This document shows, one piece after another, positions 1 to 56,293 of a stretch of 56,293 nucleotides of DNA. The first letter of the stretch is position 1; every line of letters starts with the position of its first letter. Source of the DNA: Planctomycetia bacterium (GTDB lineage Bacteria; Planctomycetota; Planctomycetia; Pirellulales; UBA1268); assembly GCA_021414115.1 (NCBI GenBank), contig JAIOPD010000086.1, positions 1 to 56,293 of the forward strand, written 5' to 3'. The notes beneath the pieces are model-generated. The model was not told the origin of the DNA. It worked only from the letters and a program-made list of their open reading frames with translations, and did no database searches. The position numbers were made by a program, and so were the translations under genes.

Positions 1-818
1 TGCAATGGCGGGGCAAGGGCGACGGTGGCCCGTTCCGCCAGCAGGCCACGATCCTCACCGACGATCCCCGCCGTCCGGAACTCGTGTTCGTCGTGGAGGG
101 AGCGGTCGTGCCGACGTGGAAGGCTCTGCCCGACACCGTCGCTCTCCCCCGCGTCTCGGCATCGACCGGCGACAAGGGGACGGCCGACATTTTCACCTAC
201 GGCGCGGCGGCACCGAGCGTCACCGAGGTGACGCTCGACGATCCGCAGATTGCCCATCTTTTCTCGCTCTCCACGGAGCCTCTCGATTCGGCCGCGATTG
301 CGGCGGAACCCGGTGCGACCGGCGGCTTTCGGCTCGTTGTCGACGTGAAGCCCGGATTGCCGCTGGGGCCGCTGAAGAGGCTGGTTCGCGTGGTGTTTCG
401 GATGCCGGAAGAGGTAACGGCCGAAATCCCGATTGCAGGAACGGTCGGGGGTGACCTTGTCATGGCGGGGCCGGGATGGGATTCCTCTCGGCAGGCGCTC
501 CTGTTGGGGACGGTCTCCGGCAAGGCGGGCCTGCGCACGAGGGTGTTTCTCACGGCCAAGGGACCGCATCGCGACAGCGTGCGGCCGACGGTGCGGGAGG
601 TGGTGCCCGATTCGCTTCAGGTGACGGTTGGCGAAGGCCGGCCGATCGGCACCGGGGGCGTCGTGCGGATTCCGATCGACATCGTCATTCCGGCGGGCAG
701 CCGGGCAGTCAACCACCTCTGTTCCCAGCAGGGGCCGGCTGGCAGGATCGTGTTCGATACAGGCCATCCTGGGTCGCCGGAGTTCACGATCCCCGTCTGC
801 GTCGCCGTCGGACCCTGA
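1..818 (+). CDS. DUF1573-type protein, 5' end cut by window
   Basis: The frame is open from the left edge (codons start at base 3), so only the C-terminal 271 residues are seen. The fragment carries the pattern typical of DUF1573 proteins (Ig/ASH-like beta modules): a segment ending in DDP.RPEL.F.VEG.V, followed by repeated beta-rich stretches ending in phrases such as R.VF.MPEEV and I.G.V.GDL. The DUF1573 assignment follows from this pattern and from how common the family is in planctomycete secreted proteins. The stop lies 14 nt before the next start, so it is probably co-transcribed with the multihaem cytochrome downstream. Molecular role is unknown; an extracytoplasmic structural or binding role is inferred. 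Confidence 0.6.
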   Translation, partial: QWRGKGDGGPFRQQATILTDDPRRPELVFVVEGAVVPTWKALPDTVALPRVSASTGDKGTADIFTYGAAAPSVTEVTLDDPQIAHLFSLSTEPLDSAAIAAEPGATGGFRLVVDVKPGLPLGPLKRLVRVVFRMPEEVTAEIPIAGTVGGDLVMAGPGWDSSRQALLLGTVSGKAGLRTRVFLTAKGPHRDSVRPTVREVVPDSLQVTVGEGRPIGTGGVVRIPIDIVIPAGSRAVNHLCSQQGPAGRIVFDTGHPGSPEFTIPVCVAVGP

Positions 819-832
819 AGACGAACCCATTC

Positions 833-2395
833 ATGAATCACGAGATCCTCCGTCGGTCGCTTCCTGCCACGTGCGTTGCGGCAGCCTTGACACTGGCCTG
901 CCTCGCCGCCGCCCCCGACCGCGGTGTTGATGTCGCCGACACCGTCGTGGAGACCTTCCGCCAGCGCAATGGGGCGATCTTCAAGGACTGGCCCACGCCT
1001 CGGGCGGTGGTCGTCGTCACCGGCGAACTCGACGGCTACATCGAGCCCTGCGGCTGCACGGGCAAGGAGAATCAAAAAGGCGGCCTGAGTCGCCGTCAAA
1101 ACTTCCTCCGGGCGATTTCGGCTGCAGGCTGGCCGCTGGCAGCCGTGGACGTGGGCAACCAGGTGAAGCGTTTTGGCCGCCAGACGGAGGCGAAGTTTCA
1201 GTCGATCGTCGATGGTCTGCGGGCCATGCAATACGCAGCCGTGGGCTTCGGCCCGGGCGACCTGCGACTCCCGGCCGAGGAGCTCGTCGCCGGCGTGGCG
1301 GCCGTGGGCGATCAGCCGACGCCGTTTCTGAGCGCGAACGTGGGGCTGCTCGGCCTCGACGCCAACATCACGCCCAAGTTTCGCGTCGTCGAGATCGGTG
1401 GCCTCACGATCGGGATCACGAGCGTGCTCGGCGACAAGGAGATCGAGCGCATCAAGAATGCCGACGTCGAGTTTGCCCCGGCTGCCGAGGCGATCGCCAA
1501 GGTGGCGGCCGAACTGGCCAAGGCCGGCTGCGATCATCAGATCCTCTTGTCGTTTTCCTCGCCTGAGGAGACGAAGGCACTGGCGGCGAAGTATCCGCAG
1601 TTCGACATCGTGGTGACGGCGGGCGGTGCTGACGAACCGCCGCTGGAACTTTCGTCGCTGTCTGGCGGCGCGAAGCTCGTGGAACTCGGCCACAAGGGGA
1701 TGTTCGCGGTCGTGATCGGATTCTTCTCCGACAAGACGTCGCCGGTCCGCGGTCAGCGGGTGCCGCTTGACGCCCGGTGGGGCGAATCGAAGGACATGAT
1801 CGACCTGCTCGGGACGTATCAGAAAAAACTCGAGACGCTCGGACTCGACGGCCTGGGGCTCGTGCCGATCCGTCATCCCACGGGCCGCAGATTCGCCGGC
1901 AGCGAGGCCTGCGCCGAGTGCCATCAGCACGCCTACGACGTCTGGAAGGACACACCGCACGCGACGGCCCTGGCGACGCTCGAGGAGCAGCGGCCCCGTC
2001 GCGATGGCGATCCGGAGTGTTTGTCGTGCCATGTCGTGGGATGGGCGCCGCAACGCTTCGAGCCCTTCGAAGGGGGCTTTACCGGCATGAAGACGACGCC
2101 CCAGCTCGCCCATCAGGGGTGCGAAAACTGCCATGGCCCGGCCGCCGCCCACACCGCCGTCGAGCGCGGCGACGTCCGCGCCAGCGAAGCCGAGCGCGAC
2201 CGGCTCCGCCAGGAACTCGTGCTGACGCTCGCGACTCCAGAAGGGAAGCAGAAGGCGGTGAACAACTGCCTGGAGTGCCACGACCTCGACAACAGTCCGC
2301 AGTTCGAGTTCGACGAGTATTGGCCGCAGGTCGAGCACAACGACCCAAAGCAGGCCGACGCCACGAAGGCGGAAGCCGCCGTCGCGACGCCGTAG
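833..2395 (+). CDS. Multihaem c-type cytochrome with UshA-like metallophosphatase N-terminal half
   Basis: A 520-residue protein starting at ATG 833, where an N-terminal signal peptide (hydrophobic to about residue 28) follows directly. Residues about 60-330 resemble the UshA/5'-nucleotidase metallophosphatase fold, including the PCGC...GGLSRR signature seen in this family next to multihaem domains. The C-terminal third holds four CxxCH haem-binding motifs at Cys360 (CAECH), Cys396 (CLSCH), Cys430 (CENCH) and Cys479 (CLECH), as in cytochrome c554-type proteins. It should be exported and haem-loaded in the periplasm. Electron transfer is likely from the family; the N-terminal catalytic role is uncertain because the usual metal-ligand set (DxH, GDxxD, GNHE) is not evident. 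The next gene is convergent, and a composite REPIN-like repeat fills the gap. Confidence 0.8.
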   Translation: MNHEILRRSLPATCVAAALTLACLAAAPDRGVDVADTVVETFRQRNGAIFKDWPTPRAVVVVTGELDGYIEPCGCTGKENQKGGLSRRQNFLRAISAAGWPLAAVDVGNQVKRFGRQTEAKFQSIVDGLRAMQYAAVGFGPGDLRLPAEELVAGVAAVGDQPTPFLSANVGLLGLDANITPKFRVVEIGGLTIGITSVLGDKEIERIKNADVEFAPAAEAIAKVAAELAKAGCDHQILLSFSSPEETKALAAKYPQFDIVVTAGGADEPPLELSSLSGGAKLVELGHKGMFAVVIGFFSDKTSPVRGQRVPLDARWGESKDMIDLLGTYQKKLETLGLDGLGLVPIRHPTGRRFAGSEACAECHQHAYDVWKDTPHATALATLEEQRPRRDGDPECLSCHVVGWAPQRFEPFEGGFTGMKTTPQLAHQGCENCHGPAAAHTAVERGDVRASEAERDRLRQELVLTLATPEGKQKAVNNCLECHDLDNSPQFEFDEYWPQVEHNDPKQADATKAEAAVATP

Positions 2396-2447
2396 AGCGC
2401 ATCCGGGTTTGGTGGTGGGTCGGGGGCTCGATGGTGTTCGTTGCCGG

Positions 2448-2554
2448 GGAAGCCCGGAGCGCGAGCGACGGGGATCGGGGTGGTGACCCTTGCCAGTGAC
2501 GGGGAGCTGGTTGAGGTTGAGGGCGTATTCCCCGCGCTGGCGCTTGGGGCTTCC
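2448..2554. repeat. Composite REPIN-like element, copy 1 (107 bp)
   Basis: Left end is a type II core CCCGGAGCGCGAGCGACGGG (2453-2472, + strand). Right end is a type I core on the - strand (2530-2549, one loop base changed). Both cores are flanked on the outside by GGAAG/CTTCC, making terminal inverted repeats. It lies between two convergent genes. Same architecture as copies at 19356, 29733 and 32728. Confidence 0.75.
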
Positions 2555-2572
2555 TGACGGAAGACGCTCCCG

Positions 2573-3322
2573 CTATCCCAACTGGGCCATGGCCTCGTCG
2601 GGGATGTTGAAGTTGGCCGATACACTCTGCACGTCGTCGTGGTCGTCGAGACGCTCCACGAGGTCGAGCACCCTGCGGGCTGTGTCGACATCCTCGACGT
2701 CGACCGTGTTGGTCGGGATGCGGACGATCTCGTTCGTTTCGACCGTCAGGCCCGCCTTGGCGAGCGCGTCGACCACCGCGGCCATCACCGATGGTTCGCA
2801 GGTCACCTCCCAATGGTCCCCGGTGAGCTTCACGTCGTCGGCGCCGGCTTCGATCGCGATATCCATGAGCGTGTCCTCGCCGCAGGCGGCCTGCGGCAGC
2901 CGCACGAGGCCCTTCCGCTCGAAGAGGTAGGCCACGCAGCCCGTGCCGCCGAGCTTGCCCCCACAGAGTTCGAAGATCTTCCGGATCTCGGGGGCGGTGC
3001 GATTTTTGTTGTCGGTGAGGATCTCGCAGAGCACGGCCACGCCGCCCATGCCGTAGCCCTCGTAGAGCGACTCCTCGAGGTCGCCCCCCTTGAACTCACC
3101 GGTGCCGGTCTTGATCGCCCGCTGGATGTTGTCCTTGGGCATGCTCACGGCCTTGGCCGCGTCGATGGCATACCGGAGCCGAAGGTTGGCGTCGGGATCC
3201 GCGCCGCCATGCTTGGCGGCCACGATGATCGCCTTGGCGAGCTTGCTCCAGAGCTTGCCCCGCTTGGCGTCGATGACCGACTTCTTGCGGGCGATGTTCG
3301 CCCAGTGGGAATGTCCTGCCAC
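2573..3322 (-). CDS. yebC: YebC/PmpR/TACO1-family protein
   Basis: A 249-residue full-length member of the YebC family. The hallmark N-terminus MAGHSHW.NI..KK...D.KRGK.W is intact, followed by the acidic middle (YEGYG.GGVAV) and the C-terminal Y..L.E.LDDHDDVQSV.ANF.I pattern. YebC proteins bind DNA in some bacteria and act as translation factors relieving ribosome stalling in others (TACO1 in mitochondria); which applies here cannot be read from sequence. The start is GTG at 3322 with a good AAGGGAGG ribosome-binding site. It lies 74 nt after the HhH-GPD gene, at the end of the nusA-infB-rbfA run, which fits a translation-related role. Confidence 0.93.
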   Translation of the reverse strand: MAGHSHWANIARKKSVIDAKRGKLWSKLAKAIIVAAKHGGADPDANLRLRYAIDAAKAVSMPKDNIQRAIKTGTGEFKGGDLEESLYEGYGMGGVAVLCEILTDNKNRTAPEIRKIFELCGGKLGGTGCVAYLFERKGLVRLPQAACGEDTLMDIAIEAGADDVKLTGDHWEVTCEPSVMAAVVDALAKAGLTVETNEIVRIPTNTVDVEDVDTARRVLDLVERLDDHDDVQSVSANFNIPDEAMAQLG

Positions 3323-3396
3323 TCTCGATCCTCCCTTGCGATCCTTCCGCCGCCCCCCTCCGGTTTGCGGAGGAAAGCAGCCGCAACCGATCTCGG

Positions 3397-4626
3397 CTAC
3401 CTCGGCTTCCGTTTGCTGAGCTGCGATGAATGGTGATCGCCCTTCGTGTCTGGCCGCTTGCCGGTCGCCGGCTTCGCCGGCTTCGCGGTCGCAGGGGGCT
3501 TCTTCGCCGCCGGCTTCTCGGGCTCGGGGGCGGGAGCCATCTGCGGCTTGATCGTCAACGGCTTGCCGACGTTGGGTTTGACCACGAACGGCTTCGGTCC
3601 GGGCTTCCCATCGGCCGTCTTCTTGGGGCCGGAGCCAGCCGGCGGCATTGGCGTCTTACCGGCGGGTCGCGCGGCCGCCTGGGGGCCGGCGGGCCGGTGT
3701 TCCTCGGCGGCCAGGCGGGCGGCTTCGGCTGCCCGCAGCCCTTCCTTGCCCGCCGGAGGCGGCGGAGGCACGGGCGCGGGAAGCGGCTCACCACGTTTGG
3801 GCATCCGGTCCTTGAGCGCCGACGGATTCACCGCCTGCACGATCTTCTTCACCGTCGCCCCGTGGAGGTTGGTGAGGACGTCGATGCCGAACTGGTGGAG
3901 TTGGGTGCTGAACTCGATCCCGGACTTCTTGCCGATCAGCCGCTCGAGGCCGGCCACCTTGCCGGAGTCGTACTCCTGGTGCGTGATCATCCCGCAGACG
4001 TAGAGGGCCGCCAGCGCGCCCTTGTCGAGCGGGATCATGTGGCCGCCCAGGGCCGTCGTGGCGACGTACTGCACGACGAACGGCGGAATGCCGTGGATGT
4101 GCTCGAGCGTCTTGAGCCCATGCGCGAGCGAATGCTTCTTCGCGTGCTCGAGCGAGAAGTTGTACGTCGATTCGAACACCCCCTGCAGCACACGGCGCAG
4201 CGAAAGGGCGGCGTGGGCCGGGTCAGGCAGGTCGTGAAGCATCTCCGCCAGTTCGGCGACGGTGGTCACGCGAATCTCGTTGAGATCGAACGAAGACTCG
4301 ATCAGTCGAGCGAAGGCTTTTTCGGCGACGTCGGCCGGAGCGTTCTCGAGGCAGCAGGCGATCAGCACTTGATCGAGCAGCGGCCGGTTCGTATTCGGCG
4401 TGAACGGCTTGTACTGGGCCTTGAGCGCCTTGGCGAGCTTCGGGATGAGTTGCCCGCGTGGCGGAATCTTCTCCGGCACGGGCTTCGGAACGGGTTTCGG
4501 CGCGGCCGCCGCGGGCTTGAGCACCGGCTTGCCGGCAGCTGCTTTGGCCGCGGGCTTGGCCGCGGGCTTCTTCGGATTTCCGGCCGGCTTCTTGCCGCCG
4601 GACGATGGTCGCTTCGGTGCGGTCAT
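3397..4626 (-). CDS. Endonuclease III-like HhH-GPD fold protein with Lys/Pro/Ala-rich tails
   Basis: A 409-residue protein. Residues 1-50 are Lys/Pro/Ala-rich and positively charged. The core (about 60-265) is helical and resembles the endonuclease III (HhH-GPD) superfamily: PLLDQVLIACCLEN, LNEIRVTTV.ELAE.L and a hairpin region LEHIHGIPPFVVQYV followed by G.H.IPLDKG. The Asp of PLDKG falls where the catalytic Asp of Nth sits. The Lys of Nth (in VGRKTA) is replaced in IPPFVV, and no Cys-rich iron-sulfur motif is present. The C-terminal 120 residues are again Pro/Ala/Lys-rich. Its ATG overlaps the rbfA stop by 4 nt (ATGA), so it is probably translationally coupled to a transcription/translation operon. 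Nucleic-acid binding is likely; glycosylase activity is doubtful. Confidence 0.65.
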   Translation of the reverse strand: MTAPKRPSSGGKKPAGNPKKPAAKPAAKAAAGKPVLKPAAAAPKPVPKPVPEKIPPRGQLIPKLAKALKAQYKPFTPNTNRPLLDQVLIACCLENAPADVAEKAFARLIESSFDLNEIRVTTVAELAEMLHDLPDPAHAALSLRRVLQGVFESTYNFSLEHAKKHSLAHGLKTLEHIHGIPPFVVQYVATTALGGHMIPLDKGALAALYVCGMITHQEYDSGKVAGLERLIGKKSGIEFSTQLHQFGIDVLTNLHGATVKKIVQAVNPSALKDRMPKRGEPLPAPVPPPPPAGKEGLRAAEAARLAAEEHRPAGPQAAARPAGKTPMPPAGSGPKKTADGKPGPKPFVVKPNVGKPLTIKPQMAPAPEPEKPAAKKPPATAKPAKPATGKRPDTKGDHHSSQLSKRKPR

Positions 4627-5030
4627 GCGTCGTCCTGTGGTTGCTCCCCGGAATGATCGTCTGGCTGATGGTGGTCGGCCGCTGTCGTTGCCGGCAGCAC
4701 CTCACTGAGCATGCGGGCGATCTCGATCGACTTCTTGACGCCGCCGTCCAGTTCGAACCGCAGCCGTGGCGTGTACCGCGTCTCGATCCGGTCGGCGATC
4801 CGCGACTGGAGAAATCCTGCCGAGCGACCCAGCCCCTGGAGCGCCAGTTTTTCCCGAGCAGGTCCACCCATGATCGAAACGTGCACCGTGGCCGACCGCA
4901 TGTCAGGGGCCATTTCCACCCGCGTGACGGTCACGTCGCGTACCCGCGGGTCGCGCACTTCTGTGAGGATGGCCATGCTCACCACCTCTCGCACCGCCTC
5001 GGCCGCTTTCAGGAGTCGTCGTGTGCTCAC
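4623..5030 (-). CDS. rbfA: Ribosome-binding factor A
   Basis: 135 residues from GTG 5030. RbfA is a KH-fold protein that binds the 30S subunit and helps 16S rRNA 5'-end maturation. The sequence shows the family core: DPR...VTVTRVEM.PD...A.V.VS, LQ...G.....I..RI..R.TP.L.FE.D. The longer open frame upstream lies inside infB and has no family similarity, so GTG 5030 was chosen. It overlaps the infB stop by 4 nt (GTGA), and its own stop overlaps the next ATG. The C-terminus is short and His/Asp-rich. Confidence 0.93.
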   Translation of the reverse strand: MSTRRLLKAAEAVREVVSMAILTEVRDPRVRDVTVTRVEMAPDMRSATVHVSIMGGPAREKLALQGLGRSAGFLQSRIADRIETRYTPRLRFELDGGVKKSIEIARMLSEVLPATTAADHHQPDDHSGEQPQDDA

Positions 5031-7669
5031 GAGAGCGTCCGCGCGAATTCCTCGACGCGATAGCACTCGAGGATGTCGCCCTCCTTGACGTCGTTGAATC
5101 CCGCCAGTTTGATGCCGCATTCGAGGCCGTCACGAACCTCTCGGGCGTCGTCCTTCTCACGCCTCAGCGTCTCGATGCCGTAGTCGCCGATCACGCGACT
5201 GTCGCGGATCACCCGCAGGCGTCCGTTGCGGGCGATGATGCCGCCGATCACACGGCAGCCGGCGATCACGCCGAGACGACTGATGGAGAACGTCCGCTGC
5301 ACGACCGCACGGCCCAGATCGGTCTCCCGCTTCTCGGGAGCAAGCAGGCCTTCGAGTGCCTTCTTCAGGTCGTCGGTCACCTGGTAGATGATCTCGTAGC
5401 GGCGAACCTGCACACCCTTGTCTTCGGCGAGCGACCGGGCACGCTCGTCGGGCACCACGTTGAAGCCGATGATCACGGCGTCGGAGGCGTCGGCAAGCTG
5501 GACGTCGGCCTCGGTGATGCCGCCGACCGTTGCCTGCAGCACCCGCACCTTCACCTCGGGGTGATCCAGCTTCTGCAGTTCCTTGAGGATCGCCTCGATC
5601 GAGCCGCGAACGTCCGCCCGCAGGATGAGATTGAGCGTGGGGGCCTTCTCGGTGCCGAGGCGGTCGGCCAGATTCTCGAGTGTCACGTGGACCGGGGCAC
5701 CGGCGAGGTTGGACTGACGGCGGATATCGTTCCGCTTCACGGCCACCTCGCGGGCCATGGCGATCGATTCCACCTCTTGGAACCGGTCGCCTGCCCCCGG
5801 GGGCACATCGAGGCCGGTGACGAACACGGGCCGCGCCGGGCCGGCTTCCGTCACCTTGCGGCGGGTGAGCGTGTCGAACATCGACTTCACGTTGCCGCTC
5901 GCCTCCCCGCAGACCAGCGGATCGCCGATGTTGAGTGTGCCCTTCTGCACGAGCAGGCACGCCACCACGCCGCGGCCCTCGTGAATGGAGGCGTCAAGGC
6001 AGACACCGGCCGCGGTGCGGTCGGGGTTGGCCCGCAGGTCGTGGAGCTCGGCGATCGTGAGCAGCGTATCGAGCAGCGTGTCGACGCCTTCGCCAGTCAG
6101 CGCGCTGGTCTTGACGACTTCCGTCTCGCCGCCCCATTCGGTGGGCAGCAGTTCCGCCGCGGCAAGCTGCTGATAGACCCGCTGAACGTCGGCGCCCGGA
6201 AGGTCGATCTTGTTGATGCAGGCGACAATCGGCACACCAGCCGCCTTGGCGTGGCTGATCGCTTCTTCGGTCTGCGGCATCACACCGTCGTCGGCGGCCA
6301 CCACGATTACGGCACAGTCGGTGACGTTGGCGCCACGGGCACGCATCTGCGTGAAGGCTTCGTGGCCCGGCGTGTCGACGAACGTGATCGACTTGTCGTT
6401 GCGGTTGACCGTGTAGGCGCGGATGTGTTGCGTGATGCCGCCGCTCTCACGGGCCGCCACGTCGATGCCGAGAATCTTGTCGAGCAGCGACGTCTTACCA
6501 TGGTCGACGTGGCCGAGGAACGTGACCACCGGCGCCCGCGGCAGTTTTGCCGACGGATCCTCGTCGATCGCGTCGAATCCGGCGAGGAGATCCTTCTCGA
6601 GGTCTTCCGCCGTCTTGATGTCGAGTTGCACGCCAAACTCGGCAGCGAGCAACTCGACCGTGTCGCGGTCGAGCACCGTGGCCATGCTCGGCATCGTTTC
6701 CGTGCTGAAGGTCAAGAGTTTCTTGAGGACGTCGCTGGCCGACAAGCCGATCGCCTCGGAAAATGCCCGCACATTGCACGGCACCTGGATGGCCGCGTTG
6801 GTCTTCCGCGGGGCGGCGGTGGAGACGCCGGAGCCCTTGCGGGGCCGCGACCCGCGCCGACGACGGCTGGCGTAGTCGTCGTCGCCCATGCCGCGACCGT
6901 CGGTCCGCTTGCGATTCAGCTGCCGAATGGCACGTCCGCCGGGCGTGTCGTCCGCGGGTCCGCCTGCCTTGGAGGGCGTGCGGCGCGGCCTTACGCCCGG
7001 CTGCATCGGTGGCGGCACCGCCACCGGCCCACCACCCGCCGCACCGCGAAGCAGACCACCCGTGCGAGCCCGCTGGGCGTCGGCCGCCCTCTGCTGCTCG
7101 TGCTTTCGCATGTGATCGGCGAGCGGCTTCGCACCGCCAGCCTTCGCGCTGCGAATCGCGTCGAGCGGGAGTTTGACGTCGGGCTTCTGCGCGACTGGCT
7201 CCTGGGAAGCCGCCCGCGGAGTGATCGGCGCACGACCAGCAGCCGGCACGGGGGCGAGCTTGAAAGCGGGGCGCGGCACCGGCTTCGGACCATCGCCGCC
7301 CGGACGCACCATGGGCCGCGGCTTTGCTTCCGTGCCCGCGGGCTTGGGGGAAGCCGGCATTTCCGGCGGTCTGCCCTTTCCGCTCACGCCGGCGGGGGCG
7401 ATGTAATCTTCGCGCTTCAGCGTTTCCGGAGCGGCCACGGGCTTCGCCACCGCCGCAGGCGCGACGGGTTTGACGGGCGCTGCTGGGGCCGGCCGCTCAG
7501 GCGGCCGCGACTTGTTGGCGATGAACTCTTTGAGCTTGCCGACTTCCTCGTCGCTCATGCTCGCCAGCGCCGAACCCTTGTCCTGGATGCCGGCGCGCGT
7601 GCACAGCTCGACCAGCTCCTTGCTGTCGATCTTCAGTTCTTTCGCCAGCGTATAGATTCGGACAGCCAC
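5027..7669 (-). CDS. infB: Translation initiation factor IF-2
   Basis: 880 residues, starting at GTG 7669 with AGAGG upstream. The N-terminus has the IF2_N helical module ([21 protein letters not shown]), then about 300 residues of Pro/Ala/Arg-rich linker. The G domain carries G1 GHVDHGKT at about residue 386, DTPGHEAF and NKID. Domains II-IV follow, with a C-terminus ending in [15 protein letters not shown]-2 is the GTPase that brings initiator tRNA to the 30S subunit and promotes subunit joining. It lies 56 nt after nusA and is coupled to rbfA by a 4-nt overlap, the conserved nusA-infB-rbfA order. rimP is not upstream of nusA here. Confidence 0.98.
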
Positions 7670-7725
7670 TCGGACCTCTCTCGAAACGCCTCTCGCCGAA
7701 CTCCGTCATACAACCATTCCAGCCG

Positions 7726-9048
7726 TCACGATTCTGGAGAAACGTGCGGTGCGGACTCAGGTGTGACTTCCGCCACGCCTGCTTCCTCGGCCGCCGCCTC
7801 TTCTCCAGCAACGAGCGCCTCGGCGGCATCGGCGTCGGCCGTGGCCTTCGCGATCCGGTCCGTCTCCCGTTGCTTCCGCCGTTCGTCTGCCGCGGCAGCC
7901 TCGGCCATGCTGGCCCGCTTTTCCGCCTCTTCAACAATCGCGTCCACGGCTTCTGCGGTCAAGCCGCCCATTTCCATCAGATCCTCGGGCTCGATCACCG
8001 AGAGGTCGTCGTAGGAGAGGAAACCCTCGCCGACAAGCCGCTCCGCCACCGATTCGTCGAGGCCCTCGATCGACGAGAAGCCCGCGATCGCCCGCTCGAT
8101 CTGCTGGTCGAGTTCCTCGCGGGTCATGATCTCGATGTCCCAGCCGCAGAGCTTGCTCGCCAGACGGACGTTTTGACCGCGGCGGCCGATCGCCAGCGAG
8201 AGCTGATCCTCCCGAACCAGCACGATGCCGCGGCCGAGCATCTGGCAGAGGATGACTTCATCGACCTCAGCGGGCTGCAGTGCATTGGGCACGAGCACCT
8301 GAAGGTCGTCGTTCCAGCGGACAATGTCGATTCGCTCGCCGCCGAGCTCCTCGACGATGTTCTTGATGCGGTTGCCGCGGACGCCAACGCAGGCGCCGAC
8401 GCAGTCGATGCGGTTGTCAGAACTGATCACGGCTACCTTGCTGCGATATCCAGGCTCACGGGAGATCGCTCGGATTTCGATCACGCCGTCGGCGATTTCG
8501 GGAATCTCCTGCTCGAAGAGCCGCTGCACGAGCTGAGGACGAATCCGGGAAAGAATGATCTTCACCCGGCTCCCCACCTTGCGAACCTCGAAGATCGTAG
8601 CGCGGATCCGCTCGTTGGGATGATACGACTCGCCGGGGATCTGCTCGCTGCGCGGGAGGATCGCTTCCTGGCCGCCCAACGTGACGGTTGCCGTGGCGCC
8701 CTCGAAGCGGGCAACGACTCCCGACACCATCTGGCCCACCTGTTCCTCGAACTCGTCGTGGATCGAATCCCGCTCCGCTTCGCGGATCTTCTGGATGATC
8801 ACCTGCTTGGCCGTTTGGGCGCCGATGCGGCCCGAGAGTTCGGCCGTGTCGAGCGGCTGACCGTCGTGCGTGCCGCTGACCGTGCCGTCGGTGCGATCGA
8901 TGGAGACGGTGACCTGGGATGTCTCGCCGTATTGCCGCGTGAGGGCCGTGACCAAGGCTGCTTCGATGGCCTGGAACACGATCTCCTTGTCGATGTTCTT
9001 GTCGCGGTGGATCGCGTCGACGATGCGGAGGATTTCTTCGGGCTTCAT
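7726..9048 (-). CDS. nusA: Transcription termination/antitermination protein NusA
   Basis: 440 residues. The order is NusA N-terminal domain ([22 protein letters not shown]), S1 domain (about 130-200, [11 protein letters not shown]), two KH domains ([27 protein letters not shown] and [24 protein letters not shown]) and one HhH/acidic repeat ([21 protein letters not shown]). NusA binds RNA polymerase and controls pausing and termination. The tail after residue 380 is Ala/Glu-rich. The ATG has no strong Shine-Dalgarno. It is the first gene of the nusA-infB-rbfA run; a tandem 15-bp repeat lies about 90 nt upstream. Confidence 0.96.
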
Positions 9049-9137
9049 GGGGTTCTCGGATGCCGACCGTGGAATGGAGCAGCCGGCACGGCCGACGCCA
9101 TATCACGACATGGGCGCCGAAACACCCGCCCCAGGAC

Positions 9138-9167
9138 CCCTGTGACGGGTATCCCTGTGACGGGTAT
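9138..9167. repeat. Perfect tandem 15-bp repeat upstream of nusA
   Basis: CCCTGTGACGGGTAT occurs twice in direct succession (9138-9152, 9153-9167), 90-120 nt upstream of the nusA start. The position suits a protein-binding site. The rest of 9049-9282 shows no gene; no convincing -35/-10 pair was found. Confidence 0.6.
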
Positions 9168-9282
9168 TTGGAAAGCGAATCCGCGAACCAGCAGCCATCC
9201 TCACGAGGAGAGCAACCCGTGGAAGGTAAGCCGTCTGGGAGAGACTGTCAAGAAGCGGCCGTCGTCCGCGGCCACCCCCGGA

Positions 9283-10608
9283 TCAGGCCGAAGCCCTCCA
9301 CGAACGGACCACGAGCGAGCCCGCCTGGCCCTGGGGAGTGACCGACGTCGAGACGAAGACGTCGCCCGCGGGGTCGCCCCGGCGGGCCGGACGGATCGCG
9401 CACTCCTCGTCGGCGGTTTCGTGGTTCAGCAGTGGGAAGAGCTCGCCCTGTCGCAGCGCCAGGATGCTGCCCACGCATTCGACGAGGCCGCTGCCGCCGC
9501 CGAGGTTGCCGAAGTGGCTCTTCGCGGCGACGGTGGGAATCCTGCCGGCGGCACTGCCGAGCACGTCGTGCATCGCCTCGGCCTCGTCGCGGTCGCCGGC
9601 GACCGTGCTCGCTCCATGGGCGTGCACGTGGCCGATCCCGTCGGCCGCCACCGCCGCCATCTCGAGCGCCCGCCGCAACGCGTGGGCGACGGCCTGCCGA
9701 CGCCTGCCGACACCCGCCAGGTGGGTCGAGCACCGCGCCGCGTGACCGATGATCTCTCCATAGATCCGGGCACCGCGGGCCTGGGCATGCGAGAGTTCCT
9801 CGAGGATCAGCACCGCCGAGCCTTCGCCGAGCACCATGCCGCGGCGGTGCTTGTCGAACGGGCGGCTCCAGGTCGTGGGGTCGTCACTGCCGGTGGCGAC
9901 CTGCTCGCTCTGCAGCGCGTGGACCGTCTTCATCGGGTGCACCCGGGTGCCGGTGGAACCGGCGACCATGATGTCGGCCGCCCCGCGTTGAATGGTGACC
10001 ACGGCCTCGCCCACGGCGAGGTGGCCGCTCGCCTCGCGAAGCGTGAGCGAGTTGCTGGGGCCACGGAGGTCGTTGTAGATCGCGATGTGGCTGGCCGGCA
10101 TGTTGGGCAGGTATTTGAGCAGCCACAGCGGCGTGAGCTGCGGCATGCCCTCGCCTGCCCAGAGTTGGAAGTCGAAAAGCCCGTCGGCTCCGCGGCACTT
10201 GGCGACACTCGCGGTGAAGTCTTCGGGCAGCGTGAGCATGTAGTCGGAGCCGAACACACAGCCGAAACGTTCGGGAGGGTGGTGTGCCGCTGCATTGCCG
10301 CAGTCGTGAAGCGCCCGCTGGGCGGCGGCGACGGCCATCTGGCTCTCACGACACATCACCTTGCAGCCCTTGCGGATCGCCTTCTTCCGCTCGCCGTCGA
10401 GCGGGCCGAAGTTGTCGATTTCACCGGTAAAGCCGCGGGCCTCGGCAGCATGGTGCAGCGGGATGCCGGCCGTTGGGAACGCGTCGAGCGGCCCGACACC
10501 GCTCGTGCCCTCGACGAGCCCCTTCCAGAGGTCGTCGAGCGAGAGTCCCAGTGGGCTGACGACGCCCATTCCCGTGATCACCACCCGACGCGAAGTCGAT
10601 CCGCTCAT
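9283..10608 (-). CDS. Ketosynthase-like protein lacking catalytic Cys and second His
   Basis: A 441-residue thiolase-fold protein close to FabF in length and layout: N-terminal RRVVITGMGVVSPLG, middle GPSNSLTLREASG, then HAHGAS and AAKSHFGNLGGGSG. Where active FabF has the nucleophilic Cys (TAC.S), this protein has Glu192. The first His is kept (His331), but the second His position is Asn368, and the C-terminal SFGFGG gating motif is replaced by SVTPQG. Such changes are known in chain-length-factor subunits and in KSQ-type decarboxylases, which keep the fold but do not condense. The start has AGGA 7 nt upstream. It lies downstream of an intact fab cluster, 70 nt after a secreted-protein gene. 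A role as non-condensing partner or decarboxylase is inferred. Confidence 0.85.
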   Translation of the reverse strand: MSGSTSRRVVITGMGVVSPLGLSLDDLWKGLVEGTSGVGPLDAFPTAGIPLHHAAEARGFTGEIDNFGPLDGERKKAIRKGCKVMCRESQMAVAAAQRALHDCGNAAAHHPPERFGCVFGSDYMLTLPEDFTASVAKCRGADGLFDFQLWAGEGMPQLTPLWLLKYLPNMPASHIAIYNDLRGPSNSLTLREASGHLAVGEAVVTIQRGAADIMVAGSTGTRVHPMKTVHALQSEQVATGSDDPTTWSRPFDKHRRGMVLGEGSAVLILEELSHAQARGARIYGEIIGHAARCSTHLAGVGRRRQAVAHALRRALEMAAVAADGIGHVHAHGASTVAGDRDEAEAMHDVLGSAAGRIPTVAAKSHFGNLGGGSGLVECVGSILALRQGELFPLLNHETADEECAIRPARRGDPAGDVFVSTSVTPQGQAGSLVVRSWRASA

Positions 10609-10678
10609 GCACGTATCCTGTTCGTTGCTGGCCGGCCGCGGTCGCTCCGCGGTCGGGTCATGGCCATGGTGCCGTCGT

Positions 10679-11656
10679 TCACGGTCCGCCGCCGAGTCTG
10701 GGCTCGACGACGATCACCACGTCGCACCTTTTCACGTCCGACAGCAGTGCCACCGGCGACACATTTTGCGCAGGCACCGGCCAAGGCACCAACCCGATTC
10801 CGATGACGAGGGTCTGGTTGGCCGGCCAGCGGAACCGCTCTCCCACGCGGACGGCCGCAACCTGGGGCACCTCCACCTGCACCAGCTGCTGATTCACGGG
10901 GGAGGCGAGCGAGACCGCTGCCATCCGCTCGATCTGATCGATCCGGCAGCGGATCACGGCCTCGACGGCCGTCTGGTCGCGGGAGATGAGCGGGTGGACG
11001 TCGATCGCCAGGCCCTCGTCGCATGCCGACGACTGCGTCTGCCAGCCGGGCCAGACGTCGGGCCGGGGAGCGACGTCCTGCACATAGGGCTGCTTGCGGC
11101 CACCAGAAAGCGTCGCCGGCAGACCGTTGGCGGCGAGCACCGGGCCCGTCGGCAGTTCGTGGCAATCGGACCGGGATCGCAGCCGTGCCAGCACGGTGGC
11201 CGCGGTTTCGCGCTGCGCGATCCAGGCCTGCACGCCGGGCGTCGCCACGGAGATCGCCGTCAGCGCGGGGCGGGCCTCGGTCCGCCACGCCGGGCTGTCG
11301 AGGCCCAGCACGCGGACGGTGAAGCGATGCGGCGTGTCGGCCTCTTCGACGAACCGGGCCACGACCTCCTCGACCTTCGCCTGCATCTCGGGCGTATGAA
11401 AGCACGAGAGTTGCTCGGCGTCGGCCGAGAGCGAGGCGGGAGTGGCCCCGTGCCACGCCGGATAGCCGGTCTCCTGAAGGATCCAGTCAACGACGTAGCG
11501 CTGGCTTCCCGCACCGGCCTGCTTCACAAAGGGCCCGATCGCGTAGGTCTTCCAGACCTGCCCGTCACCGGCGGGAATCTGCGCCACCGCCGCGCACGTC
11601 GACGCGACGACTGCGACGCAGGCCACCGCGACTCGGGAGATCGATGACCGGAGCAT
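10679..11656 (-). CDS. Secreted protein of unknown function
   Basis: 325 residues from ATG 11656, chosen because a typical signal peptide follows at once (MLRSSISRVAVACVAVVASTCAAVAQ). The frame is open further upstream, but that part is translated from a dispersed repeat. The mature part has no motif I recognise. The C-terminal half (GRKQPYVQDVAPR, LAIDVHPLISRDQTAVEAVIRCRIDQI, QLVQVEVPQVAAVRV) has the alternating beta pattern seen in secretin-like domains, only a loose resemblance. It sits between fabF and the Cys-less ketosynthase and is 70 nt from the latter, so co-transcription is plausible; the functional link is unknown. Confidence 0.7.
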   Translation of the reverse strand: MLRSSISRVAVACVAVVASTCAAVAQIPAGDGQVWKTYAIGPFVKQAGAGSQRYVVDWILQETGYPAWHGATPASLSADAEQLSCFHTPEMQAKVEEVVARFVEEADTPHRFTVRVLGLDSPAWRTEARPALTAISVATPGVQAWIAQRETAATVLARLRSRSDCHELPTGPVLAANGLPATLSGGRKQPYVQDVAPRPDVWPGWQTQSSACDEGLAIDVHPLISRDQTAVEAVIRCRIDQIERMAAVSLASPVNQQLVQVEVPQVAAVRVGERFRWPANQTLVIGIGLVPWPVPAQNVSPVALLSDVKRCDVVIVVEPRLGGGP

Positions 11657-11754
11657 GGTCGGGAGCCTCGCGGGAAGGCGGGGACTGTAGGAAGAGTGCG
11701 GCGAGCGTACAAGCCGAGCTTGTTTCACGCCTGCAACGCCCTCGTGGCCGTTGC

Positions 11755-11973
11755 AGGCTGATGGCAGCCGAAGGGACAGCCGAGGTGTCTCTTGGCTGCC
11801 GGGCAGCATCCTCCAGCTGCTGCAGCTCCCGACGCTGAGGAGCCGGTCGGTGGGCACGCACAGAAGCCGGGAATGTTTGCGCCTCACGAGTGATGCCCAG
11901 TCGGCCAGCCGAGCATCCTGTAGCAAAATCCCCGGCTTCGAGCATGCCTACCGCCGGCGAACCAATCCGGCAC
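11755..11973. repeat. Dispersed ~217-nt repeat (family R2), copy A
   Basis: 219 nt that align almost end to end with 20461-20676; by eye most positions are identical with a few small gaps. Conserved islands include GCTGCCGGGCAGCATCCTCC, GAAGCCGGGAATGTTTGCG, TGTAGCAAAATCCCCGGC and GCGAACCAATCCGGCAC. The second and third can pair as an imperfect stem enclosing about 50 nt. It fills the gap between the fabF stop (11978) and the next start (11656). 11657-11754 holds nothing else recognisable. Confidence 0.75.
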
Positions 11974-11977
11974 GGCG

Positions 11978-13216
11978 TCAGATGCGGGCGAGCACCAGCG
12001 AGGCGTTGTGGCCGCCGAAGCCGAAGGAGTTGCTCATGGCGATATCGACCTTCGCCTGCCGGGCAACCTTTGGCACGTAGTCCAGATCACACTCTGGATC
12101 AGGCGTGTCGAGATTGATCGTCGGGGCGATCACGCCGCGGCTCATCGTCAGGGCGCACACGACCAGTTCGATGCCGCCGCTGGCACCGAGGGTGTGGCCG
12201 AGTTGGCTCTTGGTGCTCGAGACCGCGAGCCGCTTCGCATGCTCGCCGAACACCCGCTTCATGGCATTCGTCTCGGCCTTGTCGCCCAGGGGGGTGCTCG
12301 TGCCGTGGGCGTTGATGTAATGCACGGTGTCGGCGGCGACCGCAGCATCCTCGAGGGCCATCGCCATGGCGCGGGCAGCGCCCTTGCCTTCGTCATCGGG
12401 CTGGGTGATGTGGCCGGCGTCGCCGCTGGCCCCATAGCCCTTGAGTTCAGCGTAGATCCGGGCGCCCCGCTTCCGCGCGTGCTCGAGTTCCTCGATCACC
12501 ACCACGCCGGCCCCTTCCGCGAGCACGAAGCCGTCACGATCGACGTCGAACGGACGGCTCGCCTGCTGCGGGGCATCGGATCGGAACGAAAGCGCCCGCA
12601 TGTTTTGAAAGCCGGCCAGGCCGATCGGCGTGAGCGCCGCCTCGCTGGCGCCGGTGACCATCACGTCGGCATCGCCGTATTGGATCGCCCGCAGGGCGCT
12701 GCCGATCGAGTTCGCGGCACTGGCGCAGGCGGTGGCCACGGCGAAGTTGGGACCCTTGATCCCGTAGAGGCTCGAGACATGCCCGCTGGCCGAGTTGACC
12801 ATCAGTTTTGGGATCGTGAACGGCGAGACCTTGTCGATGCCCTTGTGGAGAAGCCGTTCCTCCTGGACCTCGAACTCCCAGAGCCCGCCGATGCCGGAGC
12901 CGATCACGACGCCGCAGCGGTAGGGATCCTCCTGTGAGAAATCGATCCCCGAGTCGGTGACGGCGTCCTTCGCCGAGGCGAGGGCGAACTGCGTGAAACG
13001 GTCGAGCCGCTTCAGTTCCTTCAGGGTGGCGATGCCCTCGTTCTCGGGCTCCCATGGCACCTGGCCACCGAACTGCACCCGATAGCCCGACACGTCGAAA
13101 AGTGAAATCTGCCCGACGCCGCTGTCGCCGCGCACGAGTCGATCCCAGAACACCTCGACATTCCGGCCCAGGGAAGTCACGACTCCCAAACCGGTCACCA
13201 CGGCCCGTCGCTTCAT
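11978..13216 (-). CDS. fabF: Beta-ketoacyl-ACP synthase II
   Basis: 412 residues from ATG 13216. This ATG has GGAG 6 nt upstream and begins MKRRAVVTGLGVVT; ATG 13231 would add five residues without a well-spaced ribosome-binding site. The Cys-His-His triad is complete: Cys164 in VATACASAANS, His in INAHGTSTPLGD and His in KSQLGHTLGASGG, with the C-terminal SNSFGFGGHNAS. FabF condenses malonyl-ACP with acyl-ACP in fatty-acid elongation. It follows acpP by 37 nt and ends a rpmF-fabD-fabG-acpP-fabF run. It contrasts with the Cys-less homologue 1.4 kb downstream. Confidence 0.97.
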   Translation of the reverse strand: MKRRAVVTGLGVVTSLGRNVEVFWDRLVRGDSGVGQISLFDVSGYRVQFGGQVPWEPENEGIATLKELKRLDRFTQFALASAKDAVTDSGIDFSQEDPYRCGVVIGSGIGGLWEFEVQEERLLHKGIDKVSPFTIPKLMVNSASGHVSSLYGIKGPNFAVATACASAANSIGSALRAIQYGDADVMVTGASEAALTPIGLAGFQNMRALSFRSDAPQQASRPFDVDRDGFVLAEGAGVVVIEELEHARKRGARIYAELKGYGASGDAGHITQPDDEGKGAARAMAMALEDAAVAADTVHYINAHGTSTPLGDKAETNAMKRVFGEHAKRLAVSSTKSQLGHTLGASGGIELVVCALTMSRGVIAPTINLDTPDPECDLDYVPKVARQAKVDIAMSNSFGFGGHNASLVLARI

Positions 13217-13253
13217 CGATCGCTCCGCCATCCCTGCTTCGCAAACCCTCGGA

Positions 13254-13490
13254 TTACGACTGGTGCTTTTCGATGAACTCGACCGCCTGACCCACGGTCT
13301 GGATCTTCTCGGCGGCGTCGTCGGGAATGTTGATCTCGAACTCTTCCTCGAGTTCCATCACCAACTCGACGGTATCGAGCGAGTCGGCCCCCAGATCCTT
13401 GATGAACGAGGTCTCGGGCGTGATCTGATCCTTGCTCACGCCGAGCTGGGAAGCGACGATGTCAATCACTCGATCTTGGACTGAAGCCAC
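13254..13490 (-). CDS. acpP: Acyl carrier protein
   Basis: 78 residues from GTG 13490, with AGGAGG 9 nt upstream. The family signature is complete: [17 protein letters not shown], where the Ser of DSL carries the 4'-phosphopantetheine arm, then an acidic helix [16 protein letters not shown] and TVGQAVEFI. It is the acyl carrier of fatty-acid synthesis. The open frame continues upstream, but that part is unrelated. It lies between fabG and fabF as in the common bacterial fab order. Confidence 0.95.
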
Positions 13491-13722
13491 CTTATGAATC
13501 CTCCTGGGGCCCCGCTGCGACCCGACCATTTCAAGGGCGGCGTGTAGGGCAGGGCGTTCTGACGATCTTGGCGGCAGCCCTCCGAGGCTGCGCACCTTAC
13601 CTGGGTTGTTGTCGAAGATATACCCGCTTTCGGCCGCACGTGTCCAGCCCGGGAAAACCGGCCGGGGGATCACCTCCGATGGTGATCCGGTCTGGACGGA
13701 AGTCGTGAACAAAGCGGAACTT

Positions 13723-14505
13723 TCATCCGATCATGCCACCATCGACCACGAGCGTCTGGGCTGTGATGTAGCCGGAAGAGGGGGCAGCAAGAAACAGCAC
13801 TGCCTCCGCGATCTCCCAGGCTTCGCCCAGCCGTTTGGCAGGAACCCGCTTTTTCACCTCGTCGAGCAGGGCCGGGCCGAGAGCCGCGGTCATGTCGCTG
13901 GCAATAAAACCCGGGGCCACGGCATTGACCGTGATTTTCCGGCCCGCGAGCTCTTTGGCGACGGTTTTCGTAAGGCCCACCAGTCCGGCCTTGGAGGCGG
14001 AGTAGTTGGCCTGTCCGGGGTTGCCGATCAGGCCCGAGACGCTGGCCACGTTGACGATCCGGCCGTACCGCTGCTGCATCATCGGCCGGCTGGCGGCCCG
14101 CATGAAGAGAAAGGGACCGCGGAGATTCGTGTCGAGGACGGTGTCCCACTCCTCGTCGCTCATGCGGGGGAGGAGCGTGTCACGTGTTACGCCGGCGTTG
14201 TTGACGAGGATGTCGAGGCGGCCGCACTTTTCCACCACGTGGTCGATGACACGCTGGGCCTCTTCGGCCTTCGAGACGTCGCAGGGCACTTCCTCGACCT
14301 TCCCGCCGGCCGCGCGGATGCCGGCTGCGACCTGGGCGAGTTTGTCGGCGGAACGGGCCGCGATGGCGACCGTCGCTCCCGCGGCCGCGAGCGTCTCGGC
14401 GATCGCGCGGCCAAGCCCCTGCGAGGCACCGGTGACGAGGGCCACTTGGCCGCTGAGGTCCACCTTCAACTGCTTGCGAACCGCCTGCGCCGTTTCGTCA
14501 GCCAT
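13723..14505 (-). CDS. fabG: 3-oxoacyl-ACP reductase
   Basis: 260-residue short-chain dehydrogenase. The NAD(P) motif TGASQGLG is at about residues 25-32, NNAG at about 105, the catalytic Ser of NVASVSG at about 155, and YSASK (Tyr/Lys) at about 168. The C-terminal [23 protein letters not shown] pattern is that of FabG. It reduces beta-ketoacyl-ACP with NADPH in fatty-acid synthesis. It begins 45 nt after fabD. The 232-nt gap to acpP holds no gene that I can see; it may carry a separate acpP promoter. Confidence 0.95.
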
Positions 14506-14550
14506 GGCCGTCTGTCTCCGGAAAGGTCTGTGAATGCGTTGCGGTGAATG

Positions 14551-15513
14551 TCAGTCGAAGACACCGGAGCATGCGACGCCCCGATCGATCCGCTTCATGA
14601 GCCCGCGGAGCACGCGTCCGGGACCAACTTCCCAGATCGACCGCACGCCCGTGGAGAGGATGTATGCCATGGAGGCGTTCCATTCGACAACACCGACCAC
14701 CTGACGCGCCAGGAGCCGCCGGATCTCGTCGGGGTCGGTGTGAGGCCGGGCATCGACGTTGCTGACGACGGGAATCCTCGGGGTGCGGACCTGCGTGGCC
14801 GCAAGGGCCGCCGTCAGCCGCTCCACCGCCGGCTGCATGAGGGCGGTGTGAAACGCACCCGCCACCTCGAGAGGGACGCACTTGATCGCCCCGGCCGCCA
14901 CCGCCGCGGCATCGAGCCGACGGCAGGCCTCGGCCGAACCCGAGACGACAATGTTGCCGGGGCAGAGGACATTGGCCACCTCCAGCACGTCCCCATCACG
15001 GCATTCGTCGCAGAGGGCGGTCAGTTTCTCACGATCGACGCCGAGCACCGCCAGCATGCTGCCGGGCCGCTGCTCGGCACACTCCTGCATGCCACGGCCG
15101 CGGATGTCGACGAGCCGCACGGCGTCGTCGAAGTCGAGGGCGCCCGCGAAGACGAGCGCGGTGTATTCGCCAAGCGAAAGGCCGGCCGTGACGGTGGCGG
15201 CGTCGAGCGGATGGCCTTCGCGGGAGCGGAGCGTCTCGAGGGCCGCGAGGCTCGTGACGAGGATCGCGGGCTGACTCACGGCCGTGGTGTTGAGCCGTTG
15301 GGCGGGACCGCTGCGGCACACGGCGAGCAGGTCGTAGCCGAGGATCGCGGAGGCCCGGGAAAAAAGCTCGGCCGCCCTGGGCTGAGCATCGACCCAGTCG
15401 CCGGCCATACCGACGGCCTGGGCGCCTTGTCCGGGAAAGAGAATCGCCGGTGCGCCTGCATCACCCGGAGTCGGACCCGGAGCGGAGGCCTTGCCCACGT
15501 GACTCGCCCCCAC
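14551..15513 (-). CDS. fabD: Malonyl-CoA-ACP transacylase
   Basis: About 320 residues. The family motifs are FPGQGAQ near the N-terminus, the catalytic Ser in GLSLGEYTAL, QPAILVTSLA, the catalytic His in GAFHTALM and the C-terminal E.GPG.VL.GL. It transfers malonyl from CoA to ACP, supplying the extender units for FabF. Start choice is uncertain: GTG 15513 follows the rpmF stop by 4 nt and GTG 15498 is also possible; neither has a strong ribosome-binding site, which suggests coupling to rpmF. No fabH or plsX lies in this cluster. Confidence 0.93.
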   Translation of the reverse strand: MGASHVGKASAPGPTPGDAGAPAILFPGQGAQAVGMAGDWVDAQPRAAELFSRASAILGYDLLAVCRSGPAQRLNTTAVSQPAILVTSLAALETLRSREGHPLDAATVTAGLSLGEYTALVFAGALDFDDAVRLVDIRGRGMQECAEQRPGSMLAVLGVDREKLTALCDECRDGDVLEVANVLCPGNIVVSGSAEACRRLDAAAVAAGAIKCVPLEVAGAFHTALMQPAVERLTAALAATQVRTPRIPVVSNVDARPHTDPDEIRRLLARQVVGVVEWNASMAYILSTGVRSIWEVGPGRVLRGLMKRIDRGVACSGVFD

Positions 15514-15517
15514 TGGG

Positions 15518-15700
15518 TCAGGCTTCGTCTGTCTTGACGACGGTCTTGCCCATGTACGTGCCGCAGTTGCCGCATACACGGTGGGTCGGCACCGCCTTGC
15601 CGCACGTGGAGCAGAACGTCAACTGGCGGGGCGTGAGGAAGTCATGCGCCCGACGGGAACGGGTCTTCTGATTGGATTGACGTCGCTTGGGAACGGCCAT
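15518..15700 (-). CDS. rpmF: 50S ribosomal protein L32
   Basis: 60 residues, full length. It begins MAVPKRR.S...TR.RR and carries two CxxC pairs (CSTCG and CGNCG) 13 residues apart, the zinc-binding form of L32. L32 is a structural protein of the large ribosomal subunit. Linkage of rpmF to fatty-acid genes is a known bacterial arrangement. It is the first gene of the rpmF-fab run, 34 nt downstream of a plausible sigma70 promoter. Confidence 0.97.
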   Translation of the reverse strand: MAVPKRRQSNQKTRSRRAHDFLTPRQLTFCSTCGKAVPTHRVCGNCGTYMGKTVVKTDEA

Positions 15701-15733
15701 GGGTCACCTGAAACGTGGTCTGTGGAGCCCCAG

Positions 15734-15763
15734 AGAGTAGCCGCGGGGCAGGGGGGAGGTCAA
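15734..15763 (-). promoter_or_regulatory. Candidate sigma70 promoter for rpmF-fab genes
   Basis: On the - strand, TTGACC (15763-15758) is followed by an 18-bp spacer and TACTCT (15739-15734). The -35 is strong and the -10 weak. It lies between the ruvB stop and the rpmF start. Confidence 0.4.
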
Positions 15764-15782
15764 TCCGCCGCCGCAAAAAGCG

Positions 15783-16802
15783 CTAAAATAACTTCCCCTG
15801 ACCGACCTTCGGCGGGGCCCCCAGATGGTCTTCGCCCTTGGGGGTGATCCGCCGGCCGCGAGGCGTGCGGATCACGAGTTCGCACCGCAGAAGGTAGGGC
15901 TCGACGTCGTCCTCGAGCGTGTCCGACGCGGTGCTCATCGTGTGCGCGATCGCCTCGATGCCGACCGGCCCCCCGGCAAACACCCGTTGGATGGTCTCGA
16001 GATACCGCCGGTCGAAGCCGTCCAGGCCAAGCTCGTCGATGCCCTGCATTTCGAGGGCCGTCCGCGCGATGCCGACGCTCATCAGCCCCTCGGCCCGGCT
16101 CGTGGAGAAATCGCGGATCCACCGCAGCCGGTTGTTGGCCAGCCGGGGCGTACCGCGGCTGCGATGGGCGATTTCGTTGGCGGTTTCATCGTCCATAGGC
16201 ATCGAGAGCTTTCCGGACGAGCGGTGCACGATCGCGGCGAGTTCCGCGGGGGAGTAGTAGTCGAGGTGTTCACGGATCACGAACCGGTCGCGAAGCGGGG
16301 CCGAGATCAGGCCGGCCCGCGTGGTGGCCCCCACGAGTGTGAACGGCCGCAGCGGCATGTTGATCGTGCGGGCGGCCACGCCGTCACCGAGCGTGATGTC
16401 GATTCGGAAATCTTCCATCGCCGGATAGAGAAACTCCTCGACCGCGATCGGCAGCCGGTGGATCTCGTCGATGAACAGGACGGATCCTTCGGAACAGTTC
16501 GTGAGATACGGCAGCAAATCCTTCGGGGCCGCGAGAGCCGCGCCGCTGGCGATCTGGATCGTGGTGCCGAGTTCCCGGGGAATGCAGGTGGCGAACGTCG
16601 TCTTGCCGAGCCCTGGCGGCCCGTCGAGCAGGATGTGGCCGAGCGACTCGCCCCGCTTGCGGGCGGCATCGATGGCGATCATGAGCCGCTCGTGAACGGC
16701 CCGCTGCCCGATCATCTCCTCCATCCGCTGGGGCCGCAGCGCACGGTCCTCCGGTGGCGGCTCCTCGGGGGCCTGAATGCTGGGCTGACGAAATGATTCC
16801 AT
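15783..16802 (-). CDS. ruvB: Holliday junction branch migration helicase RuvB
   Basis: 339 residues from ATG 16802. Family motifs: LRPQRMEEMIGQ, Walker A GPPGLGKTT, Walker B LFIDEIHRL, sensor GATTRAGLISAPLRDRF with the arginine finger, and the winged-helix tail ending RTPRGRRIT. RuvB is the AAA+ hexamer that drives branch migration with RuvA during recombination. The usual GTPRIANRLLRR is written GTPRLANNRLRW here. It is oriented like ruvC-ruvA but 460 nt away from them, with a repeat-rich gap between. Confidence 0.97.
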   Translation of the reverse strand: MESFRQPSIQAPEEPPPEDRALRPQRMEEMIGQRAVHERLMIAIDAARKRGESLGHILLDGPPGLGKTTFATCIPRELGTTIQIASGAALAAPKDLLPYLTNCSEGSVLFIDEIHRLPIAVEEFLYPAMEDFRIDITLGDGVAARTINMPLRPFTLVGATTRAGLISAPLRDRFVIREHLDYYSPAELAAIVHRSSGKLSMPMDDETANEIAHRSRGTPRLANNRLRWIRDFSTSRAEGLMSVGIARTALEMQGIDELGLDGFDRRYLETIQRVFAGGPVGIEAIAHTMSTASDTLEDDVEPYLLRCELVIRTPRGRRITPKGEDHLGAPPKVGQGKLF

Positions 16803-17058
16803 GCTGTTCACCGGTTCACATCGTAGACGATCGGAGGAAAACGGGGAAAGCCGACCGGCCGTGAGGCCACGGGCGCTGGTGGTGGGCTCGGTGCTGCCAG
16901 TGCCCCGAAAGCCGGACGTTCGGGGGCTCGGTGCTGCCCGTGACCCGAAAGCCGGACGTTCGCTGCGGACATCCTGTCCTTCGCTCACTCGGATGCCGCC
17001 GGCGCTTCGGCATCCTGCCTGCGCTTGGCGGCATACGCCGGCTTCGGGTCACGGGCAG
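16803..17058. repeat. Tandem 40-bp repeat and long inverted repeat between ruvA and ruvB
   Basis: A 40-bp unit starting GGGCTCGGTGCTGCC is repeated twice (16884-16923, 16924-16963). The second unit includes the left arm (16934-16955) of a 22/21-bp inverted repeat with one missing T; the right arm is 17038-17058 (CCGGCTTCGGGTCACGGGCA...). The 83-nt loop contains a smaller inverted repeat around ATGCCGCCGGCGCTTCGGCAT. No gene is supported in 16803-17262. Confidence 0.6.
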
Positions 17059-17136
17059 CCCCTCGCTGAGTTCGACCCCTGCGTTCGTTCCGAGGAAGCC
17101 CCTCGCTGGACGAGGCGGAGGGATCGGCGTGAGCGT

Positions 17137-17208
17137 GACGAGCGTTGAGGATTTCGCTCACCGGAGCTCAAACCCTCGTCCCGCGGCATGCGAAATACTC
17201 CCGCGAGG
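17137..17208 (+). repeat. Dispersed ~73-nt repeat (family R3), copy C
   Basis: Begins GACGAGCGTTGAGGATTTCGC and ends GCGAAATACTCCCGCGAGG. ATTTCGC (17151-17157) and GCGAAAT (17190-17196) are perfect inverted arms. The same layout occurs on the - strand at 50773-50846, with the inverted arms conserved and the spacer diverged. Confidence 0.55.
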
Positions 17209-17262
17209 AACCTCATGCCGTCCCGCAGCCGGCCGATGCACGAGCCGGCCGCCGCGCTGCCT

Positions 17263-17901
17263 TCACCGCGGCTTGTGGATCTGCCGGTAGATCGACTCGA
17301 GAGCCTCCTGCACGTCCTTGGGCTTCTTCTTCTCGGCCCGGAGCACATCCACGAGACGGCGGGCGTCCGAATCGGAGTGGCCGAGCGAGCGGAGCACCTC
17401 GAAGGTCTCACTGAACACGTCGCCGCTGCCGGCGGCCGCTTCGCCGGGGGCTTCCCGGGCGATCAGGAGCGCGAACTTCGGCATCCGACGGCGGAGCTTC
17501 GCGATCATCCGTTCGGCGGTCGCCGCGCCGATGCCGGGCAGCGTGGCGAGGGCCTTGGCGTCCTGCTCGTCGATCGCGGTGGCGATCTCGCCCACGGGGC
17601 GGACGATCGCGCGGAGGGCCTTGCGAACTCCGACGCCGTCAACCTCGCAGATGAGGTCGAAAAACTCCCGCTCGACCTCCGAGAGGAAGCCGACGATCCG
17701 GGGCACGAGGTTGCCACGGCCAGGGGTGCCCTCGAGAAACTCCATTGTGTGGAGCGTGACGGGCTGGCCGATCTTGGTCTGCAGGCTGCGACGGACCAGC
17801 TCGGTGACGAGCACCTCATGCACCATCGGGCCGACCGCCAACTCGATGCAGTTGCCGGTGTGGTCGACGCTGTCGAGCGTTCCGGAGATCTTCGTGATCA
17901 T
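17263..17901 (-). CDS. ruvA: Holliday junction DNA-binding protein RuvA
   Basis: 212 residues: N-terminal OB fold (MITKISGTLDSV, VGPMVHEVLV), two HhH motifs in the middle (VDGVGVRKALRAI, LPGIGAATAERMIAKL) and a C-terminal domain (EVLRSLGHSDSDARRLVDVL) that contacts RuvB. RuvA binds the four-way junction and loads RuvB. It starts 16 nt after ruvC and is clearly co-transcribed with it. Confidence 0.95.
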   Translation of the reverse strand: MITKISGTLDSVDHTGNCIELAVGPMVHEVLVTELVRRSLQTKIGQPVTLHTMEFLEGTPGRGNLVPRIVGFLSEVEREFFDLICEVDGVGVRKALRAIVRPVGEIATAIDEQDAKALATLPGIGAATAERMIAKLRRRMPKFALLIAREAPGEAAAGSGDVFSETFEVLRSLGHSDSDARRLVDVLRAEKKKPKDVQEALESIYRQIHKPR

Positions 17902-17917
17902 GTCGTGCGTTCAGCCG

Positions 17918-18505
17918 TCAGGCGCGGCTGCTCCTGATGCGGGTGACGCCGGTGCCGAAGAAGAGCGGCCGCAGGCGGAGGTGATAATCGGTGAGGGCCA
18001 CCGCGAGCGCGTCGGCGGCGTCGGCCGGTTCGGGCTTCGCGGCCAGTCCGAGTTCCCGCTGCACCGCGACCTGGATCTGCTCCTTGCCGGCATGGCCCGA
18101 TCCGGTGAGCGTGCTCTTCACGCGGTTGGGGAGATAGTGGTGAACGGCGAGGCCGGCCTGCACGCCGGCGAGGCAGATCACGCCCCGGGCATGGCCGAGG
18201 AGGATCGCGGTCTTGGGAAACTTGGCATGAGAGAAGATCTGCTCGATCGCCATCGCCGTCGGCCTGAAGGCTTCGATCACCTCGCGGATACCGGAGTGGA
18301 TCGTGAGCAGCCGATCCTCGAGCGTCTCGCCCTTGGATTTCACGGTGCCGGCCTCGATCAGCCGGACGGTGCCGCCGTGGCATTCGACGACGCCGTAGCC
18401 CGTGACGTTGAGTCCGGGGTCGAAGCCGACGACCCGCTCGAAGTCTTTGCCTGCCGGCTGGGGTGAGGCGGAACTGTTCGGCGGGGTGAGTTGCGGGGTG
18501 GCCAT
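17918..18505 (-). CDS. ruvC: Holliday junction resolvase RuvC
   Basis: 195 residues of RNase H fold. Catalytic acidic residues are in GFDPGLNVTGYG (first Asp), AIEQIF (Glu) and the C-terminal DAADALAVAL (Asp pair). RuvC makes the paired cuts that resolve Holliday junctions after RuvAB branch migration. The N-terminal 22 residues before the fold are Pro/Ser-rich and may be partly untranslated. It is the first gene of ruvC-ruvA. Confidence 0.95.
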   Translation of the reverse strand: MATPQLTPPNSSASPQPAGKDFERVVGFDPGLNVTGYGVVECHGGTVRLIEAGTVKSKGETLEDRLLTIHSGIREVIEAFRPTAMAIEQIFSHAKFPKTAILLGHARGVICLAGVQAGLAVHHYLPNRVKSTLTGSGHAGKEQIQVAVQRELGLAAKPEPADAADALAVALTDYHLRLRPLFFGTGVTRIRSSRA

Positions 18506-18559
18506 GGAAGGAGCCTAGCGGCTCCGCGGCCCGGCCCCCAAGGTCAGTCCGATCCGGGG

Positions 18560-19144
18560 TCACCACACGTCGGCGAGCCGGACGGTCACGCCGTCGAGGA
18601 ACGAGAGCCGAACGTCGTCGCCCGCGGATCGCTGCTCGTAGCGGCCGTTCACGAGGACGAACTGGCAGAGCGTGTGGTTGTCGGGGTCGGCGATCCAGTA
18701 CTCGGCCACCCCAACCCGCTCGTAGAGCTGCTTCTTGAGCGTGGCGTCGTGGGAGGCCGTGGACGGGGAGAGGATCTCGACGAGCAGATCGGGCACGCCC
18801 TTGATCTTCGTGGGCGTGATCATCTGAATCCGCGGAGCGATGACGACAACGAGATCGGGCTGCACGATGTCGTGGTCGGAGAGTTGGACATCCACGGGCG
18901 CGTTGTACACGACGCCCCGCCCCGCCAGTTCGATCTGCGTGTAGAGCTGGTACTGGAGCCGGCGGGAAACGGTCTGGTGGTAGGTCGAGGGCGCCGGATT
19001 CACGTAATGATCTCCGTCAATGATCTCGTGCCGCCGGCCGTCGTTGGGATAGAGGCAATACTCCGCGTAGCCGAGCTTGGCGGGCGGCGCGGGGCACGCC
19101 GGCGGAGCGGTGGGAGAAACCGCGGAGCGGGCGTCGGTGGCCAT
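18560..19144 (-). CDS. Uma2-family (DUF820) restriction endonuclease-fold protein
   Basis: 194 residues from ATG 19144. The DUF820/Uma2 pattern is clear: YCLYPNDGRRHEIIDGDHYVN, then V..APVDV.LSDHDIVQPDLVVV (Asp of QPDL), GVPDLLVEILSPSTASHD and K..LYERVGVAEYWIADPDN. The PD-(D/E)xK-like positions are the Asp of QPDL and the E.L of VEILS. These proteins occur in many copies in cyanobacteria and planctomycetes; the cellular role is not established. It lies next to tRNA-Arg on the same strand. Confidence 0.85.
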   Translation of the reverse strand: MATDARSAVSPTAPPACPAPPAKLGYAEYCLYPNDGRRHEIIDGDHYVNPAPSTYHQTVSRRLQYQLYTQIELAGRGVVYNAPVDVQLSDHDIVQPDLVVVIAPRIQMITPTKIKGVPDLLVEILSPSTASHDATLKKQLYERVGVAEYWIADPDNHTLCQFVLVNGRYEQRSAGDDVRLSFLDGVTVRLADVW

Positions 19145-19172
19145 GGGCGGCCTCGCGGCAGAAAGGGAGAAA

Positions 19173-19247
<75 letters not shown>

Positions 19248-19261
19248 CGGCGGACACCTCA

Positions 19262-19290
19262 ACCATACCGAACCGGGCGGTCGGCACCAA
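19262..19290 (-). promoter_or_regulatory. Candidate promoter for tRNA-Arg
   Basis: On the - strand TTGGTG (19290-19285), a 17-bp spacer and TATGGT (19267-19262) lie 15 nt before the tRNA 5' end. Spacing is ideal; hexamers are moderate. Confidence 0.4.
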
Positions 19291-19355
19291 GGTTGAGTCG
19301 GGAACGAGCGGCAAAATCAGGTCCTCGTTTGCCGGGAGTGACGTGCGTTTGGTCA

Positions 19356-19457
19356 GAAAGCCCCAAGCGCGAGCGCGGGGAAGACGCCCTCCACCTCGCA
19401 TCGCGCGACTCTTACGAAGAGCCATCCGCTTTCCCGTCGCTTGCGCTCCGGGCTTCC
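19356..19457. repeat. Composite REPIN-like element, copy 2 (102 bp)
   Basis: Type I core CCCCAAGCGCGAGCGCGGGG (19361-19380, +) faces a type II core on the - strand (19433-19452), so the element is inverted relative to copy 1. The right end lies 7 nt beyond the stop of the PEP-CTERM gene. Confidence 0.75.
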
Positions 19458-19464
19458 CGGGCAC

Positions 19465-20136
19465 TCACGAGGCCGGCTTTCGACGCCGCTGCACGCTCCA
19501 GATCGCCGAGGCGATTCCGATGCCGGCCATCACGATCGCGGGTGGCTCAGGGACGGCGACGACGGAGACGCTGTAGGGGCCGATGCTGGGTATCCAAGCG
19601 CCCGTCGAGGTGTTCGTGATCCGCATCGTTCCCAGGTAAGCCCAACCCGACGAGTTTTGGGCCGTCGGCTGGTCCTCGGCCGAGTTGTAATACCAACTCG
19701 CGGGACCTTCAGGCACAATCCAGTAAGACGTCGAGGCGGCAAGTTGAGCGCCGCTGCCGAAAGAGAACTCGTATTTTCCCGTCGTTGTCACATTCACGGC
19801 CGACGACGTGAATAAGGGACTCCCGCCAGGAACGCCGGCGTTGTTTGGGTAAATACTGACCGTTCGCGCGGACGGGGTGTCATTGCTGAAGAGACCAAGC
19901 GTGACGGACCCTACGAGAAGGTTCTGGGTGCCCGAACTAGTCGTGAACCCCTGGGCAAGACTGAAGACCGGATCGGAGAGTGCCCCGCCGCCATAGTCTG
20001 TGTTCGTGGCACTCAGGGCACCGGTGCCGGAGGTCCCGAGATTGCCAAACACGATTTCCGCATGGGCCGACACGCCCGTCATGACGAGGACCAGAAAGGC
20101 AACGATTCGGAACGAGCGGGCTGGACGGAACGACAT
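19465..20136 (-). CDS. PEP-CTERM secreted protein, choice-of-anchor R type
   Basis: 223 residues from ATG 20136, with GCAGG 9 nt upstream; ATG 20145 is an alternative. The signal peptide is MSFRPARSFRIVAFLVLVMT...SAHA. The mature part is beta-rich and matches the choice-of-anchor R pattern: FGNLGTSGTGA, LAQGFTT, VGSVTLGLF, RTVSIYPNNAGVPGGS, TTGKYEFSFGSG. It ends in a PEP-CTERM sorting tail: VPEP, a hydrophobic segment, then RRRK. It should be exported and processed by an exosortase-type system encoded elsewhere. Ligand unknown. Confidence 0.8.
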   Translation of the reverse strand: MSFRPARSFRIVAFLVLVMTGVSAHAEIVFGNLGTSGTGALSATNTDYGGGALSDPVFSLAQGFTTSSGTQNLLVGSVTLGLFSNDTPSARTVSIYPNNAGVPGGSPLFTSSAVNVTTTGKYEFSFGSGAQLAASTSYWIVPEGPASWYYNSAEDQPTAQNSSGWAYLGTMRITNTSTGAWIPSIGPYSVSVVAVPEPPAIVMAGIGIASAIWSVQRRRKPAS

Positions 20137-20261
20137 GGTGTGCATCCTGCAGAAAGAGATCTCAGACCGAGCTCCATTAGGCAATGCAAGTCGCGCGCCG
20201 TTTTTCGCGTTTTCTGAGAAATGCGTTTTTGCTACGGAAATTCGTCGAAAACAAATGCGAA

Positions 20262-20358
20262 TACCCTGTGCCGGGTACTCGCCTGCGGAGCGATTCGCTC
20301 CAGAAGTGGTCGCTCGCGACCAGCGGGTGGAGCGATTTGCTCCACCCCCCATTGGGGG
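20262..20358. repeat. Array of consecutive perfect hairpins upstream of the PEP-CTERM gene
   Basis: Within 97 bp there are five inverted repeats without mismatch: TACCC/GGGTA (20262-20277), GGAGCG-ATT-CGCTCC (20287-20301), TGGTCGC-TC-GCGACCA (20307-20322), a 9-bp stem GGGTGGAGC/GCTCCACCC with loop GATTT (20325-20347), and CCCCC-ATT-GGGGG (20346-20358, overlapping the previous). 20137-20261 is comparatively AT-rich and shows no gene. Confidence 0.65.
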
Positions 20359-20377
20359 CGCAGGGGCAGGCGCGGGC

Positions 20378-20447
20378 GATGAAAAACCCTTTCTTATCGA
20401 CATCGAAGGCGTCGGCCAGGAGTACTGCTCGGGGGGCGGCCCAGATC
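20378..20447 (-). pseudogene. Diverged copy of the 3' end of the MFS-acyltransferase gene
   Basis: About 70 bp that resemble 20826-20895, the end of the neighbouring acyltransferase gene. The translated - strand reads RAVLLADAFDVDKKGFF, against RAVLLADAFDVDKEGFL in the gene. No start or further homologous sequence is present, so it is a fragment. It lies on the far side of repeat R2 copy B from the intact gene. Confidence 0.6.
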
Positions 20448-20460
20448 AAGGCGACGTTGT

Positions 20461-20676
20461 GGGCTGATGCAGCGGAAGTGACAGCCAAGGGGGGCATGTG
20501 GCTGCCGGGCAGCATCCTCCAGATGCTGAAACTCCCGATCGTGAGGAGCCGGGGGTGGCACGCGCAGAAGCCGGGAATGTTTGCGACTCACGAGCGATTC
20601 GCAGTCGGCCGAGCGGGTGGCCTGTAGCAAAATCCCCGGCGCCGAGCATGCCACCCGCGGCGAACCAATCCGGCAC
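20461..20676. repeat. Dispersed ~217-nt repeat (family R2), copy B
   Basis: 216 nt homologous over full length to 11755-11973. The islands GCTGCCGGGCAGCATCCTCC, AGAAGCCGGGAATGTTTGCG, CTGTAGCAAAATCCCCGGC and CGAACCAATCCGGCAC are kept exactly. As in copy A it lies 3' of one - strand gene and 5' of another - strand gene that encodes an exported protein. Confidence 0.75.
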
Positions 20677-20805
20677 CGTCTCAGTGCGACCCGTATACCC
20701 CGCGCTTGCGCTTGGGGCTTCCTGAAAGAGGCGGTGCCGAGAGGTCGATCCGGTGTCGATTCAGTGCGACCCGTATCCCCCGCGCTTGCGCTTGGGGCTT
20801 CCTGA
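20677..20805 (-). repeat. Tandem pair of type I half-elements
   Basis: Two type I cores on the - strand (20698-20717 and 20778-20797) lie in identical 80-bp-spaced contexts: each is preceded by TCAGTGCGACCCGTAT and followed by CTTCCTGA. This looks like a local duplication of a half REPIN-like element. Confidence 0.7.
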
Positions 20806-20815
20806 CGGAAAGCGG

Positions 20816-23518
20816 TCACGGGCGGACGATCAAGAACCCTTCCTTGTCGACATCGAAGGCGTCGGCAAGGAGCACTGCCCGGGGACGGGCCATCGATCCG
20901 TCGGGGCAGGGGGCAGTAGCCGCGATCACGAGCGTGCTCTCGGCATCGTCCGGGAGACCCTGAGATACGAGCGACGGGAGGCCCAGCGGCGGCCGCATCG
21001 TTGCCTGCGGCCAGACGACCACGCCGTTCACCACGCGGCCGACCGTGCCGGGCTTCGTGATCGTTTCGTGGTCCCATTCGATCCGGGCCGGTGGCGTGTT
21101 CATCGCCACGAGGCCGCCCACCTCGCGTGGCGCGTAGGCGACGACAGACTCGATGCCAGAGGCCTCCTTGAAGCGGTCGATCGCCTCGCGGGCCCGCGGG
21201 AGTTCACTCGCGGAGGCGATCGGCAGCACGACGGCGGTGAGGTGCGGAGCCAGACCCTTGATCGATGAAGGTTCGGCGGCCAGGCTGAGCACCTGTTCGA
21301 TCCGCGCCAGCCAGATCGTGGCCTGCTCGCGGTCGAGCGCTTCGGCAAGGCCGCGGGCGGGCGTGGCGGCGTCGAGGACGGTGGCCCGGACGCCGAGTAG
21401 CCGCCCCGCATGCTTGCCGAGCGAGTCGTGGAGCGGATCGCCGACGGCGAGCGACGTGACGAGCCGATCTGTCCGCCGCACCAGGCAGCAGCCGTCAAAC
21501 GCCTCCGCCGTCGCGGCATGCGGATCGAGCCGGCGAGACACGGCCGACGCCGTGATCTCCTGAAGGGCGAGCCGGGCCTGATCGGTATGGGTTCCGACGG
21601 GAAGCGGCGTGCCGAACGTGAGCGTGATCGGCCGTCGCCAGAGCCGCGGCCGCTTCGCGAAGTATTTTCCCTCCGAGAAGGAGAGCGCACTGCCCCAGAG
21701 GCCGTCGATCGAGAGCGGCAGGATCGGGGCCTCGACCTTATCGAGCAGCCACTCGAGGCCGCGTTTGAAGCCGAGCAGCTGGCCCGTTCGCGAGATGCCC
21801 CCTTCGCAGAAGATGCCGATCACGTCGCCGTCGGCGAGGCCCGCCTGGATCGTCTTGAGCGCCGTGCCGATCGACTTCGGCCGCGGATCGAAGAGGATGA
21901 ACCGCCACTGATCGGCGAGCATCCGCATGAACCTTCCCTGGATGTTGGGGCCGTAGACCACCATGCGGATCGGCCGCGGACAGGCGAGCGGCAGCAGAAA
22001 CCCGTCGAGCCACGAGAGGTGGTTGGCCACGACGACCACCGGCCCCGTCGCCGGCATGTTGATCTCGTCGAAGACGCGAAACCGCCAGCCGGCGTTGACG
22101 ATCGACGCGATCACGATCCGGAGCGTGGCCCGCGGCGCGCAATAGACCGCGGCCGCCGTGGCCGCCAGCGAGCAGAGGCCGAAGAGCCCGAACAGGCCGC
22201 GGGCCGACACGAGTGGCTGCGCTGCCTCGCCGCTGCCGAGCGGCGTTCGCAGGCCGCCATAGAGGAGCGACGCCGCGAACATTCCGGCGAACACGAGCAG
22301 GTTCACCGAGGCGAGGATCGAGCCGCGGCGGGCCGGCGGGCTCTGCTCCTGGAGGTAGGCCTCGAGCGGCACGTCGAACATGCCGGCCCCGATCCCCAGC
22401 ACCGCCAGCCAGAAGACCGGCGACGCGAACCGCCAGGTGGATGCATCCGCGGCCCCGGCGGCGAAAATGTCGGTCCGCGACAGCGCCAGGGCGAAGCAGC
22501 CGATCGCCATCACGATCGCGCCGAGCGGCACGAAGCCGAGGTCGACCTTCGAGCCGTCCTCGATGCCGCGTTTCGAGAGCCGGCCGGCGATGAGGCTGCC
22601 GAGGCCGATGCCCCCCACGAGGGCCACGAGCAGCGGCACGATCTGTCCCTGAGATTCCGCCCCCGATTCGAAGGCATATTGATCGACGTTGAGTTGGGCA
22701 ATCGCAGCCAGCCCCCAGAAGAAGACGATGCCAGCGGCCGTGGCGAGCAGCTTCGTCGAGCCGAAGAGTTCGGCGAGGTCACGGGCGGTGCTGGCCAACG
22801 CATTGACCGGGGCCGGTGCGTCGGGGGCGGCGGCGGCCACGCGGGTGAGCCGCAGGGAGGCCAGCCAGCCGGCGATGGCCACGCCGACGAGCGCCACCGC
22901 GGCCGGAATCGCGTGACCGAAGGGCGTGGCGGCGGCCGCGTCGGACGAGAGCGGCGTGACGTCGGCGAGCCAGTTGCCGCCGGCCATCCCCGCGAGCGTG
23001 GCGGCGAGCGTGACCAGGGCGAAGATGCCGTTGGCATTGGAGAGGCTCGCCGCGGGCACGGTTTCCGGAATCGCGCCGAGAATGCTCGGGGCCATCAGTG
23101 CAGCCTGCACACCGATCACCGTCACGGTGCCGAGCAGGAGCCAGAGGCCGACCGGCAGAGCGAGCCACGTGGCCCCCGATCCCGCCCCCCAGCCCACGAC
23201 GATGGCCGCGGCGGCGGCGATCAGGATCTCGGCGAACTTCCCCCATACGATCACCGAGCGTTTCGGAAACCGGTCGGCGAGCCAGCCTGCCAGCCAGGCG
23301 AGCGCCACGAACGGCAGCACGAAGCCGGCGGTGCCGATCGTGAGCACCAGCGCCGTGCCCGCGGCGCCGGCCGCCCGTTTGCCGAGGCCGATCACGAGCC
23401 AGCGGAGGAGGTTGTCGTTGAGGACGGTAAGCACCCGCAGCGCGAGCAGCGGCACGAAGCCGCCCTGGCTCGTGCCGGATGTGGTGCGGGAGGGACTGGA
23501 AGGGGGTGCGAGGTCCAA
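20816..23518 (-). CDS. MFS transporter-1-acylglycerophosphate acyltransferase fusion with degenerate AMP-ligase tail
   Basis: 900 residues from TTG 23518 (AGG 7 nt upstream). Residues about 20-440 form a 12-helix MFS domain of the lysophospholipid transporter type (LTVLNDNLLRW, ADRFPKRSVI, VPLEAYLQEQSP). Residues about 470-660 are a PlsC domain: NHLSWLD (HX4D, His about 500), CEGGISRTG and FGTPLPVG. The last 200 residues resemble a worn remnant of an acyl-adenylating domain, with G.LVAMNTPP...KPGTVGRVVNGVVVWP like the A8-side motifs of such enzymes but no ATP-binding P-loop. The order is that of Aas-like proteins (LplT-PlsC-AMP ligase). Membrane phospholipid remodelling is inferred. Confidence 0.82.
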   Translation of the reverse strand: MDLAPPSSPSRTTSGTSQGGFVPLLALRVLTVLNDNLLRWLVIGLGKRAAGAAGTALVLTIGTAGFVLPFVALAWLAGWLADRFPKRSVIVWGKFAEILIAAAAAIVVGWGAGSGATWLALPVGLWLLLGTVTVIGVQAALMAPSILGAIPETVPAASLSNANGIFALVTLAATLAGMAGGNWLADVTPLSSDAAAATPFGHAIPAAVALVGVAIAGWLASLRLTRVAAAAPDAPAPVNALASTARDLAELFGSTKLLATAAGIVFFWGLAAIAQLNVDQYAFESGAESQGQIVPLLVALVGGIGLGSLIAGRLSKRGIEDGSKVDLGFVPLGAIVMAIGCFALALSRTDIFAAGAADASTWRFASPVFWLAVLGIGAGMFDVPLEAYLQEQSPPARRGSILASVNLLVFAGMFAASLLYGGLRTPLGSGEAAQPLVSARGLFGLFGLCSLAATAAAVYCAPRATLRIVIASIVNAGWRFRVFDEINMPATGPVVVVANHLSWLDGFLLPLACPRPIRMVVYGPNIQGRFMRMLADQWRFILFDPRPKSIGTALKTIQAGLADGDVIGIFCEGGISRTGQLLGFKRGLEWLLDKVEAPILPLSIDGLWGSALSFSEGKYFAKRPRLWRRPITLTFGTPLPVGTHTDQARLALQEITASAVSRRLDPHAATAEAFDGCCLVRRTDRLVTSLAVGDPLHDSLGKHAGRLLGVRATVLDAATPARGLAEALDREQATIWLARIEQVLSLAAEPSSIKGLAPHLTAVVLPIASASELPRAREAIDRFKEASGIESVVAYAPREVGGLVAMNTPPARIEWDHETITKPGTVGRVVNGVVVWPQATMRPPLGLPSLVSQGLPDDAESTLVIAATAPCPDGSMARPRAVLLADAFDVDKEGFLIVRP

Positions 23519-23554
23519 AGTGTCGCCTGCGATAGGCCGTGGAGTGGCTGGCTG

Positions 23555-23610
23555 AGCAGGCCCGATTCGAGTACCCGGGACGGGGCCTGCTTGCCCATGT
23601 TCACGGGCAA
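23555..23610. other. Two adjoining hairpins in a divergent intergenic region
   Basis: AGCAGGCCC (23555-23563) pairs with GGGCCTGCT (23583-23591). Directly after, TTGCCC (23591-23596) pairs with GGGCAA (23605-23610). They lie between divergently oriented genes, so a terminator role is unlikely; leader structure or operator is possible. Confidence 0.45.
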
Positions 23611-23755
23611 AATGTCAGAGTTTGACGGCAGTTTGCAAGCCCATCCCCGTCGAACGTATCCTCGATGAGCCGCGTAAGGGACGAAGTGATCGCTGCGGGA
23701 CGGCTTTTTCCGTCGCCGTCGTCCCCCGCTGGCCCTTTGAAAGGATGAGTTGACC

Positions 23756-24232
23756 ATGTCGCTGCGTCGTCTTTCCCTGCCGGTCGTCACGTGCGGCCTC
23801 GTGTCCGTCGCTGCGGCCGCTCACGCGCAGGTCGTGTACTACGAAGCGATGCGGCCGGTCATGGCGGCGCCCGTCGTCGCCGCGCCGGTGTATGCAGCTC
23901 CCTACGTCGCCAACTACACCCCCGCGGGTAACTACGCCGCGGTCACGGCCTTCTCGCCGCCCGTCTACGCTGCGCCCGCGGCCGTCGCCGTGACCTCCAA
24001 CTACGCCCCGGCCTACACCGCGGGCTATGCCCCCGTCGTGGCGGCCGCTCCGGTCGCGGTCACGTCGTACTACGCCCCCACGGCCGTGACGGCCTATGCG
24101 CCGGTCACCGAGGTCGTCGCCGCGCCCGTCACCGCCTACTACGCGCCCGCCGCCGTCGCGGTGCCGCTCTACCGCCGCGGTCTCTTCGGCGGGCTGCGGC
24201 CGGTCCGATCGGCCTACTACATTCCGTACTGA
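23756..24232 (+). CDS. Secreted Ala/Tyr/Pro/Val-rich low-complexity protein
   Basis: 158 residues from ATG 23756, with AAGGA 10 nt upstream. A signal peptide (MSLRRLSLPVVTCGLVSVAAAAHAQ) precedes a mature chain made almost wholly of Ala, Val, Tyr, Pro and Thr, with irregular repeats around YYAP, VYAAP, NYAP and AYAPV. It ends in a short basic segment (LYRRGLFGGLRPVR). Similar low-complexity exported proteins occur in planctomycetes; a surface or matrix role is a guess. A 7-bp hairpin follows the stop. Confidence 0.7.
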   Translation: MSLRRLSLPVVTCGLVSVAAAAHAQVVYYEAMRPVMAAPVVAAPVYAAPYVANYTPAGNYAAVTAFSPPVYAAPAAVAVTSNYAPAYTAGYAPVVAAAPVAVTSYYAPTAVTAYAPVTEVVAAPVTAYYAPAAVAVPLYRRGLFGGLRPVRSAYYIPY

Positions 24233-24247
24233 TCGCACGTGAGAGCT

Positions 24248-24266
24248 CGCAGGGAATCACCCTGCG
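24248..24266 (+). terminator. Terminator-like hairpin
   Basis: CGCAGGG-AATCA-CCCTGCG is a perfect 7-bp stem with 5-nt loop, 15 nt after the stop of the low-complexity gene. There is no T-tract, so termination is not certain. Confidence 0.4.
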
Positions 24267-24321
24267 GCGATCGGGCGGCGGTCCGAGTGGCGGCATGGGG
24301 CTCGCGATTGCCCGCGGTTTC

Positions 24322-24349
24322 TTGACCCTCCGCGCTCGCCCCCTATAGT
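24322..24349 (+). promoter_or_regulatory. Sigma70-type promoter for the carotenoid gene run
   Basis: TTGACC (24322-24327), a 16-bp spacer and TATAGT (24344-24349) lie 60 nt upstream of the first desaturase ATG. Each hexamer matches the consensus at five of six positions, the best promoter I found in the window. Confidence 0.65.
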
Positions 24350-24409
24350 ACGGATCGCTTCGACTCGGCAGGGACGTCCGTTCCGGCCCAGCATGCACAA
24401 AGGGCCAGG

Positions 24410-25966
24410 ATGTCGCGGACGGTCAACATCATCGGAGCCGGGCCAGGCGGATTGGCGACGGCCATGCTCCTGGCTCAGGCAGGAGTCCGCGTGCGGGTGC
24501 TCGAGCGGCTGCCCGTGCCCGGCGGGCGGACGAGCACGATCTCGACGCCGGAAGGATTCAAGTTCGATCTCGGCCCGACGTTCTTCCTCTATCCGCGGGT
24601 ACTCGACGAGATCTTTGCGACCTGCGGCCGCGACCTCCGCGACGAGGTCGAGATGGTCCGGCTCGACCCGCAGTATCGGCTGATTTTCGGTGCCGGAGGG
24701 GAGCTCCTCGCCACTCCCGACGTGGCCCGAATGGAGGCCGAGGTCTCGCGGCTTTCGCCGACTGACCGCGGCTCGTTCACCCGCTTCATGGAGAGCAATC
24801 GGGAGAAGTTCGAGCGGTTTGCGCCGTTCCTCGAGCAGCCTTTTCAGAGCTGGCGCGATCTCGCCAAGCCCGACCTGCTCAAGCTCATGCCGATGCTCAA
24901 GCCGTGGCGGAGCCTCGACTGTGAGCTCGGCACCTTTTTCTCCGACGAGCGGATCCGTCTGGCTTTCACGTTCCAGTCGAAGTATCTGGGCATGTCGCCG
25001 TTCAAGTGCCCGAGCCTGTTTTCAATTCTCTCGTTTCTCGAATACGAGCACGGCGTCTACCACCCGATCGGCGGCTGCGGAGCCGTGTCGACGGCGATGG
25101 CGCGGATCGCCACTGAGATGGGAGTCGACATCCGCTACGAGGAGCCGGTCGAATCGCTCGAGTTCGCCGGCAAGCGGATCACCGCGGCCAAGACATCGCG
25201 GGGCACGTACGAGGCAGACGCGACGGTGGTCAACGCCGACTTTGCTCGCACCATGACGCGGCTCGTGCCCGACCGCATCCGCCGCAACTGGAACGACCGG
25301 AAGATCGCCTCGCGACGGTTCTCCTGCTCGACCTTCATGCTCTACCTCGGCATCGAGGGCCGCTATGACGACGTCGCCCACCACAACATCTATCTCTCCG
25401 AGGACTACCGCGACAACCTCGCCGACATCGAGCAGCGGCATCGGCTCAGCCGGGATCCGTCGATGTATGTCCAAAACGCCTGCGTGACCGATCCCACGCT
25501 CGCCCCGCGGGGAATGAGCACGCTCTACCTGCTCATTCCGGTCACCCACCGACACCCCAACGTCGACTGGCGGCGGGAGGCTGCGGGCTATCGCGAGGTG
25601 GCCCTCGACCAGATGGAGCGGATCGGCATCCGCGGCGTTCGCGACCGCATCCGCTACGAGAAGATGCTCACGCCCGACGACTGGCAGGACGACTACGAGA
25701 TTTACCGGGGTGCGACGTTCAATCTCTCCCATGACCTCGGGCAGATGCTCCACATGCGGCCGCACAACCGGTTCGAGGACGTTGACGGGATGTACCTCGT
25801 GGGGGGCGGCACACACCCGGGCAGTGGGCTGCCGGTCATCTATTCGTCGGCACGGATCACCTCCGATCTGCTGCTCGGGGATCTGGGGCTCGACGGCTCG
25901 GCCGTGCGGCCCGTCCGGCCGAAGAAGGCCTCCGGCGGAGTGAAGGAGCAGGCGGCCGCCCTCTGA
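24410..25966 (+). CDS. CrtI/CrtN-family carotenoid desaturase, first of pair
   Basis: 518 residues. FAD-binding Rossmann motif at the N-terminus: NIIGAGPGGLATAMLLAQAG, then an acidic Glu and RLPVPGGRTST. The CrtI-type middle is F.FDLGPTFFLYP and the C-terminal FAD motif is VDGMYLVGGGTHPGSGLPVIYSSARI. Enzymes of this family desaturate or oxidise squalene-, diapophytoene- or phytoene-type chains. Planctomycetes are known to make C30 carotenoids from squalene with CrtN/CrtP-type enzymes. With a second desaturase, an acyltransferase and a glycosyltransferase directly downstream, a CrtN- or CrtP-like role is likely; which of the two cannot be told from sequence alone. Confidence 0.85.
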   Translation: MSRTVNIIGAGPGGLATAMLLAQAGVRVRVLERLPVPGGRTSTISTPEGFKFDLGPTFFLYPRVLDEIFATCGRDLRDEVEMVRLDPQYRLIFGAGGELLATPDVARMEAEVSRLSPTDRGSFTRFMESNREKFERFAPFLEQPFQSWRDLAKPDLLKLMPMLKPWRSLDCELGTFFSDERIRLAFTFQSKYLGMSPFKCPSLFSILSFLEYEHGVYHPIGGCGAVSTAMARIATEMGVDIRYEEPVESLEFAGKRITAAKTSRGTYEADATVVNADFARTMTRLVPDRIRRNWNDRKIASRRFSCSTFMLYLGIEGRYDDVAHHNIYLSEDYRDNLADIEQRHRLSRDPSMYVQNACVTDPTLAPRGMSTLYLLIPVTHRHPNVDWRREAAGYREVALDQMERIGIRGVRDRIRYEKMLTPDDWQDDYEIYRGATFNLSHDLGQMLHMRPHNRFEDVDGMYLVGGGTHPGSGLPVIYSSARITSDLLLGDLGLDGSAVRPVRPKKASGGVKEQAAAL

Positions 25967-25990
25967 CGACGCGGCGCTGAGGAGTTCATC

Positions 25991-27547
25991 ATGAACAAGC
26001 ACACAAAAAACGACGGCAGAGTGGTGGTGGTCGGAGCCGGCCTCGGCGGCCTCGCGGCGGCCTGCACGCTCGCGGCCCGCGGCTACGCCGTCACGCTCTG
26101 CGACAAAAACCCTTGGGTGGGCGGGAAGGCGGCCGTGCTCACCGAGGGCGGCTTCCGCTTCGACATGGGGCCCACGATCCTGACGATCCCCCGCGTGCTC
26201 AAGCGGATCTACGCCGAAGCGGGCCGCGACATGGAGCAGTATCTCGATCTCGTGCCGCTCGACCCGCAGTGGCGGAGCTTCTTTGAAGACGGCACCACGC
26301 TCGATCTCTTCGCCGATGTCGCGAAGATGCGGGCGACGCTCGACGCCTATGCGCCCGGTTCGGGGTCCGGTGACGGCTACGCCCGGTTCATGGATCTCTC
26401 GCAGCGGCTCCATCGCCTGTCCAACGAGTTCTTCTTCTGGCGCAGCGTCGGCGGCATGAAGGACATGATCAACGTTCGCAAGAGTCTGTCGGTCTCCTTC
26501 ATCAAGGAGCTGATCGGCATGCGGCCGGGGCACAGCGTCGCCGGCACGGTGCGGTCGTACGTGCCCGACGAGCGGGCGGCGCAGATGCTCGATCACTTCA
26601 CGCAGTACGTGGGCAGCGCCCCCGACGAGTCGCCCGCCGTGCTCTGCAGCATCGCCCACATGCAGTCGAATGACGGCGTCTGGTATCCGCGGGGCGGCAC
26701 GGGTGCGGTGCCGCGGGCCCTCGCCAGTTTGGCGGTGGACCTCGGAGTCGAGATTCGCACGAAGACTCCGATTCGCCGGATCATCGTCGAGGGGGGCCGC
26801 GTTCGGGGTGTCGAGACGGCGGCCGGCGAGACGATCGCCGCCGGCGCGGTGGTGAGCAATTCCGACAGCGTGCGGACCCACCGCGAGCTCGTCGATGGCA
26901 GCCCACGGCGGAAGTTCCTCGGTCGCCGCAAGTACGAGCCGGCCTGTTCCGGCGTGGTGCTCTACCTGGGGCTCGACAGACGGTACGAGCAACTCATCCA
27001 CCACAACTTCGTGTTTTCGCAGGACCCGCACGAGGAGTTCGAGACGATCTACCGCCGCGGCGAGCCGGCGGCCGATCCGACGTGCTACGTCTGCGCCCCG
27101 GCCGTGACCGAGCCCGAGGTGGCGATTCCTGGCGGCGAGGCGCTCTATGTGCTCGTCCACACGCCCTACCTGCGGCCGCATCACGACTGGAAGAAGATGT
27201 TTCCGGAATACCGCAACACGATCATCCGCAAACTCGAGCGCACCGCGGGGATGAAGAACCTCGAGAAGCACATCGTGGTGGAGCGGGCGCTCACGCCCCA
27301 GGACATCAACGACCGCTACCATGTGCTCGACGGGGCGATCTACGGGCTGGCCAGCCACGGCAAGTATCTCGGCGCCTTCAAGCCGGCGAATCGCTCGCCC
27401 GACATCGACGGCCTCTATCTCGCCGGCGGCTCCGCACATCCGGGGCCGGGCATGCCGATGGTGTTGATGTCGGGCTGGATCGCGGCCGACTGCGTCGATC
27501 AAGACAAACTCGTCGCGCAGGCCGGGCCGGCGGTGTGCGCGGTGTGA
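25991..27547 (+). CDS. CrtI/CrtN-family carotenoid desaturase or oxidase, second of pair
   Basis: 518 residues, starting 24 nt after the first desaturase with GAGG upstream. FAD motif VVVGAGLGGLAAACTLAARGY, then WVGGKAAVL and F.FDMGPTILTIPRV; C-terminal FAD signature IDGLYLAGGSAHPGPGMPMVLMSG. It belongs to the same superfamily as its neighbour but differs in most positions, as CrtN and CrtP do. It probably performs the second oxidation step on a C30 backbone. Cofactor FAD. A type II half REPIN-like element follows the stop. Confidence 0.85.
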   Translation: MNKHTKNDGRVVVVGAGLGGLAAACTLAARGYAVTLCDKNPWVGGKAAVLTEGGFRFDMGPTILTIPRVLKRIYAEAGRDMEQYLDLVPLDPQWRSFFEDGTTLDLFADVAKMRATLDAYAPGSGSGDGYARFMDLSQRLHRLSNEFFFWRSVGGMKDMINVRKSLSVSFIKELIGMRPGHSVAGTVRSYVPDERAAQMLDHFTQYVGSAPDESPAVLCSIAHMQSNDGVWYPRGGTGAVPRALASLAVDLGVEIRTKTPIRRIIVEGGRVRGVETAAGETIAAGAVVSNSDSVRTHRELVDGSPRRKFLGRRKYEPACSGVVLYLGLDRRYEQLIHHNFVFSQDPHEEFETIYRRGEPAADPTCYVCAPAVTEPEVAIPGGEALYVLVHTPYLRPHHDWKKMFPEYRNTIIRKLERTAGMKNLEKHIVVERALTPQDINDRYHVLDGAIYGLASHGKYLGAFKPANRSPDIDGLYLAGGSAHPGPGMPMVLMSGWIAADCVDQDKLVAQAGPAVCAV

Positions 27548-27558
27548 CCACCGGCTCG

Positions 27559-27584
27559 GGAAAGCCCGCAACGCGAGCGACGGG
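27559..27584 (+). repeat. Type II half REPIN-like element
   Basis: Core CCCGCAACGCGAGCGACGGG (27565-27584), two bases from the type II consensus, preceded by GGAAAG, 12 nt after the desaturase stop. No type I partner lies about 107 bp away. Confidence 0.6.
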
Positions 27585-27645
27585 TATTCGGGGTGGAGTC
27601 CTTGGCAGCGGGCCGTCATCTCCCGCGTGAAGTAAGATTCCGCGC

Positions 27646-28491
27646 ATGAACACCACCGGCCGGAATCATGACGCGGCAAGGAAAGAGGACGAGCTGCCCC
27701 CGTTCTCGACGTGGCTGCACGAGTGGTTCATGTGGTACGTGCGGCGCTACCTGCGGCGGCACTTCCACGCCGTGCGGCTGCTGCGGGGCGAAGCGGGCGG
27801 CGTGGACCGGCCCGAGATCGCCGACCAACCGGTGATCTTCTATTCCAATCATCCGGGGTGGTGGGATCCGCTGACGTTCCTCTTCGTCGGCCAGTCGCTC
27901 TTCCCCAACCGCATGGTCTACGGGCCGATCGATGCGGCGGCCCTCGGGAAATACAAGTTTCTCGAGCGGATCGGTTTCATCGGGATCGATCCCCACGCCT
28001 GGCGTGGCGCTGCACGGTTTCTGAGGATGCTCCGCGCCGCGGGAAAGCGGACGGACGTCATCTTCTGGATCACGGCTCAGGGTGAGTTCACCGATCCCCG
28101 CGGGCGGCCCGTGCGGCTGCGGCCCGGTGTCGGCCACGGTGTCGCGGCGGCCGAACGGGGCGTGGTCGTGCCGCTGGCTGTGGAATATCCGTTCTGGAAC
28201 GAGCGGCTGCCGGAGGTGGTCGTCGCGTTCGGTCCGGCGATCCGAGTCACCGAGGCAGCCGGCCGCTCCGCCGAGGAATGGACCGACGTGCTCGCGCGGC
28301 ACCTCGAGGCCACGCAGGACGGGCTCGCCGAGGCGGCACAGAGCCGCGATCCGAAACGGTTCACGACGCTGCTCACCGGTCGCGTGGGTGTCGGCTTCGT
28401 CTACGACGCCGTCCGCAGGATCAAGGCCTGGATCCGGGGCGAGCGGTTCGACGCGTCGCACGGCGATGACGCCGAGGGAGCGACAGGATGA
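27646..28491 (+). CDS. PlsC-like acyltransferase of the carotenoid gene run
   Basis: 281 residues. The acyltransferase HX4D motif is SNHPGWWD (about residue 68), followed by FPNRMVYGPID and ITAQGEFTDPRGRPVRLRPG, which stands for the second substrate-binding block. The protein has no clear signal peptide and is probably membrane-peripheral. In squalene-route C30 carotenoid clusters an acyltransferase esterifies the glycosylated carotenoid (the CrtO step). Its stop overlaps the next ATG by 4 nt (ATGA), so it is coupled to the glycosyltransferase. Acyl-lipid synthesis is an alternative role. Confidence 0.78.
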   Translation: MNTTGRNHDAARKEDELPPFSTWLHEWFMWYVRRYLRRHFHAVRLLRGEAGGVDRPEIADQPVIFYSNHPGWWDPLTFLFVGQSLFPNRMVYGPIDAAALGKYKFLERIGFIGIDPHAWRGAARFLRMLRAAGKRTDVIFWITAQGEFTDPRGRPVRLRPGVGHGVAAAERGVVVPLAVEYPFWNERLPEVVVAFGPAIRVTEAAGRSAEEWTDVLARHLEATQDGLAEAAQSRDPKRFTTLLTGRVGVGFVYDAVRRIKAWIRGERFDASHGDDAEGATG

Positions 28492-29642
28492 GTCCGGGGT
28501 GGATCGGAGTGATCGCCGGGGTGGGCCTCCTCCTCGCCGCACTGCCCGCGGCGCTGACCGTCGCGAACCTCCGTGTGTTTCGGCCGCCGACGCGGCCGCC
28601 GAGGGGCGGCCGCGCGCCGGAGGTGTCGGTGCTCGTGCCCGCGCGCAACGAAGCTGCCGCGATCGGCCGGCTCTGCCACGACGTGCTCGCCAGTGAAGGC
28701 GTCGATCTCGAGCTCGTGATCCTCGACGACGACAGCCGCGATGCCACGGCGGAGATCGTCACCGGCATCGCGGCGACCGACCCTCGTGTTCGCCTCATTC
28801 GGGGCCAAGTCCTCCCAGCCGGCTGGTGCGGCAAGCAGCATGCGTGTTGGCAACTCTCGCAGGCCGCACGGCACGATGCCTGGGTCTTTCTCGACGTCGA
28901 TGTCTCACCGTCGCCCGACGCGATCGTCCGGGCGGTGGCGTTTCTCGATGCGTCCGGCTCCTCGCTCGTGAGCGGCTTTCCGCGGCAGGTCACGACGTCG
29001 TTCCTCGACTGGCTACTCCTGCCGCTCATCCACTTCATCCTGCTCGGCTTCCTGCCGCTCGCGCGGAGCCGGCAGGACAGCGCCCCTGGCATGGCGGCCG
29101 GCTGCGGCCAGTTGTTCGTGACGCGGCGCAGCGGCTACGCAAGGGCAGGGGGGCACGAAGCGATCCGGGCCTCGCTCCACGACGGCGTGAAGCTGCCGCG
29201 GGCCTATCGCCGTGCCGGCCTCCGCACCGACATCTTCGACGCCACCGACATCGCCTCGTGCCGGATGTACGAACGATCCGCCGATGTCTGGCGCGGGCTG
29301 TCGAAAAACGCCACCGAGGGCATCGGCAGCCCGGCCACGATCGTGCCGTTCACGATCCTACTCGCCGGCGGCCAGGTGCTCCCGGTCGTGCTCGTGACAT
29401 GGGGCCTTCTGACCGGCTGGCAGGCCTGGCCTCGCTTGGCGATCCCCCTCGCCGTGGCCGCGGCCGCGCTGGCGTGGGTGCCGCGGTTTCTCGAAGCGGT
29501 GCGGTTTCGGCAGAGCATCACCAGCGCGGTCGCCCATCCGCTCGGCATCGTGGTCTTCCTTGCGATCCAGTGGATCGCCCTGGCAAGAAAAGTCTTCGGC
29601 ATCCAGACGAGCTGGCGCGGCCGCAGCCTGCCGGTTCAGTAA
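28488..29642 (+). CDS. Family 2 glycosyltransferase, CrtQ-like
   Basis: 384 residues with an N-terminal membrane helix (about 5-28), the GT2 domain (VSVLVPARNEAAAIG, VILDDDSRDAT, FLDVDV as DxD, GCGQLFVTRRSGY) and C-terminal membrane helices (about 285-370). This membrane-anchored GT2 layout is that of CrtQ, which glucosylates diaponeurosporenoate-type C30 acids. It starts inside the stop of the acyltransferase gene, which supports one product pathway. No aldehyde dehydrogenase or squalene synthase gene is next to the set. Confidence 0.78.
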   Translation: MSPGWIGVIAGVGLLLAALPAALTVANLRVFRPPTRPPRGGRAPEVSVLVPARNEAAAIGRLCHDVLASEGVDLELVILDDDSRDATAEIVTGIAATDPRVRLIRGQVLPAGWCGKQHACWQLSQAARHDAWVFLDVDVSPSPDAIVRAVAFLDASGSSLVSGFPRQVTTSFLDWLLLPLIHFILLGFLPLARSRQDSAPGMAAGCGQLFVTRRSGYARAGGHEAIRASLHDGVKLPRAYRRAGLRTDIFDATDIASCRMYERSADVWRGLSKNATEGIGSPATIVPFTILLAGGQVLPVVLVTWGLLTGWQAWPRLAIPLAVAAAALAWVPRFLEAVRFRQSITSAVAHPLGIVVFLAIQWIALARKVFGIQTSWRGRSLPVQ

Positions 29643-29732
29643 TACGGCTCCCATGTGCGCCTCGCGCAATCGCGGGGAATCCGGACTGCCTCGAGACGGT
29701 GCCGTAATACCCTTCGGCGCTGACTCCAATCG

Positions 29733-29839
29733 GGAAGCCCCAAGCGCGAGCGCGGGGTATACGGCCCGCCGCATCGTACGGCTTCGCGCTGCCAACGAGG
29801 TCGCCACCCGTCTACCCGTCGCTCGCGCTCCGGGCTTCC
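29733..29839. repeat. Composite REPIN-like element, copy 3 (107 bp)
   Basis: Type I core CCCCAAGCGCGAGCGCGGGG (29738-29757, +) faces a type II core on the - strand (29815-29834). It lies between two convergent genes. Read from its type II end, the inner flank GGGTAGACGGG..GCGACCTCGT resembles that of copy 4. Confidence 0.78.
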
Positions 29840-29867
29840 CGAGCGCGAGGCTTGCGTGTGCCCCGTA

Positions 29868-31034
29868 TCAGCCGCGGCGGGTGAGGTCGCGGGCTCGAGT
29901 CACCCGGCGGATGGCCTCGTCGCCGGTGTCGGCCAGCGCCGTGAGGTGGCCCATCTTCCGGCCCGGCCGCGGCTCGCTCTTGCCGTAGAGATGCAGGCTC
30001 ACGCCCGGCACGCCGAGGGCCGCGGCCCAGTCGGGCTCGCCGTTCGCCCAGACGTCGCCGAGCAGGTTGGCCATTGCGGCAGGTCGCCGTTGCCGCGTCG
30101 ATCCGAGCGGAAGTCCGCAGACGGCGCGGACCTGCTGTTCGAACTGCGAGGTGTCGCAGGCCTCGATCGTGAGGTGGCCGGAGTTGTGCGTCCGGGGAGC
30201 GATCTCGTTGACGAGCACGGCCCCGTCCTTCGTCACGAAGAACTCCACGCAGGCGACGCCCACCACGCCCAGGGCCGTGAGGATGTTTCCCGCCACGAGG
30301 GTCGCCGCGGAGAGCACCGGCTGCGGCAGCTCCGCCGGCACACTCGACACGTCGAGAATGTGATGGGCATGGGCATTCCGCGTCGGCGCGAAGGCGGCGA
30401 TCTCGCCATCGAGCCCGCGGGCCGCGACCACCGAGATCTCGCAGTCGAAGTCGATCCAGCCCTCGAGGACCAGTTCCCGCGGTCCGTCCGGCCCGGCGCC
30501 GAGCGTGGCCCAGGCGGTGTCGACGTCCTCGGGCCGCGTCAGCCTCATCTGTCCTTTGCCGTCGTAGCCAAAAGCGGCCGTCTTGAGCACGGCGGGCAGG
30601 CCGAGGTCGGCCACTGCCGCGTGCAGGTCTTCCCGTGAGTGGACGACGCGGTAGGGCGCACATGCGAAGCCGTGCTGCGTGAGGAAGGCCTTCTCGCGGG
30701 CCCGGTCCTGCGTGGTGAACAGGACATCGGCCGCGGGCCGCACCGGCACCGCCGCGGCGAGCGATCGGCCGGCCTCCGCCGGAATGTTCTCGAACTCGAA
30801 GGTCGCCACATCGAGGCCTGCGGCCGCCCGCGCGAGAAATGCCGGGTCTCCGTAGTCGCCCACATGGAGCCGATCGCAGTGCCGTGCCGCCGGGCAGTCG
30901 GCGATATCGGAGATCGCCTCGACCCGGTAGCCCATGCGGCGGGCCGCCATCGCGAACATCGCGCCGAGCTGGCCTCCGCCGAGGATGCCGAGCGTGCGAC
31001 CGGGAAGAATCGGAGAAGTGTCAGCCGCGGCCAC
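29868..31034 (-). CDS. purK: N5-carboxyaminoimidazole ribonucleotide synthase
   Basis: 388-residue ATP-grasp enzyme. N-terminal LGILGGGQLGAMFAMAARRMGY; central VLKTAAFGYDGKGQ with the ATP-binding Lys residues; VEFFV...VLVNEIAPRTHNSGH as the metal-binding part; QFEQQVRA.CGLPLG. PurK carboxylates AIR with ATP and bicarbonate in purine synthesis, giving the substrate of PurE. It starts 3 nt after the purE stop. Confidence 0.97.
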   Translation of the reverse strand: MAAADTSPILPGRTLGILGGGQLGAMFAMAARRMGYRVEAISDIADCPAARHCDRLHVGDYGDPAFLARAAAGLDVATFEFENIPAEAGRSLAAAVPVRPAADVLFTTQDRAREKAFLTQHGFACAPYRVVHSREDLHAAVADLGLPAVLKTAAFGYDGKGQMRLTRPEDVDTAWATLGAGPDGPRELVLEGWIDFDCEISVVAARGLDGEIAAFAPTRNAHAHHILDVSSVPAELPQPVLSAATLVAGNILTALGVVGVACVEFFVTKDGAVLVNEIAPRTHNSGHLTIEACDTSQFEQQVRAVCGLPLGSTRQRRPAAMANLLGDVWANGEPDWAAALGVPGVSLHLYGKSEPRPGRKMGHLTALADTGDEAIRRVTRARDLTRRG

Positions 31035-31037
31035 GCA

Positions 31038-31571
31038 TCACCGTTCGGAGGTCCGCTCGGACCAGGCCGCCGACTCGCCGTTCATGTCCTCGTGCAGCAC
31101 CCGCTCGGTCTGCTCCGCGCGGTAGGCGACGAGTTTGTCGCGGAGGTCCGCGTCGCCGATCGCGAGAATGGCGACGGCGAGGAGAGCGGCGTTGGTCGCC
31201 CCGGCGGGGCCGATCGCGAGTGTTCCGACCGGGATTCCCGCCGGCATCTGCACGATCGAGAGCAGCGAATCGACGCCGCGAAGCATCGACGACTCCACCG
31301 GCACGCCGAGCACGGGGAGGTGCGTCTGGGCGGCGAGCATGCCCGGGAGGTGGGCCGCGCCGCCGGCTCCGGCGATGATCACCTTCAGACCGCGAGAAGC
31401 CGCCGACCGGGCGTATTCAGCGAGCTTCTCGGGCGTGCGGTGGGCCGACACGATGTCGCACGAGTGGGGCACGCCGAACTGCTCGAGGACGGTCGCGGCC
31501 CGCTGCAGCGTTGGCCAGTCGGACCGGCTGCCCATCGCGATGCCGATCACCGGGGAGCCGGGGGGGGACAT
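31038..31571 (-). CDS. purE: N5-carboxyaminoimidazole ribonucleotide mutase
   Basis: 177-residue class I Pur[12 protein letters not shown] and [14 protein letters not shown] form the substrate-binding region with the catalytic Ser and His, and [13 protein letters not shown] and [27 protein letters not shown] follow. It converts N5-CAIR to CAIR and works together with PurK just downstream. It is divergent from the Sua5-type gene, with 101 nt between starts. Confidence 0.97.
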
Positions 31572-31672
31572 GGAGAGGAGCCCTCGCGAGGAGCCACCGC
31601 GGTGGCCTCGTGCCGCCGCAGTGAGAAGCCGTCATCTTGCTCTGGAGAGTGGGGCGTTGCAAGGTAGGCGTC

Positions 31673-32755
31673 ATGGCCCGCCCGCTCCCCGACATCCTCC
31701 GCATCGAATGGCCCGCGAACGCGCCGGAGCCGTCGCCACGCACCGAGGAGGCGCTCGACCGTGGCGTCGCGATTCTCCGCCGGGGCGGGCTCGTCGCGAT
31801 CCCAACCGAGACGGTCTACGGTCTGGCTGCCGACGCGCTCGACGAGGAGGCGGTGGCGGGCATCTTTCGCGCGAAGGGCCGCCCGGCCTCGAATCCGCTG
31901 ATCGTTCACGTGGCCGACGAGGCGATGGCTCGGTCGCTCGCGGGCGAGTGGCCTGCGGCGGCGGCGGCGATCGCGGCGCGGCTCTGGCCCGGACCGGTCA
32001 CCGTGGTCGTGCCGCGGAGTGCGCCAGTCCCTGACATCGTCACGGCGGGCGGGTCGACCGTGGCGCTGCGCTGCCCTGCTCACCCGCTTACCCGCCGGTT
32101 GATCGCGAAGGCCGGCACGCCGCTGGCCGCGCCCAGCGCGAATCGCTCGGAAGGGCTCTCACCGACGACGGCGCACCACGTGCTCGAGAGTCTTGGCAAC
32201 CGCATTGATCTGATCCTCGACGGCGGGCCGTGCCTCCGCGGGATCGAATCGACCGTGATCGACTGCACCGTCTCGCCGCCGCGGATCCTTCGCCCGGGTC
32301 CGCTGTCCCGCGGCCGTCTCGAGGAGGCCGTGGGCGGTCCCGTCGCCTGGCCGGCCGATGCTGCGCACGCGGCCGGGTCCCCGGCCCGATCTCCCGGGCA
32401 GCAGGTTCGCCACTATGCTCCGAAGACGTCGCTCGAGACGCCGGCCGACCCCGTCTGCCGGATCGGACAGCTTATCGCAGCCGGTACCCGTGTCGGCTGG
32501 CTCACGACACGGGCCGATGACAGCGACGTCCGCGGGCTCGCGGCGTCACGGGAGCTGGTGATCGTGCCGATGCCCGACGACCCCGAGGCCTTCGCGGCCC
32601 GTCTCTACGCGACGCTTCACGCCCTCGATCAGCGGGGCCTCGATCGGATCGTCGTCGATCCGCCGCCCGAAGATGAAGCCTGGCGGGCCGTCAAAGACCG
32701 CCTCACCCGTGCGGCATCGGGTGCTCAGGAAGCCCGGAGCGCGAGCGACGGGTAG
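31673..32755 (+). CDS. Threonylcarbamoyl-AMP synthase, Sua5 type
   Basis: 360 residues from ATG 31673 (AAGGTAGG upstream). The YrdC domain is intact: GG.VAIPTETVYGLAADA, IFRAKGRPASNPLIVHV, LWPGPVTVVV, PSANRSEGLSPTTA. A C-terminal Sua5 domain follows after the hallmark GQQVRHYAPK. The enzyme makes threonylcarbamoyl-AMP from Thr, bicarbonate and ATP for the t6A37 tRNA modification. The last nine codons (QEARSASDG) and the stop come from a composite REPIN-like element, so the tail is repeat-derived and unlikely to be conserved. Confidence 0.93.
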   Translation: MARPLPDILRIEWPANAPEPSPRTEEALDRGVAILRRGGLVAIPTETVYGLAADALDEEAVAGIFRAKGRPASNPLIVHVADEAMARSLAGEWPAAAAAIAARLWPGPVTVVVPRSAPVPDIVTAGGSTVALRCPAHPLTRRLIAKAGTPLAAPSANRSEGLSPTTAHHVLESLGNRIDLILDGGPCLRGIESTVIDCTVSPPRILRPGPLSRGRLEEAVGGPVAWPADAAHAAGSPARSPGQQVRHYAPKTSLETPADPVCRIGQLIAAGTRVGWLTTRADDSDVRGLAASRELVIVPMPDDPEAFAARLYATLHALDQRGLDRIVVDPPPEDEAWRAVKDRLTRAASGAQEARSASDG

Positions 32756-32834
32756 ACGGGCCGCGACCTCGTGCGTGTCGTGGGGCGAGTCGGGGTGGAG
32801 GACGTATTCCCCGCGCTCGCGTTTGGAGGCCTCC
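32728..32834. repeat. Composite REPIN-like element, copy 4 (107 bp), overlapping the Sua5 gene end
   Basis: Type II core CCCGGAGCGCGAGCGACGGG (32733-32752, +) faces a degenerate type I core on the - strand (32809-32828). The first 28 nt lie in frame within the upstream gene and provide its TAG stop. Confidence 0.78.
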
Positions 32835-33468
32835 GGTCGGGGCTGCCGGACGCGGTGTCTTCCAAAAGATGGCACGTGACAAGGGGAGAAACACGCGATC
32901 ACGAGAGATCTGCACGTCCGGTTCGATCAGCGGGGAGTGGAAACGGAGCATGGCGGGGCTCGCGAGGCACCGGCAGACGAAAGGGCCGGAAACAGAGTGC
33001 CGGCCGCCGCATTCGCCGTGCTTCGCCCGCTGCTCCCGCCATTCGACGTGGCCACGAACGAGGCGAAGCGGATCGATATCTCGCGGAGCTTGTCCTGCTT
33101 GAGCGGTCCCATGCGATCTGCGCTCACGACGTTCTTGGTATCGGTGGCCCATCGATCTGCCGTCGCCTCGCTGGCCACCGCAGGGCTGTCATCCGTGCCG
33201 TCTCGTTCAGAAAATAGGCCACGCGCACGTTCGGTGCAAAAAGCCCCGGCCGCAGGCAGAACCTGGACGCCGGTGAGCGGCAGCCCTCACGATTGACCTA
33301 TTTGTCCCATCGTCGGCAGCAGCCCGGTGCGATTGCGTGAGGGCAGTCGACTGTATCGGACTGACGGGATCTTCAACGGAGGCGCGTCGGAAAGCTCCGA
33401 TGGAGAATCGTGAGGAGCTCATTCTCGGCAAACGCCTCTTGCGGAACTCACTCACGGATCAAGGTGGC
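32835..33468. other. Non-coding stretch, possible group II intron 3' remnant
   Basis: No open frame here resembles a protein. At 32911-32925 TGCACGTCCGGTTCG, followed by ...GCGGGGAGTGGAAACGGAG (to about 32946), looks like the 3' strand of a group II intron domain V and the start of domain VI. The matching 5' strand of domain V is not seen, so it would be a truncated remnant. The remainder to 33468 shows nothing identifiable. Confidence 0.3.
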
Positions 33469-34323
33469 ATGCGAAAAACAGCCTTGGTCTGTGCCGTCTC
33501 GCTGATGGCTGTCCCACTGCTTGGCGTGGCTGTTGCAGCCGAGGCTCTCGATTCGCTGGATCTCGGTGCATTCGCTCCGTTCGATGCAGGGGCCGAGGCG
33601 GCGTACGAGTCCGATCAGTTCGTGCCGTCATACGATCGTGCCGCAGTCATGCCGTCGACTCCTTCGAGGGGCATTGCCCGCGCGATTTCCGGTCAATCAG
33701 CCCGCCAGTTCTACGTGAGCAGCATTGTTGGCGGATCGTTCCTGGTGGTGACCGCCGACAACAGCCCGTCATCCATTCTTACGGCTGGCGGTGCGGTGGG
33801 CACCGCGATCGATCGGTCCAACGGCCGGCTGCGCGTCGAGCTCGAGGGGCGATATCGCGACCCCATCGAACAGACGTACATCGGGTTCAACAGGGAACCG
33901 CCGCGGGACATTCCCGGCCCGGGGCCCGTTCCGCCCAAGCCGGACCTCATCGGCACGATGGAAGCGAAGGCCTATGGCGGGTGGTCGGCGATGGCCAACG
34001 TCTGGCGTGACTTCCAGTTCACCGATCACCTCGATCTCTACGGGGGGGGCGGCATCGGTGGGGCCGGCTTTAACACCTCGTTCCAGCAGGTCGACGCAGC
34101 TGTGCCCGCTCCGATTACATATGAATATCGAACTTCATATGCCTGGCAGCTTGGGCTTGGTGGCATCTGGAACGTCAACGACCGTGTCGCGGTCGACCTG
34201 AGCTATCGGGTGTTCGGTGTCGGGTGGTCCATCACTGCGGACGATCTCGCCTTCGGTTTTCTTCGAACGGAAGTCCTTCTCTCCCTGCGGATCTACGAGC
34301 CATTTCGAGGACTGATCCGTTGA
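33469..34323 (+). CDS. Outer-membrane beta-barrel (porin-like) protein
   Basis: 284 residues from ATG 33469 (AAGGTGG upstream); the longer open frame upstream lacks a signal peptide. Signal peptide MRKTALVCAVSLMAVPLLGVAVAA. The mature part has alternating amphipathic strands typical of small 8-10-strand barrels: VSSIVGGSFLVV, LRVELEGRYRD, YGGWSAMANVWRDF, HLDLYGGGGIGGAGF, YAWQLGLGGIWNVNDRVAVDLSYRVF. It ends in strand-like ..LLSLRIYEPF rather than a terminal Phe. GC content is lower than its neighbours. An OmpA/opacity-like surface role is inferred. Confidence 0.72.
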   Translation: MRKTALVCAVSLMAVPLLGVAVAAEALDSLDLGAFAPFDAGAEAAYESDQFVPSYDRAAVMPSTPSRGIARAISGQSARQFYVSSIVGGSFLVVTADNSPSSILTAGGAVGTAIDRSNGRLRVELEGRYRDPIEQTYIGFNREPPRDIPGPGPVPPKPDLIGTMEAKAYGGWSAMANVWRDFQFTDHLDLYGGGGIGGAGFNTSFQQVDAAVPAPITYEYRTSYAWQLGLGGIWNVNDRVAVDLSYRVFGVGWSITADDLAFGFLRTEVLLSLRIYEPFRGLIR

Positions 34324-34541
34324 TGCAGGCCATGATCAAAGGACAGGACGGTCCAGGATTTTCCTGATGGGTCCCGATTCGGTGATGAGCGCGGGCCGCT
34401 CGGCCATGCCCGGGCGCCGTGGCCATTTCCATCGGTGAAAAGATGAATCCAGAGCAGCCGGTGGGGGGAGCATTCCTACAATGAAATCAAGCACGAGTTC
34501 GGGCTCGACTAATTCGAGGGGCGTTCCTGGTGAGGCTGGCA

Positions 34542-35749
34542 TCAGCGTCTCTCGCTCAGGATGCCGGGGTTATCGGAGGAGTTTCCGCTCGAGTATCCGA
34601 ACAGTGGTGAACCGTTGGTGGCGAGCAACTCCATCAGCGTGCCGGACTTGGTCGTGAGGGGCGCGAAAATGTTTTCTCCTGGTGCCTCGCCGATCCACTG
34701 AGCCTGGCAACCGGTTAAGGCGCGGCCCCGATCCGGCGAGCGCGGATGCCGGCGCCACCGTTTTTGTTGAACTGGTCCACGGCACCGACGTTGCCGACCA
34801 CCACCCAATACGTGATGTCGCCGGTGCCGAGATTCCGCGGGTCGTTGAGGTCATGCGCGGTCGCCTGCCAGGCGTTGTGGGCAGCCGTCTGATTCGGCCC
34901 TGCATTTTCGGTGTTGAGCTGCTCGATCGTGAAGCCATGCTTTCCCGAGACGGTGACATGGTGGGTGTTTCGATACGCTCCGACGCGGCCGAATCGGGAA
35001 GTGTGATGGGAGTTGACGAACTCGAGGCCGTGGATCGAGCTCCCCACAACGATGTTGTCGGCATCGGTGTGCTCGTGGACGACGATGCCGGTGGCGTAGC
35101 CCGTCACCACCACGTTCCGCAGGATCGTCAACGCCGCGTTGTTCGTGACCGGCGTGATCAGACCCTTGGTGGCGTGCGTCGGCTGCGATGCCTGGACGTT
35201 ATAGACGCCGGTGTTGATGAACACGTTTTCGAGTCGGCATTGCATGGCCCAGTGCAGATCGACGCCGCCGATGCCCGGGTTGTCGTACGTCCGCACCTCG
35301 AGATTACGGATCACGACGTAGACCGCCGAGTAACCGCCGTAGAGTGGTGCCGGCGACTTGGCGGCCGAGATGACGGCCGGGCCCTGCTTCTCGAGGCAGG
35401 TGATGATCGTGCCCTTGTCCCGCAACGGAAAGTTGCCGATGGTGCCGAAGACCGGAGCCGGCTCGGTGTCCCCGACGATTTCGATCGTCATCCAGCTCGG
35501 GGTCGGCTTGGACACCGGCGGGATCACGATGCGGCCGCGATACACGCCGTCTGGGATCACCATCCGTCCGCCACCAGCCGCGACGATCGCATCCAGGCAT
35601 TTCGAGAAGGCGGCGGTGTTGTCGGTCGCGGCATCGGCGACCGCGCCATAATCGCTGGCCTTGAAGGTGGCCGCCGGCAATGGCGTGATGCCGAGGCCGG
35701 AACAGAAAAAAACCAAGGCGAGTGCCGACATCGACCAGCCGCGTTGCAT
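34542..35749 (-). pseudogene. Secreted pectate-lyase-like beta-helix protein with frameshift
   Basis: From ATG 35749 (GGAGG 6 nt upstream) a 344-residue product runs to TAA at 34715: signal peptide, FKASDYGAVADAATDNTAAF (the usual start of pectate-lyase/GH28-like helices), GGGRMVIPDGVYRGRIVIP, then coil repeats with N-rich turns. Near 34730 the coding appearance moves to another frame: the - strand from about 34735 to 34542 reads LTGCQAQWIGEAPGENIFA, PLTTKSGTLMELLATNG, PLFGYSSGNSSDNPGI. This suggests a one-base slip (mutation or sequencing error) that cut the last 60 residues. Extracellular polysaccharide binding or cleavage is the family role. Confidence 0.6.
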
Positions 35750-35865
35750 TGCACACCTCCGAGAAAGGACGAGCGTGGATCGACGCGAAACGCGATCGCT
35801 ACGACAGCGATTGTTCCGCAAAAAATACAGTCTGAACTCGTCGAGCGGCGAACAGATGAACTGGG

Positions 35866-36486
35866 TCATTTGCAAAGGGCCTCGTCGAGGTTGAGCAATT
35901 CATTTGCCACGAGCGTCCAGCCGGCGAGGACCGTCGCGTCGGTGAAGCGTGGCTTGGACGCACCGGTCGTCATTAGCGATCGGGCATCCTCGGGCCGCGT
36001 GCGGTACCAGTCGAGTAATTCCGCGAGCGACCGTCGGACGATCGCCAACTCGTCCGGATCGAGCGGCCGGGCGAGCAGCCGCTCCGCCATGAACTGAATG
36101 CGGGCCTCGTCGTCGGGGCCTGTCTCGGCGAGCGCGCGGTCGGCGAGGGCCCGGGCCGCCTCCACGAACTGCGGGTCGTTGAGAGTCACGAGCGCCTGCC
36201 GCGACGTGTTCGTCCGTTCCCGCTTCATGCAAGAGGCCTCCCGCGACGGGGCATTGAAGATCTCTAGCGACGCCGGCGGTGCCGACCGTTTCCAAAACCA
36301 GTAGAGGCTGCGGCGGAAAAGATTCTCCCCCGAATCCGGCTTGTAGGTCTTCGTGTTGCTCTCCGGCATCGCCACCGCCTCCCAGACGCCGTCGGGCTGA
36401 TAGGGCTTCACGCTCGGGCCGCCAAGCTTCCGCACGAGCAGCTCGGGGTGGCTCGGCAGTTCGCCCGTGGTGCCGAAGTCGCCGGA
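35866..36486 (-). pseudogene. C-terminal remnant of a DUF1553 (PSD1-type) protein
   Basis: The - strand encodes the end of a planctomycete DUF1553 protein: SGDFGTTGELPSHPELL, then RKLGGPSVKPYQPDGVWEA, SGENLFRRSLYWFWKRSAPP, RTNTSRQALVTLNDPQFVEAARALA and the final LANELLNLDEA. The N-terminal hundreds of residues are absent, and the roughly 70 residues that normally lie between HPELL and LGGPSV are missing in frame. There is no credible start. It is therefore a decayed fragment with both 5' loss and internal deletion. Confidence 0.75.
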
Positions 36487-36690
36487 GGTCCTGCGTCTGC
36501 ACGGGAGCCTTCCCAGCGAGGATCTGCGACTACTCATTCGCTGGGGACTGTTCAATTGGTTGTTTGCCCGCACCCGCTCCGCCATCTCCGTGAATCGCGG
36601 CCCGGCTCTCGTCGTACTGGCTGCGGGCGAAGGCACTGGAACCCCTACCGCCACGGTCTCCAGGCAGTTATTCGACAGGGCGTGCCGGCA

Positions 36691-37119
36691 TCAGCGTTTG
36701 GCTTCCTTCCAGGGATTGATCACATCGATGCCGCAGCCCTCGAAGTCGGCCGTATTGCGGGTCGCGAGGACGGCTCGATGGCACGCGACAATGGCGGCAA
36801 TCTGGCAGTCAAACTGACTGATCGGGCGGCCAGCCAGGCGGCGGCTTACGGCGATGCTAGCGTAGGCTCGGGCGGCGGCCGAATCGAATGGCAGAATCCG
36901 ATTCAGAAAGTCCTCTTCCAGCATGGAAGAGATGGCCTCGGTGAGCAGGTTGCGGCGACGTCCGGTTGGAAGCAGCGCCACTCCGTGTCGCAGCTCAGAC
37001 TCTCCGACGGCTGTGAAAAAGACGTTCGCGCCATCCTGAGCAGCCAACCATGCCTCCACGAGCGGAGATGGCACTGGCCGCAGGATTTCGGAAACGACGT
37101 TGGTGTCGAGGATGATCAC
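36691..37119 (-). CDS. PIN-domain toxin, VapC/FitB type
   Basis: 142 residues. PIN acidic residues are in place: Asp5 in MIILDTNVVSE, Glu in GESELRHG, and Asp in FDSAAARAYA and QFDCQIAAI. PIN toxins of this type are Mg-dependent RNases; close relatives cut initiator tRNA or rRNA. The ATG overlaps the antitoxin stop by 4 nt. It appears intact among decayed genes. FitB-like rather than classical VapC because of the partner type. Confidence 0.9.
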   Translation of the reverse strand: MIILDTNVVSEILRPVPSPLVEAWLAAQDGANVFFTAVGESELRHGVALLPTGRRRNLLTEAISSMLEEDFLNRILPFDSAAARAYASIAVSRRLAGRPISQFDCQIAAIVACHRAVLATRNTADFEGCGIDVINPWKEAKR

Positions 37120-37370
37120 TCGCGTTGCTGGTCGAAGCGTGGGGTGTCGCGAATCGGTTCCCGCGGCGGGAGATCGATATCAACGCCACCGAAAGGGGCA
37201 ACGCGCTGCCGGATGGCCGCCGCAAGATTCCTTGGCGGCGGGGTTTCGGCCACCACCTGCCGGAGGATGTCCCGGGCCTCTTCCTCCATCGAGCGACCGT
37301 GCTCGGCGGCGCGGATCCGCAGACGACGCTTCAGGTCGTCGTCGAGATTCCGGATCGTGATGCTCGCCAT
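37116..37370 (-). CDS. Ribbon-helix-helix antitoxin, FitA/VapB type
   Basis: 84 residues. N-terminal ribbon-helix-helix ASITIRNLDDDLKRRLRIRAAEHGRSMEEEARDIL is that of FitA-like antitoxins; the C-terminal part (FGGVDIDLPPREPIRDTPRFD) should bind and block the PIN toxin. It should also bind the operator that overlaps its promoter. Coupled to the toxin by a 4-nt overlap. Confidence 0.9.
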   Translation of the reverse strand: MASITIRNLDDDLKRRLRIRAAEHGRSMEEEARDILRQVVAETPPPRNLAAAIRQRVAPFGGVDIDLPPREPIRDTPRFDQQRE

Positions 37371-37390
37371 GATTGCTTTCCGAAAGAGAT

Positions 37391-37425
37391 GATTGCATTG
37401 TAATCACTGATGTCAATGCAATCAA
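37391..37425 (-). promoter_or_regulatory. Promoter and palindromic operator of the toxin-antitoxin operon
   Basis: On the - strand TTGATT (37425-37420), a 17-bp spacer and TACAAT (37402-37397) form a promoter 26 nt upstream of the antitoxin ATG. A perfect 10-bp inverted repeat, GATTGCATTG (37391-37400) and CAATGCAATC (37414-37423), overlaps both hexamers. This is the expected layout for autorepression by the antitoxin. Confidence 0.65.
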
Positions 37426-37431
37426 TCTGTG

Positions 37432-37556
37432 TCCACAGGCTGCCGGTGCGGGTGGACGGGGCTATGGTCAGCGTGCCGTTGGGTCCCCGATCCGCCGGGA
37501 TCACGATCCGGCCGCGATACATCCCGACTGGGATGACCATCTGGCCGCCGCGCGGG
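37432..37556 (-). pseudogene. Fragment of a second pectate-lyase-like beta-helix gene
   Basis: The - strand reads GGQMVIPVGMYRGRIVIP, very close to GGRMVIPDGVYRGRIVIP at about 35520-35580, also at DNA level. Only about 40 codons remain; the fragment abuts an aminotransferase fragment on the opposite strand near 37556. Confidence 0.6.
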
Positions 37557-37810
37557 GCATTCCACTCGTCACGAGCGGTGCAAGCTCGGTGTTCAGCGTC
37601 CACTTCGGCCTGTCGGCGGCCCCCCGCGACTATCGCGACACCTTGCGGGCCGACGCAGGGCAGTATGCCGCCTTTCGCCTGGCACTCTTACACCACGGCG
37701 TCTACGTGCTGCCCGATGGACGCTGGTACGTCGGGGCGGTGCATGGCGAGCCGGAACTCAACCACGCGCTCGCCGCGATCGATGCGTCGCTGGCCAGCCT
37801 GGGTGCGTGA
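37557..37810 (+). pseudogene. C-terminal fragment of a class III aminotransferase (HemL-like)
   Basis: The + strand encodes about 84 residues resembling the end of glutamate-1-semialdehyde aminomutase-type enzymes: SGASSVFSVHFG, APRDYRDTLRAD, FRLALLHHGVYVLPDGRWYV, GAVHGEPELNHALAAIDASL. The PLP-binding region and the rest are absent, and the sequence switches abruptly to a beta-helix fragment at about 37556. A rearrangement product. Confidence 0.65.
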
Positions 37811-37867
37811 GCGGCATCGGTCGTGGCGTCGTCTGCTCGGTAGGGACGTCCTGGAAAGCCTCGACCG

Positions 37868-39943
37868 TTACCGAGGTGATGGGCCGCGGGCATCGGTGGC
37901 CCGGATGTCGTCGAGTGACGTCACGCCATCGTCCGCGCCGGCGGCCGTGGCTCCGAGTGTCGTGGCGCGCCGTTGTCGCCGCTCGTTCGGGGCCTCGGAC
38001 CGCAGGCCGATCGTGGTGAACGGAATCGGCTCGAACGCGGGCAAGTCGGTATAGATCGCCGAGTCGGCGCGGAGGCTGAAATCCCCAGCGGCCGCATCGG
38101 CGAAGGCGGCTGCGGCGGCTGAAACGACGAGTGGCTCTTCGATTTGATTATCGGCCAGATGCTCCGGGCGTCCGGATCTCCGCAGCGGCATGCCGCAGTC
38201 GATGGTCACATTCGTGTTCACGACGTTGCCGTGCGGCAGACCGGCGTCGAGTGTGGTCAAGGAGTGCAGGGCCGGATAGCGGTCGCTCCAGGGGGGCAGG
38301 TCGGTGCGAAAGCGAGTCAGCCGGCCGCGATGGGTGCCGCTTGTGTCGTAGCCTCGCGCGACACCGCGGGCGTCGAGGTGAATGCCGATGGGTGAATCCA
38401 CGACGATGTTGTTTCGCACGGTGTTGAAATGGCCACCGCCGACGAATGGCCCGCACGCCGCGTTGACGACCACGTTGCCAATGATGGTGTCGCCGCTGTC
38501 ACCGTCATCGACGTAGAACGCATTCGCCCGCGGGCAGGAGTGCACGAAGTTGTGCCGCAGGATGTTGCCGTAAGTCGTCCAGTCCGCGACCGAATAAAAA
38601 CCGCCGACATCGCGCGACGTGAGCGCCACCCGACAGACCTCGTTGCACTCGAAGAGATTGTCGTTGCCCGTGTAGAGCACGGCTGCGTGCGGCAGGTCAC
38701 GCAGGAGATTGTGGGCCACGAGGCAGCCAACGGCGTCACGGGAGCCGGTGTTCCTCGGGCCGGCTCCGAATTCGCCCACATGGATCGCGGCCGCGTAGGT
38801 CTTCTGCCGCAGGCCGACGTGGTGAATCTCGTTATCGATGGCGAAGTTGTGGCAGGGCGTGAGCGATTCGCGGCGATTGCGGAGCGTGCAGCCGACGACG
38901 CGGGTGTGCGACCCACCCTCGATGACGACGCCGTCACCAAGACCGCCTTCCAGCATGAGCCCCTCGATCGTGATTCCTTCGCCGTCGCGGATTCGCACGA
39001 GCGGTTGACCGACGTCGGCGAGATAGACGCCACCGGCATCATCTGCCCGCAGAAAATCCTCCGTCGGCCAGAAGAAAAGCGTTTTGGACGGAAAGTGGAT
39101 GCACCACTCGCCGGGGCGGTCGATCTCTTCGAGAAGGTTCACCGCCCACCAGGGCTCCTTGCCGTCGCCCTTGCTGCCACGCGGCGCGTATTTCGAACCG
39201 ATTCCGCCTGCCACAGGCTCCGCGAACGTGATCGTGCGGCTTGCTGCATCGATGCTCGCGACCCGGATGGCTTCCGGCTGCCAGGGCACCCGCCAATAGC
39301 CTTCCAGCCATAGACCATCGGCGACGTTCCAGCGACCCACGCGATTGTCACGGGCGACGAATGCTCCTGGGCGTCGTGCCGAGCGGGACGAGTCGCCACG
39401 ATCCAGCACCTTCTGCATCGTCGTCGGACCGTCATTCGGCCAGCGAGCCAGCGGGAGCGGCCGGTCGTTGACGTAGAGATCAAGGATGCCGCCGCCATCG
39501 TGAAAGACATCGGGAAAAGGCCCGGCGTGCGTAATGCCAAGCGTTGCCAGGTCGAGCATGAGAACATGGTCGCGGGCCGCGGGGGAGAGTCGCTCGGCGA
39601 GTGGCGCTTCGCGGGCCGGGCGGAACGCCCGCGTGGCGACGAACATGCCCGCATGGAGTCCAGATAGCGGCAGCCCGGCTGCGACGGCGGCGCCACGGAT
39701 CGTCAGCCCCGCATCGCGGCGATCGAGTTCGAGTGTCTGCGTACGGTGGTGGATGCCGGGCAGCACGTGAATCACGCGTGGACCAGGCGTCTGGCGGCCC
39801 GCATCCCGCGCCCGCTCCAGCGTGGCGAACGGGCGGTCTCGCGTGCCGAGAGCAGCATCATCACCGAGCGGCGTTACGTGCCACTCCGTCGCCCCGCATG
39901 GCGACACACCCGCTAGCACAAACAGCACAAACAGGACCGTCAT
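37868..39943 (-). CDS. Secreted right-handed parallel beta-helix protein
   Basis: 691 residues with signal peptide (MTVLFVLFVLAGVSPCGA) and the common opening WHVTPLGDDAALGTRDRPFATLERARDA of planctomycete DUF1565/beta-helix proteins. Helix coils are visible from about residue 330 to 600: VRIRDGEGITIEGLMLEGG, GVVIEGGSHTRVVGCTLRN, NFAIDNEIHHVGLRQKTY, NLLRDLPHAAVLYTGNDNLFECNEV and NNIVVDSPIGIHLDARG. Compared with relatives as I remember them, one coil seems missing between TLRN and RRESLTPC, so a small in-frame deletion is possible. Carbohydrate binding or lysis is the likely role; catalytic residues cannot be assigned. Confidence 0.8.
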   Translation of the reverse strand: MTVLFVLFVLAGVSPCGATEWHVTPLGDDAALGTRDRPFATLERARDAGRQTPGPRVIHVLPGIHHRTQTLELDRRDAGLTIRGAAVAAGLPLSGLHAGMFVATRAFRPAREAPLAERLSPAARDHVLMLDLATLGITHAGPFPDVFHDGGGILDLYVNDRPLPLARWPNDGPTTMQKVLDRGDSSRSARRPGAFVARDNRVGRWNVADGLWLEGYWRVPWQPEAIRVASIDAASRTITFAEPVAGGIGSKYAPRGSKGDGKEPWWAVNLLEEIDRPGEWCIHFPSKTLFFWPTEDFLRADDAGGVYLADVGQPLVRIRDGEGITIEGLMLEGGLGDGVVIEGGSHTRVVGCTLRNRRESLTPCHNFAIDNEIHHVGLRQKTYAAAIHVGEFGAGPRNTGSRDAVGCLVAHNLLRDLPHAAVLYTGNDNLFECNEVCRVALTSRDVGGFYSVADWTTYGNILRHNFVHSCPRANAFYVDDGDSGDTIIGNVVVNAACGPFVGGGHFNTVRNNIVVDSPIGIHLDARGVARGYDTSGTHRGRLTRFRTDLPPWSDRYPALHSLTTLDAGLPHGNVVNTNVTIDCGMPLRRSGRPEHLADNQIEEPLVVSAAAAAFADAAAGDFSLRADSAIYTDLPAFEPIPFTTIGLRSEAPNERRQRRATTLGATAAGADDGVTSLDDIRATDARGPSPR

Positions 39944-39950
39944 CGAGGCC

Positions 39951-40865
39951 TCAGGCCGCAGCCGGGGCGAGGATTTCCTTGAGTGCCGCGGCGATATCGG
40001 GGTATTGAAATACGAAGCCCGTATCGAGCGCTACCTTCGGGATCACCCGCTGCGATGCGAACAGTACCTTGGCGAACTCACCGAACAGAATCCGGAGGCC
40101 GATGTAGGGTGCCGGCATGAAGGCGGGCCGGTGCAACTGCCTGCCCAGAGCCTTGGTGAACTCGCTGTTGCGAACCGGGTGAGGGGCCACGGCATTCATG
40201 GGGCCACGGATCGACAGCGTGTCAGCCGCATGCAGGTAGAGCCGGGCCAGGTCGGCGACGTGCACCCACGGCATCCATTGCCTGCCGTTCCCGAGCGGGC
40301 CGCCGGCGCCGAGCTTGAAGGGCGTGAGCATCTTGGCGAGTGCCCCGCCGCCCGAACCGAGAACGATGCCCGTCCGTGCCGTGACGACGCGAACTCCCGC
40401 AGCCTCGGCGGCCATGGCCTCCTTCTCCCAGTCGATGCAGACCTGGGCGAGAAAGTCATCGGCCGGGGCAGCCGACTCGGTGAGTTCCTCGTCGCCGCGG
40501 TCGCCGTAGTAGCCGACAGCCGATGCCGAGACGAGCACCGCAGGCTTGGCGTGGGCCTGGACGATGCCCTGCACGAGGTGCCGGGTGCCGAGCACGCGAC
40601 TGTCGCGGATCCTGGCTTTCTGTGCCGTGGTCCACCGTCCCTCGGCCACCGATTCGCCCGCGAGGTGGAACACGGTGTCGATTCCCTCGAATGCTTCCTG
40701 AGGGGGCGGACCCTCGAGCGGATCCCAGCGGACGATCCGGCCGGCCAGATGGCCGATCGACTGCCGGGCCCGGTCGGGATTCCGTGAGACGACGATCGGC
40801 CGATCGAGCATCCGCAACAGCCGCGGCCCGACGAACCCCGTGCCGCCCGTGACCAAGGCCCGCAT
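39951..40865 (-). CDS. TIGR01777-family NAD(P)-dependent epimerase
   Basis: 304 residues from ATG 40865 (GAGGAG 8 nt upstream). Rossmann motif VTGGTGFVGPRL at the N-terminus; IVRWDP, FHLAGESVAEGRW, VSASAVGYYGDRG, PWVHVADLARLY, GPMNAVAPHPVRNSEF and the C-terminal DUF1731 part (VIPKVALDTGFVFQYPDI) identify TIGR01777 (SulA/YfcH-like). An extended short-chain dehydrogenase; substrate unknown. Divergent from the MFS gene. Confidence 0.92.
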   Translation of the reverse strand: MRALVTGGTGFVGPRLLRMLDRPIVVSRNPDRARQSIGHLAGRIVRWDPLEGPPPQEAFEGIDTVFHLAGESVAEGRWTTAQKARIRDSRVLGTRHLVQGIVQAHAKPAVLVSASAVGYYGDRGDEELTESAAPADDFLAQVCIDWEKEAMAAEAAGVRVVTARTGIVLGSGGGALAKMLTPFKLGAGGPLGNGRQWMPWVHVADLARLYLHAADTLSIRGPMNAVAPHPVRNSEFTKALGRQLHRPAFMPAPYIGLRILFGEFAKVLFASQRVIPKVALDTGFVFQYPDIAAALKEILAPAAA

Positions 40866-40989
40866 ATCGCTTTCTCCTCGCCCGAGTTTGCCGCAGAGAC
40901 GGAAGGCCCCGCGGGCCCGCCTGTACCATTCCGAGGCGGAAGTATAGACAGGAGCAGGTGTTTCGGCGCCCGGAGCAGTATTCCCTCCC

Positions 40990-42255
40990 TTGTTCACACC
41001 CCTCCTCCCACCTCGCGGCAGCCGGCGTCGCGATCTGCTCGTTTCGACGATCGACTCGCTGGCCTTCAGTGTCATGGTCGGCTGCGGCGAGACGTACCTG
41101 CCGGCGTTCGCGCTGGCCCTCGGGATGGGGCCGGTCGCCTCGGGCATGGTGGCGAGTGTGCCGATCCTCGCCGGCGCCGTGATCCAGTTGGCTGCACCCC
41201 TGGCCGTGGCCCGCCTGGGCAGCAATCGCCGCTGGGTGATCGTCTGTACGACGGTGCAAGCGGCCTGCTTCGTGCCCTTCGTGTGGTGGGCGCTCGAGGG
41301 CCATGCGGAGCTCTGGCAGATTCTGGTGGCGGCCGCCGCCTACTGGTCGGCCGGCATGGCCGCCGCGCCGGCGTGGACCGCCTGGATGGCGGCGCTGGTG
41401 CCCGATCAGATCCGCACGCCCTACTTCGCACAGCGGAACCGGCTCGGACAGCTGGGCGTGTTCCTCGGCTTCGTGGTGGGTGGTCTCGTGCTGCAGTGGG
41501 GCGAGCAGCGGTCTGACCCGCTCCCCGCCTTCGCGGTGCTGTTTGCCATCGCGGGCGCGTTTCGCCTGTTCTCGACGGTCTGTCTCTGGGCCTGCCAGGA
41601 GCCGGCCCGGCTGACGCCAGCTGCCGCGGACGAGCTCCGCGGCGCGGGCGCACCGCTCGCGTCGCGGGTGGCCGCCGCGCTTCGCAGCATGGCGAAGCGG
41701 CCCTCGGGTTCGCTGGTCGCCTACCTCTGCTGCTTCGTGTTCGGCGCCCAGTTCGCCGCTCCCTACTTCACGCCCTTCATGCTTCGCGAACTGGGCTTCT
41801 CGTACCATGCGTTCATGCTCGTGTTCGCCACGAGTTTTCTCACCAAGGCCGTGCTGCTTCCCGCCATCGGACGGCTCGCCTCTCGGATCGGATCACTCCG
41901 ACTTCTCTGGGGGGCGAGCCTGGCCATCGTGCCCCTGGCGCTGCTCTGGCTGTTGTCGGGGAACGTGGCCTATCTGTCGGGCGTGCAGGTCGTGGCGGGG
42001 GCCTGTTGGGCGGCCTACGAACTCGCCGTGATGCTTCTCTTCTTCGAGATGCTCAGCGAACGCGAGCGGGCCGGTGTGGTCACGGTCTACAACCTCGGGA
42101 TCGCCGTGGCCACCGTGGCCGGAGCCGCCTGCGGCGGCCTCTTGCTGCGAGCGCTCGGCGAAACCTGGGAGGCGTATGCCTGCCTGTTCGTGGTCTCGAG
42201 CCTTGCCCGGCTCGCGGCGATTCCGCTGCTCCGTCGAGTGCGGGCGAACTCCTGA
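40990..42255 (+). CDS. MFS transporter
   Basis: 421 residues with 12 predicted membrane helices. The N-terminus STIDSLAFSVMVGCGETYLPAFALALGMGPV and VPILAGAVIQLAAPLAVARLGSNRRWV (loop 2-3 region) are MFS-like, as is the second half (FTPFMLRELGFSYHAFMLVFATSFLTKAV). Substrate not predictable. The start is probably TTG 40990, without a clear ribosome-binding site; no in-frame ATG exists before the first membrane segment. Its stop directly abuts the stop of the convergent gene (TGATCA). Confidence 0.82.
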   Translation: MFTPLLPPRGSRRRDLLVSTIDSLAFSVMVGCGETYLPAFALALGMGPVASGMVASVPILAGAVIQLAAPLAVARLGSNRRWVIVCTTVQAACFVPFVWWALEGHAELWQILVAAAAYWSAGMAAAPAWTAWMAALVPDQIRTPYFAQRNRLGQLGVFLGFVVGGLVLQWGEQRSDPLPAFAVLFAIAGAFRLFSTVCLWACQEPARLTPAAADELRGAGAPLASRVAAALRSMAKRPSGSLVAYLCCFVFGAQFAAPYFTPFMLRELGFSYHAFMLVFATSFLTKAVLLPAIGRLASRIGSLRLLWGASLAIVPLALLWLLSGNVAYLSGVQVVAGACWAAYELAVMLLFFEMLSERERAGVVTVYNLGIAVATVAGAACGGLLLRALGETWEAYACLFVVSSLARLAAIPLLRRVRANS

Positions 42256-42915
42256 TCAGCCTGCCGGCATCGATGCTTCGCGGGCCAGGCTGTCGAGAAA
42301 GGTGCGAGCCTTTCCGTAGTCGCCGGCGGCATATTCCTTGACGCGCTTCTTGAGCGCGCCGACGAAGTCCGACACAGTCGTCTGGATGGCCTGATAGTCG
42401 GAATACTGGATGCTTCCACCAGATTCCGCGCGGCGGGTGAAGAGGGTGTCGAGTTGTTCGCGATAGGGCGTGTAGACCTTGTCGGTGAGAATCATCGGGT
42501 ATTCGATGTGACCGGTGACGGGGTCGAGCTGCGTCGATCCCAGGCGGGGCGGGGCGGCCATCTTGGCCATCCGGATCGCCTGCTCCTGGGTCACCCGCGG
42601 ACCGGCTTCGTCAGCTCGCCGCTCCTTGTTCTCCTTCCGCATGTCGAAGTAGGTCTCGGTCCAGCGCAGACGGTTTTGGATCTCGAGTGTCTTGGCCTCC
42701 TCCCAGTTCTTCGCGGCCTCAGAGTTTTGCATGTTCTCGTAGCCCTGTGCCCGCATCATCTCTGACATGCCGTAGGCGGCCGCCTGGCCTGCGGTGGAGG
42801 CGTAGCCGCCGCGGTTGTAGCCCATGCCCCACTGGGCCGATGCCCCGACGGCGAGGAGGCCGCAGGCAATCGCGGGAATGGAAAGTCGAGCCAGTTGCCA
42901 AGAGCGGAGGAGCAT
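42256..42915 (-). CDS. Secreted protein of unknown function
   Basis: 219 residues from ATG 42915 with signal peptide (MLLRSWQLARLSIPAIACGLLAVGASAQ). The mature chain is Met/Gln/Tyr-rich near the start (YNRGGYASTAGQAAAYGMSEMMRAQG), then helical and charged, with a likely coiled-coil (NWEEAKTLEIQNRLRWTETY, DMRKENKERR). No enzymatic motif. Conserved-looking planctomycete secreted protein by composition only. Divergent from the HEAT lipoprotein gene, with 212 nt between. Confidence 0.72.
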   Translation of the reverse strand: MLLRSWQLARLSIPAIACGLLAVGASAQWGMGYNRGGYASTAGQAAAYGMSEMMRAQGYENMQNSEAAKNWEEAKTLEIQNRLRWTETYFDMRKENKERRADEAGPRVTQEQAIRMAKMAAPPRLGSTQLDPVTGHIEYPMILTDKVYTPYREQLDTLFTRRAESGGSIQYSDYQAIQTTVSDFVGALKKRVKEYAAGDYGKARTFLDSLAREASMPAG

Positions 42916-43071
42916 GGGCGGCCTCGAGGGACTTCGGATTGGGCTGGGAATTCCGCTCACGAGGAAAACTCGTCGTGCCGAAAAACCGGTCGCAAGTATA
43001 CTCGGCGGGCCCGCAGTGGGCGACGTCGATTCAACCGAGCAGCGAAGGCCGCATGCTCCGTCCGGATGACG

Positions 43072-43112
43072 GAGATTCGTTTCTGGCGAGATTCGTTTCT
43101 GTCTCGTTTCTG
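43072..43112 (+). repeat. Direct repeats in the leader of the HEAT lipoprotein gene
   Basis: GAGATTCGTTTCTG occurs at 43072-43085 and 43088-43101 (16-bp period), followed by a third partial copy TCTCGTTTCTG (43102-43112). They end 15 nt before the start codon, just ahead of the GGGAGGAG ribosome-binding site. An AGTATACT palindrome at 42995-43002 could serve as -10 on either strand. Confidence 0.5.
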
Positions 43113-43127
43113 GGAGGAGCACGCACG

Positions 43128-45071
43128 ATGATCCGGCAGCCGCACCTTTTTTCGATGGCCCTCGGGATGGCCGCCGGCTGTCTGCTCGCTGCACCCGGGT
43201 GCAGTGGCACGCAGGCTCCGCCGCCCGCGGCCAAGCCAGTCCCGGTTGCCGCCGCTCCCGCTGTCACCGAATCCACGAAGTCGGCCGCATCGGCCGAGCC
43301 GGCAGAGGCAGTTGCTGAGCCTGCGGCGGCCGCTTCGAGCCAGGATTCGATTCAGGACCTGATCAAGCGATTGGCCGCAACGACCGACAGCAAGGCGCGG
43401 GTTTTGGTGATCGATGAAATTGGTGCGGTCGGGCAAAACGCGAAGCCCGCGCTCGAGGCGTTGCTGGGGGTGTTGGCTGACGAGGAGCCGCGGGTCCGCT
43501 GGCACGCGGCCCGGGCAATCGGCCTGATCGGCGAAGATGCCCGGTCGGCGATTCCGGCGATCCTCGAGCTTCTGAGCGACGAGGATCCGATCGTGGTGAC
43601 ACAGGCTGCCGCCGCCGTCGCCCTCATCCGCGAGGATGATGGCCGCGATCCGATTCCCGCGGCGGACGCCGCGCTCTATGCATCGGCGGTCGATCCCCTC
43701 GCCAAGACACTGGTGCATCCTGACGCCCGTGCCCGCCGCGCGGCCTTGCGCAGCCTCCGCCGGCTGAGCACGTCGCTCGAGGAGATGGCGCCGATCGTGT
43801 CGAAGCAACTCGCCGACGCCGATCCCTCGGTCGTGATCGCCGCCCTGCAGACGCTCGCCGACATGGACGACGATGCCGTGCCGTTTTTGATCGAGGCGCT
43901 CAAAGATCCCAAGTCGCGGTATTGGGCCGAGGTGGCGCTGGCGGAGGTGGGCCCGACCGCCGCCCCTGCGACCGAAGAACTGGCCAAGGTCGTCGGCGAG
44001 TCCGGTGACGAGGAGCGGCTCCAGGCAATCCTCGCACTGGCTGCCATCGGTGAGAAAGCCTCGGCCGCGGCACCGGAGATCGCCAAGGTGCTCGTGGCCG
44101 ATGACGCGTCGTCACGACTGGCCGCGGCGTTCGCCTTGGGTCGAATCAAGGCCGCCGGTTGCGATGAATGCCTGGAGAAGGCGGCAGCCTCAGATGACCG
44201 TTTCCTCGCGGCCACGGCCGCCTGGGCGCGGGCGCGGATCCATCCCGAAGACGCGGTGCTCGTTCGGGAGGCGGTTGATCGTCTGACCAAGGGGCTCACC
44301 GACGCCGATGCCGAAGTTCGGGCCGGCTGCGTTTCGGGCCTCTCGGATCTCGCGGAGGAGTTCGACGCGTCCGGCCGCGAGCGGCTTGCCGGCGAGTTCG
44401 TGGCGCTCTTGGCCGACATGGATCCGGACGTGGGCAGAGCCGCCGGTGCGGCTCTCATTCGACTGGGTCCCGCGGCTGTCGGAGCCTTGCAGCCCAAGCT
44501 CGATGATCCCGGCATCCGGCTCAACATCATGGAGATCCTCGCTGCCCTGGGGCCGGCAGCGAAGCCGGCGCTCGCCGAGCTGGTGAAGAGCTTGAGCGAT
44601 CCCGAACCGGAGGTTCGGGGAGAGGCGGCCGTCGCCATCGGCGCCATCGGTCCGGATGCGGCCGCCGCCGTGCCCGGACTGCAGAAGCTGCTGACAGACG
44701 AGATCGTGGGGCTACGGTATGCCGCGACCTACGCCCTCGGCCGCATCGGCCCAGCGGCCGTGGCCGTTGAGCCGGCGCTTCGCGAACTCACCGAGTCGAA
44801 GGACGAAATGATGTCCACCGTGGCGGTGTGGGCGGTGCTGAAGATCAAGCCGGAAGACAAATCGCTGTTTGAAGCCGCCGTGCCCTTGCTGCGGCGAGCC
44901 CTGCGTGGCGACCGTGAGAACGTGAGGCTCGAGGCGGCCGTGGCGCTCGGCGACATCGGCCCTCCCGCGGCCTCGGCGATCCCGCTGCTCGAACTCGTCT
45001 CGGAGGACGATCCGGTGAAGCCCGTGCGGGCCGCAGCCGCGGCAGCGATCGAGAAGATCAAGGGACGCTAG
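43128..45071 (+). CDS. HEAT-repeat lipoprotein
   Basis: 647 residues from ATG 43128. Signal peptide with a plausible lipobox (LLAAPGC, Cys about 25), an Ala/Pro/Glu-rich linker, then about 14 helical HEAT/PBS-lyase-type repeats. Their recurring pattern is ..ALEALLGVLADEEPRVRWHAA, ARAIGLIGEDARSAIPAIL and, near the C-terminus, EPEVRGEAAVAIGAIGPDAAAAVP. It should be membrane-anchored facing the periplasm. HEAT arrays act as protein-protein scaffolds; partner unknown. Confidence 0.85.
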   Translation: MIRQPHLFSMALGMAAGCLLAAPGCSGTQAPPPAAKPVPVAAAPAVTESTKSAASAEPAEAVAEPAAAASSQDSIQDLIKRLAATTDSKARVLVIDEIGAVGQNAKPALEALLGVLADEEPRVRWHAARAIGLIGEDARSAIPAILELLSDEDPIVVTQAAAAVALIREDDGRDPIPAADAALYASAVDPLAKTLVHPDARARRAALRSLRRLSTSLEEMAPIVSKQLADADPSVVIAALQTLADMDDDAVPFLIEALKDPKSRYWAEVALAEVGPTAAPATEELAKVVGESGDEERLQAILALAAIGEKASAAAPEIAKVLVADDASSRLAAAFALGRIKAAGCDECLEKAAASDDRFLAATAAWARARIHPEDAVLVREAVDRLTKGLTDADAEVRAGCVSGLSDLAEEFDASGRERLAGEFVALLADMDPDVGRAAGAALIRLGPAAVGALQPKLDDPGIRLNIMEILAALGPAAKPALAELVKSLSDPEPEVRGEAAVAIGAIGPDAAAAVPGLQKLLTDEIVGLRYAATYALGRIGPAAVAVEPALRELTESKDEMMSTVAVWAVLKIKPEDKSLFEAAVPLLRRALRGDRENVRLEAAVALGDIGPPAASAIPLLELVSEDDPVKPVRAAAAAAIEKIKGR

Positions 45072-45116
45072 ACCTCGAGGCGGGAGGTCTGTCGGCTGGC
45101 GATGCTTCGGGGCATG

Positions 45117-45141
45117 GGAAGCCCCAATCGCGAGCGCGGGG
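45117..45141 (+). repeat. Type I half REPIN-like element
   Basis: GGAAG followed by core CCCCAATCGCGAGCGCGGGG (45122-45141) between convergent genes. Nothing resembling a type II partner is found 107 bp away. The rest of 45072-45277 shows no gene. Confidence 0.65.
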
Positions 45142-45277
45142 TATACGGGTTGCCTCGTGGCGGCGCCAGATTGGCGTGTCGGGGGTCGGGGCAGCCCCTC
45201 ACGCGAACGCTGCGGTGCCGCTGGAAGCTTCGCCGGAGCGCCAGCAGATAACGCCTGGGGATCAAGCGTGACCCGGA

Positions 45278-45817
45278 TCAGCCGGCGCGCTGGAGGACCG
45301 TCCGCGCGGCCAGGTCGTCGATCTTGGCCTTCGGTAGCGCGTTCCAGACGCCCTGAGCCGATTCCACGAACACGGCCGACTGTGCGGTGGTGAGCCGCTG
45401 CAGGAAGAACCACGACCGCGACAGGTGTCGCTCGTCGTTGGCGGCCGAGATCACCACCATGTCGAACACGCCCAGATGATTGCAGGCCCGCGCCAGCGCC
45501 GAATCAACGTTGCCAGGCACGAGCTGCACGCGGGCCTTCGCGTGGAGCCGCTGATGCGCCTGCTTCAGCGACACTCCCGGCGGGTCGGTCGGCGGGCGAC
45601 TTTCGAAGCGATCGAGCCCGACGTAGTGGATGTCGGCGGCGGCGAGCGACGCGGCCGCAGTCTCCAGCAGCCGCTCCGTGCGGCCGAGCGTGCCCACTCC
45701 GACTTCGAGGATCCGCCGCGGGGACGACTGGAGCACATGGCGGTAGAGAACCCGCTCGCCCGCCGGCTTGGCCAGCCTGGTCAGCCAGAGCTTTCGCAGC
45801 ATGCCCATTTGAGCCAT
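45278..45817 (-). CDS. SAM-dependent methyltransferase-like protein
   Basis: 179 residues from ATG 45817. A nucleotide-binding loop ILEVGVGTLGRTERLLE (motif I, E.G.G) and an acidic strand end YVGLDRFE point to a class I methyltransferase fold; MVVISAANDERHLSRSWFFLQRL fits motifs post II/III. It is shorter than most enzymes of the fold and lacks an obvious catalytic motif such as NPPY. Substrate unknown; may be non-enzymatic. Divergent from leuC. Confidence 0.62.
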   Translation of the reverse strand: MAQMGMLRKLWLTRLAKPAGERVLYRHVLQSSPRRILEVGVGTLGRTERLLETAAASLAAADIHYVGLDRFESRPPTDPPGVSLKQAHQRLHAKARVQLVPGNVDSALARACNHLGVFDMVVISAANDERHLSRSWFFLQRLTTAQSAVFVESAQGVWNALPKAKIDDLAARTVLQRAG

Positions 45818-46006
45818 GGCAATCCCCGTCGGACGATGACACGGAGGGCCTCCCCCGGCCGGCCGCAGCATGGTGAATCGGCCGGCCGACGCGGCGGGCT
45901 GGAGCGACCGCACCGCAAGCGGCACACCTTGCCGGAGCGGCATTCCGTGAACAACTGGAACGGGACCCGGACGGGCTCGCCGCGTTGCCGCGGTTTCGCG
46001 AGGGGG

Positions 46007-46025
46007 CGCGGCAGCGGCTGCCGCG
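46007..46025. promoter_or_regulatory. Perfect 19-bp palindrome upstream of leuC
   Basis: CGCGGCAGC-G-GCTGCCGCG lies 58 nt before the leuC ATG and is followed by TTTGGTACATTTC. It may be an operator or a short attenuator-like hairpin. Confidence 0.45.
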
Positions 46026-46082
46026 TTTGGTACATTTCAATCTTCGTTCGCCCCGTTTCTTCCCACCCGCCCATCTCCAGCC

Positions 46083-47492
46083 ATGCCCTCAGCACCCCGC
46101 ACGCTGCTCGACAAGATCTGGGACGACCACGTCGTCTGCACGCCCTCCGGCGAACTGCCGCTGCTCTACATCGACCGACATCTCGTGCACGAGGTGACGA
46201 GTCCGCAGGCCTTCGAGGGGCTGCGGCTCGCTGGCCGCCGGGTCCGCCGGCCCGAGGCCACCTTCGCCACCCCCGACCACAATGTGCCGACGTCCGATCG
46301 GCGACTGCCCATCGCCGACCCCATTTCAAAGCAGCAGATCGACACGCTGCGGGCCAACTGCCGGGAGTTCGGCGTCCGCCTCTTCGATCTCGACGACGCC
46401 GATCAGGGCATCGTCCACGTGATCGGTCCCGAACTGGGGATCACGCAACCCGGCATGACGATCGTCTGCGGCGACAGCCACACGGCCACGCACGGGGCGC
46501 TGGGCTCCCTCGCCTTCGGCATCGGCACGAGCGAGGTGGAGCACGTGCTCGCCACCCAGACGCTCCGGCAGGCGAAGCCGAAATCGCTCGAGGTTCGCGT
46601 CGAAGGCAGCCTGCCGCCGGGGGTGACCGCGAAAGACATCGTGCTCTACCTCATCGGCCGGCTCTCCACCGAGGGTGGCGTGGGGCACGTCATCGAATAC
46701 ACCGGCGAGTGTATCCGCAGCCTCGGCATGGAGCAGCGGATGACCGTCTGCAACATGTCGATCGAGGCCGGGGCACGCGCCGGCATGATCGCCCCCGACG
46801 CCGTCACGTTCGACTACCTCCGTGGTCGCGATCATGCCCCGAAGGATTACGACGCCGCGGTCGCCCGCTGGGAAAAACTCCCGAGTGATCCGGGCGCGGT
46901 TTACGACCGCGTGGAAATCTTCAGGGCGGCCGACGTCGTCCCGCAGGTGACCTGGGGCACGAATCCGGCCCAGGTGACGGGCATCGACGCCGTTGTCCCC
47001 GATCCGGCGGCGTTCGCCGACCCCAACGACCGTTCGAGTGCCGCGCGGGCGCTCGACTACATGGGGCTCGCCGGCGGCACCAAGATCGTCGACATCCCGC
47101 TCGACCGCGTGTTTATCGGCTCGTGCACCAATAGTCGCATCGAGGATCTGCGGGCGGCCGCCAGCGTGATCCGAGGCTACCGCGTGGCGCCGTCGGTGCA
47201 GGCGATGGTGGTGCCGGGCAGCGGTCGCGTGAAGCGGCAGGCGGAAGAGGAAGGGCTCGATCGTGTGTTCCGCGAAGCCGGCTTCGATTGGCGCGAGGCG
47301 GGCTGCAGCATGTGCCTGGGAATGAACCCCGACACGCTGGCTCCGCAGGAGCGATGTGCGTCCACGAGCAACCGCAACTTCGAGGGCCGTCAGGGCAAGG
47401 GAGGCCGCACGCACCTCGTCTCGCCGGCCATGGCCGCCGCCGCCGCGGTCGCGGGGCACTTCGTCGACGTCCGCCACTGGCAGTACAAGTAG
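46083..47492 (+). CDS. leuC: 3-isopropylmalate dehydratase large subunit
   Basis: 469 residues, full length for LeuC. N-terminal [42 protein letters not shown], and the iron-sulfur ligands: Cys in [13 protein letters not shown] and the CxxC of [11 protein letters not shown]. With LeuD it isomerises 2- to 3-isopropylmalate in leucine synthesis and carries a [4Fe-4S] cluster. leuD follows after 15 nt. Confidence 0.98.
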
Positions 47493-47507
47493 GAGAGGTC
47501 CAAAGCC

Positions 47508-48125
47508 ATGCAGTCGTTCACCACCCATACTGGCATCGTCGCCGCGCTCGATCGGGCCAACGTCGATACCGACCAGATCATCCCCAAGCAGTTTCTCAAG
47601 CGGATCGAGCGGACCGGCTTCGGCCAGTTCCTGTTCTTCGATTGGCGGTTCCTGCCCGATGGCTCGCTGAATCCCGACTTCGAGCTCAATCAGCCGCCTG
47701 CCGCCGGGGCGAGCGTCCTGTTGGCTCGCCGCAACTTCGGCTGCGGCTCCAGCCGCGAGCACGCGCCCTGGTCCCTGGCCGATTACGGCTTTCGTGCGGT
47801 GATCGCGCCGACGTTTGCCGACATTTTCTTCAACAACTGCTTCCAGAATGGGATCGTGCCGATCCGGCTCGACGAGGCCGACGTGGACGAACTCTTCAAG
47901 CGGGCCCGTGCCGCTGCTGCGAATGGAGGGCAGTACCGTCTCCACGTCGATCTGAAGGCCTGCACCGTCTCCGACGACGCGGGCTTCGAGCGGTCGTTCG
48001 CGGTCGACTCCTTTCGCCGCCAGTGCCTCCTCGAGGGGCTCGACGACATCGGCCTCTCGCTCCGCCACACCGATGAGATCGCCGCCTGGGAAAAAGCCCA
48101 CGGTCTTCCCGCTGTGTCGCACTGA
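47508..48125 (+). CDS. leuD: 3-isopropylmalate dehydratase small subunit
   Basis: 205 residues. [15 protein letters not shown] near the N-terminus and the swivelling-domain active loop [13 protein letters not shown] are diagnostic; [13 protein letters not shown] follows. It completes the LeuCD isomerase. AGGAG ribosome-binding site upstream. The next gene starts 5 nt after its stop. Confidence 0.98.
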
Positions 48126-48130
48126 CGGCA

Positions 48131-49177
48131 ATGGCACCTGGCACTCCTTCCACCGCGCCGGCGCGAACGCGAGCCTGGAGCATGGCCAGTGCCTGTGGGG
48201 CGGCGCTGGCTGCATGCCTGACAGTGGTCGGGGCCGGCGAGCCTGTCGCCGCGGCCGACGATGTCAGAGTGGTGACACTCATCGACGACATGCCCGGTGC
48301 GGGGCCGCTGGCCGTGTCGCCGAATGGGCAGACCGTCTACTGCCTCGATGAAGTCCGTCGGGCCGTCGTCGCGTTCGATGCATTCGCTCCCGAACGGCGT
48401 CGTGACGTCGTCGCGGCCGCCGCCGACGGGCAGCCGATCCCCGTCGCGATCGGGTGCCTGCCGGGCGATCTGTTGGCCATCGTCGGCCGGTCGGGCGACG
48501 AGTGGTCGCTGCGCACGTTTCGCATCCGTCCGGGTGAGGCCGCCGAACCGGCGACGCCTCTTCAATCCATCGGGCTGGGAGTCGCTGCGACCGCCGCACC
48601 GGCGGTCAGGCTGGTGGTGAGCCACACGCGCGACTGGCTGGCGGTGGTCGGCCTGCCCGAGCCACTGCCGGCCGTGCTCAGAATCGTATTCGCCGGCGCG
48701 GGGCTCCGACCGCTCGCCCCCGACGGCTGGCCACGGATCGCGACCGACACCCAGCCCGTCGCTGCCGCCGTGAGCCCCGCCGACGAGCTGGTGCTGCTGG
48801 AACGGCCGCGGGATGGGGTGACGGTGCCCACGGTCGCTTTTTACGTTGGCACCGGGGGCGAATTGTTGCGGCTCGAGACGGGGCTTTCACAGATTCGCGA
48901 CGCCGCGTTCGATCGCGGCGCAGGCGCGCTCTGGGTGCTCGCTGGCGACCCCGCTTCGCCAGCGCGACCTGAGGGGCTGTGGCGGCTCGATGCCGTCATG
49001 CGGGACGGCCGGCAGACGGTGAACCCCATGCTCGTCACGCGATTGGTCGCGCCACGGTCGATGGTCGCCGTGTCGGAACGGTCGATCGTGGTGACACTCG
49101 CCGGATCGATCGTGCGTATCGATCCGGTGGCCGAACAGACGCGGGCCCGAAACGACGAGGAACAGGACAATCCATGA
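48131..49177 (+). CDS. Exported beta-propeller-like protein of unknown function
   Basis: 348 residues; an N-terminal segment with hydrophobic run SMASACGAALAACLTVVGA suggests export (ATG 48182 is an alternative start). The rest has repeated beta-strand blades of the kind LAVSPNGQTVYCLDEVRRAVVAF and PVAAAVSPADELVLLERP, like irregular WD40/NHL propellers. No catalytic motif. It starts 5 nt after leuD and overlaps the next gene by 4 nt, so it is probably transcribed with leuCD, although a link to leucine synthesis is not evident. Confidence 0.68.
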   Translation: MAPGTPSTAPARTRAWSMASACGAALAACLTVVGAGEPVAAADDVRVVTLIDDMPGAGPLAVSPNGQTVYCLDEVRRAVVAFDAFAPERRRDVVAAAADGQPIPVAIGCLPGDLLAIVGRSGDEWSLRTFRIRPGEAAEPATPLQSIGLGVAATAAPAVRLVVSHTRDWLAVVGLPEPLPAVLRIVFAGAGLRPLAPDGWPRIATDTQPVAAAVSPADELVLLERPRDGVTVPTVAFYVGTGGELLRLETGLSQIRDAAFDRGAGALWVLAGDPASPARPEGLWRLDAVMRDGRQTVNPMLVTRLVAPRSMVAVSERSIVVTLAGSIVRIDPVAEQTRARNDEEQDNP

Positions 49178-49506
49178 GCACGACGCGTCGCGAGAAGATC
49201 GAGGCCATGCTGAAAGACGATCCGCAGGACGTCTTCCTGCGGTACAGCCTCGCGCTGGAGATGGAATCAGCCGGCGAATGGGAGGCGGGGCTCGAGATTC
49301 TCGAGGATCTGGCCCGCAGTGGGCCGCCGTACGTGCCCGCCTTCCATATGGCCGCTCAGCACCTGATCAAGCACGAGCGGATCGACGACGCCCGTCGAGC
49401 GCTGCGAGAAGGCATCGAGGCTGCGCGACAGCAGGGCCAGACGCACGCCGCCGGCGAGATGTCGGAACTCCTGATGAGCCTCGGCGTGATCGGCGAGGGG
49501 CCGTGA
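49174..49506 (+). CDS. Small TPR-like protein
   Basis: 110 residues from ATG 49174, overlapping the previous stop (ATGA). Pattern DPQDVFLRYSLALEMESAGEWEAGLEILEDL followed by PPYVPAFHMAAQHLIKHERIDDARRALREGIEAA is two to three tetratricopeptide-like helical hairpins. Likely a small adaptor; partner unknown. Same transcription unit as leuCD by spacing. Confidence 0.78.
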   Translation: MSTTRREKIEAMLKDDPQDVFLRYSLALEMESAGEWEAGLEILEDLARSGPPYVPAFHMAAQHLIKHERIDDARRALREGIEAARQQGQTHAAGEMSELLMSLGVIGEGP

Positions 49507-49515
49507 CGGGCCCGA

Positions 49516-50556
49516 TCAGGCCATCGTGGGAATCGGCTCGGCGGCTTCGGCACCACGGGTGATCACGAAGCCCATCTCCTCGATCATGCGGTAGTCGGCC
49601 TCGGGCAGTTGTCCCTTGGTCGTCAGGTAGTCGCCCACGAACATCGAGTTGGCGGCATAGAGTCCCAGCGGCTGCAGGCTGCCGAGGTGGATTTCGCGGC
49701 CGCCGGCGATGCGAATCTCCGCGGTCGGGTTTACGAGCCGCAGCATGGCGAGTCCGCGGAGGCAGTCGCGGGGATTGATCTTTTTGACGTGTTCCAGAGG
49801 GGTGCCGTCGATCGCGTTGAGGAAGTTGAGCGGGATCGACTCCACGTTGAGCGACCGCAGTTCCATCGCCATGTCGACAAGGTCGTCGTGGGTCTCCCCC
49901 ATGCCCATGATGCCGCCGCTGCAGAGTTCCAGACCGGCGGACCGGCAGGCCGCGAGCGTGGCCACGCGATCGGCGTAGCTGTGGGTCGTGCAGACCTCGC
50001 CGTAGTGCCGCTCGCTCGTGTTGAGGTTGTGGTTGACCTTGTCCACGCCTGCCGCCGCAAGCTGTTTCGCCTGCTCGGGGGTGAGCAGTCCGAGGCAGGC
50101 GCAGATGTTGAGGCCGTATTGCTGCTTGATCTGCGGGGTGATCTGGCAGACGAAGTCGATCTCCCGCTGGGTGGGGCCGCGGGCGGAGATCACGATGCAA
50201 AACGTCTTCGACTGCTGCTCGGCCGCCAGCTTCGCGGCCTCCAGAAGCTTGGGAGCGGAAAGCAGGTTGTACCGTGGGATCTCGGCCTCCGAGACCTTCG
50301 ACTGGGAGCAGTAACCGCAATCCTCCGGACAGAGGCCGCTCTTGGCGTTCATCAGGAAGAAGAGCTGCACCGTGTTGCCGAAGTGGCGATGCCTCACCCG
50401 CCAGGCCGCGGCGAGCACGTCGAGCAACTCCACGTCGGAGGATTCGAGGATGCCGCGGGCCTCCGCGCGATCGATCGCCCCGCCCGCGAGCACGCGGTCG
50501 GCGAGGGCCTGCCAGCGGCCGGGGGTGGTGTCGTGGGAAGCCTCGGCAAGGGACAT
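49516..50556 (-). CDS. bioB: Biotin synthase
   Basis: 346-residue radical-SAM enzyme. The CxxxCxxC cluster is in SGLCPEDCGYCSQS; CSGGIMGMGET, VESIPLNFLNAIDGTPLE, RIAGGRE (the Arg/second-cluster region) and MFVGDYLTTKG are typical of BioB. It inserts sulfur into dethiobiotin. No other biotin genes are adjacent. Its stop lies 9 nt from the convergent TPR gene. Confidence 0.97.
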   Translation of the reverse strand: MSLAEASHDTTPGRWQALADRVLAGGAIDRAEARGILESSDVELLDVLAAAWRVRHRHFGNTVQLFFLMNAKSGLCPEDCGYCSQSKVSEAEIPRYNLLSAPKLLEAAKLAAEQQSKTFCIVISARGPTQREIDFVCQITPQIKQQYGLNICACLGLLTPEQAKQLAAAGVDKVNHNLNTSERHYGEVCTTHSYADRVATLAACRSAGLELCSGGIMGMGETHDDLVDMAMELRSLNVESIPLNFLNAIDGTPLEHVKKINPRDCLRGLAMLRLVNPTAEIRIAGGREIHLGSLQPLGLYAANSMFVGDYLTTKGQLPEADYRMIEEMGFVITRGAEAAEPIPTMA

Positions 50557-50672
50557 GCGGCGTATTCCTGGGAGCGTTGAGAGATCGCATCAGCCGCGAC
50601 CTGTCGCCGCGGCGCCCAAGAATGTACGCGATCCCGCCCAGGCGTAACATCCTGAGCGTCGTCTCTCAATCA

Positions 50673-50697
50673 GGAAGCCCCAAGCGGCAGCGCGGGG
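50673..50697 (+). repeat. Type I half REPIN-like element
   Basis: GGAAG plus core CCCCAAGCGGCAGCGCGGGG (50678-50697), preceded by TCA. One of two parallel half-elements flanking the R3 palindrome. Confidence 0.65.
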
Positions 50698-50751
50698 ACT
50701 CGGGATGGCCTGGAAGATGCCGCATCGGCTCACCGTTTTTGTGCCGGTGCC

Positions 50752-50865
50752 GCCGGGTCTGGGCAAAGCCTCCTTCGCGGGAATATTTCGCGTTGGCCGT
50801 CTGCGGCGAGGCAAGCCCGTGACGGGCGAAATCTTCAACGCTCGTCGGCTTCGCCCAACCCCGGC
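50752..50865 (-). repeat. Dispersed R3 repeat, copy D, inside a 114-nt imperfect palindrome
   Basis: The part 50773-50846 (- strand) matches R3 copy C. Here it is enclosed by 19-bp outer arms (50752-50770 GCCGGGTCTGGGCAAAGCC and 50847-50865), which pair at 16 of 19 positions. Inner arms are ATTTCGC (50785-50791) and GCGAAAT (50826-50832). The rest of 50557-51013 holds two half REPIN-like elements and no gene. Confidence 0.6.
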
Positions 50866-50880
50866 TACGCCTCTTCGTCA

Positions 50881-50905
50881 GGAAGCCCCAAGCGCAAGCG
50901 CGGGG
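50881..50905 (+). repeat. Type I half REPIN-like element
   Basis: GGAAG plus core CCCCAAGCGCAAGCGCGGGG (50886-50905), preceded by TCA and followed by TATACGGG. Confidence 0.68.
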
Positions 50906-51039
50906 TATACGGGTGACCTCGAGCCGATACCGGCTCCATAGAGGAAATCCGGATGTTCCGTTTTTTGCACGCCGTGGGACTTTCTGCGACGACCTCGCGG
51001 CCTTCGGCGATGATTATTCACGCTGCCGCGGCGTGGCGA

Positions 51040-52066
51040 TCAGCCGGTGAGGCCGAGCGGAAAGGGGCTGAGGTTGACGAGGCCTGTGGCCGTCACGAGG
51101 TAGTCGTTCTCGATCCGCATGCCGCACCGCAATCTGGGATCGTAGAGCGCCGGCTCCACGGCGATGACCTCTCCCTCCTGGAGCGTGTCGTCCCAGTTGG
51201 GGTTGAGATGCGGCGCCGCGGCAGCGGACGCCCGGCTTTGCGATCCGTTCGACGAGTTCGAGCGCTCCGGTGACGTGCCGCCAGGCGGCGAGTTGTTCGT
51301 CGGTGGGGCGGCCGTCGACGGCGATTGCCCGCGACGTGTCGGCGAAGTAGCCGCGGCAGGCGGGGCCGAGGTCGAGAATGTAGAGGTCGCCCGCCTGGCA
51401 GGGGCGGTTTCGGGGCGGGCCGCCGCGGACGCCGCAGGCGTAATCGTTGCCCGTGCCCGTGAGCATCTCGCCACACGAGGCCACCGCAGCGGCCTGGAGT
51501 TCAGAGAACACGGTCAGCTCGCTCACGCCTGGTGCGACGATCTCGCGGGCTCTGGCATACATCGCACCACTCGCCTCGATCGCCCGCCGGAGCACGGCGA
51601 GTTCGTCGGGATCTTTCTGGCGACGCATGCGGAGGAGTTCGGGCTCGATGTCCTCGACATCCGCCCCGGCCAGCCAGCGGGTGACGTGGGGGGGGCAGGC
51701 GGAGAACTCGATGCCGACTCGCCGGGGCACGCCGTGGCCCTGAAGCCAGTCGCCAAACACCGTGGCAGACGCCTCGCGCTGGTCGTTCCGCAGGGTCGAA
51801 CGCCACTTGGCCTCGTAGATCCGCACCTCGTCGGCGGCCGCCCGCTCGACCGGCTTGTCGGGGCAGACGAGCAGCACGTCGCCCGTGGCCAGCACCGCGG
51901 CGAGCGGGGAAAAGCGGAAGTCCCAGCGGTGGCCGGTGAGGTAGTGCACGTGCTCGGCCGTCACGACGACCACGGCGTCGAGCGATCGCGCAGTCATGTG
52001 TCTGCGCAGGCGTTCCTGCCGTACTCGGCAGGCATCCAGATCGAGTAGCGGTTCAGCGCCGTTCAT
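51040..52066 (-). pseudogene. M24-family (Xaa-Pro type) peptidase with deletion and frameshift
   Basis: From ATG 52066 the product is a normal M24 peptidase: N-terminal creatinase-like domain (DAVVVVTAEHVHYLTGHRWDF), then the catalytic part with Asp ligands in DLYILDLGPACRGYFADTSRA. At about 51210-51225 the frame breaks after AKPGVRCR. The other frame continues with APHLNPNWDDTLQEGEV, IAVEPALY and RIENDYLV (Glu ligands) and stops at 51040. The roughly 30 residues that should carry the metal-binding His (HH.GHG.G) are gone. Staying in the first frame gives 350 residues with a nonsense tail ending at 51014. The enzyme cannot be active as written. Confidence 0.65.
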
Positions 52067-52109
52067 GCGTCACTCCCGGAGAGTTCGGGAGTGTAGCACG
52101 CGCCGCCGG

Positions 52110-52415
52110 TCAGCCGCCGGCGTAGAACAACGCTCGGGAGCTGACCGCCTTCTGCCGCCGCCTGTGCGGGCGGGGCGGGGTGATCATCCGCGAATCGAGG
52201 ACGTCGGCGATCAACTCGGCGTCGATCGTCGCGTCGCCGTCGACGAACGTGCCGGCCGCCAGCCCGTCGAGTTGCTGCTCGTAGTCGAGAACCTCGGCGA
52301 TGGGCCAGACCGGTGTCCCGCGGACCGTGCAGGTCTCCCCGTCCACGTTCATGGCAAACAGCGTCGCGGTGTGGGGGTCGTGCTGGATCGTGTCGCGGAG
52401 GCTCGTGGCGTTCAT
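52110..52415 (-). CDS. Small conserved-looking protein of unknown function
   Basis: 101 residues from ATG 52415, with AGGA 8 nt upstream; the open frame extends upstream but is low in protein character. Sequence features: MNATSLRDTIQHDPHTATLFAM, then short strands CTVRGTPVWPI and a basic tail RPHRRRQKAVSSRA. No recognised domain. 52416-52638 upstream holds a CCGCCCGGGCGG palindrome (52596-52607) and no other gene. Confidence 0.5.
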   Translation of the reverse strand: MNATSLRDTIQHDPHTATLFAMNVDGETCTVRGTPVWPIAEVLDYEQQLDGLAAGTFVDGDATIDAELIADVLDSRMITPPRPHRRRQKAVSSRALFYAGG

Positions 52416-52638
52416 GGCGTGAATCCTCGTGGCAGGGTCGGCGGCGGAGGCGTCCGCCGTCGCTGGCTGATGGGAGTGCATACGCCGTGCCGTGAGCGAC
52501 GGTTCGCTCAGGAACGGTATTTTAAGCCACCCAAGTCGCACATCCCGCCTCGTTTCGCGCGAGCGGAGGCGTCGGCAGCGGTTGGGTAAACCACACCGCC
52601 CGGGCGGATTGCAAAATTTTCACCGCGGACGGCGACGT

Positions 52639-53421
52639 TCAGTCGGTGCCGTCGACAGGCTGGCCGGGCTGTCCGCCATCGGCGACGACTTCCTCGCCGC
52701 GTCGGATCTGGTCGCGGATCTTCGCCGCGAGTTCGTAGTTCTCCGCCTTGACGGCCTCGGCGAGCTGCTCGTCCAGCGTGCGACCCACGTCATACCGCTG
52801 TCGCACGCTCTCCCTCATCTCCTCGAGACGCTTGACGAGTTCGTCGTCGGCGTATTGCTCCGCGGCGTCGTACCGGGCGAAGAGGTCGCGAAACCTCGCC
52901 AGACCGCTGTTGATTTCCCCGATCGCCGTTTCGGGACCGTCGTCCTGAAGCGCCGCCAGCGCCCCCGCCTGCACGCGGTGAAAGAGGACGAACGGCCGGT
53001 ATTGCTCATGCGAAAGCGTCCACTCCTCGTCGGGTGAATGCTCACGCACGAAATCCATGAAGGCGAGGCTGTGGTCGGCGTCGCGGGCTGCGCGGCGGTA
53101 TTCCCGAAGCGAGAGCCAGCAGAGCCGCCGCTGGTAAAACTGCACGAACTCTCGGTCGGCTTCGGAACACTGCTCTTTCGTGAGCCGGAAGCCGCCCCCC
53201 TCGCGAATCACCTCACCAACGAGGTAGTCGTAATAGGTTTCGGCGCCGTTGGGCCGCTGACCGTCCGGGCGGAGGTCGGTCTCCATCTGCACCACGCCCA
53301 TGTCGATCCGCATCTGAAGCACCTCGCGGCCGCTGCGGGTCTTGAGCAGCCGGGCGTTGACCTCGCCAGGGCGAAAATCCCATTTGCTGAGCAGGGAATC
53401 GATGTCGCGGGCAGACGCCAT
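52639..53421 (-). CDS. UvrB/UvrC-motif protein
   Basis: 260 residues from ATG 53421 (AAGGA 9 nt upstream). Central part has the pattern seen in planctomycete UVR-motif proteins (SLLSKWDFRPGEVNARLLK, GREVLQMRIDMGVVQMETDLRPDG). The C-terminus carries the UVR motif LDEQLAEAVKAENYELAAKIRDQI, used in UvrB-UvrC and McsA-type contacts. A role as regulatory partner is inferred; the catalytic parts of UvrB and UvrC are absent. Confidence 0.78.
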   Translation of the reverse strand: MASARDIDSLLSKWDFRPGEVNARLLKTRSGREVLQMRIDMGVVQMETDLRPDGQRPNGAETYYDYLVGEVIREGGGFRLTKEQCSEADREFVQFYQRRLCWLSLREYRRAARDADHSLAFMDFVREHSPDEEWTLSHEQYRPFVLFHRVQAGALAALQDDGPETAIGEINSGLARFRDLFARYDAAEQYADDELVKRLEEMRESVRQRYDVGRTLDEQLAEAVKAENYELAAKIRDQIRRGEEVVADGGQPGQPVDGTD

Positions 53422-53515
53422 GGAGTTGAGTCCTTCTAAGGGTGGCGGTGCGGGCCTCGCTGCCCGCAGATCGATTATATCACCGTCCGTCGCCGGCAAG
53501 TCGGCCGCGGTCGAC

Positions 53516-53956
53516 TCAGGAATCGGGCCGTTGCCGCCGCTGCTTCGTGCGCGAGCGGTGTTTCTTCGACTCCAGCCGTTCCGCGATCGCCGAGCGTGGT
53601 TTCCGCGTCGGCCGGCGCCGCTTGGGCGGCGTCAGGGAACGCCGGATCAACTCGGACAGTTTGTCGAGACACTCCGCCACGTTTCGCGGTTGGTCGCGAT
53701 GCACCTGGCTGGTGATCACGAGGGCGCCGTCGGTGGTCAGCCTCGACTTTTCCCTGGTCATGAGCCGGCGGCGGACGTCCTCGGGCAGGTGCGGCGACCC
53801 GGCGACGTCGAACCGGAGCACGGCCTTGCTGCTGGTGCGGTTGACGTGCTGCCCGCCCGGCCCGCTCGACCGCGCGAACTGCCAGCCGAGCGCCTCGGCT
53901 GGGATCACGACTTCACGGCTGCCGTCGCTGATGCGGAGGTGTCGGGGTCGGACCAT
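53516..53956 (-). CDS. arfB: Peptidyl-tRNA hydrolase ArfB-like release factor
   Basis: 146 residues from ATG 53956 (GGAG 5 nt upstream; GTG 53983 is an alternative). The class I release-factor catalytic GGQ lies in SSGPGGQHVNRTSSKAVLRF. The basic C-terminal tail (KPRSAIAERLESKKHRSRTKQRR) is that of ArfB/ICT1, which inserts into the empty mRNA channel. It lacks codon-recognition domains. Role: rescue of stalled ribosomes. Confidence 0.93.
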   Translation of the reverse strand: MVRPRHLRISDGSREVVIPAEALGWQFARSSGPGGQHVNRTSSKAVLRFDVAGSPHLPEDVRRRLMTREKSRLTTDGALVITSQVHRDQPRNVAECLDKLSELIRRSLTPPKRRRPTRKPRSAIAERLESKKHRSRTKQRRQRPDS

Positions 53957-54178
53957 GGATGGTGGCTCCGTGGGCGGGGGCACTGATTTGTCAAGTGGAA
54001 ATCACCGTCGCGATGCTGTCACGTGCAGTTTCTTTCCAGAGTCGCTCTGGCACGGCTCTGACAACGTTGGCGATGAGTTCTCTGGACAGTCCGCGCGTGG
54101 GGCTCCCATACTTCCGACCCTCGAGGCGGGCTGCCACGCCGCGGTCATGAAGCGGCGACTCCCGAAGGAAAACAAAAT

Positions 54179-55123
54179 ATGTTCGATGTCGCGGTCAGCG
54201 AGTTGACCAGTTCCCGCTCCGACCTTGTCCAGGAAATCACATGGCTCACCGCCGCCGGCGTGGAGGCGATCTCCTTGTGGCGGCCTAAGGTGACCGATGT
54301 GGGGGCCGTCACGGCCGCTGGCTTGGTCGGTGATGCCGGCATTCGGGTGTCGAGCCTTCAATGGGCTGGAGGCTTCACCGGCGGTGATGGACGATCGTTC
54401 GCCGAGAGCGTCGACGATGCACTCGAGGCGATCGGCGTCGCCGCGGTGGTTGCGGCGCCCTGTCTCGTGATCCACAGCGGCTGCCGCGGGGGCCACACCC
54501 GCAGCCACGCCAGCCGGCTGCTCTCGCTGGCCATCGAGGCGCTCGCGCCGGCGGCCGCGCAGGCGGGCGTCGCACTCGCCCTGAAGCCGGTCCATCCGCT
54601 GGCCGCGCCCGGTTGCAGTTTTCTCGCCGGTCTTGGCGATGCCCTCGAGCTGGTCGAGCGGTTCGACGACGCCGCGGTCCGGCTGGCGCTCGACCTCTGG
54701 CATTTCGGCCATGAGGCCGAAATCATCGACCTGTTGCCGCGGCTCGCCGCGGTATCGACGGTGGTGCAGGTGGCCGATCGCTGCGGGCCTCCTGCGGCCG
54801 GAGGCGATCGGCTCCCGGTGGGGCATGGCTCGCTGTCCCTCGAACCGCTGGTGTCGGGCCTCGTCGACCATGGCTACCGTGGTCCCTTCGAGTTCGACCC
54901 CGTCGGGGAGGCCGTGGAAATCCTCGGCTATGAGGGAGTCTGGCAGGAAACCCGTGTCATCGCCGACGCCTGGGCCGACCGGCACGCGACGCGGCGGCGG
55001 AGCATGGTTCCGTCGGGCTTCGAGGGGGAGCGGCTGGCGACGGGCCGCGGTCACTTCCGCGCCGGCTCCGGTTCGGGAGCTCGCAGGTCCCATGCCTCCA
55101 GCCATACGGGCTCGCCGGGCTGA
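54179..55123 (+). CDS. Sugar phosphate isomerase/epimerase-like TIM-barrel protein
   Basis: 314 residues from ATG 54179 (CGAAGGAAA upstream). AP_endonuc_2-type barrel: VQEITWLTAAGVEAISLW, VIHSGCRGGHTRSHA, ALKPVHPLAAPGCSFLA (where relatives have a Glu metal ligand in LE.), VRLALDLWHFGHEAEI, VVQVADRCGP and YRGPFEFDPVGE. Some metal ligands differ from characterised enzymes, so substrate and activity are unknown. The 3' end overlaps the convergent next gene by 73 nt; the overlapped tail (SGSGARRSHASSHTG) looks non-conserved. Confidence 0.8.
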   Translation: MFDVAVSELTSSRSDLVQEITWLTAAGVEAISLWRPKVTDVGAVTAAGLVGDAGIRVSSLQWAGGFTGGDGRSFAESVDDALEAIGVAAVVAAPCLVIHSGCRGGHTRSHASRLLSLAIEALAPAAAQAGVALALKPVHPLAAPGCSFLAGLGDALELVERFDDAAVRLALDLWHFGHEAEIIDLLPRLAAVSTVVQVADRCGPPAAGGDRLPVGHGSLSLEPLVSGLVDHGYRGPFEFDPVGEAVEILGYEGVWQETRVIADAWADRHATRRRSMVPSGFEGERLATGRGHFRAGSGSGARRSHASSHTGSPG

Positions 55124-55986
55124 AGCCCGAAGTCTTCCCGCAGCCGCTCGTCGAAGTCGTCCATGTGGGCGGCGCCATAAAAGATGGCGATCCGCCGCCT
55201 GCCCTTCGCGATTTGATCGCGGAGAATCATCAGGGCTGCCGCGTTGCGGTCGGTGATCAGGGTCGATCCCTCCTCGCCCCCGAACGCGGCGGTGAGCACC
55301 TCCATGTCGGTGAACTGCTCGGCCATCATGCGGCGGAGTCGTGCCTGCCGTTCGGGACCCGAGCCGAAGAGAATGCCGAAGAGTTCGCCGACACTCACGT
55401 CCCCGCCGCCCCCCGCGCGGTCGGCCCGGGCCATGCTTTCTCGCATGAGCCGGGAAAACATCGACCACCACGTCTCGCCTCGTTTCGCCATGGCCGCGTC
55501 GAACTCCTTCGGCGAGAGGTCGGCATGGACGAAGTTGGCCGCCGAGTAGTCGATGCCCTCCAGTTGGAACTCGAGCCCGAGCATCTGCCGGAGCCCCTGC
55601 TGGGCCGATCCAATCGCTCCGGCGGGTTTGCGGCCGGGCTTGGGCACTCGGGCATTGGGCGGGGCGACCAGCTCATAAAGGACGGCATCGTAGTCGACGA
55701 ACATCCGGTCGAGCGTCTGGTAGTAGTCGGCTCCGCCGACGTGGACGGCCGCTACCAGATCAACCTGGAGCGGCGTTTTCCGCCCTGCCTGGGCCGCTGC
55801 CGCGGCCGTCTCCCGGTATTCGACGATCGAGGTGTCGAGCGAAATCGGCTCGCCGTCATCATCCCGGAGGACTCTGAGAAACTCCGCTTTGGCCGCCTCG
55901 GATTTTGGAGCGGCTCGCTCCGCGGCGGCCGCGCAGGCCGCCAAGGAAAGCAGGGCAAGCAGGGCCGGGAGGGCGAGGCGGGGCAT
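55051..55986 (-). CDS. TraB/GumN-like secreted protein
   Basis: 311 residues from ATG 55986 (AGGAG 7 nt upstream) with signal peptide (MPRLALPALLALLSLAACAAAA). The core VDLVAAVHVGGADYYQTLDRMFVDYDAVLYELV and the C-terminal RRRIAIFYGAAHMDDFDERL match the TraB/GumN/TIKI-type fold: GxxH at the start and GAAHM near the end as the paired His motifs. Members are putative metalloproteases, poorly characterised in bacteria. Periplasmic by its signal peptide; the Cys in LAACA may be a lipoprotein site. Confidence 0.75.
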   Translation of the reverse strand: MPRLALPALLALLSLAACAAAAERAAPKSEAAKAEFLRVLRDDDGEPISLDTSIVEYRETAAAAAQAGRKTPLQVDLVAAVHVGGADYYQTLDRMFVDYDAVLYELVAPPNARVPKPGRKPAGAIGSAQQGLRQMLGLEFQLEGIDYSAANFVHADLSPKEFDAAMAKRGETWWSMFSRLMRESMARADRAGGGGDVSVGELFGILFGSGPERQARLRRMMAEQFTDMEVLTAAFGGEEGSTLITDRNAAALMILRDQIAKGRRRIAIFYGAAHMDDFDERLREDFGLQPGEPVWLEAWDLRAPEPEPARK

Positions 55987-56210
55987 GGGCGGACTCCTGT
56001 GGAAGGTCCAGATCGCGGAAGAACCCGCGACAAACGCAGAATACCCGAGCCCGCGGTCCCCGCCAGGTTTTTTGCCGCCAGCCCGGCACAACCGTTCAAT
56101 CCCGCAGGGTCTGCCAAGTTTCGTCAACCCGATCGACCGGCACGACCGATATCAGGAGAGCAATCCGCACTGGCGGAACATCGGATCCTGCTCCACAGGG
56201 CATACAAGCG

Positions 56211-56293
56211 ATGGCTACGACACTGGTTTTCAAGCGTCTGGCGGCGACCATCCTCACGGTCGCTGCGACATGGTGCGCGGCCGTGGTGGCCTC
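56211..56293 (+). CDS. Secreted protein, 3' end cut by window
   Basis: An ATG at 56211 opens a frame to the right edge, encoding MATTLVFKRLAATILTVAA followed by TWCAAVVAS, a typical signal-peptide start. AGGG lies about 11 nt upstream. Product cannot be identified from 27 residues. 55987-56210 shows no other gene. Confidence 0.5.
   Translation, partial: MATTLVFKRLAATILTVAATWCAAVVA

Follow-up and report, generated by a model that had tools for sequence, protein, structure and literature searches.

A ketosynthase homologue without the nucleophilic cysteine, encoded by a Planctomycetia bacterium of the order Pirellulales, is probably a catalytically dead KS-beta subunit of the chain-length-factor type, acting with an active FabF-like KS-alpha. 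The gene is carried on a contig of 56,293 nucleotides (JAIOPD010000086.1, assembly GCA_021414115.1) that was analysed over its whole length and is termed here the window. The proposed role is based on a fold that is kept while catalysis is lost, on strong conservation, and on relatives that are paired with active ketosynthases. The initial annotation had offered two roles, a partner subunit or a decarboxylase. The first is supported by the finding that, outside the family and order of the window, members of the same clade lie in tandem with an active ketosynthase (KS).

The open reading frame of the Cys-less KS starts with an ATG at position 10608 and ends with a stop at 9283 on the minus strand (Table 1). 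Both ketoacyl-synthase domains are recognized in Pfam (PF00109, 4.5e-34; PF02801, 4.2e-19). The top NCBIfam model is fabF TIGR03150, with 274.4 bits against a curated cut-off of 493.75, which is not reached; the intact FabF encoded upstream, whose presence had been noted initially, exceeds the cut-off. The protein is like FabF (KAS II) in fold, length, C-terminal Lys and sequence (33–34% identity to the neighbouring FabF in the alignment), but differs in the loss of the Cys, the second His and the gating loop, and in falling far below the curated score. At the nucleophile, ATAC of FabF is replaced by LREA, with Glu192 in place of Cys. The first His motif, NAHG, reads HAHG and retains His331 in this copy, whereas KSxxGH has become KSxxGN, with Asn368 instead of the second His. 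The gate SFGFGG is changed to SVTPQGQ. Thus the Cys-His-His triad is represented by Glu192, His331 and Asn368. These substitutions and their numbering agree with the initial annotation, and a check for a Cys elsewhere in the pocket found no substitute. Cys86 was considered as a replacement nucleophile and rejected: it is invariant in the Glu clade, yet sister paralogues of the Cys-less kind have Ser or Ala there.

Table 1. Coordinates of the Cys-less ketosynthase, its active-site positions and neighbours in the window, and of related genes on other contigs of the same genome
Feature	Coordinates	Strand	Basis or remark
Cys-less ketosynthase (KS-beta-type), 441 aa	9283..10608	-	ORF; Pfam; AlphaFold2 model
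Codon Glu192, KS nucleophile Cys position	10033..10035	-	FabF alignment; Glu in 67/67 orthologues; model
Codon His331, first catalytic His; variable among orthologues	9616..9618	-	His in 53/67
Codon Lys363, conserved KS lysine, retained	9520..9522	-	Lys in 66/67
Codon Asn368, in place of second catalytic His	9505..9507	-	Asn in 65/67
TPQGQ motif in place of FGFGG gating loop	9325..9339	-	Pro425, Gln426, Gln428 in 67/67
Secreted, weakly secretin-like protein, ~325 aa, between fabF and Cys-less KS	10679..11656	-	Synteny; weak TIGR02519 match
Intact FabF (Cys-His-His), possible partner	11978..13231	-	TIGR03150, 596 bits
acpP, acyl carrier protein of core FAS; start codon approximate	13254..13508	-	ORF; synteny
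fabG	13723-14505	-	ORF; synteny
fabD	14551-15579	-	ORF; synteny
nusA, downstream anchor of conserved neighbourhood	7726..9048	-	ORF; synteny
infB, beyond nusA	5027-7669		ORF; synteny
rbfA, beyond nusA	4623-5120		ORF; synteny
Two Asp-type Cys-less KS	L108 (own genome, C37) 10198-11463 and 15005-16276	opposite strands	~3.5 kb apart
Accessory FAS cluster FabZ-ACP-FabZ-KS-alpha	L109 (own genome, C27) 9818-12849		Counterparts in other Planctomycetota families
Genes of the C27 cluster	FabZ (9824), ACP (10571), FabZ (11049), KS-alpha (11557-12849)		

The unusual active site is highly conserved. Arg191, Glu192, Arg222, Pro425, Gln426 and Gln428 are identical in all 67 aligned orthologues, which are from Pirellulales; Lys363 and Asn368 are nearly so. 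His331 is kept in only 53, and the 14 that have lost it, close relatives included, carry Gln, Arg, Phe or Tyr. The neighbouring FabF of the same gene neighbourhoods has the nucleophile Cys in 47 of 47 cases. Therefore, Glu192 is a fixed trait of the family and not a one-off. Within the family, most of 72 genomes carry an orthologue, with 62–95% identity where it is full-length, and an orthologue is present in each of the 15 other genomes of the order that were listed with matches (E < 1e-178). The dN/dS of the Cys-less KS gene is 0.07–0.16, about equal to that of fabF. Purifying selection on the gene is strong despite the missing catalytic residues.

A predicted structure of the Cys-less KS displays the complete thiolase-like KS fold (AlphaFold2 from 50 sequences; pLDDT 91.3). 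This model superseded a first AlphaFold model from 22 sequences, which was poor at residues 163–190 beside the active site. A strand at 185–189 is followed by a helix at 191–207, and Glu192 is at the helix start, which is the place of the ketosynthase nucleophile. In a structure search with the model, FabF 1j3n was matched with Z 57.6 (rmsd 2.8 over 402 aligned residues) and the actinorhodin KS subunit with Z 56.9. FabF, actinorhodin KS and ishigamide KS are within ~3 Z units of one another, and the ranking does not discriminate between KS-alpha and KS-beta; no chain length factor chain is among the best 50 matches listed.

Phylogenetic trees were constructed with IQ-TREE (LG+G4, 91 tips) and FastTree (112 tips). 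Both place the Cys-less planctomycete ketosynthases, i.e. the Glu type, the Asp type and the tandem type, in one clade (UFBoot 96 and SH-like 0.98, respectively). The protein of the window falls in this clade, and among its 52 tips in the IQ-TREE tree there are 36 with Glu, 14 with Asp, one each with Ser and Asn, and none with Cys. C27-type KS-alpha proteins, named after the contig of the window's genome that encodes one, form a separate clade with Cys throughout (98). The two trees differ on whether the Cys loss is shared with, or independent of, that of Streptomyces chain length factors: in IQ-TREE the Cys-less clade joins Cys-bearing ketosynthases first (UFBoot 100), mostly members of tandem pairs, and the factors lie outside, whereas in FastTree it groups with the Streptomyces factors (0.989). 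Both Streptomyces factors in the alignment have Gln at the nucleophile position, but Gln is not found in all partner subunits, a reducing-type one (L192) having Ala. The initial view that Glu is unusual at this position applies in comparison with actinobacterial factors, which have Gln, but not within the planctomycete clade, whose members as a rule have Glu or Asp.

Six ketosynthases are encoded in the window's genome: FabF, two others with Cys (contigs C27 and C115) and three without. The Cys-less set consists of the Glu type of the window and two Asp-type copies on contig C37, which are ~43% identical to it. An HpnA/SdmB-like SDR (13885-15000) is encoded between the two Asp-type genes. In a sample of the phylum, nine loci from further families or orders (L150, L152, L154, L156, L159, L160, L177, L178 and L179) have the gene of a Cys-less KS immediately next to that of an active KS, and the active member has the C27 enzyme as its closest relative in the window's genome. 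The KS-beta gene is upstream of that for KS-alpha; the two overlap by 4 bases in L159, and the other measured gaps are 22–152 bases. These clusters contain a FabZ-like dehydratase, an ACP of ~130 aa, FabG in some, a second FabZ-like dehydratase, KS-beta and KS-alpha. The C27 cluster of the window's genome has the FabZ-ACP-FabZ-KS-alpha arrangement with no KS-beta gene, and the natural reading is therefore that KS-beta genes may have left the accessory cluster in this lineage. Coupling to a KS-alpha gene is seen in nine related loci; in the window itself, a single gene separates the Cys-less KS from an intact fabF, and there is no linkage to the C27-type KS-alpha. The C27 cluster was also compared with the very-long-chain acpXL cluster of rhizobia, and no relationship is claimed: the C27 ACP scores 45.8 bits, far below the 83-bit cut-off of the ACP model PRK06508, and the acpXL paper that was checked has no description of the FabF2XL active site.

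Other ketosynthase groupings were also observed. A more distant planctomycete has four ketosynthases in one stretch (L176, 885-9300), of which two lack the nucleophile Cys. On contig C115 of the window's genome, genes for an ACP, for a short KS-like protein and for an active KS follow one another on the minus strand (L110, 7949-10655), an arrangement resembling the aryl-polyene-type KS/partner set. Tandem ketosynthases with Cys in both members are found in L157, L158 and L174, and possibly represent the ancestral state of the pair.

The Cys-less KS would probably heterodimerise with an active FabF-like KS-alpha. The KS-beta would line the acyl tunnel on its far side and form part of the surface to which ACP docks, and would thereby set which chain is made; the KS-alpha would perform the condensation. 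In ancestors, an accessory type II FAS cluster (FabZ1-ACP-FabZ2-KS-beta-KS-alpha) would have encoded KS-beta next to a dedicated KS-alpha of planctomycetes. The KS-beta genes would then have left the cluster in Pirellulales and related Planctomycetia, with the Glu lineage settling between fabF and nusA and other lineages, such as the Asp type of the window's genome, elsewhere. As the tandem relatives pair with C27-type ketosynthases, the KS-alpha on contig C27 appears to be the most likely partner, and FabF, with its fixed proximity to the Cys-less KS, the second choice. Perhaps one KS-alpha is common to several interchangeable, separately encoded carboxylate KS-betas (Glu, Asp and Asp in the window's genome) in an essential second type II FAS of planctomycetes, and a partner swap selects the acyl product; this extension is tentative and carries a low probability.

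The gene order fabD-fabG-acpP-fabF-(secretin-like)-Cys-less KS-nusA-infB-rbfA is kept through Pirellulales, although its most distant representatives show losses. The secretin-like protein has no Pfam match and is a syntenic companion for which no direct role is proposed. Across Pirellulales its gene nearly always separates fabF from the Cys-less KS; in L095 and L097, with neither fabF nor nusA nearby, it still adjoins the KS.

This conserved order raises the question of whether the Cys-less KS partners the adjacent housekeeping FabF and not an accessory KS-alpha, with the heterodimer retuning the chain length of core fatty acids. The stable neighbour in the window's own order is indeed fabF and not a C27-type KS-alpha gene, and in other Planctomycetia (L145, and L224 of Planctopirus limnophila) fabF is found just upstream of the Glu-type KS, both being upstream of nusA-infB. 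However, the partner in the nine tandem loci is of the C27 type and not FabF, and several Pirellulales loci (L094–L098 and L101) have no fabF within ~6 kb beside the Glu-type KS. A FabF partnership, which the initial annotation implied, is thus possible but rather unlikely, the tandem arrangements favouring a different active KS on another contig. Less likely still is a stand-alone homodimeric protein with a KS fold and a new activity via Glu192, e.g. acyl binding, transfer or cyclisation. A specific pocket is suggested by the protein's own invariant residues (Arg191-Glu192, Arg222 and the Pro-Gln-x-Gln motif), and a partner subunit, AmcG, has been proposed to cyclise and not to set chain length (PMC10698177). 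On the other hand, the relatives of the Cys-less KS are paired with active ketosynthases, and the wider clade sometimes has Asp, Ser or Asn at the position of Glu192, a variation more in keeping with a non-catalytic filler than with a catalytic acid.

The decarboxylase initially offered as the other role would be a KSQ-like one, acting on malonyl-ACP to provide starter units. KSQ loading decarboxylases have Gln for Cys and are expected to have both His, as decarboxylation by a KS requires the two catalytic His residues. The Cys-less KS shares with them a polar residue in place of Cys, it retains Lys363 and, in the window's copy, His331, and the solved FabF C163Q and C164Q structures show that the fold tolerates a Cys replacement. 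It differs in being a stand-alone protein with Glu and Asn at the two positions, and the second His is replaced by Asn almost everywhere and the first drifts even in close orthologues. Since the catalytic His residues are not kept, a decarboxylase is very improbable, and this part of the initial annotation is not supported. The lost catalytic residues might also be taken as signs of a decaying pseudogene or an annotation artefact, but the frame is open, and this explanation is ruled out by the fabF-like dN/dS and the conservation among family genomes described above. The KS-beta partner role is preferred.

The odd active site itself is already known. Rattray et al. (2009) tabulated Glu163, His298, Lys328, Asn333 and Pro392 for Rhodopirellula baltica NP_866153 (RB4527) and Asp163 at the Cys position for NP_865682 (RB3714), and suggested, with ladderanes in view, that substrate or function might be distinct; a KS-beta partner role was not proposed (PMC2649909). 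The NP_866153 pattern is that of the Cys-less KS, and the two R. baltica proteins almost certainly belong to the same family. A literature search on RB4527 found nothing. Nor did the literature searched mention the invariance across the family, the tandem setting of KS-alpha and KS-beta, the slot left empty in the cluster of Pirellulales or a link to an essential gene set. Close parallels are the type II PKS chain length factors (actinorhodin KS/CLF 1tqy; ishigamide KS/CLF 6kxd), which also have a full-length KS fold without the nucleophile Cys; like the relatives of the Cys-less KS in the tandem loci, they are encoded in tandem with an active KS, along with ACP and dehydratase genes. The planctomycete proteins differ from these in having Glu or Asp and not Gln, in the position of KS-beta upstream of KS-alpha in tandem loci, in the Pirellulales gene being unlinked from its proposed partner, and in belonging to a phylum-wide, probably essential lipid system in place of optional polyketide clusters. 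ApeO-ApeC of aryl polyene synthesis is a heterodimeric KS with a non-catalytic partner, ApeC, that keeps only one half of the thiolase fold (PMC8358021). The system proposed here is similar in its putative heterodimer, its FAS-like cluster and its occurrence in Gram-negative bacteria, but the Cys-less KS retains both halves.

GH3-family ligases (PF03321) are encoded near two of the KS-beta/KS-alpha tandems (L150, 2275-4017; L156, 11220-12971). This group includes the lyso-ornithine lipid synthetase OlsH, and the proximity points to a possible loading of the acyl product onto an amine or a lyso-lipid. LpxC is encoded in the window's genome, on a contig other than that of the Cys-less KS, and no direct link of this gene to lipid A genes was seen in the genome. 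The title of Kerger et al. (1988), as cited in PMC3422733, refers to a high share of long-chain beta-hydroxy acids in planctomycete lipid A. Given the ligases, LpxC and this title, an outer-membrane acyl chain is no more than a reasonable guess for the product of the KS-beta system; the likely product would be the long-chain beta-hydroxy acyl groups of lipid A or of amide-linked outer-membrane lipids.

Genome G255, taken as Planctopirus limnophila, has exactly five stand-alone ketosynthases, two of them Cys-less: FabF, the Glu-type orthologue, a second Cys-less KS (Glu), a C27-type KS-alpha and one orphan. A transposon screen of this species describes a group of five KS paralogues, every one essential, and its paralogue grouping required comparable lengths (PMC10632474). 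In view of this length requirement, the five stand-alone ketosynthases are most likely the essential five of the screen, as judged from their number.

If the proposed role is correct, a conserved and probably essential planctomycete gene annotated as FabF would gain a concrete function, and at the level of annotation a planctomycete 'FabF' would often be a protein unable to condense. The unexplained accessory FAS of planctomycetes would be tied to the abundance of long-chain beta-hydroxy acids in lipid A, as far as this is given by the cited title, and heterodimeric ketosynthases would extend beyond optional polyketide clusters into core lipid synthesis throughout the phylum.

Follow-up and report, generated by a model that had tools for sequence, protein, structure and literature searches.

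Closest described systems

Sites for the activator NtrC follow the consensus TGCACC-N5-GGTGCA. Here, we analysed a stretch of planctomycete DNA of 56,293 nucleotides (contig JAIOPD010000086.1; hereafter the window) in which a 97-bp array of inverted repeats precedes a gene for a PEP-CTERM-like protein. The array resembles enhancers of the NtrC/NifA type in its palindromic 17-bp sites, its TG....C-N5-G....CA frame, the phasing of the sites and their predicted action from a distance. It differs from them in its half-site, TGGRGC, in candidate activators that have no receiver domain, and in a predicted regulon of surface proteins rather than nitrogen metabolism.

Proteobacterial PEP-CTERM genes have a sigma-54 motif and a 17-nt activator motif that is sometimes repeated, and among the phyla with PEP-CTERM proteins, these motifs were common to Proteobacteria only (Haft et al. 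2006, PMC1569441). Like this PrsK/PrsR element, the planctomycete array places a 17-nt activator motif upstream of a -24/-12 promoter before PEP-CTERM genes. However, the proteobacterial motif ends in TTTACA, and the planctomycete motif has another sequence; neither TTTACA nor TGTAAA occurs in 20185-20360. Furthermore, two to four palindromes are phased by helix turns here, and the promoter is farther away, at a median of 129 bp from the site centre compared with a spacer of 62.8 nt. None of the 22 genomes of the genus has a protein above the TIGR02915 cut-off of 502.6 bits (the best scored 379), which speaks against PrsR membership. The planctomycete array would work like the element of Haft et al. 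but differs from it in site, spacing and activator.

In the accessible part of the report on Aquincola tertiaricarbonis pepA (PMC9850573), a PEP-CTERM gene likewise has a -24/-12 promoter, there mapped and shown to depend on RpoN (RpoN1); unlike the present case, that system is betaproteobacterial, has PrsK/PrsR and is described in that part with no phased palindromes. DVUA0057 of Desulfovibrio vulgaris differs in being a plasmid-borne response regulator of another lineage, and the accessible part of its source (PMC3333781) describes no such array. Exosortase goes unmentioned in the main text of a 2025 survey (PMC12316311) whose sigma-54 regulons include those of planctomycetes. Within the open-licence literature, planctomycetes, sigma-54 and PEP-CTERM are joined only in Haft et al. 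(2006); nothing was found that links planctomycetes to enhancer-binding proteins and upstream activation, and searches for PEP-CTERM with palindromes and promoters gave only unrelated or proteobacterial work.

We predict that the array is an upstream activating sequence (UAS), or bacterial enhancer, for a sigma-54 enhancer-binding protein, and we put the probability of this reading at about 0.88. The site family, its phasing, the independence of the half-sites, the association with promoters and the conservation of the locus are all seen directly in the sequences. For PEP-CTERM genes, the array would be a second enhancer code, unrelated in sequence to the proteobacterial one and used in planctomycetes; its site consensus is clean, its spacings follow the helix, and there are two candidates for its activator.

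Inverted repeats and palindromic sites of the window

The original prediction listed five perfect inverted repeats in the 97 bp at 20262-20358, and all five are present. They have stems of 5 bp (20262-20277), 6 bp (20287-20301), 7 bp (20307-20322), 9 bp (20325-20347) and 5 bp (20346-20358, CCCCC-ATT-GGGGG). As the last two share two bases, only four of the five hairpins are non-overlapping. These four compare with a mean of 0.50 (sd 0.65) when the 97 bp are shuffled 2000 times with dinucleotides preserved; five hairpins were reached in none of the shuffles, and the 54 paired bases observed exceed the shuffle maximum of 36. Among 5620 segments of 97 nt, taken every 10 nt along the whole 56 kb, 20262-20358 ranks first in hairpin density. 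The claim that this density is improbable by chance, for which the prediction had itself proposed the shuffle test, is thus borne out.

The hairpins are of mixed kind: two of them are copies of one palindrome, a variant palindrome in the same register forms the middle hairpin, and the outer two fall outside the conserved family. On the minus strand, the first inverted repeat (20262-20277) is the core of a terminator-like hairpin at 20282-20257 with a T-rich tail; the fifth is not conserved as a member of the palindrome family. The two like copies are 17-bp palindromes of the family consensus TGGRGCGAWTCGCYCCA. The promoter-proximal predicted UAS palindrome, H1 (CGGAGCGATTCGCTCCA, 20286-20302, centre 20294), matches the consensus save for its first base, and the distal one, H3 (TGGAGCGATTTGCTCCA, 20328-20344, centre 20336), lies 42 bp from H1. 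The variant palindrome, M (TGGTCGCTCGCGACCA, 20307-20322, centre 20314.5), sits in the slot between them, two helix turns from each neighbour, and this slot is occupied by a canonical site in the orthologous regions L022 and L073. Where M-like variants occur close to a canonical site, 22 of 24 are 19.5-22.5 bp from it; elsewhere, a loose M-like pattern occurs in 182 cases, as expected by chance. The best reading of the inverted repeats is as operator sites in DNA rather than as hairpins in RNA.

Array architecture and distribution

We compiled 70 distinct arrays from planctomycete loci, leaving out non-planctomycete loci (L133, Streptosporangium; L105, Spartobacteria) and double-fetched arrays before counting. 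An earlier set of 76 arrays, used below where stated, still included L133, L105 and a few double-fetched arrays. The 70 arrays have one site in 9 cases, two in 33, three in 22 and four in 6, and their 95 adjacent spacings measure 21-23, 31-33, 41-45 or 54 bp. The best period of these spacings is 10.65 bp (R of 0.90), or about one turn of the DNA helix; related arrays were counted as independent despite their kinship, which inflates the nominal significance. The earlier set, with 105 spacings, gave a best period of 10.55 bp, and R never exceeded 0.40 in 300 sets with random spacings. Reducing the data to the 12 distinct spacing values still gave an R of 0.80, which none of 2000 random draws equalled. 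For work on enhancer architecture, the 70 natural arrays offer a ready-made data set with sites two, three, four or five turns apart.

At one variable half-site base, 69 of the 134 sites are symmetric, and 72.1 would be expected if the halves were independent. There is therefore no base-pair covariation, since the half-sites vary independently. Together with the helical phasing, this favours a protein dimer bound to DNA over an RNA stem.

In the window's own genome, a 151-bp query matched at two more places. The original prediction had called for a search for the array in relatives as well, and there it recurs: the pattern GGRGCRAWTYGCYCC is present in 20 of the 22 genomes of the genus at 3-29 copies each, with 0 matches to the reversed-pattern control in all 22. 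The two palindrome-free genomes are G001 and G007. Of the 296 genomes of the order, 24 carry the paired form; these belong to five genera, all within the window's own family. In the GTDB collection, a tandem two-copy pattern matched 89 stretches, mostly in planctomycete MAGs, with the remainder scattered; viral contigs gave 0 matches, which speaks against a phage origin. Many of the scattered matches are actinobacterial pairs with a different outer base. These pairs of GCGGAGCGAWTCGCTCCGC lie near gene starts (L057, L059, L063, L074, L078, L080, L092 and L127) and are probably operators of an unrelated regulator.

Predicted sigma-54 promoters beside the arrays

We scored sigma-54 boxes within 220 nt of the arrays, requiring the GG and GC and at least 10 of 12 positions, in the 62 arrays with 220 nt of flank on each side. 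A box directed away from the array was found in 54 of the 62, compared with 1.58 expected from shuffling; at 11 or more positions, the count was 44 compared with 0.22, and at all 12 positions, it was 12 compared with 0. Boxes directed towards the array numbered 3, and one array only had boxes on both sides. Six of the eight arrays with no promoter are single sites. The median distance of 129 bp between the nearest site centre and the -24 box was taken over 61 cases of the earlier 76-array set.

The window's predicted -24/-12 promoter, CGGCGCGCGACTTGCA (20185-20200, minus strand), matches 10 of 12 positions and keeps both GG and GC. It is weaker than most, with a -24 element of CGGCGC, and it aligns with TGGCACGCGGCTTGC in the orthologous regions L022 and L073. 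Between the window, L022 (genome G005) and L073, the whole block is common and in register, from the end of the preceding gene through the array and promoter to the start codon. As in a sigma-54 UAS, a box with the -24 GG and the -12 GC is found downstream of the sites, and the sites are repeated, helically phased dyads some 80-200 bp upstream. Two genomes have a lone palindrome just downstream of a sigma-54 promoter (L024, position 1323; L033, position 1671), where a bound protein could block transcription.

The upstream neighbour of the array is an MFS/acyltransferase gene in the same direction (20816-23455, minus strand). A degenerate copy of its 3' end, which is a second copy of 20826-20893, adjoins the array at 20375-20442 (minus strand). 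In related genomes, the array lies directly behind the MFS/acyltransferase gene; therefore, an insertion or partial duplication separated the two in the window. A dispersed intergenic repeat of 58 nt is also present between them in two copies that are 90% identical (20668-20725 and 20748-20805), and a core similar to it adjoins the array on contig C108 (L002, ~1400-1440).

Alternative explanations

The original prediction had offered a leader RNA, a protein-binding array or the end of a mobile element. Helical phasing, independent half-sites and the downstream sigma-54 promoter strongly support the protein-binding array. A structured leader or regulatory RNA built of consecutive hairpins is highly improbable. 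The minus strand does fold stably as RNA (-51.3 kcal/mol, z of -4.1, with 0 of 200 shuffles equally stable), as any DNA palindrome also would, but the array lies ~95 bp upstream of the predicted promoter and its paired positions vary independently, with the symmetric sites close to the number expected by independence and no excess of compensatory change. Moreover, GAWTC, which would be the RNA loop, is the most conserved part of the palindrome, and an Rfam search returned no match to the array, with only a tRNA above threshold nearby. It is scarcely credible that a RAYT (Y1) transposase dispersed the palindromes as REP/BIME-like repeats, even though they are clustered, intergenic and present several times per genome, and even though PF01797 occurs in 9 of the 22 genus genomes. 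PF01797 is absent from the window's own genome, where no Y1/RAYT transposase was found, and it does not track copy number (G013, with 25 copies, has none, and G001, with 0 copies, has one). The same arrays are found at the same loci across species, with fixed orientation and distance to sigma-54 promoters, and this conserved position argues equally against the end of a mobile element.

Could the sites instead bind another DNA-binding protein, such as a repressor, and lie near sigma-54 promoters by coincidence? The actinobacterial pairs, which stand upstream of start codons outside any sigma-54 context, would fit such an operator, as would a site 57 nt beyond the promoter box, on its far side, in two loci. 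However, a repressor normally overlaps its promoter, and the median of 129 bp to the -24 box and the near-exclusive association with sigma-54 are what an enhancer-binding protein needs, which makes this reading very unlikely. Tandem intrinsic terminators of the MFS/acyltransferase gene are hardly plausible. They would agree with the position of the array directly behind that gene in relatives and with the one terminator-like hairpin (20282-20257, minus strand), but the palindromes themselves have no T tracts, and arrays of the family elsewhere follow other genes (one of which is, judging by its C-terminus, a probable 3-dehydroquinate synthase), the promoter being the only common feature.

Genes behind the arrays

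The putative regulated gene of the window (19465-20136, minus strand) encodes a secreted protein that has a choice-of-anchor R domain and ends in a PEP-CTERM-like tail, VPEPPAIVMAGIGIASAIWSVQRRRKPAS. This tail combines PEP with a hydrophobic stretch and a final RRR, and a PEPPAIV tail is also found in array-linked homologues. A Pfam search gave no match of this gene to PF07589, and it is not assigned to that family. Over 33 aa, the tail is 61% identical to that of the protein at the orthologous locus L022; the bodies of the two proteins are not similar.

We classified downstream genes in the 76-array set with a simple gene-calling script trained on these loci. Of its 61 arrays with a promoter, 55 have a gene call behind it and 6 have no gene in reach. 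PEP-CTERM-like genes, assigned by tail motif, account for 25 of the 55, at least one of which is spurious (L007, an ECF sigma factor); another 24 are operons that encode small membrane peptides (35-43 aa), receiver-like proteins or both, and the last 6 are other or cut. The small membrane peptides have LTQADVLLCVLPIAVFLSIVSLV-like ends and are the first or second gene behind the arrays (L172, 629-757; L170, 6812-6940; L169, 11122-11241; also L019, L032, L085 and L098). They are apparently an undescribed family. The receiver-like proteins, of ~165 aa and with no output domain, lie in the same operons (L172, 1468-1962; L171, 6965-7540 and 7687-8127) and match Response_reg only below cut-off. In the window's own genome, the last gene of the operon on contig C108 encodes a PEP-CTERM subtilase. 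That genome has ~42 PEP-CTERM matches, of which only a few have an array; therefore, the arrays mark a sub-regulon.

We consider it rather probable that these loci form an undescribed sigma-54 regulon of one planctomycete family, in which a receiver-less activator reads phased palindromes and co-activates PEP-CTERM proteins, the 35-43 aa membrane peptides and the receiver-like proteins, and which evolved apart from PrsK/PrsR. The array would offer a way into the timing of surface-protein production in these lake planctomycetes.

Predicted mechanism and candidate activators

In the predicted mechanism, dimers of an AAA+ enhancer-binding activator would bind H1 (20286-20302) and H3 (20328-20344), and perhaps also M (20307-20322). 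Whole turns between the centres would place these dimers on one face of the helix. The bound activator would then assemble, the ~95 bp of DNA between array and promoter would loop, and ATP hydrolysis would open the sigma-54 closed complex at 20185-20200. Transcription would start from there, and the opened complex would switch on the PEP-CTERM gene at 19465-20136.

The window's own genome has 18 matches to PF00158, the sigma-54 activator domain. We set the enhancer-binding proteins encoded in G000, G017 and G018 against those of the palindrome-free G001 and G007. Seven families are common to all, and two types, A (G000:C52) and B (G018:C6, G017:C52), have no close counterpart in G001 and G007, a contrast that rests on two genomes and perhaps on one shared loss. 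Relatives of B on contigs C10 and C87 likewise have no close counterpart there. All 20 palindrome-bearing genomes of the genus encode A at no less than 77% identity, with two copies truncated, and B at no less than 71%, contig-end fragments in G000 and G015 included. A and B are also present in three other genomes with arrays, reached via loci L069, L087 and L052. An argument from distribution in favour of B was dropped, as A is present in these three as well (in two pieces in G033 and at 64% in G035), and A and B are not separable by genome distribution.

Both proteins consist of a sigma-54 ATPase domain and a Fis-type HTH, with no receiver. Enhancer-binding proteins with a GAFTGA-type loop, as a sigma-54 UAS calls for, are encoded: the sequences retrieved with B have GAFTGA in 17 of 20, GSFTGA in 2 and neither in 1 (one of the 20 being the paralogue on C87), and those of A have GSFTGA in 20 of 20. 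The best PDB match to the HTH of B is NtrC (1ntc, E of 0.00037). With the TG....C-N5-G....CA frame of the sites, this is a weak reason for slightly preferring B (G018:C6) over A (G000:C52) as the candidate activator of the array.

Two more receiver-less enhancer-binding proteins, on G000:C10 and C87, adjoin PEP-CTERM genes (L240, 1860-4316; L239, 1-2842). The one at G000:C10 was rejected as the activator of the array, as the intergenic region between it and the PEP-CTERM gene contains a sigma-54 box but lacks the palindrome of the arrays. Its gene is divergent from the PEP-CTERM gene, whose sigma-54 box is CGGCACGTGACTTGCA, and the upstream sites there are of another kind.
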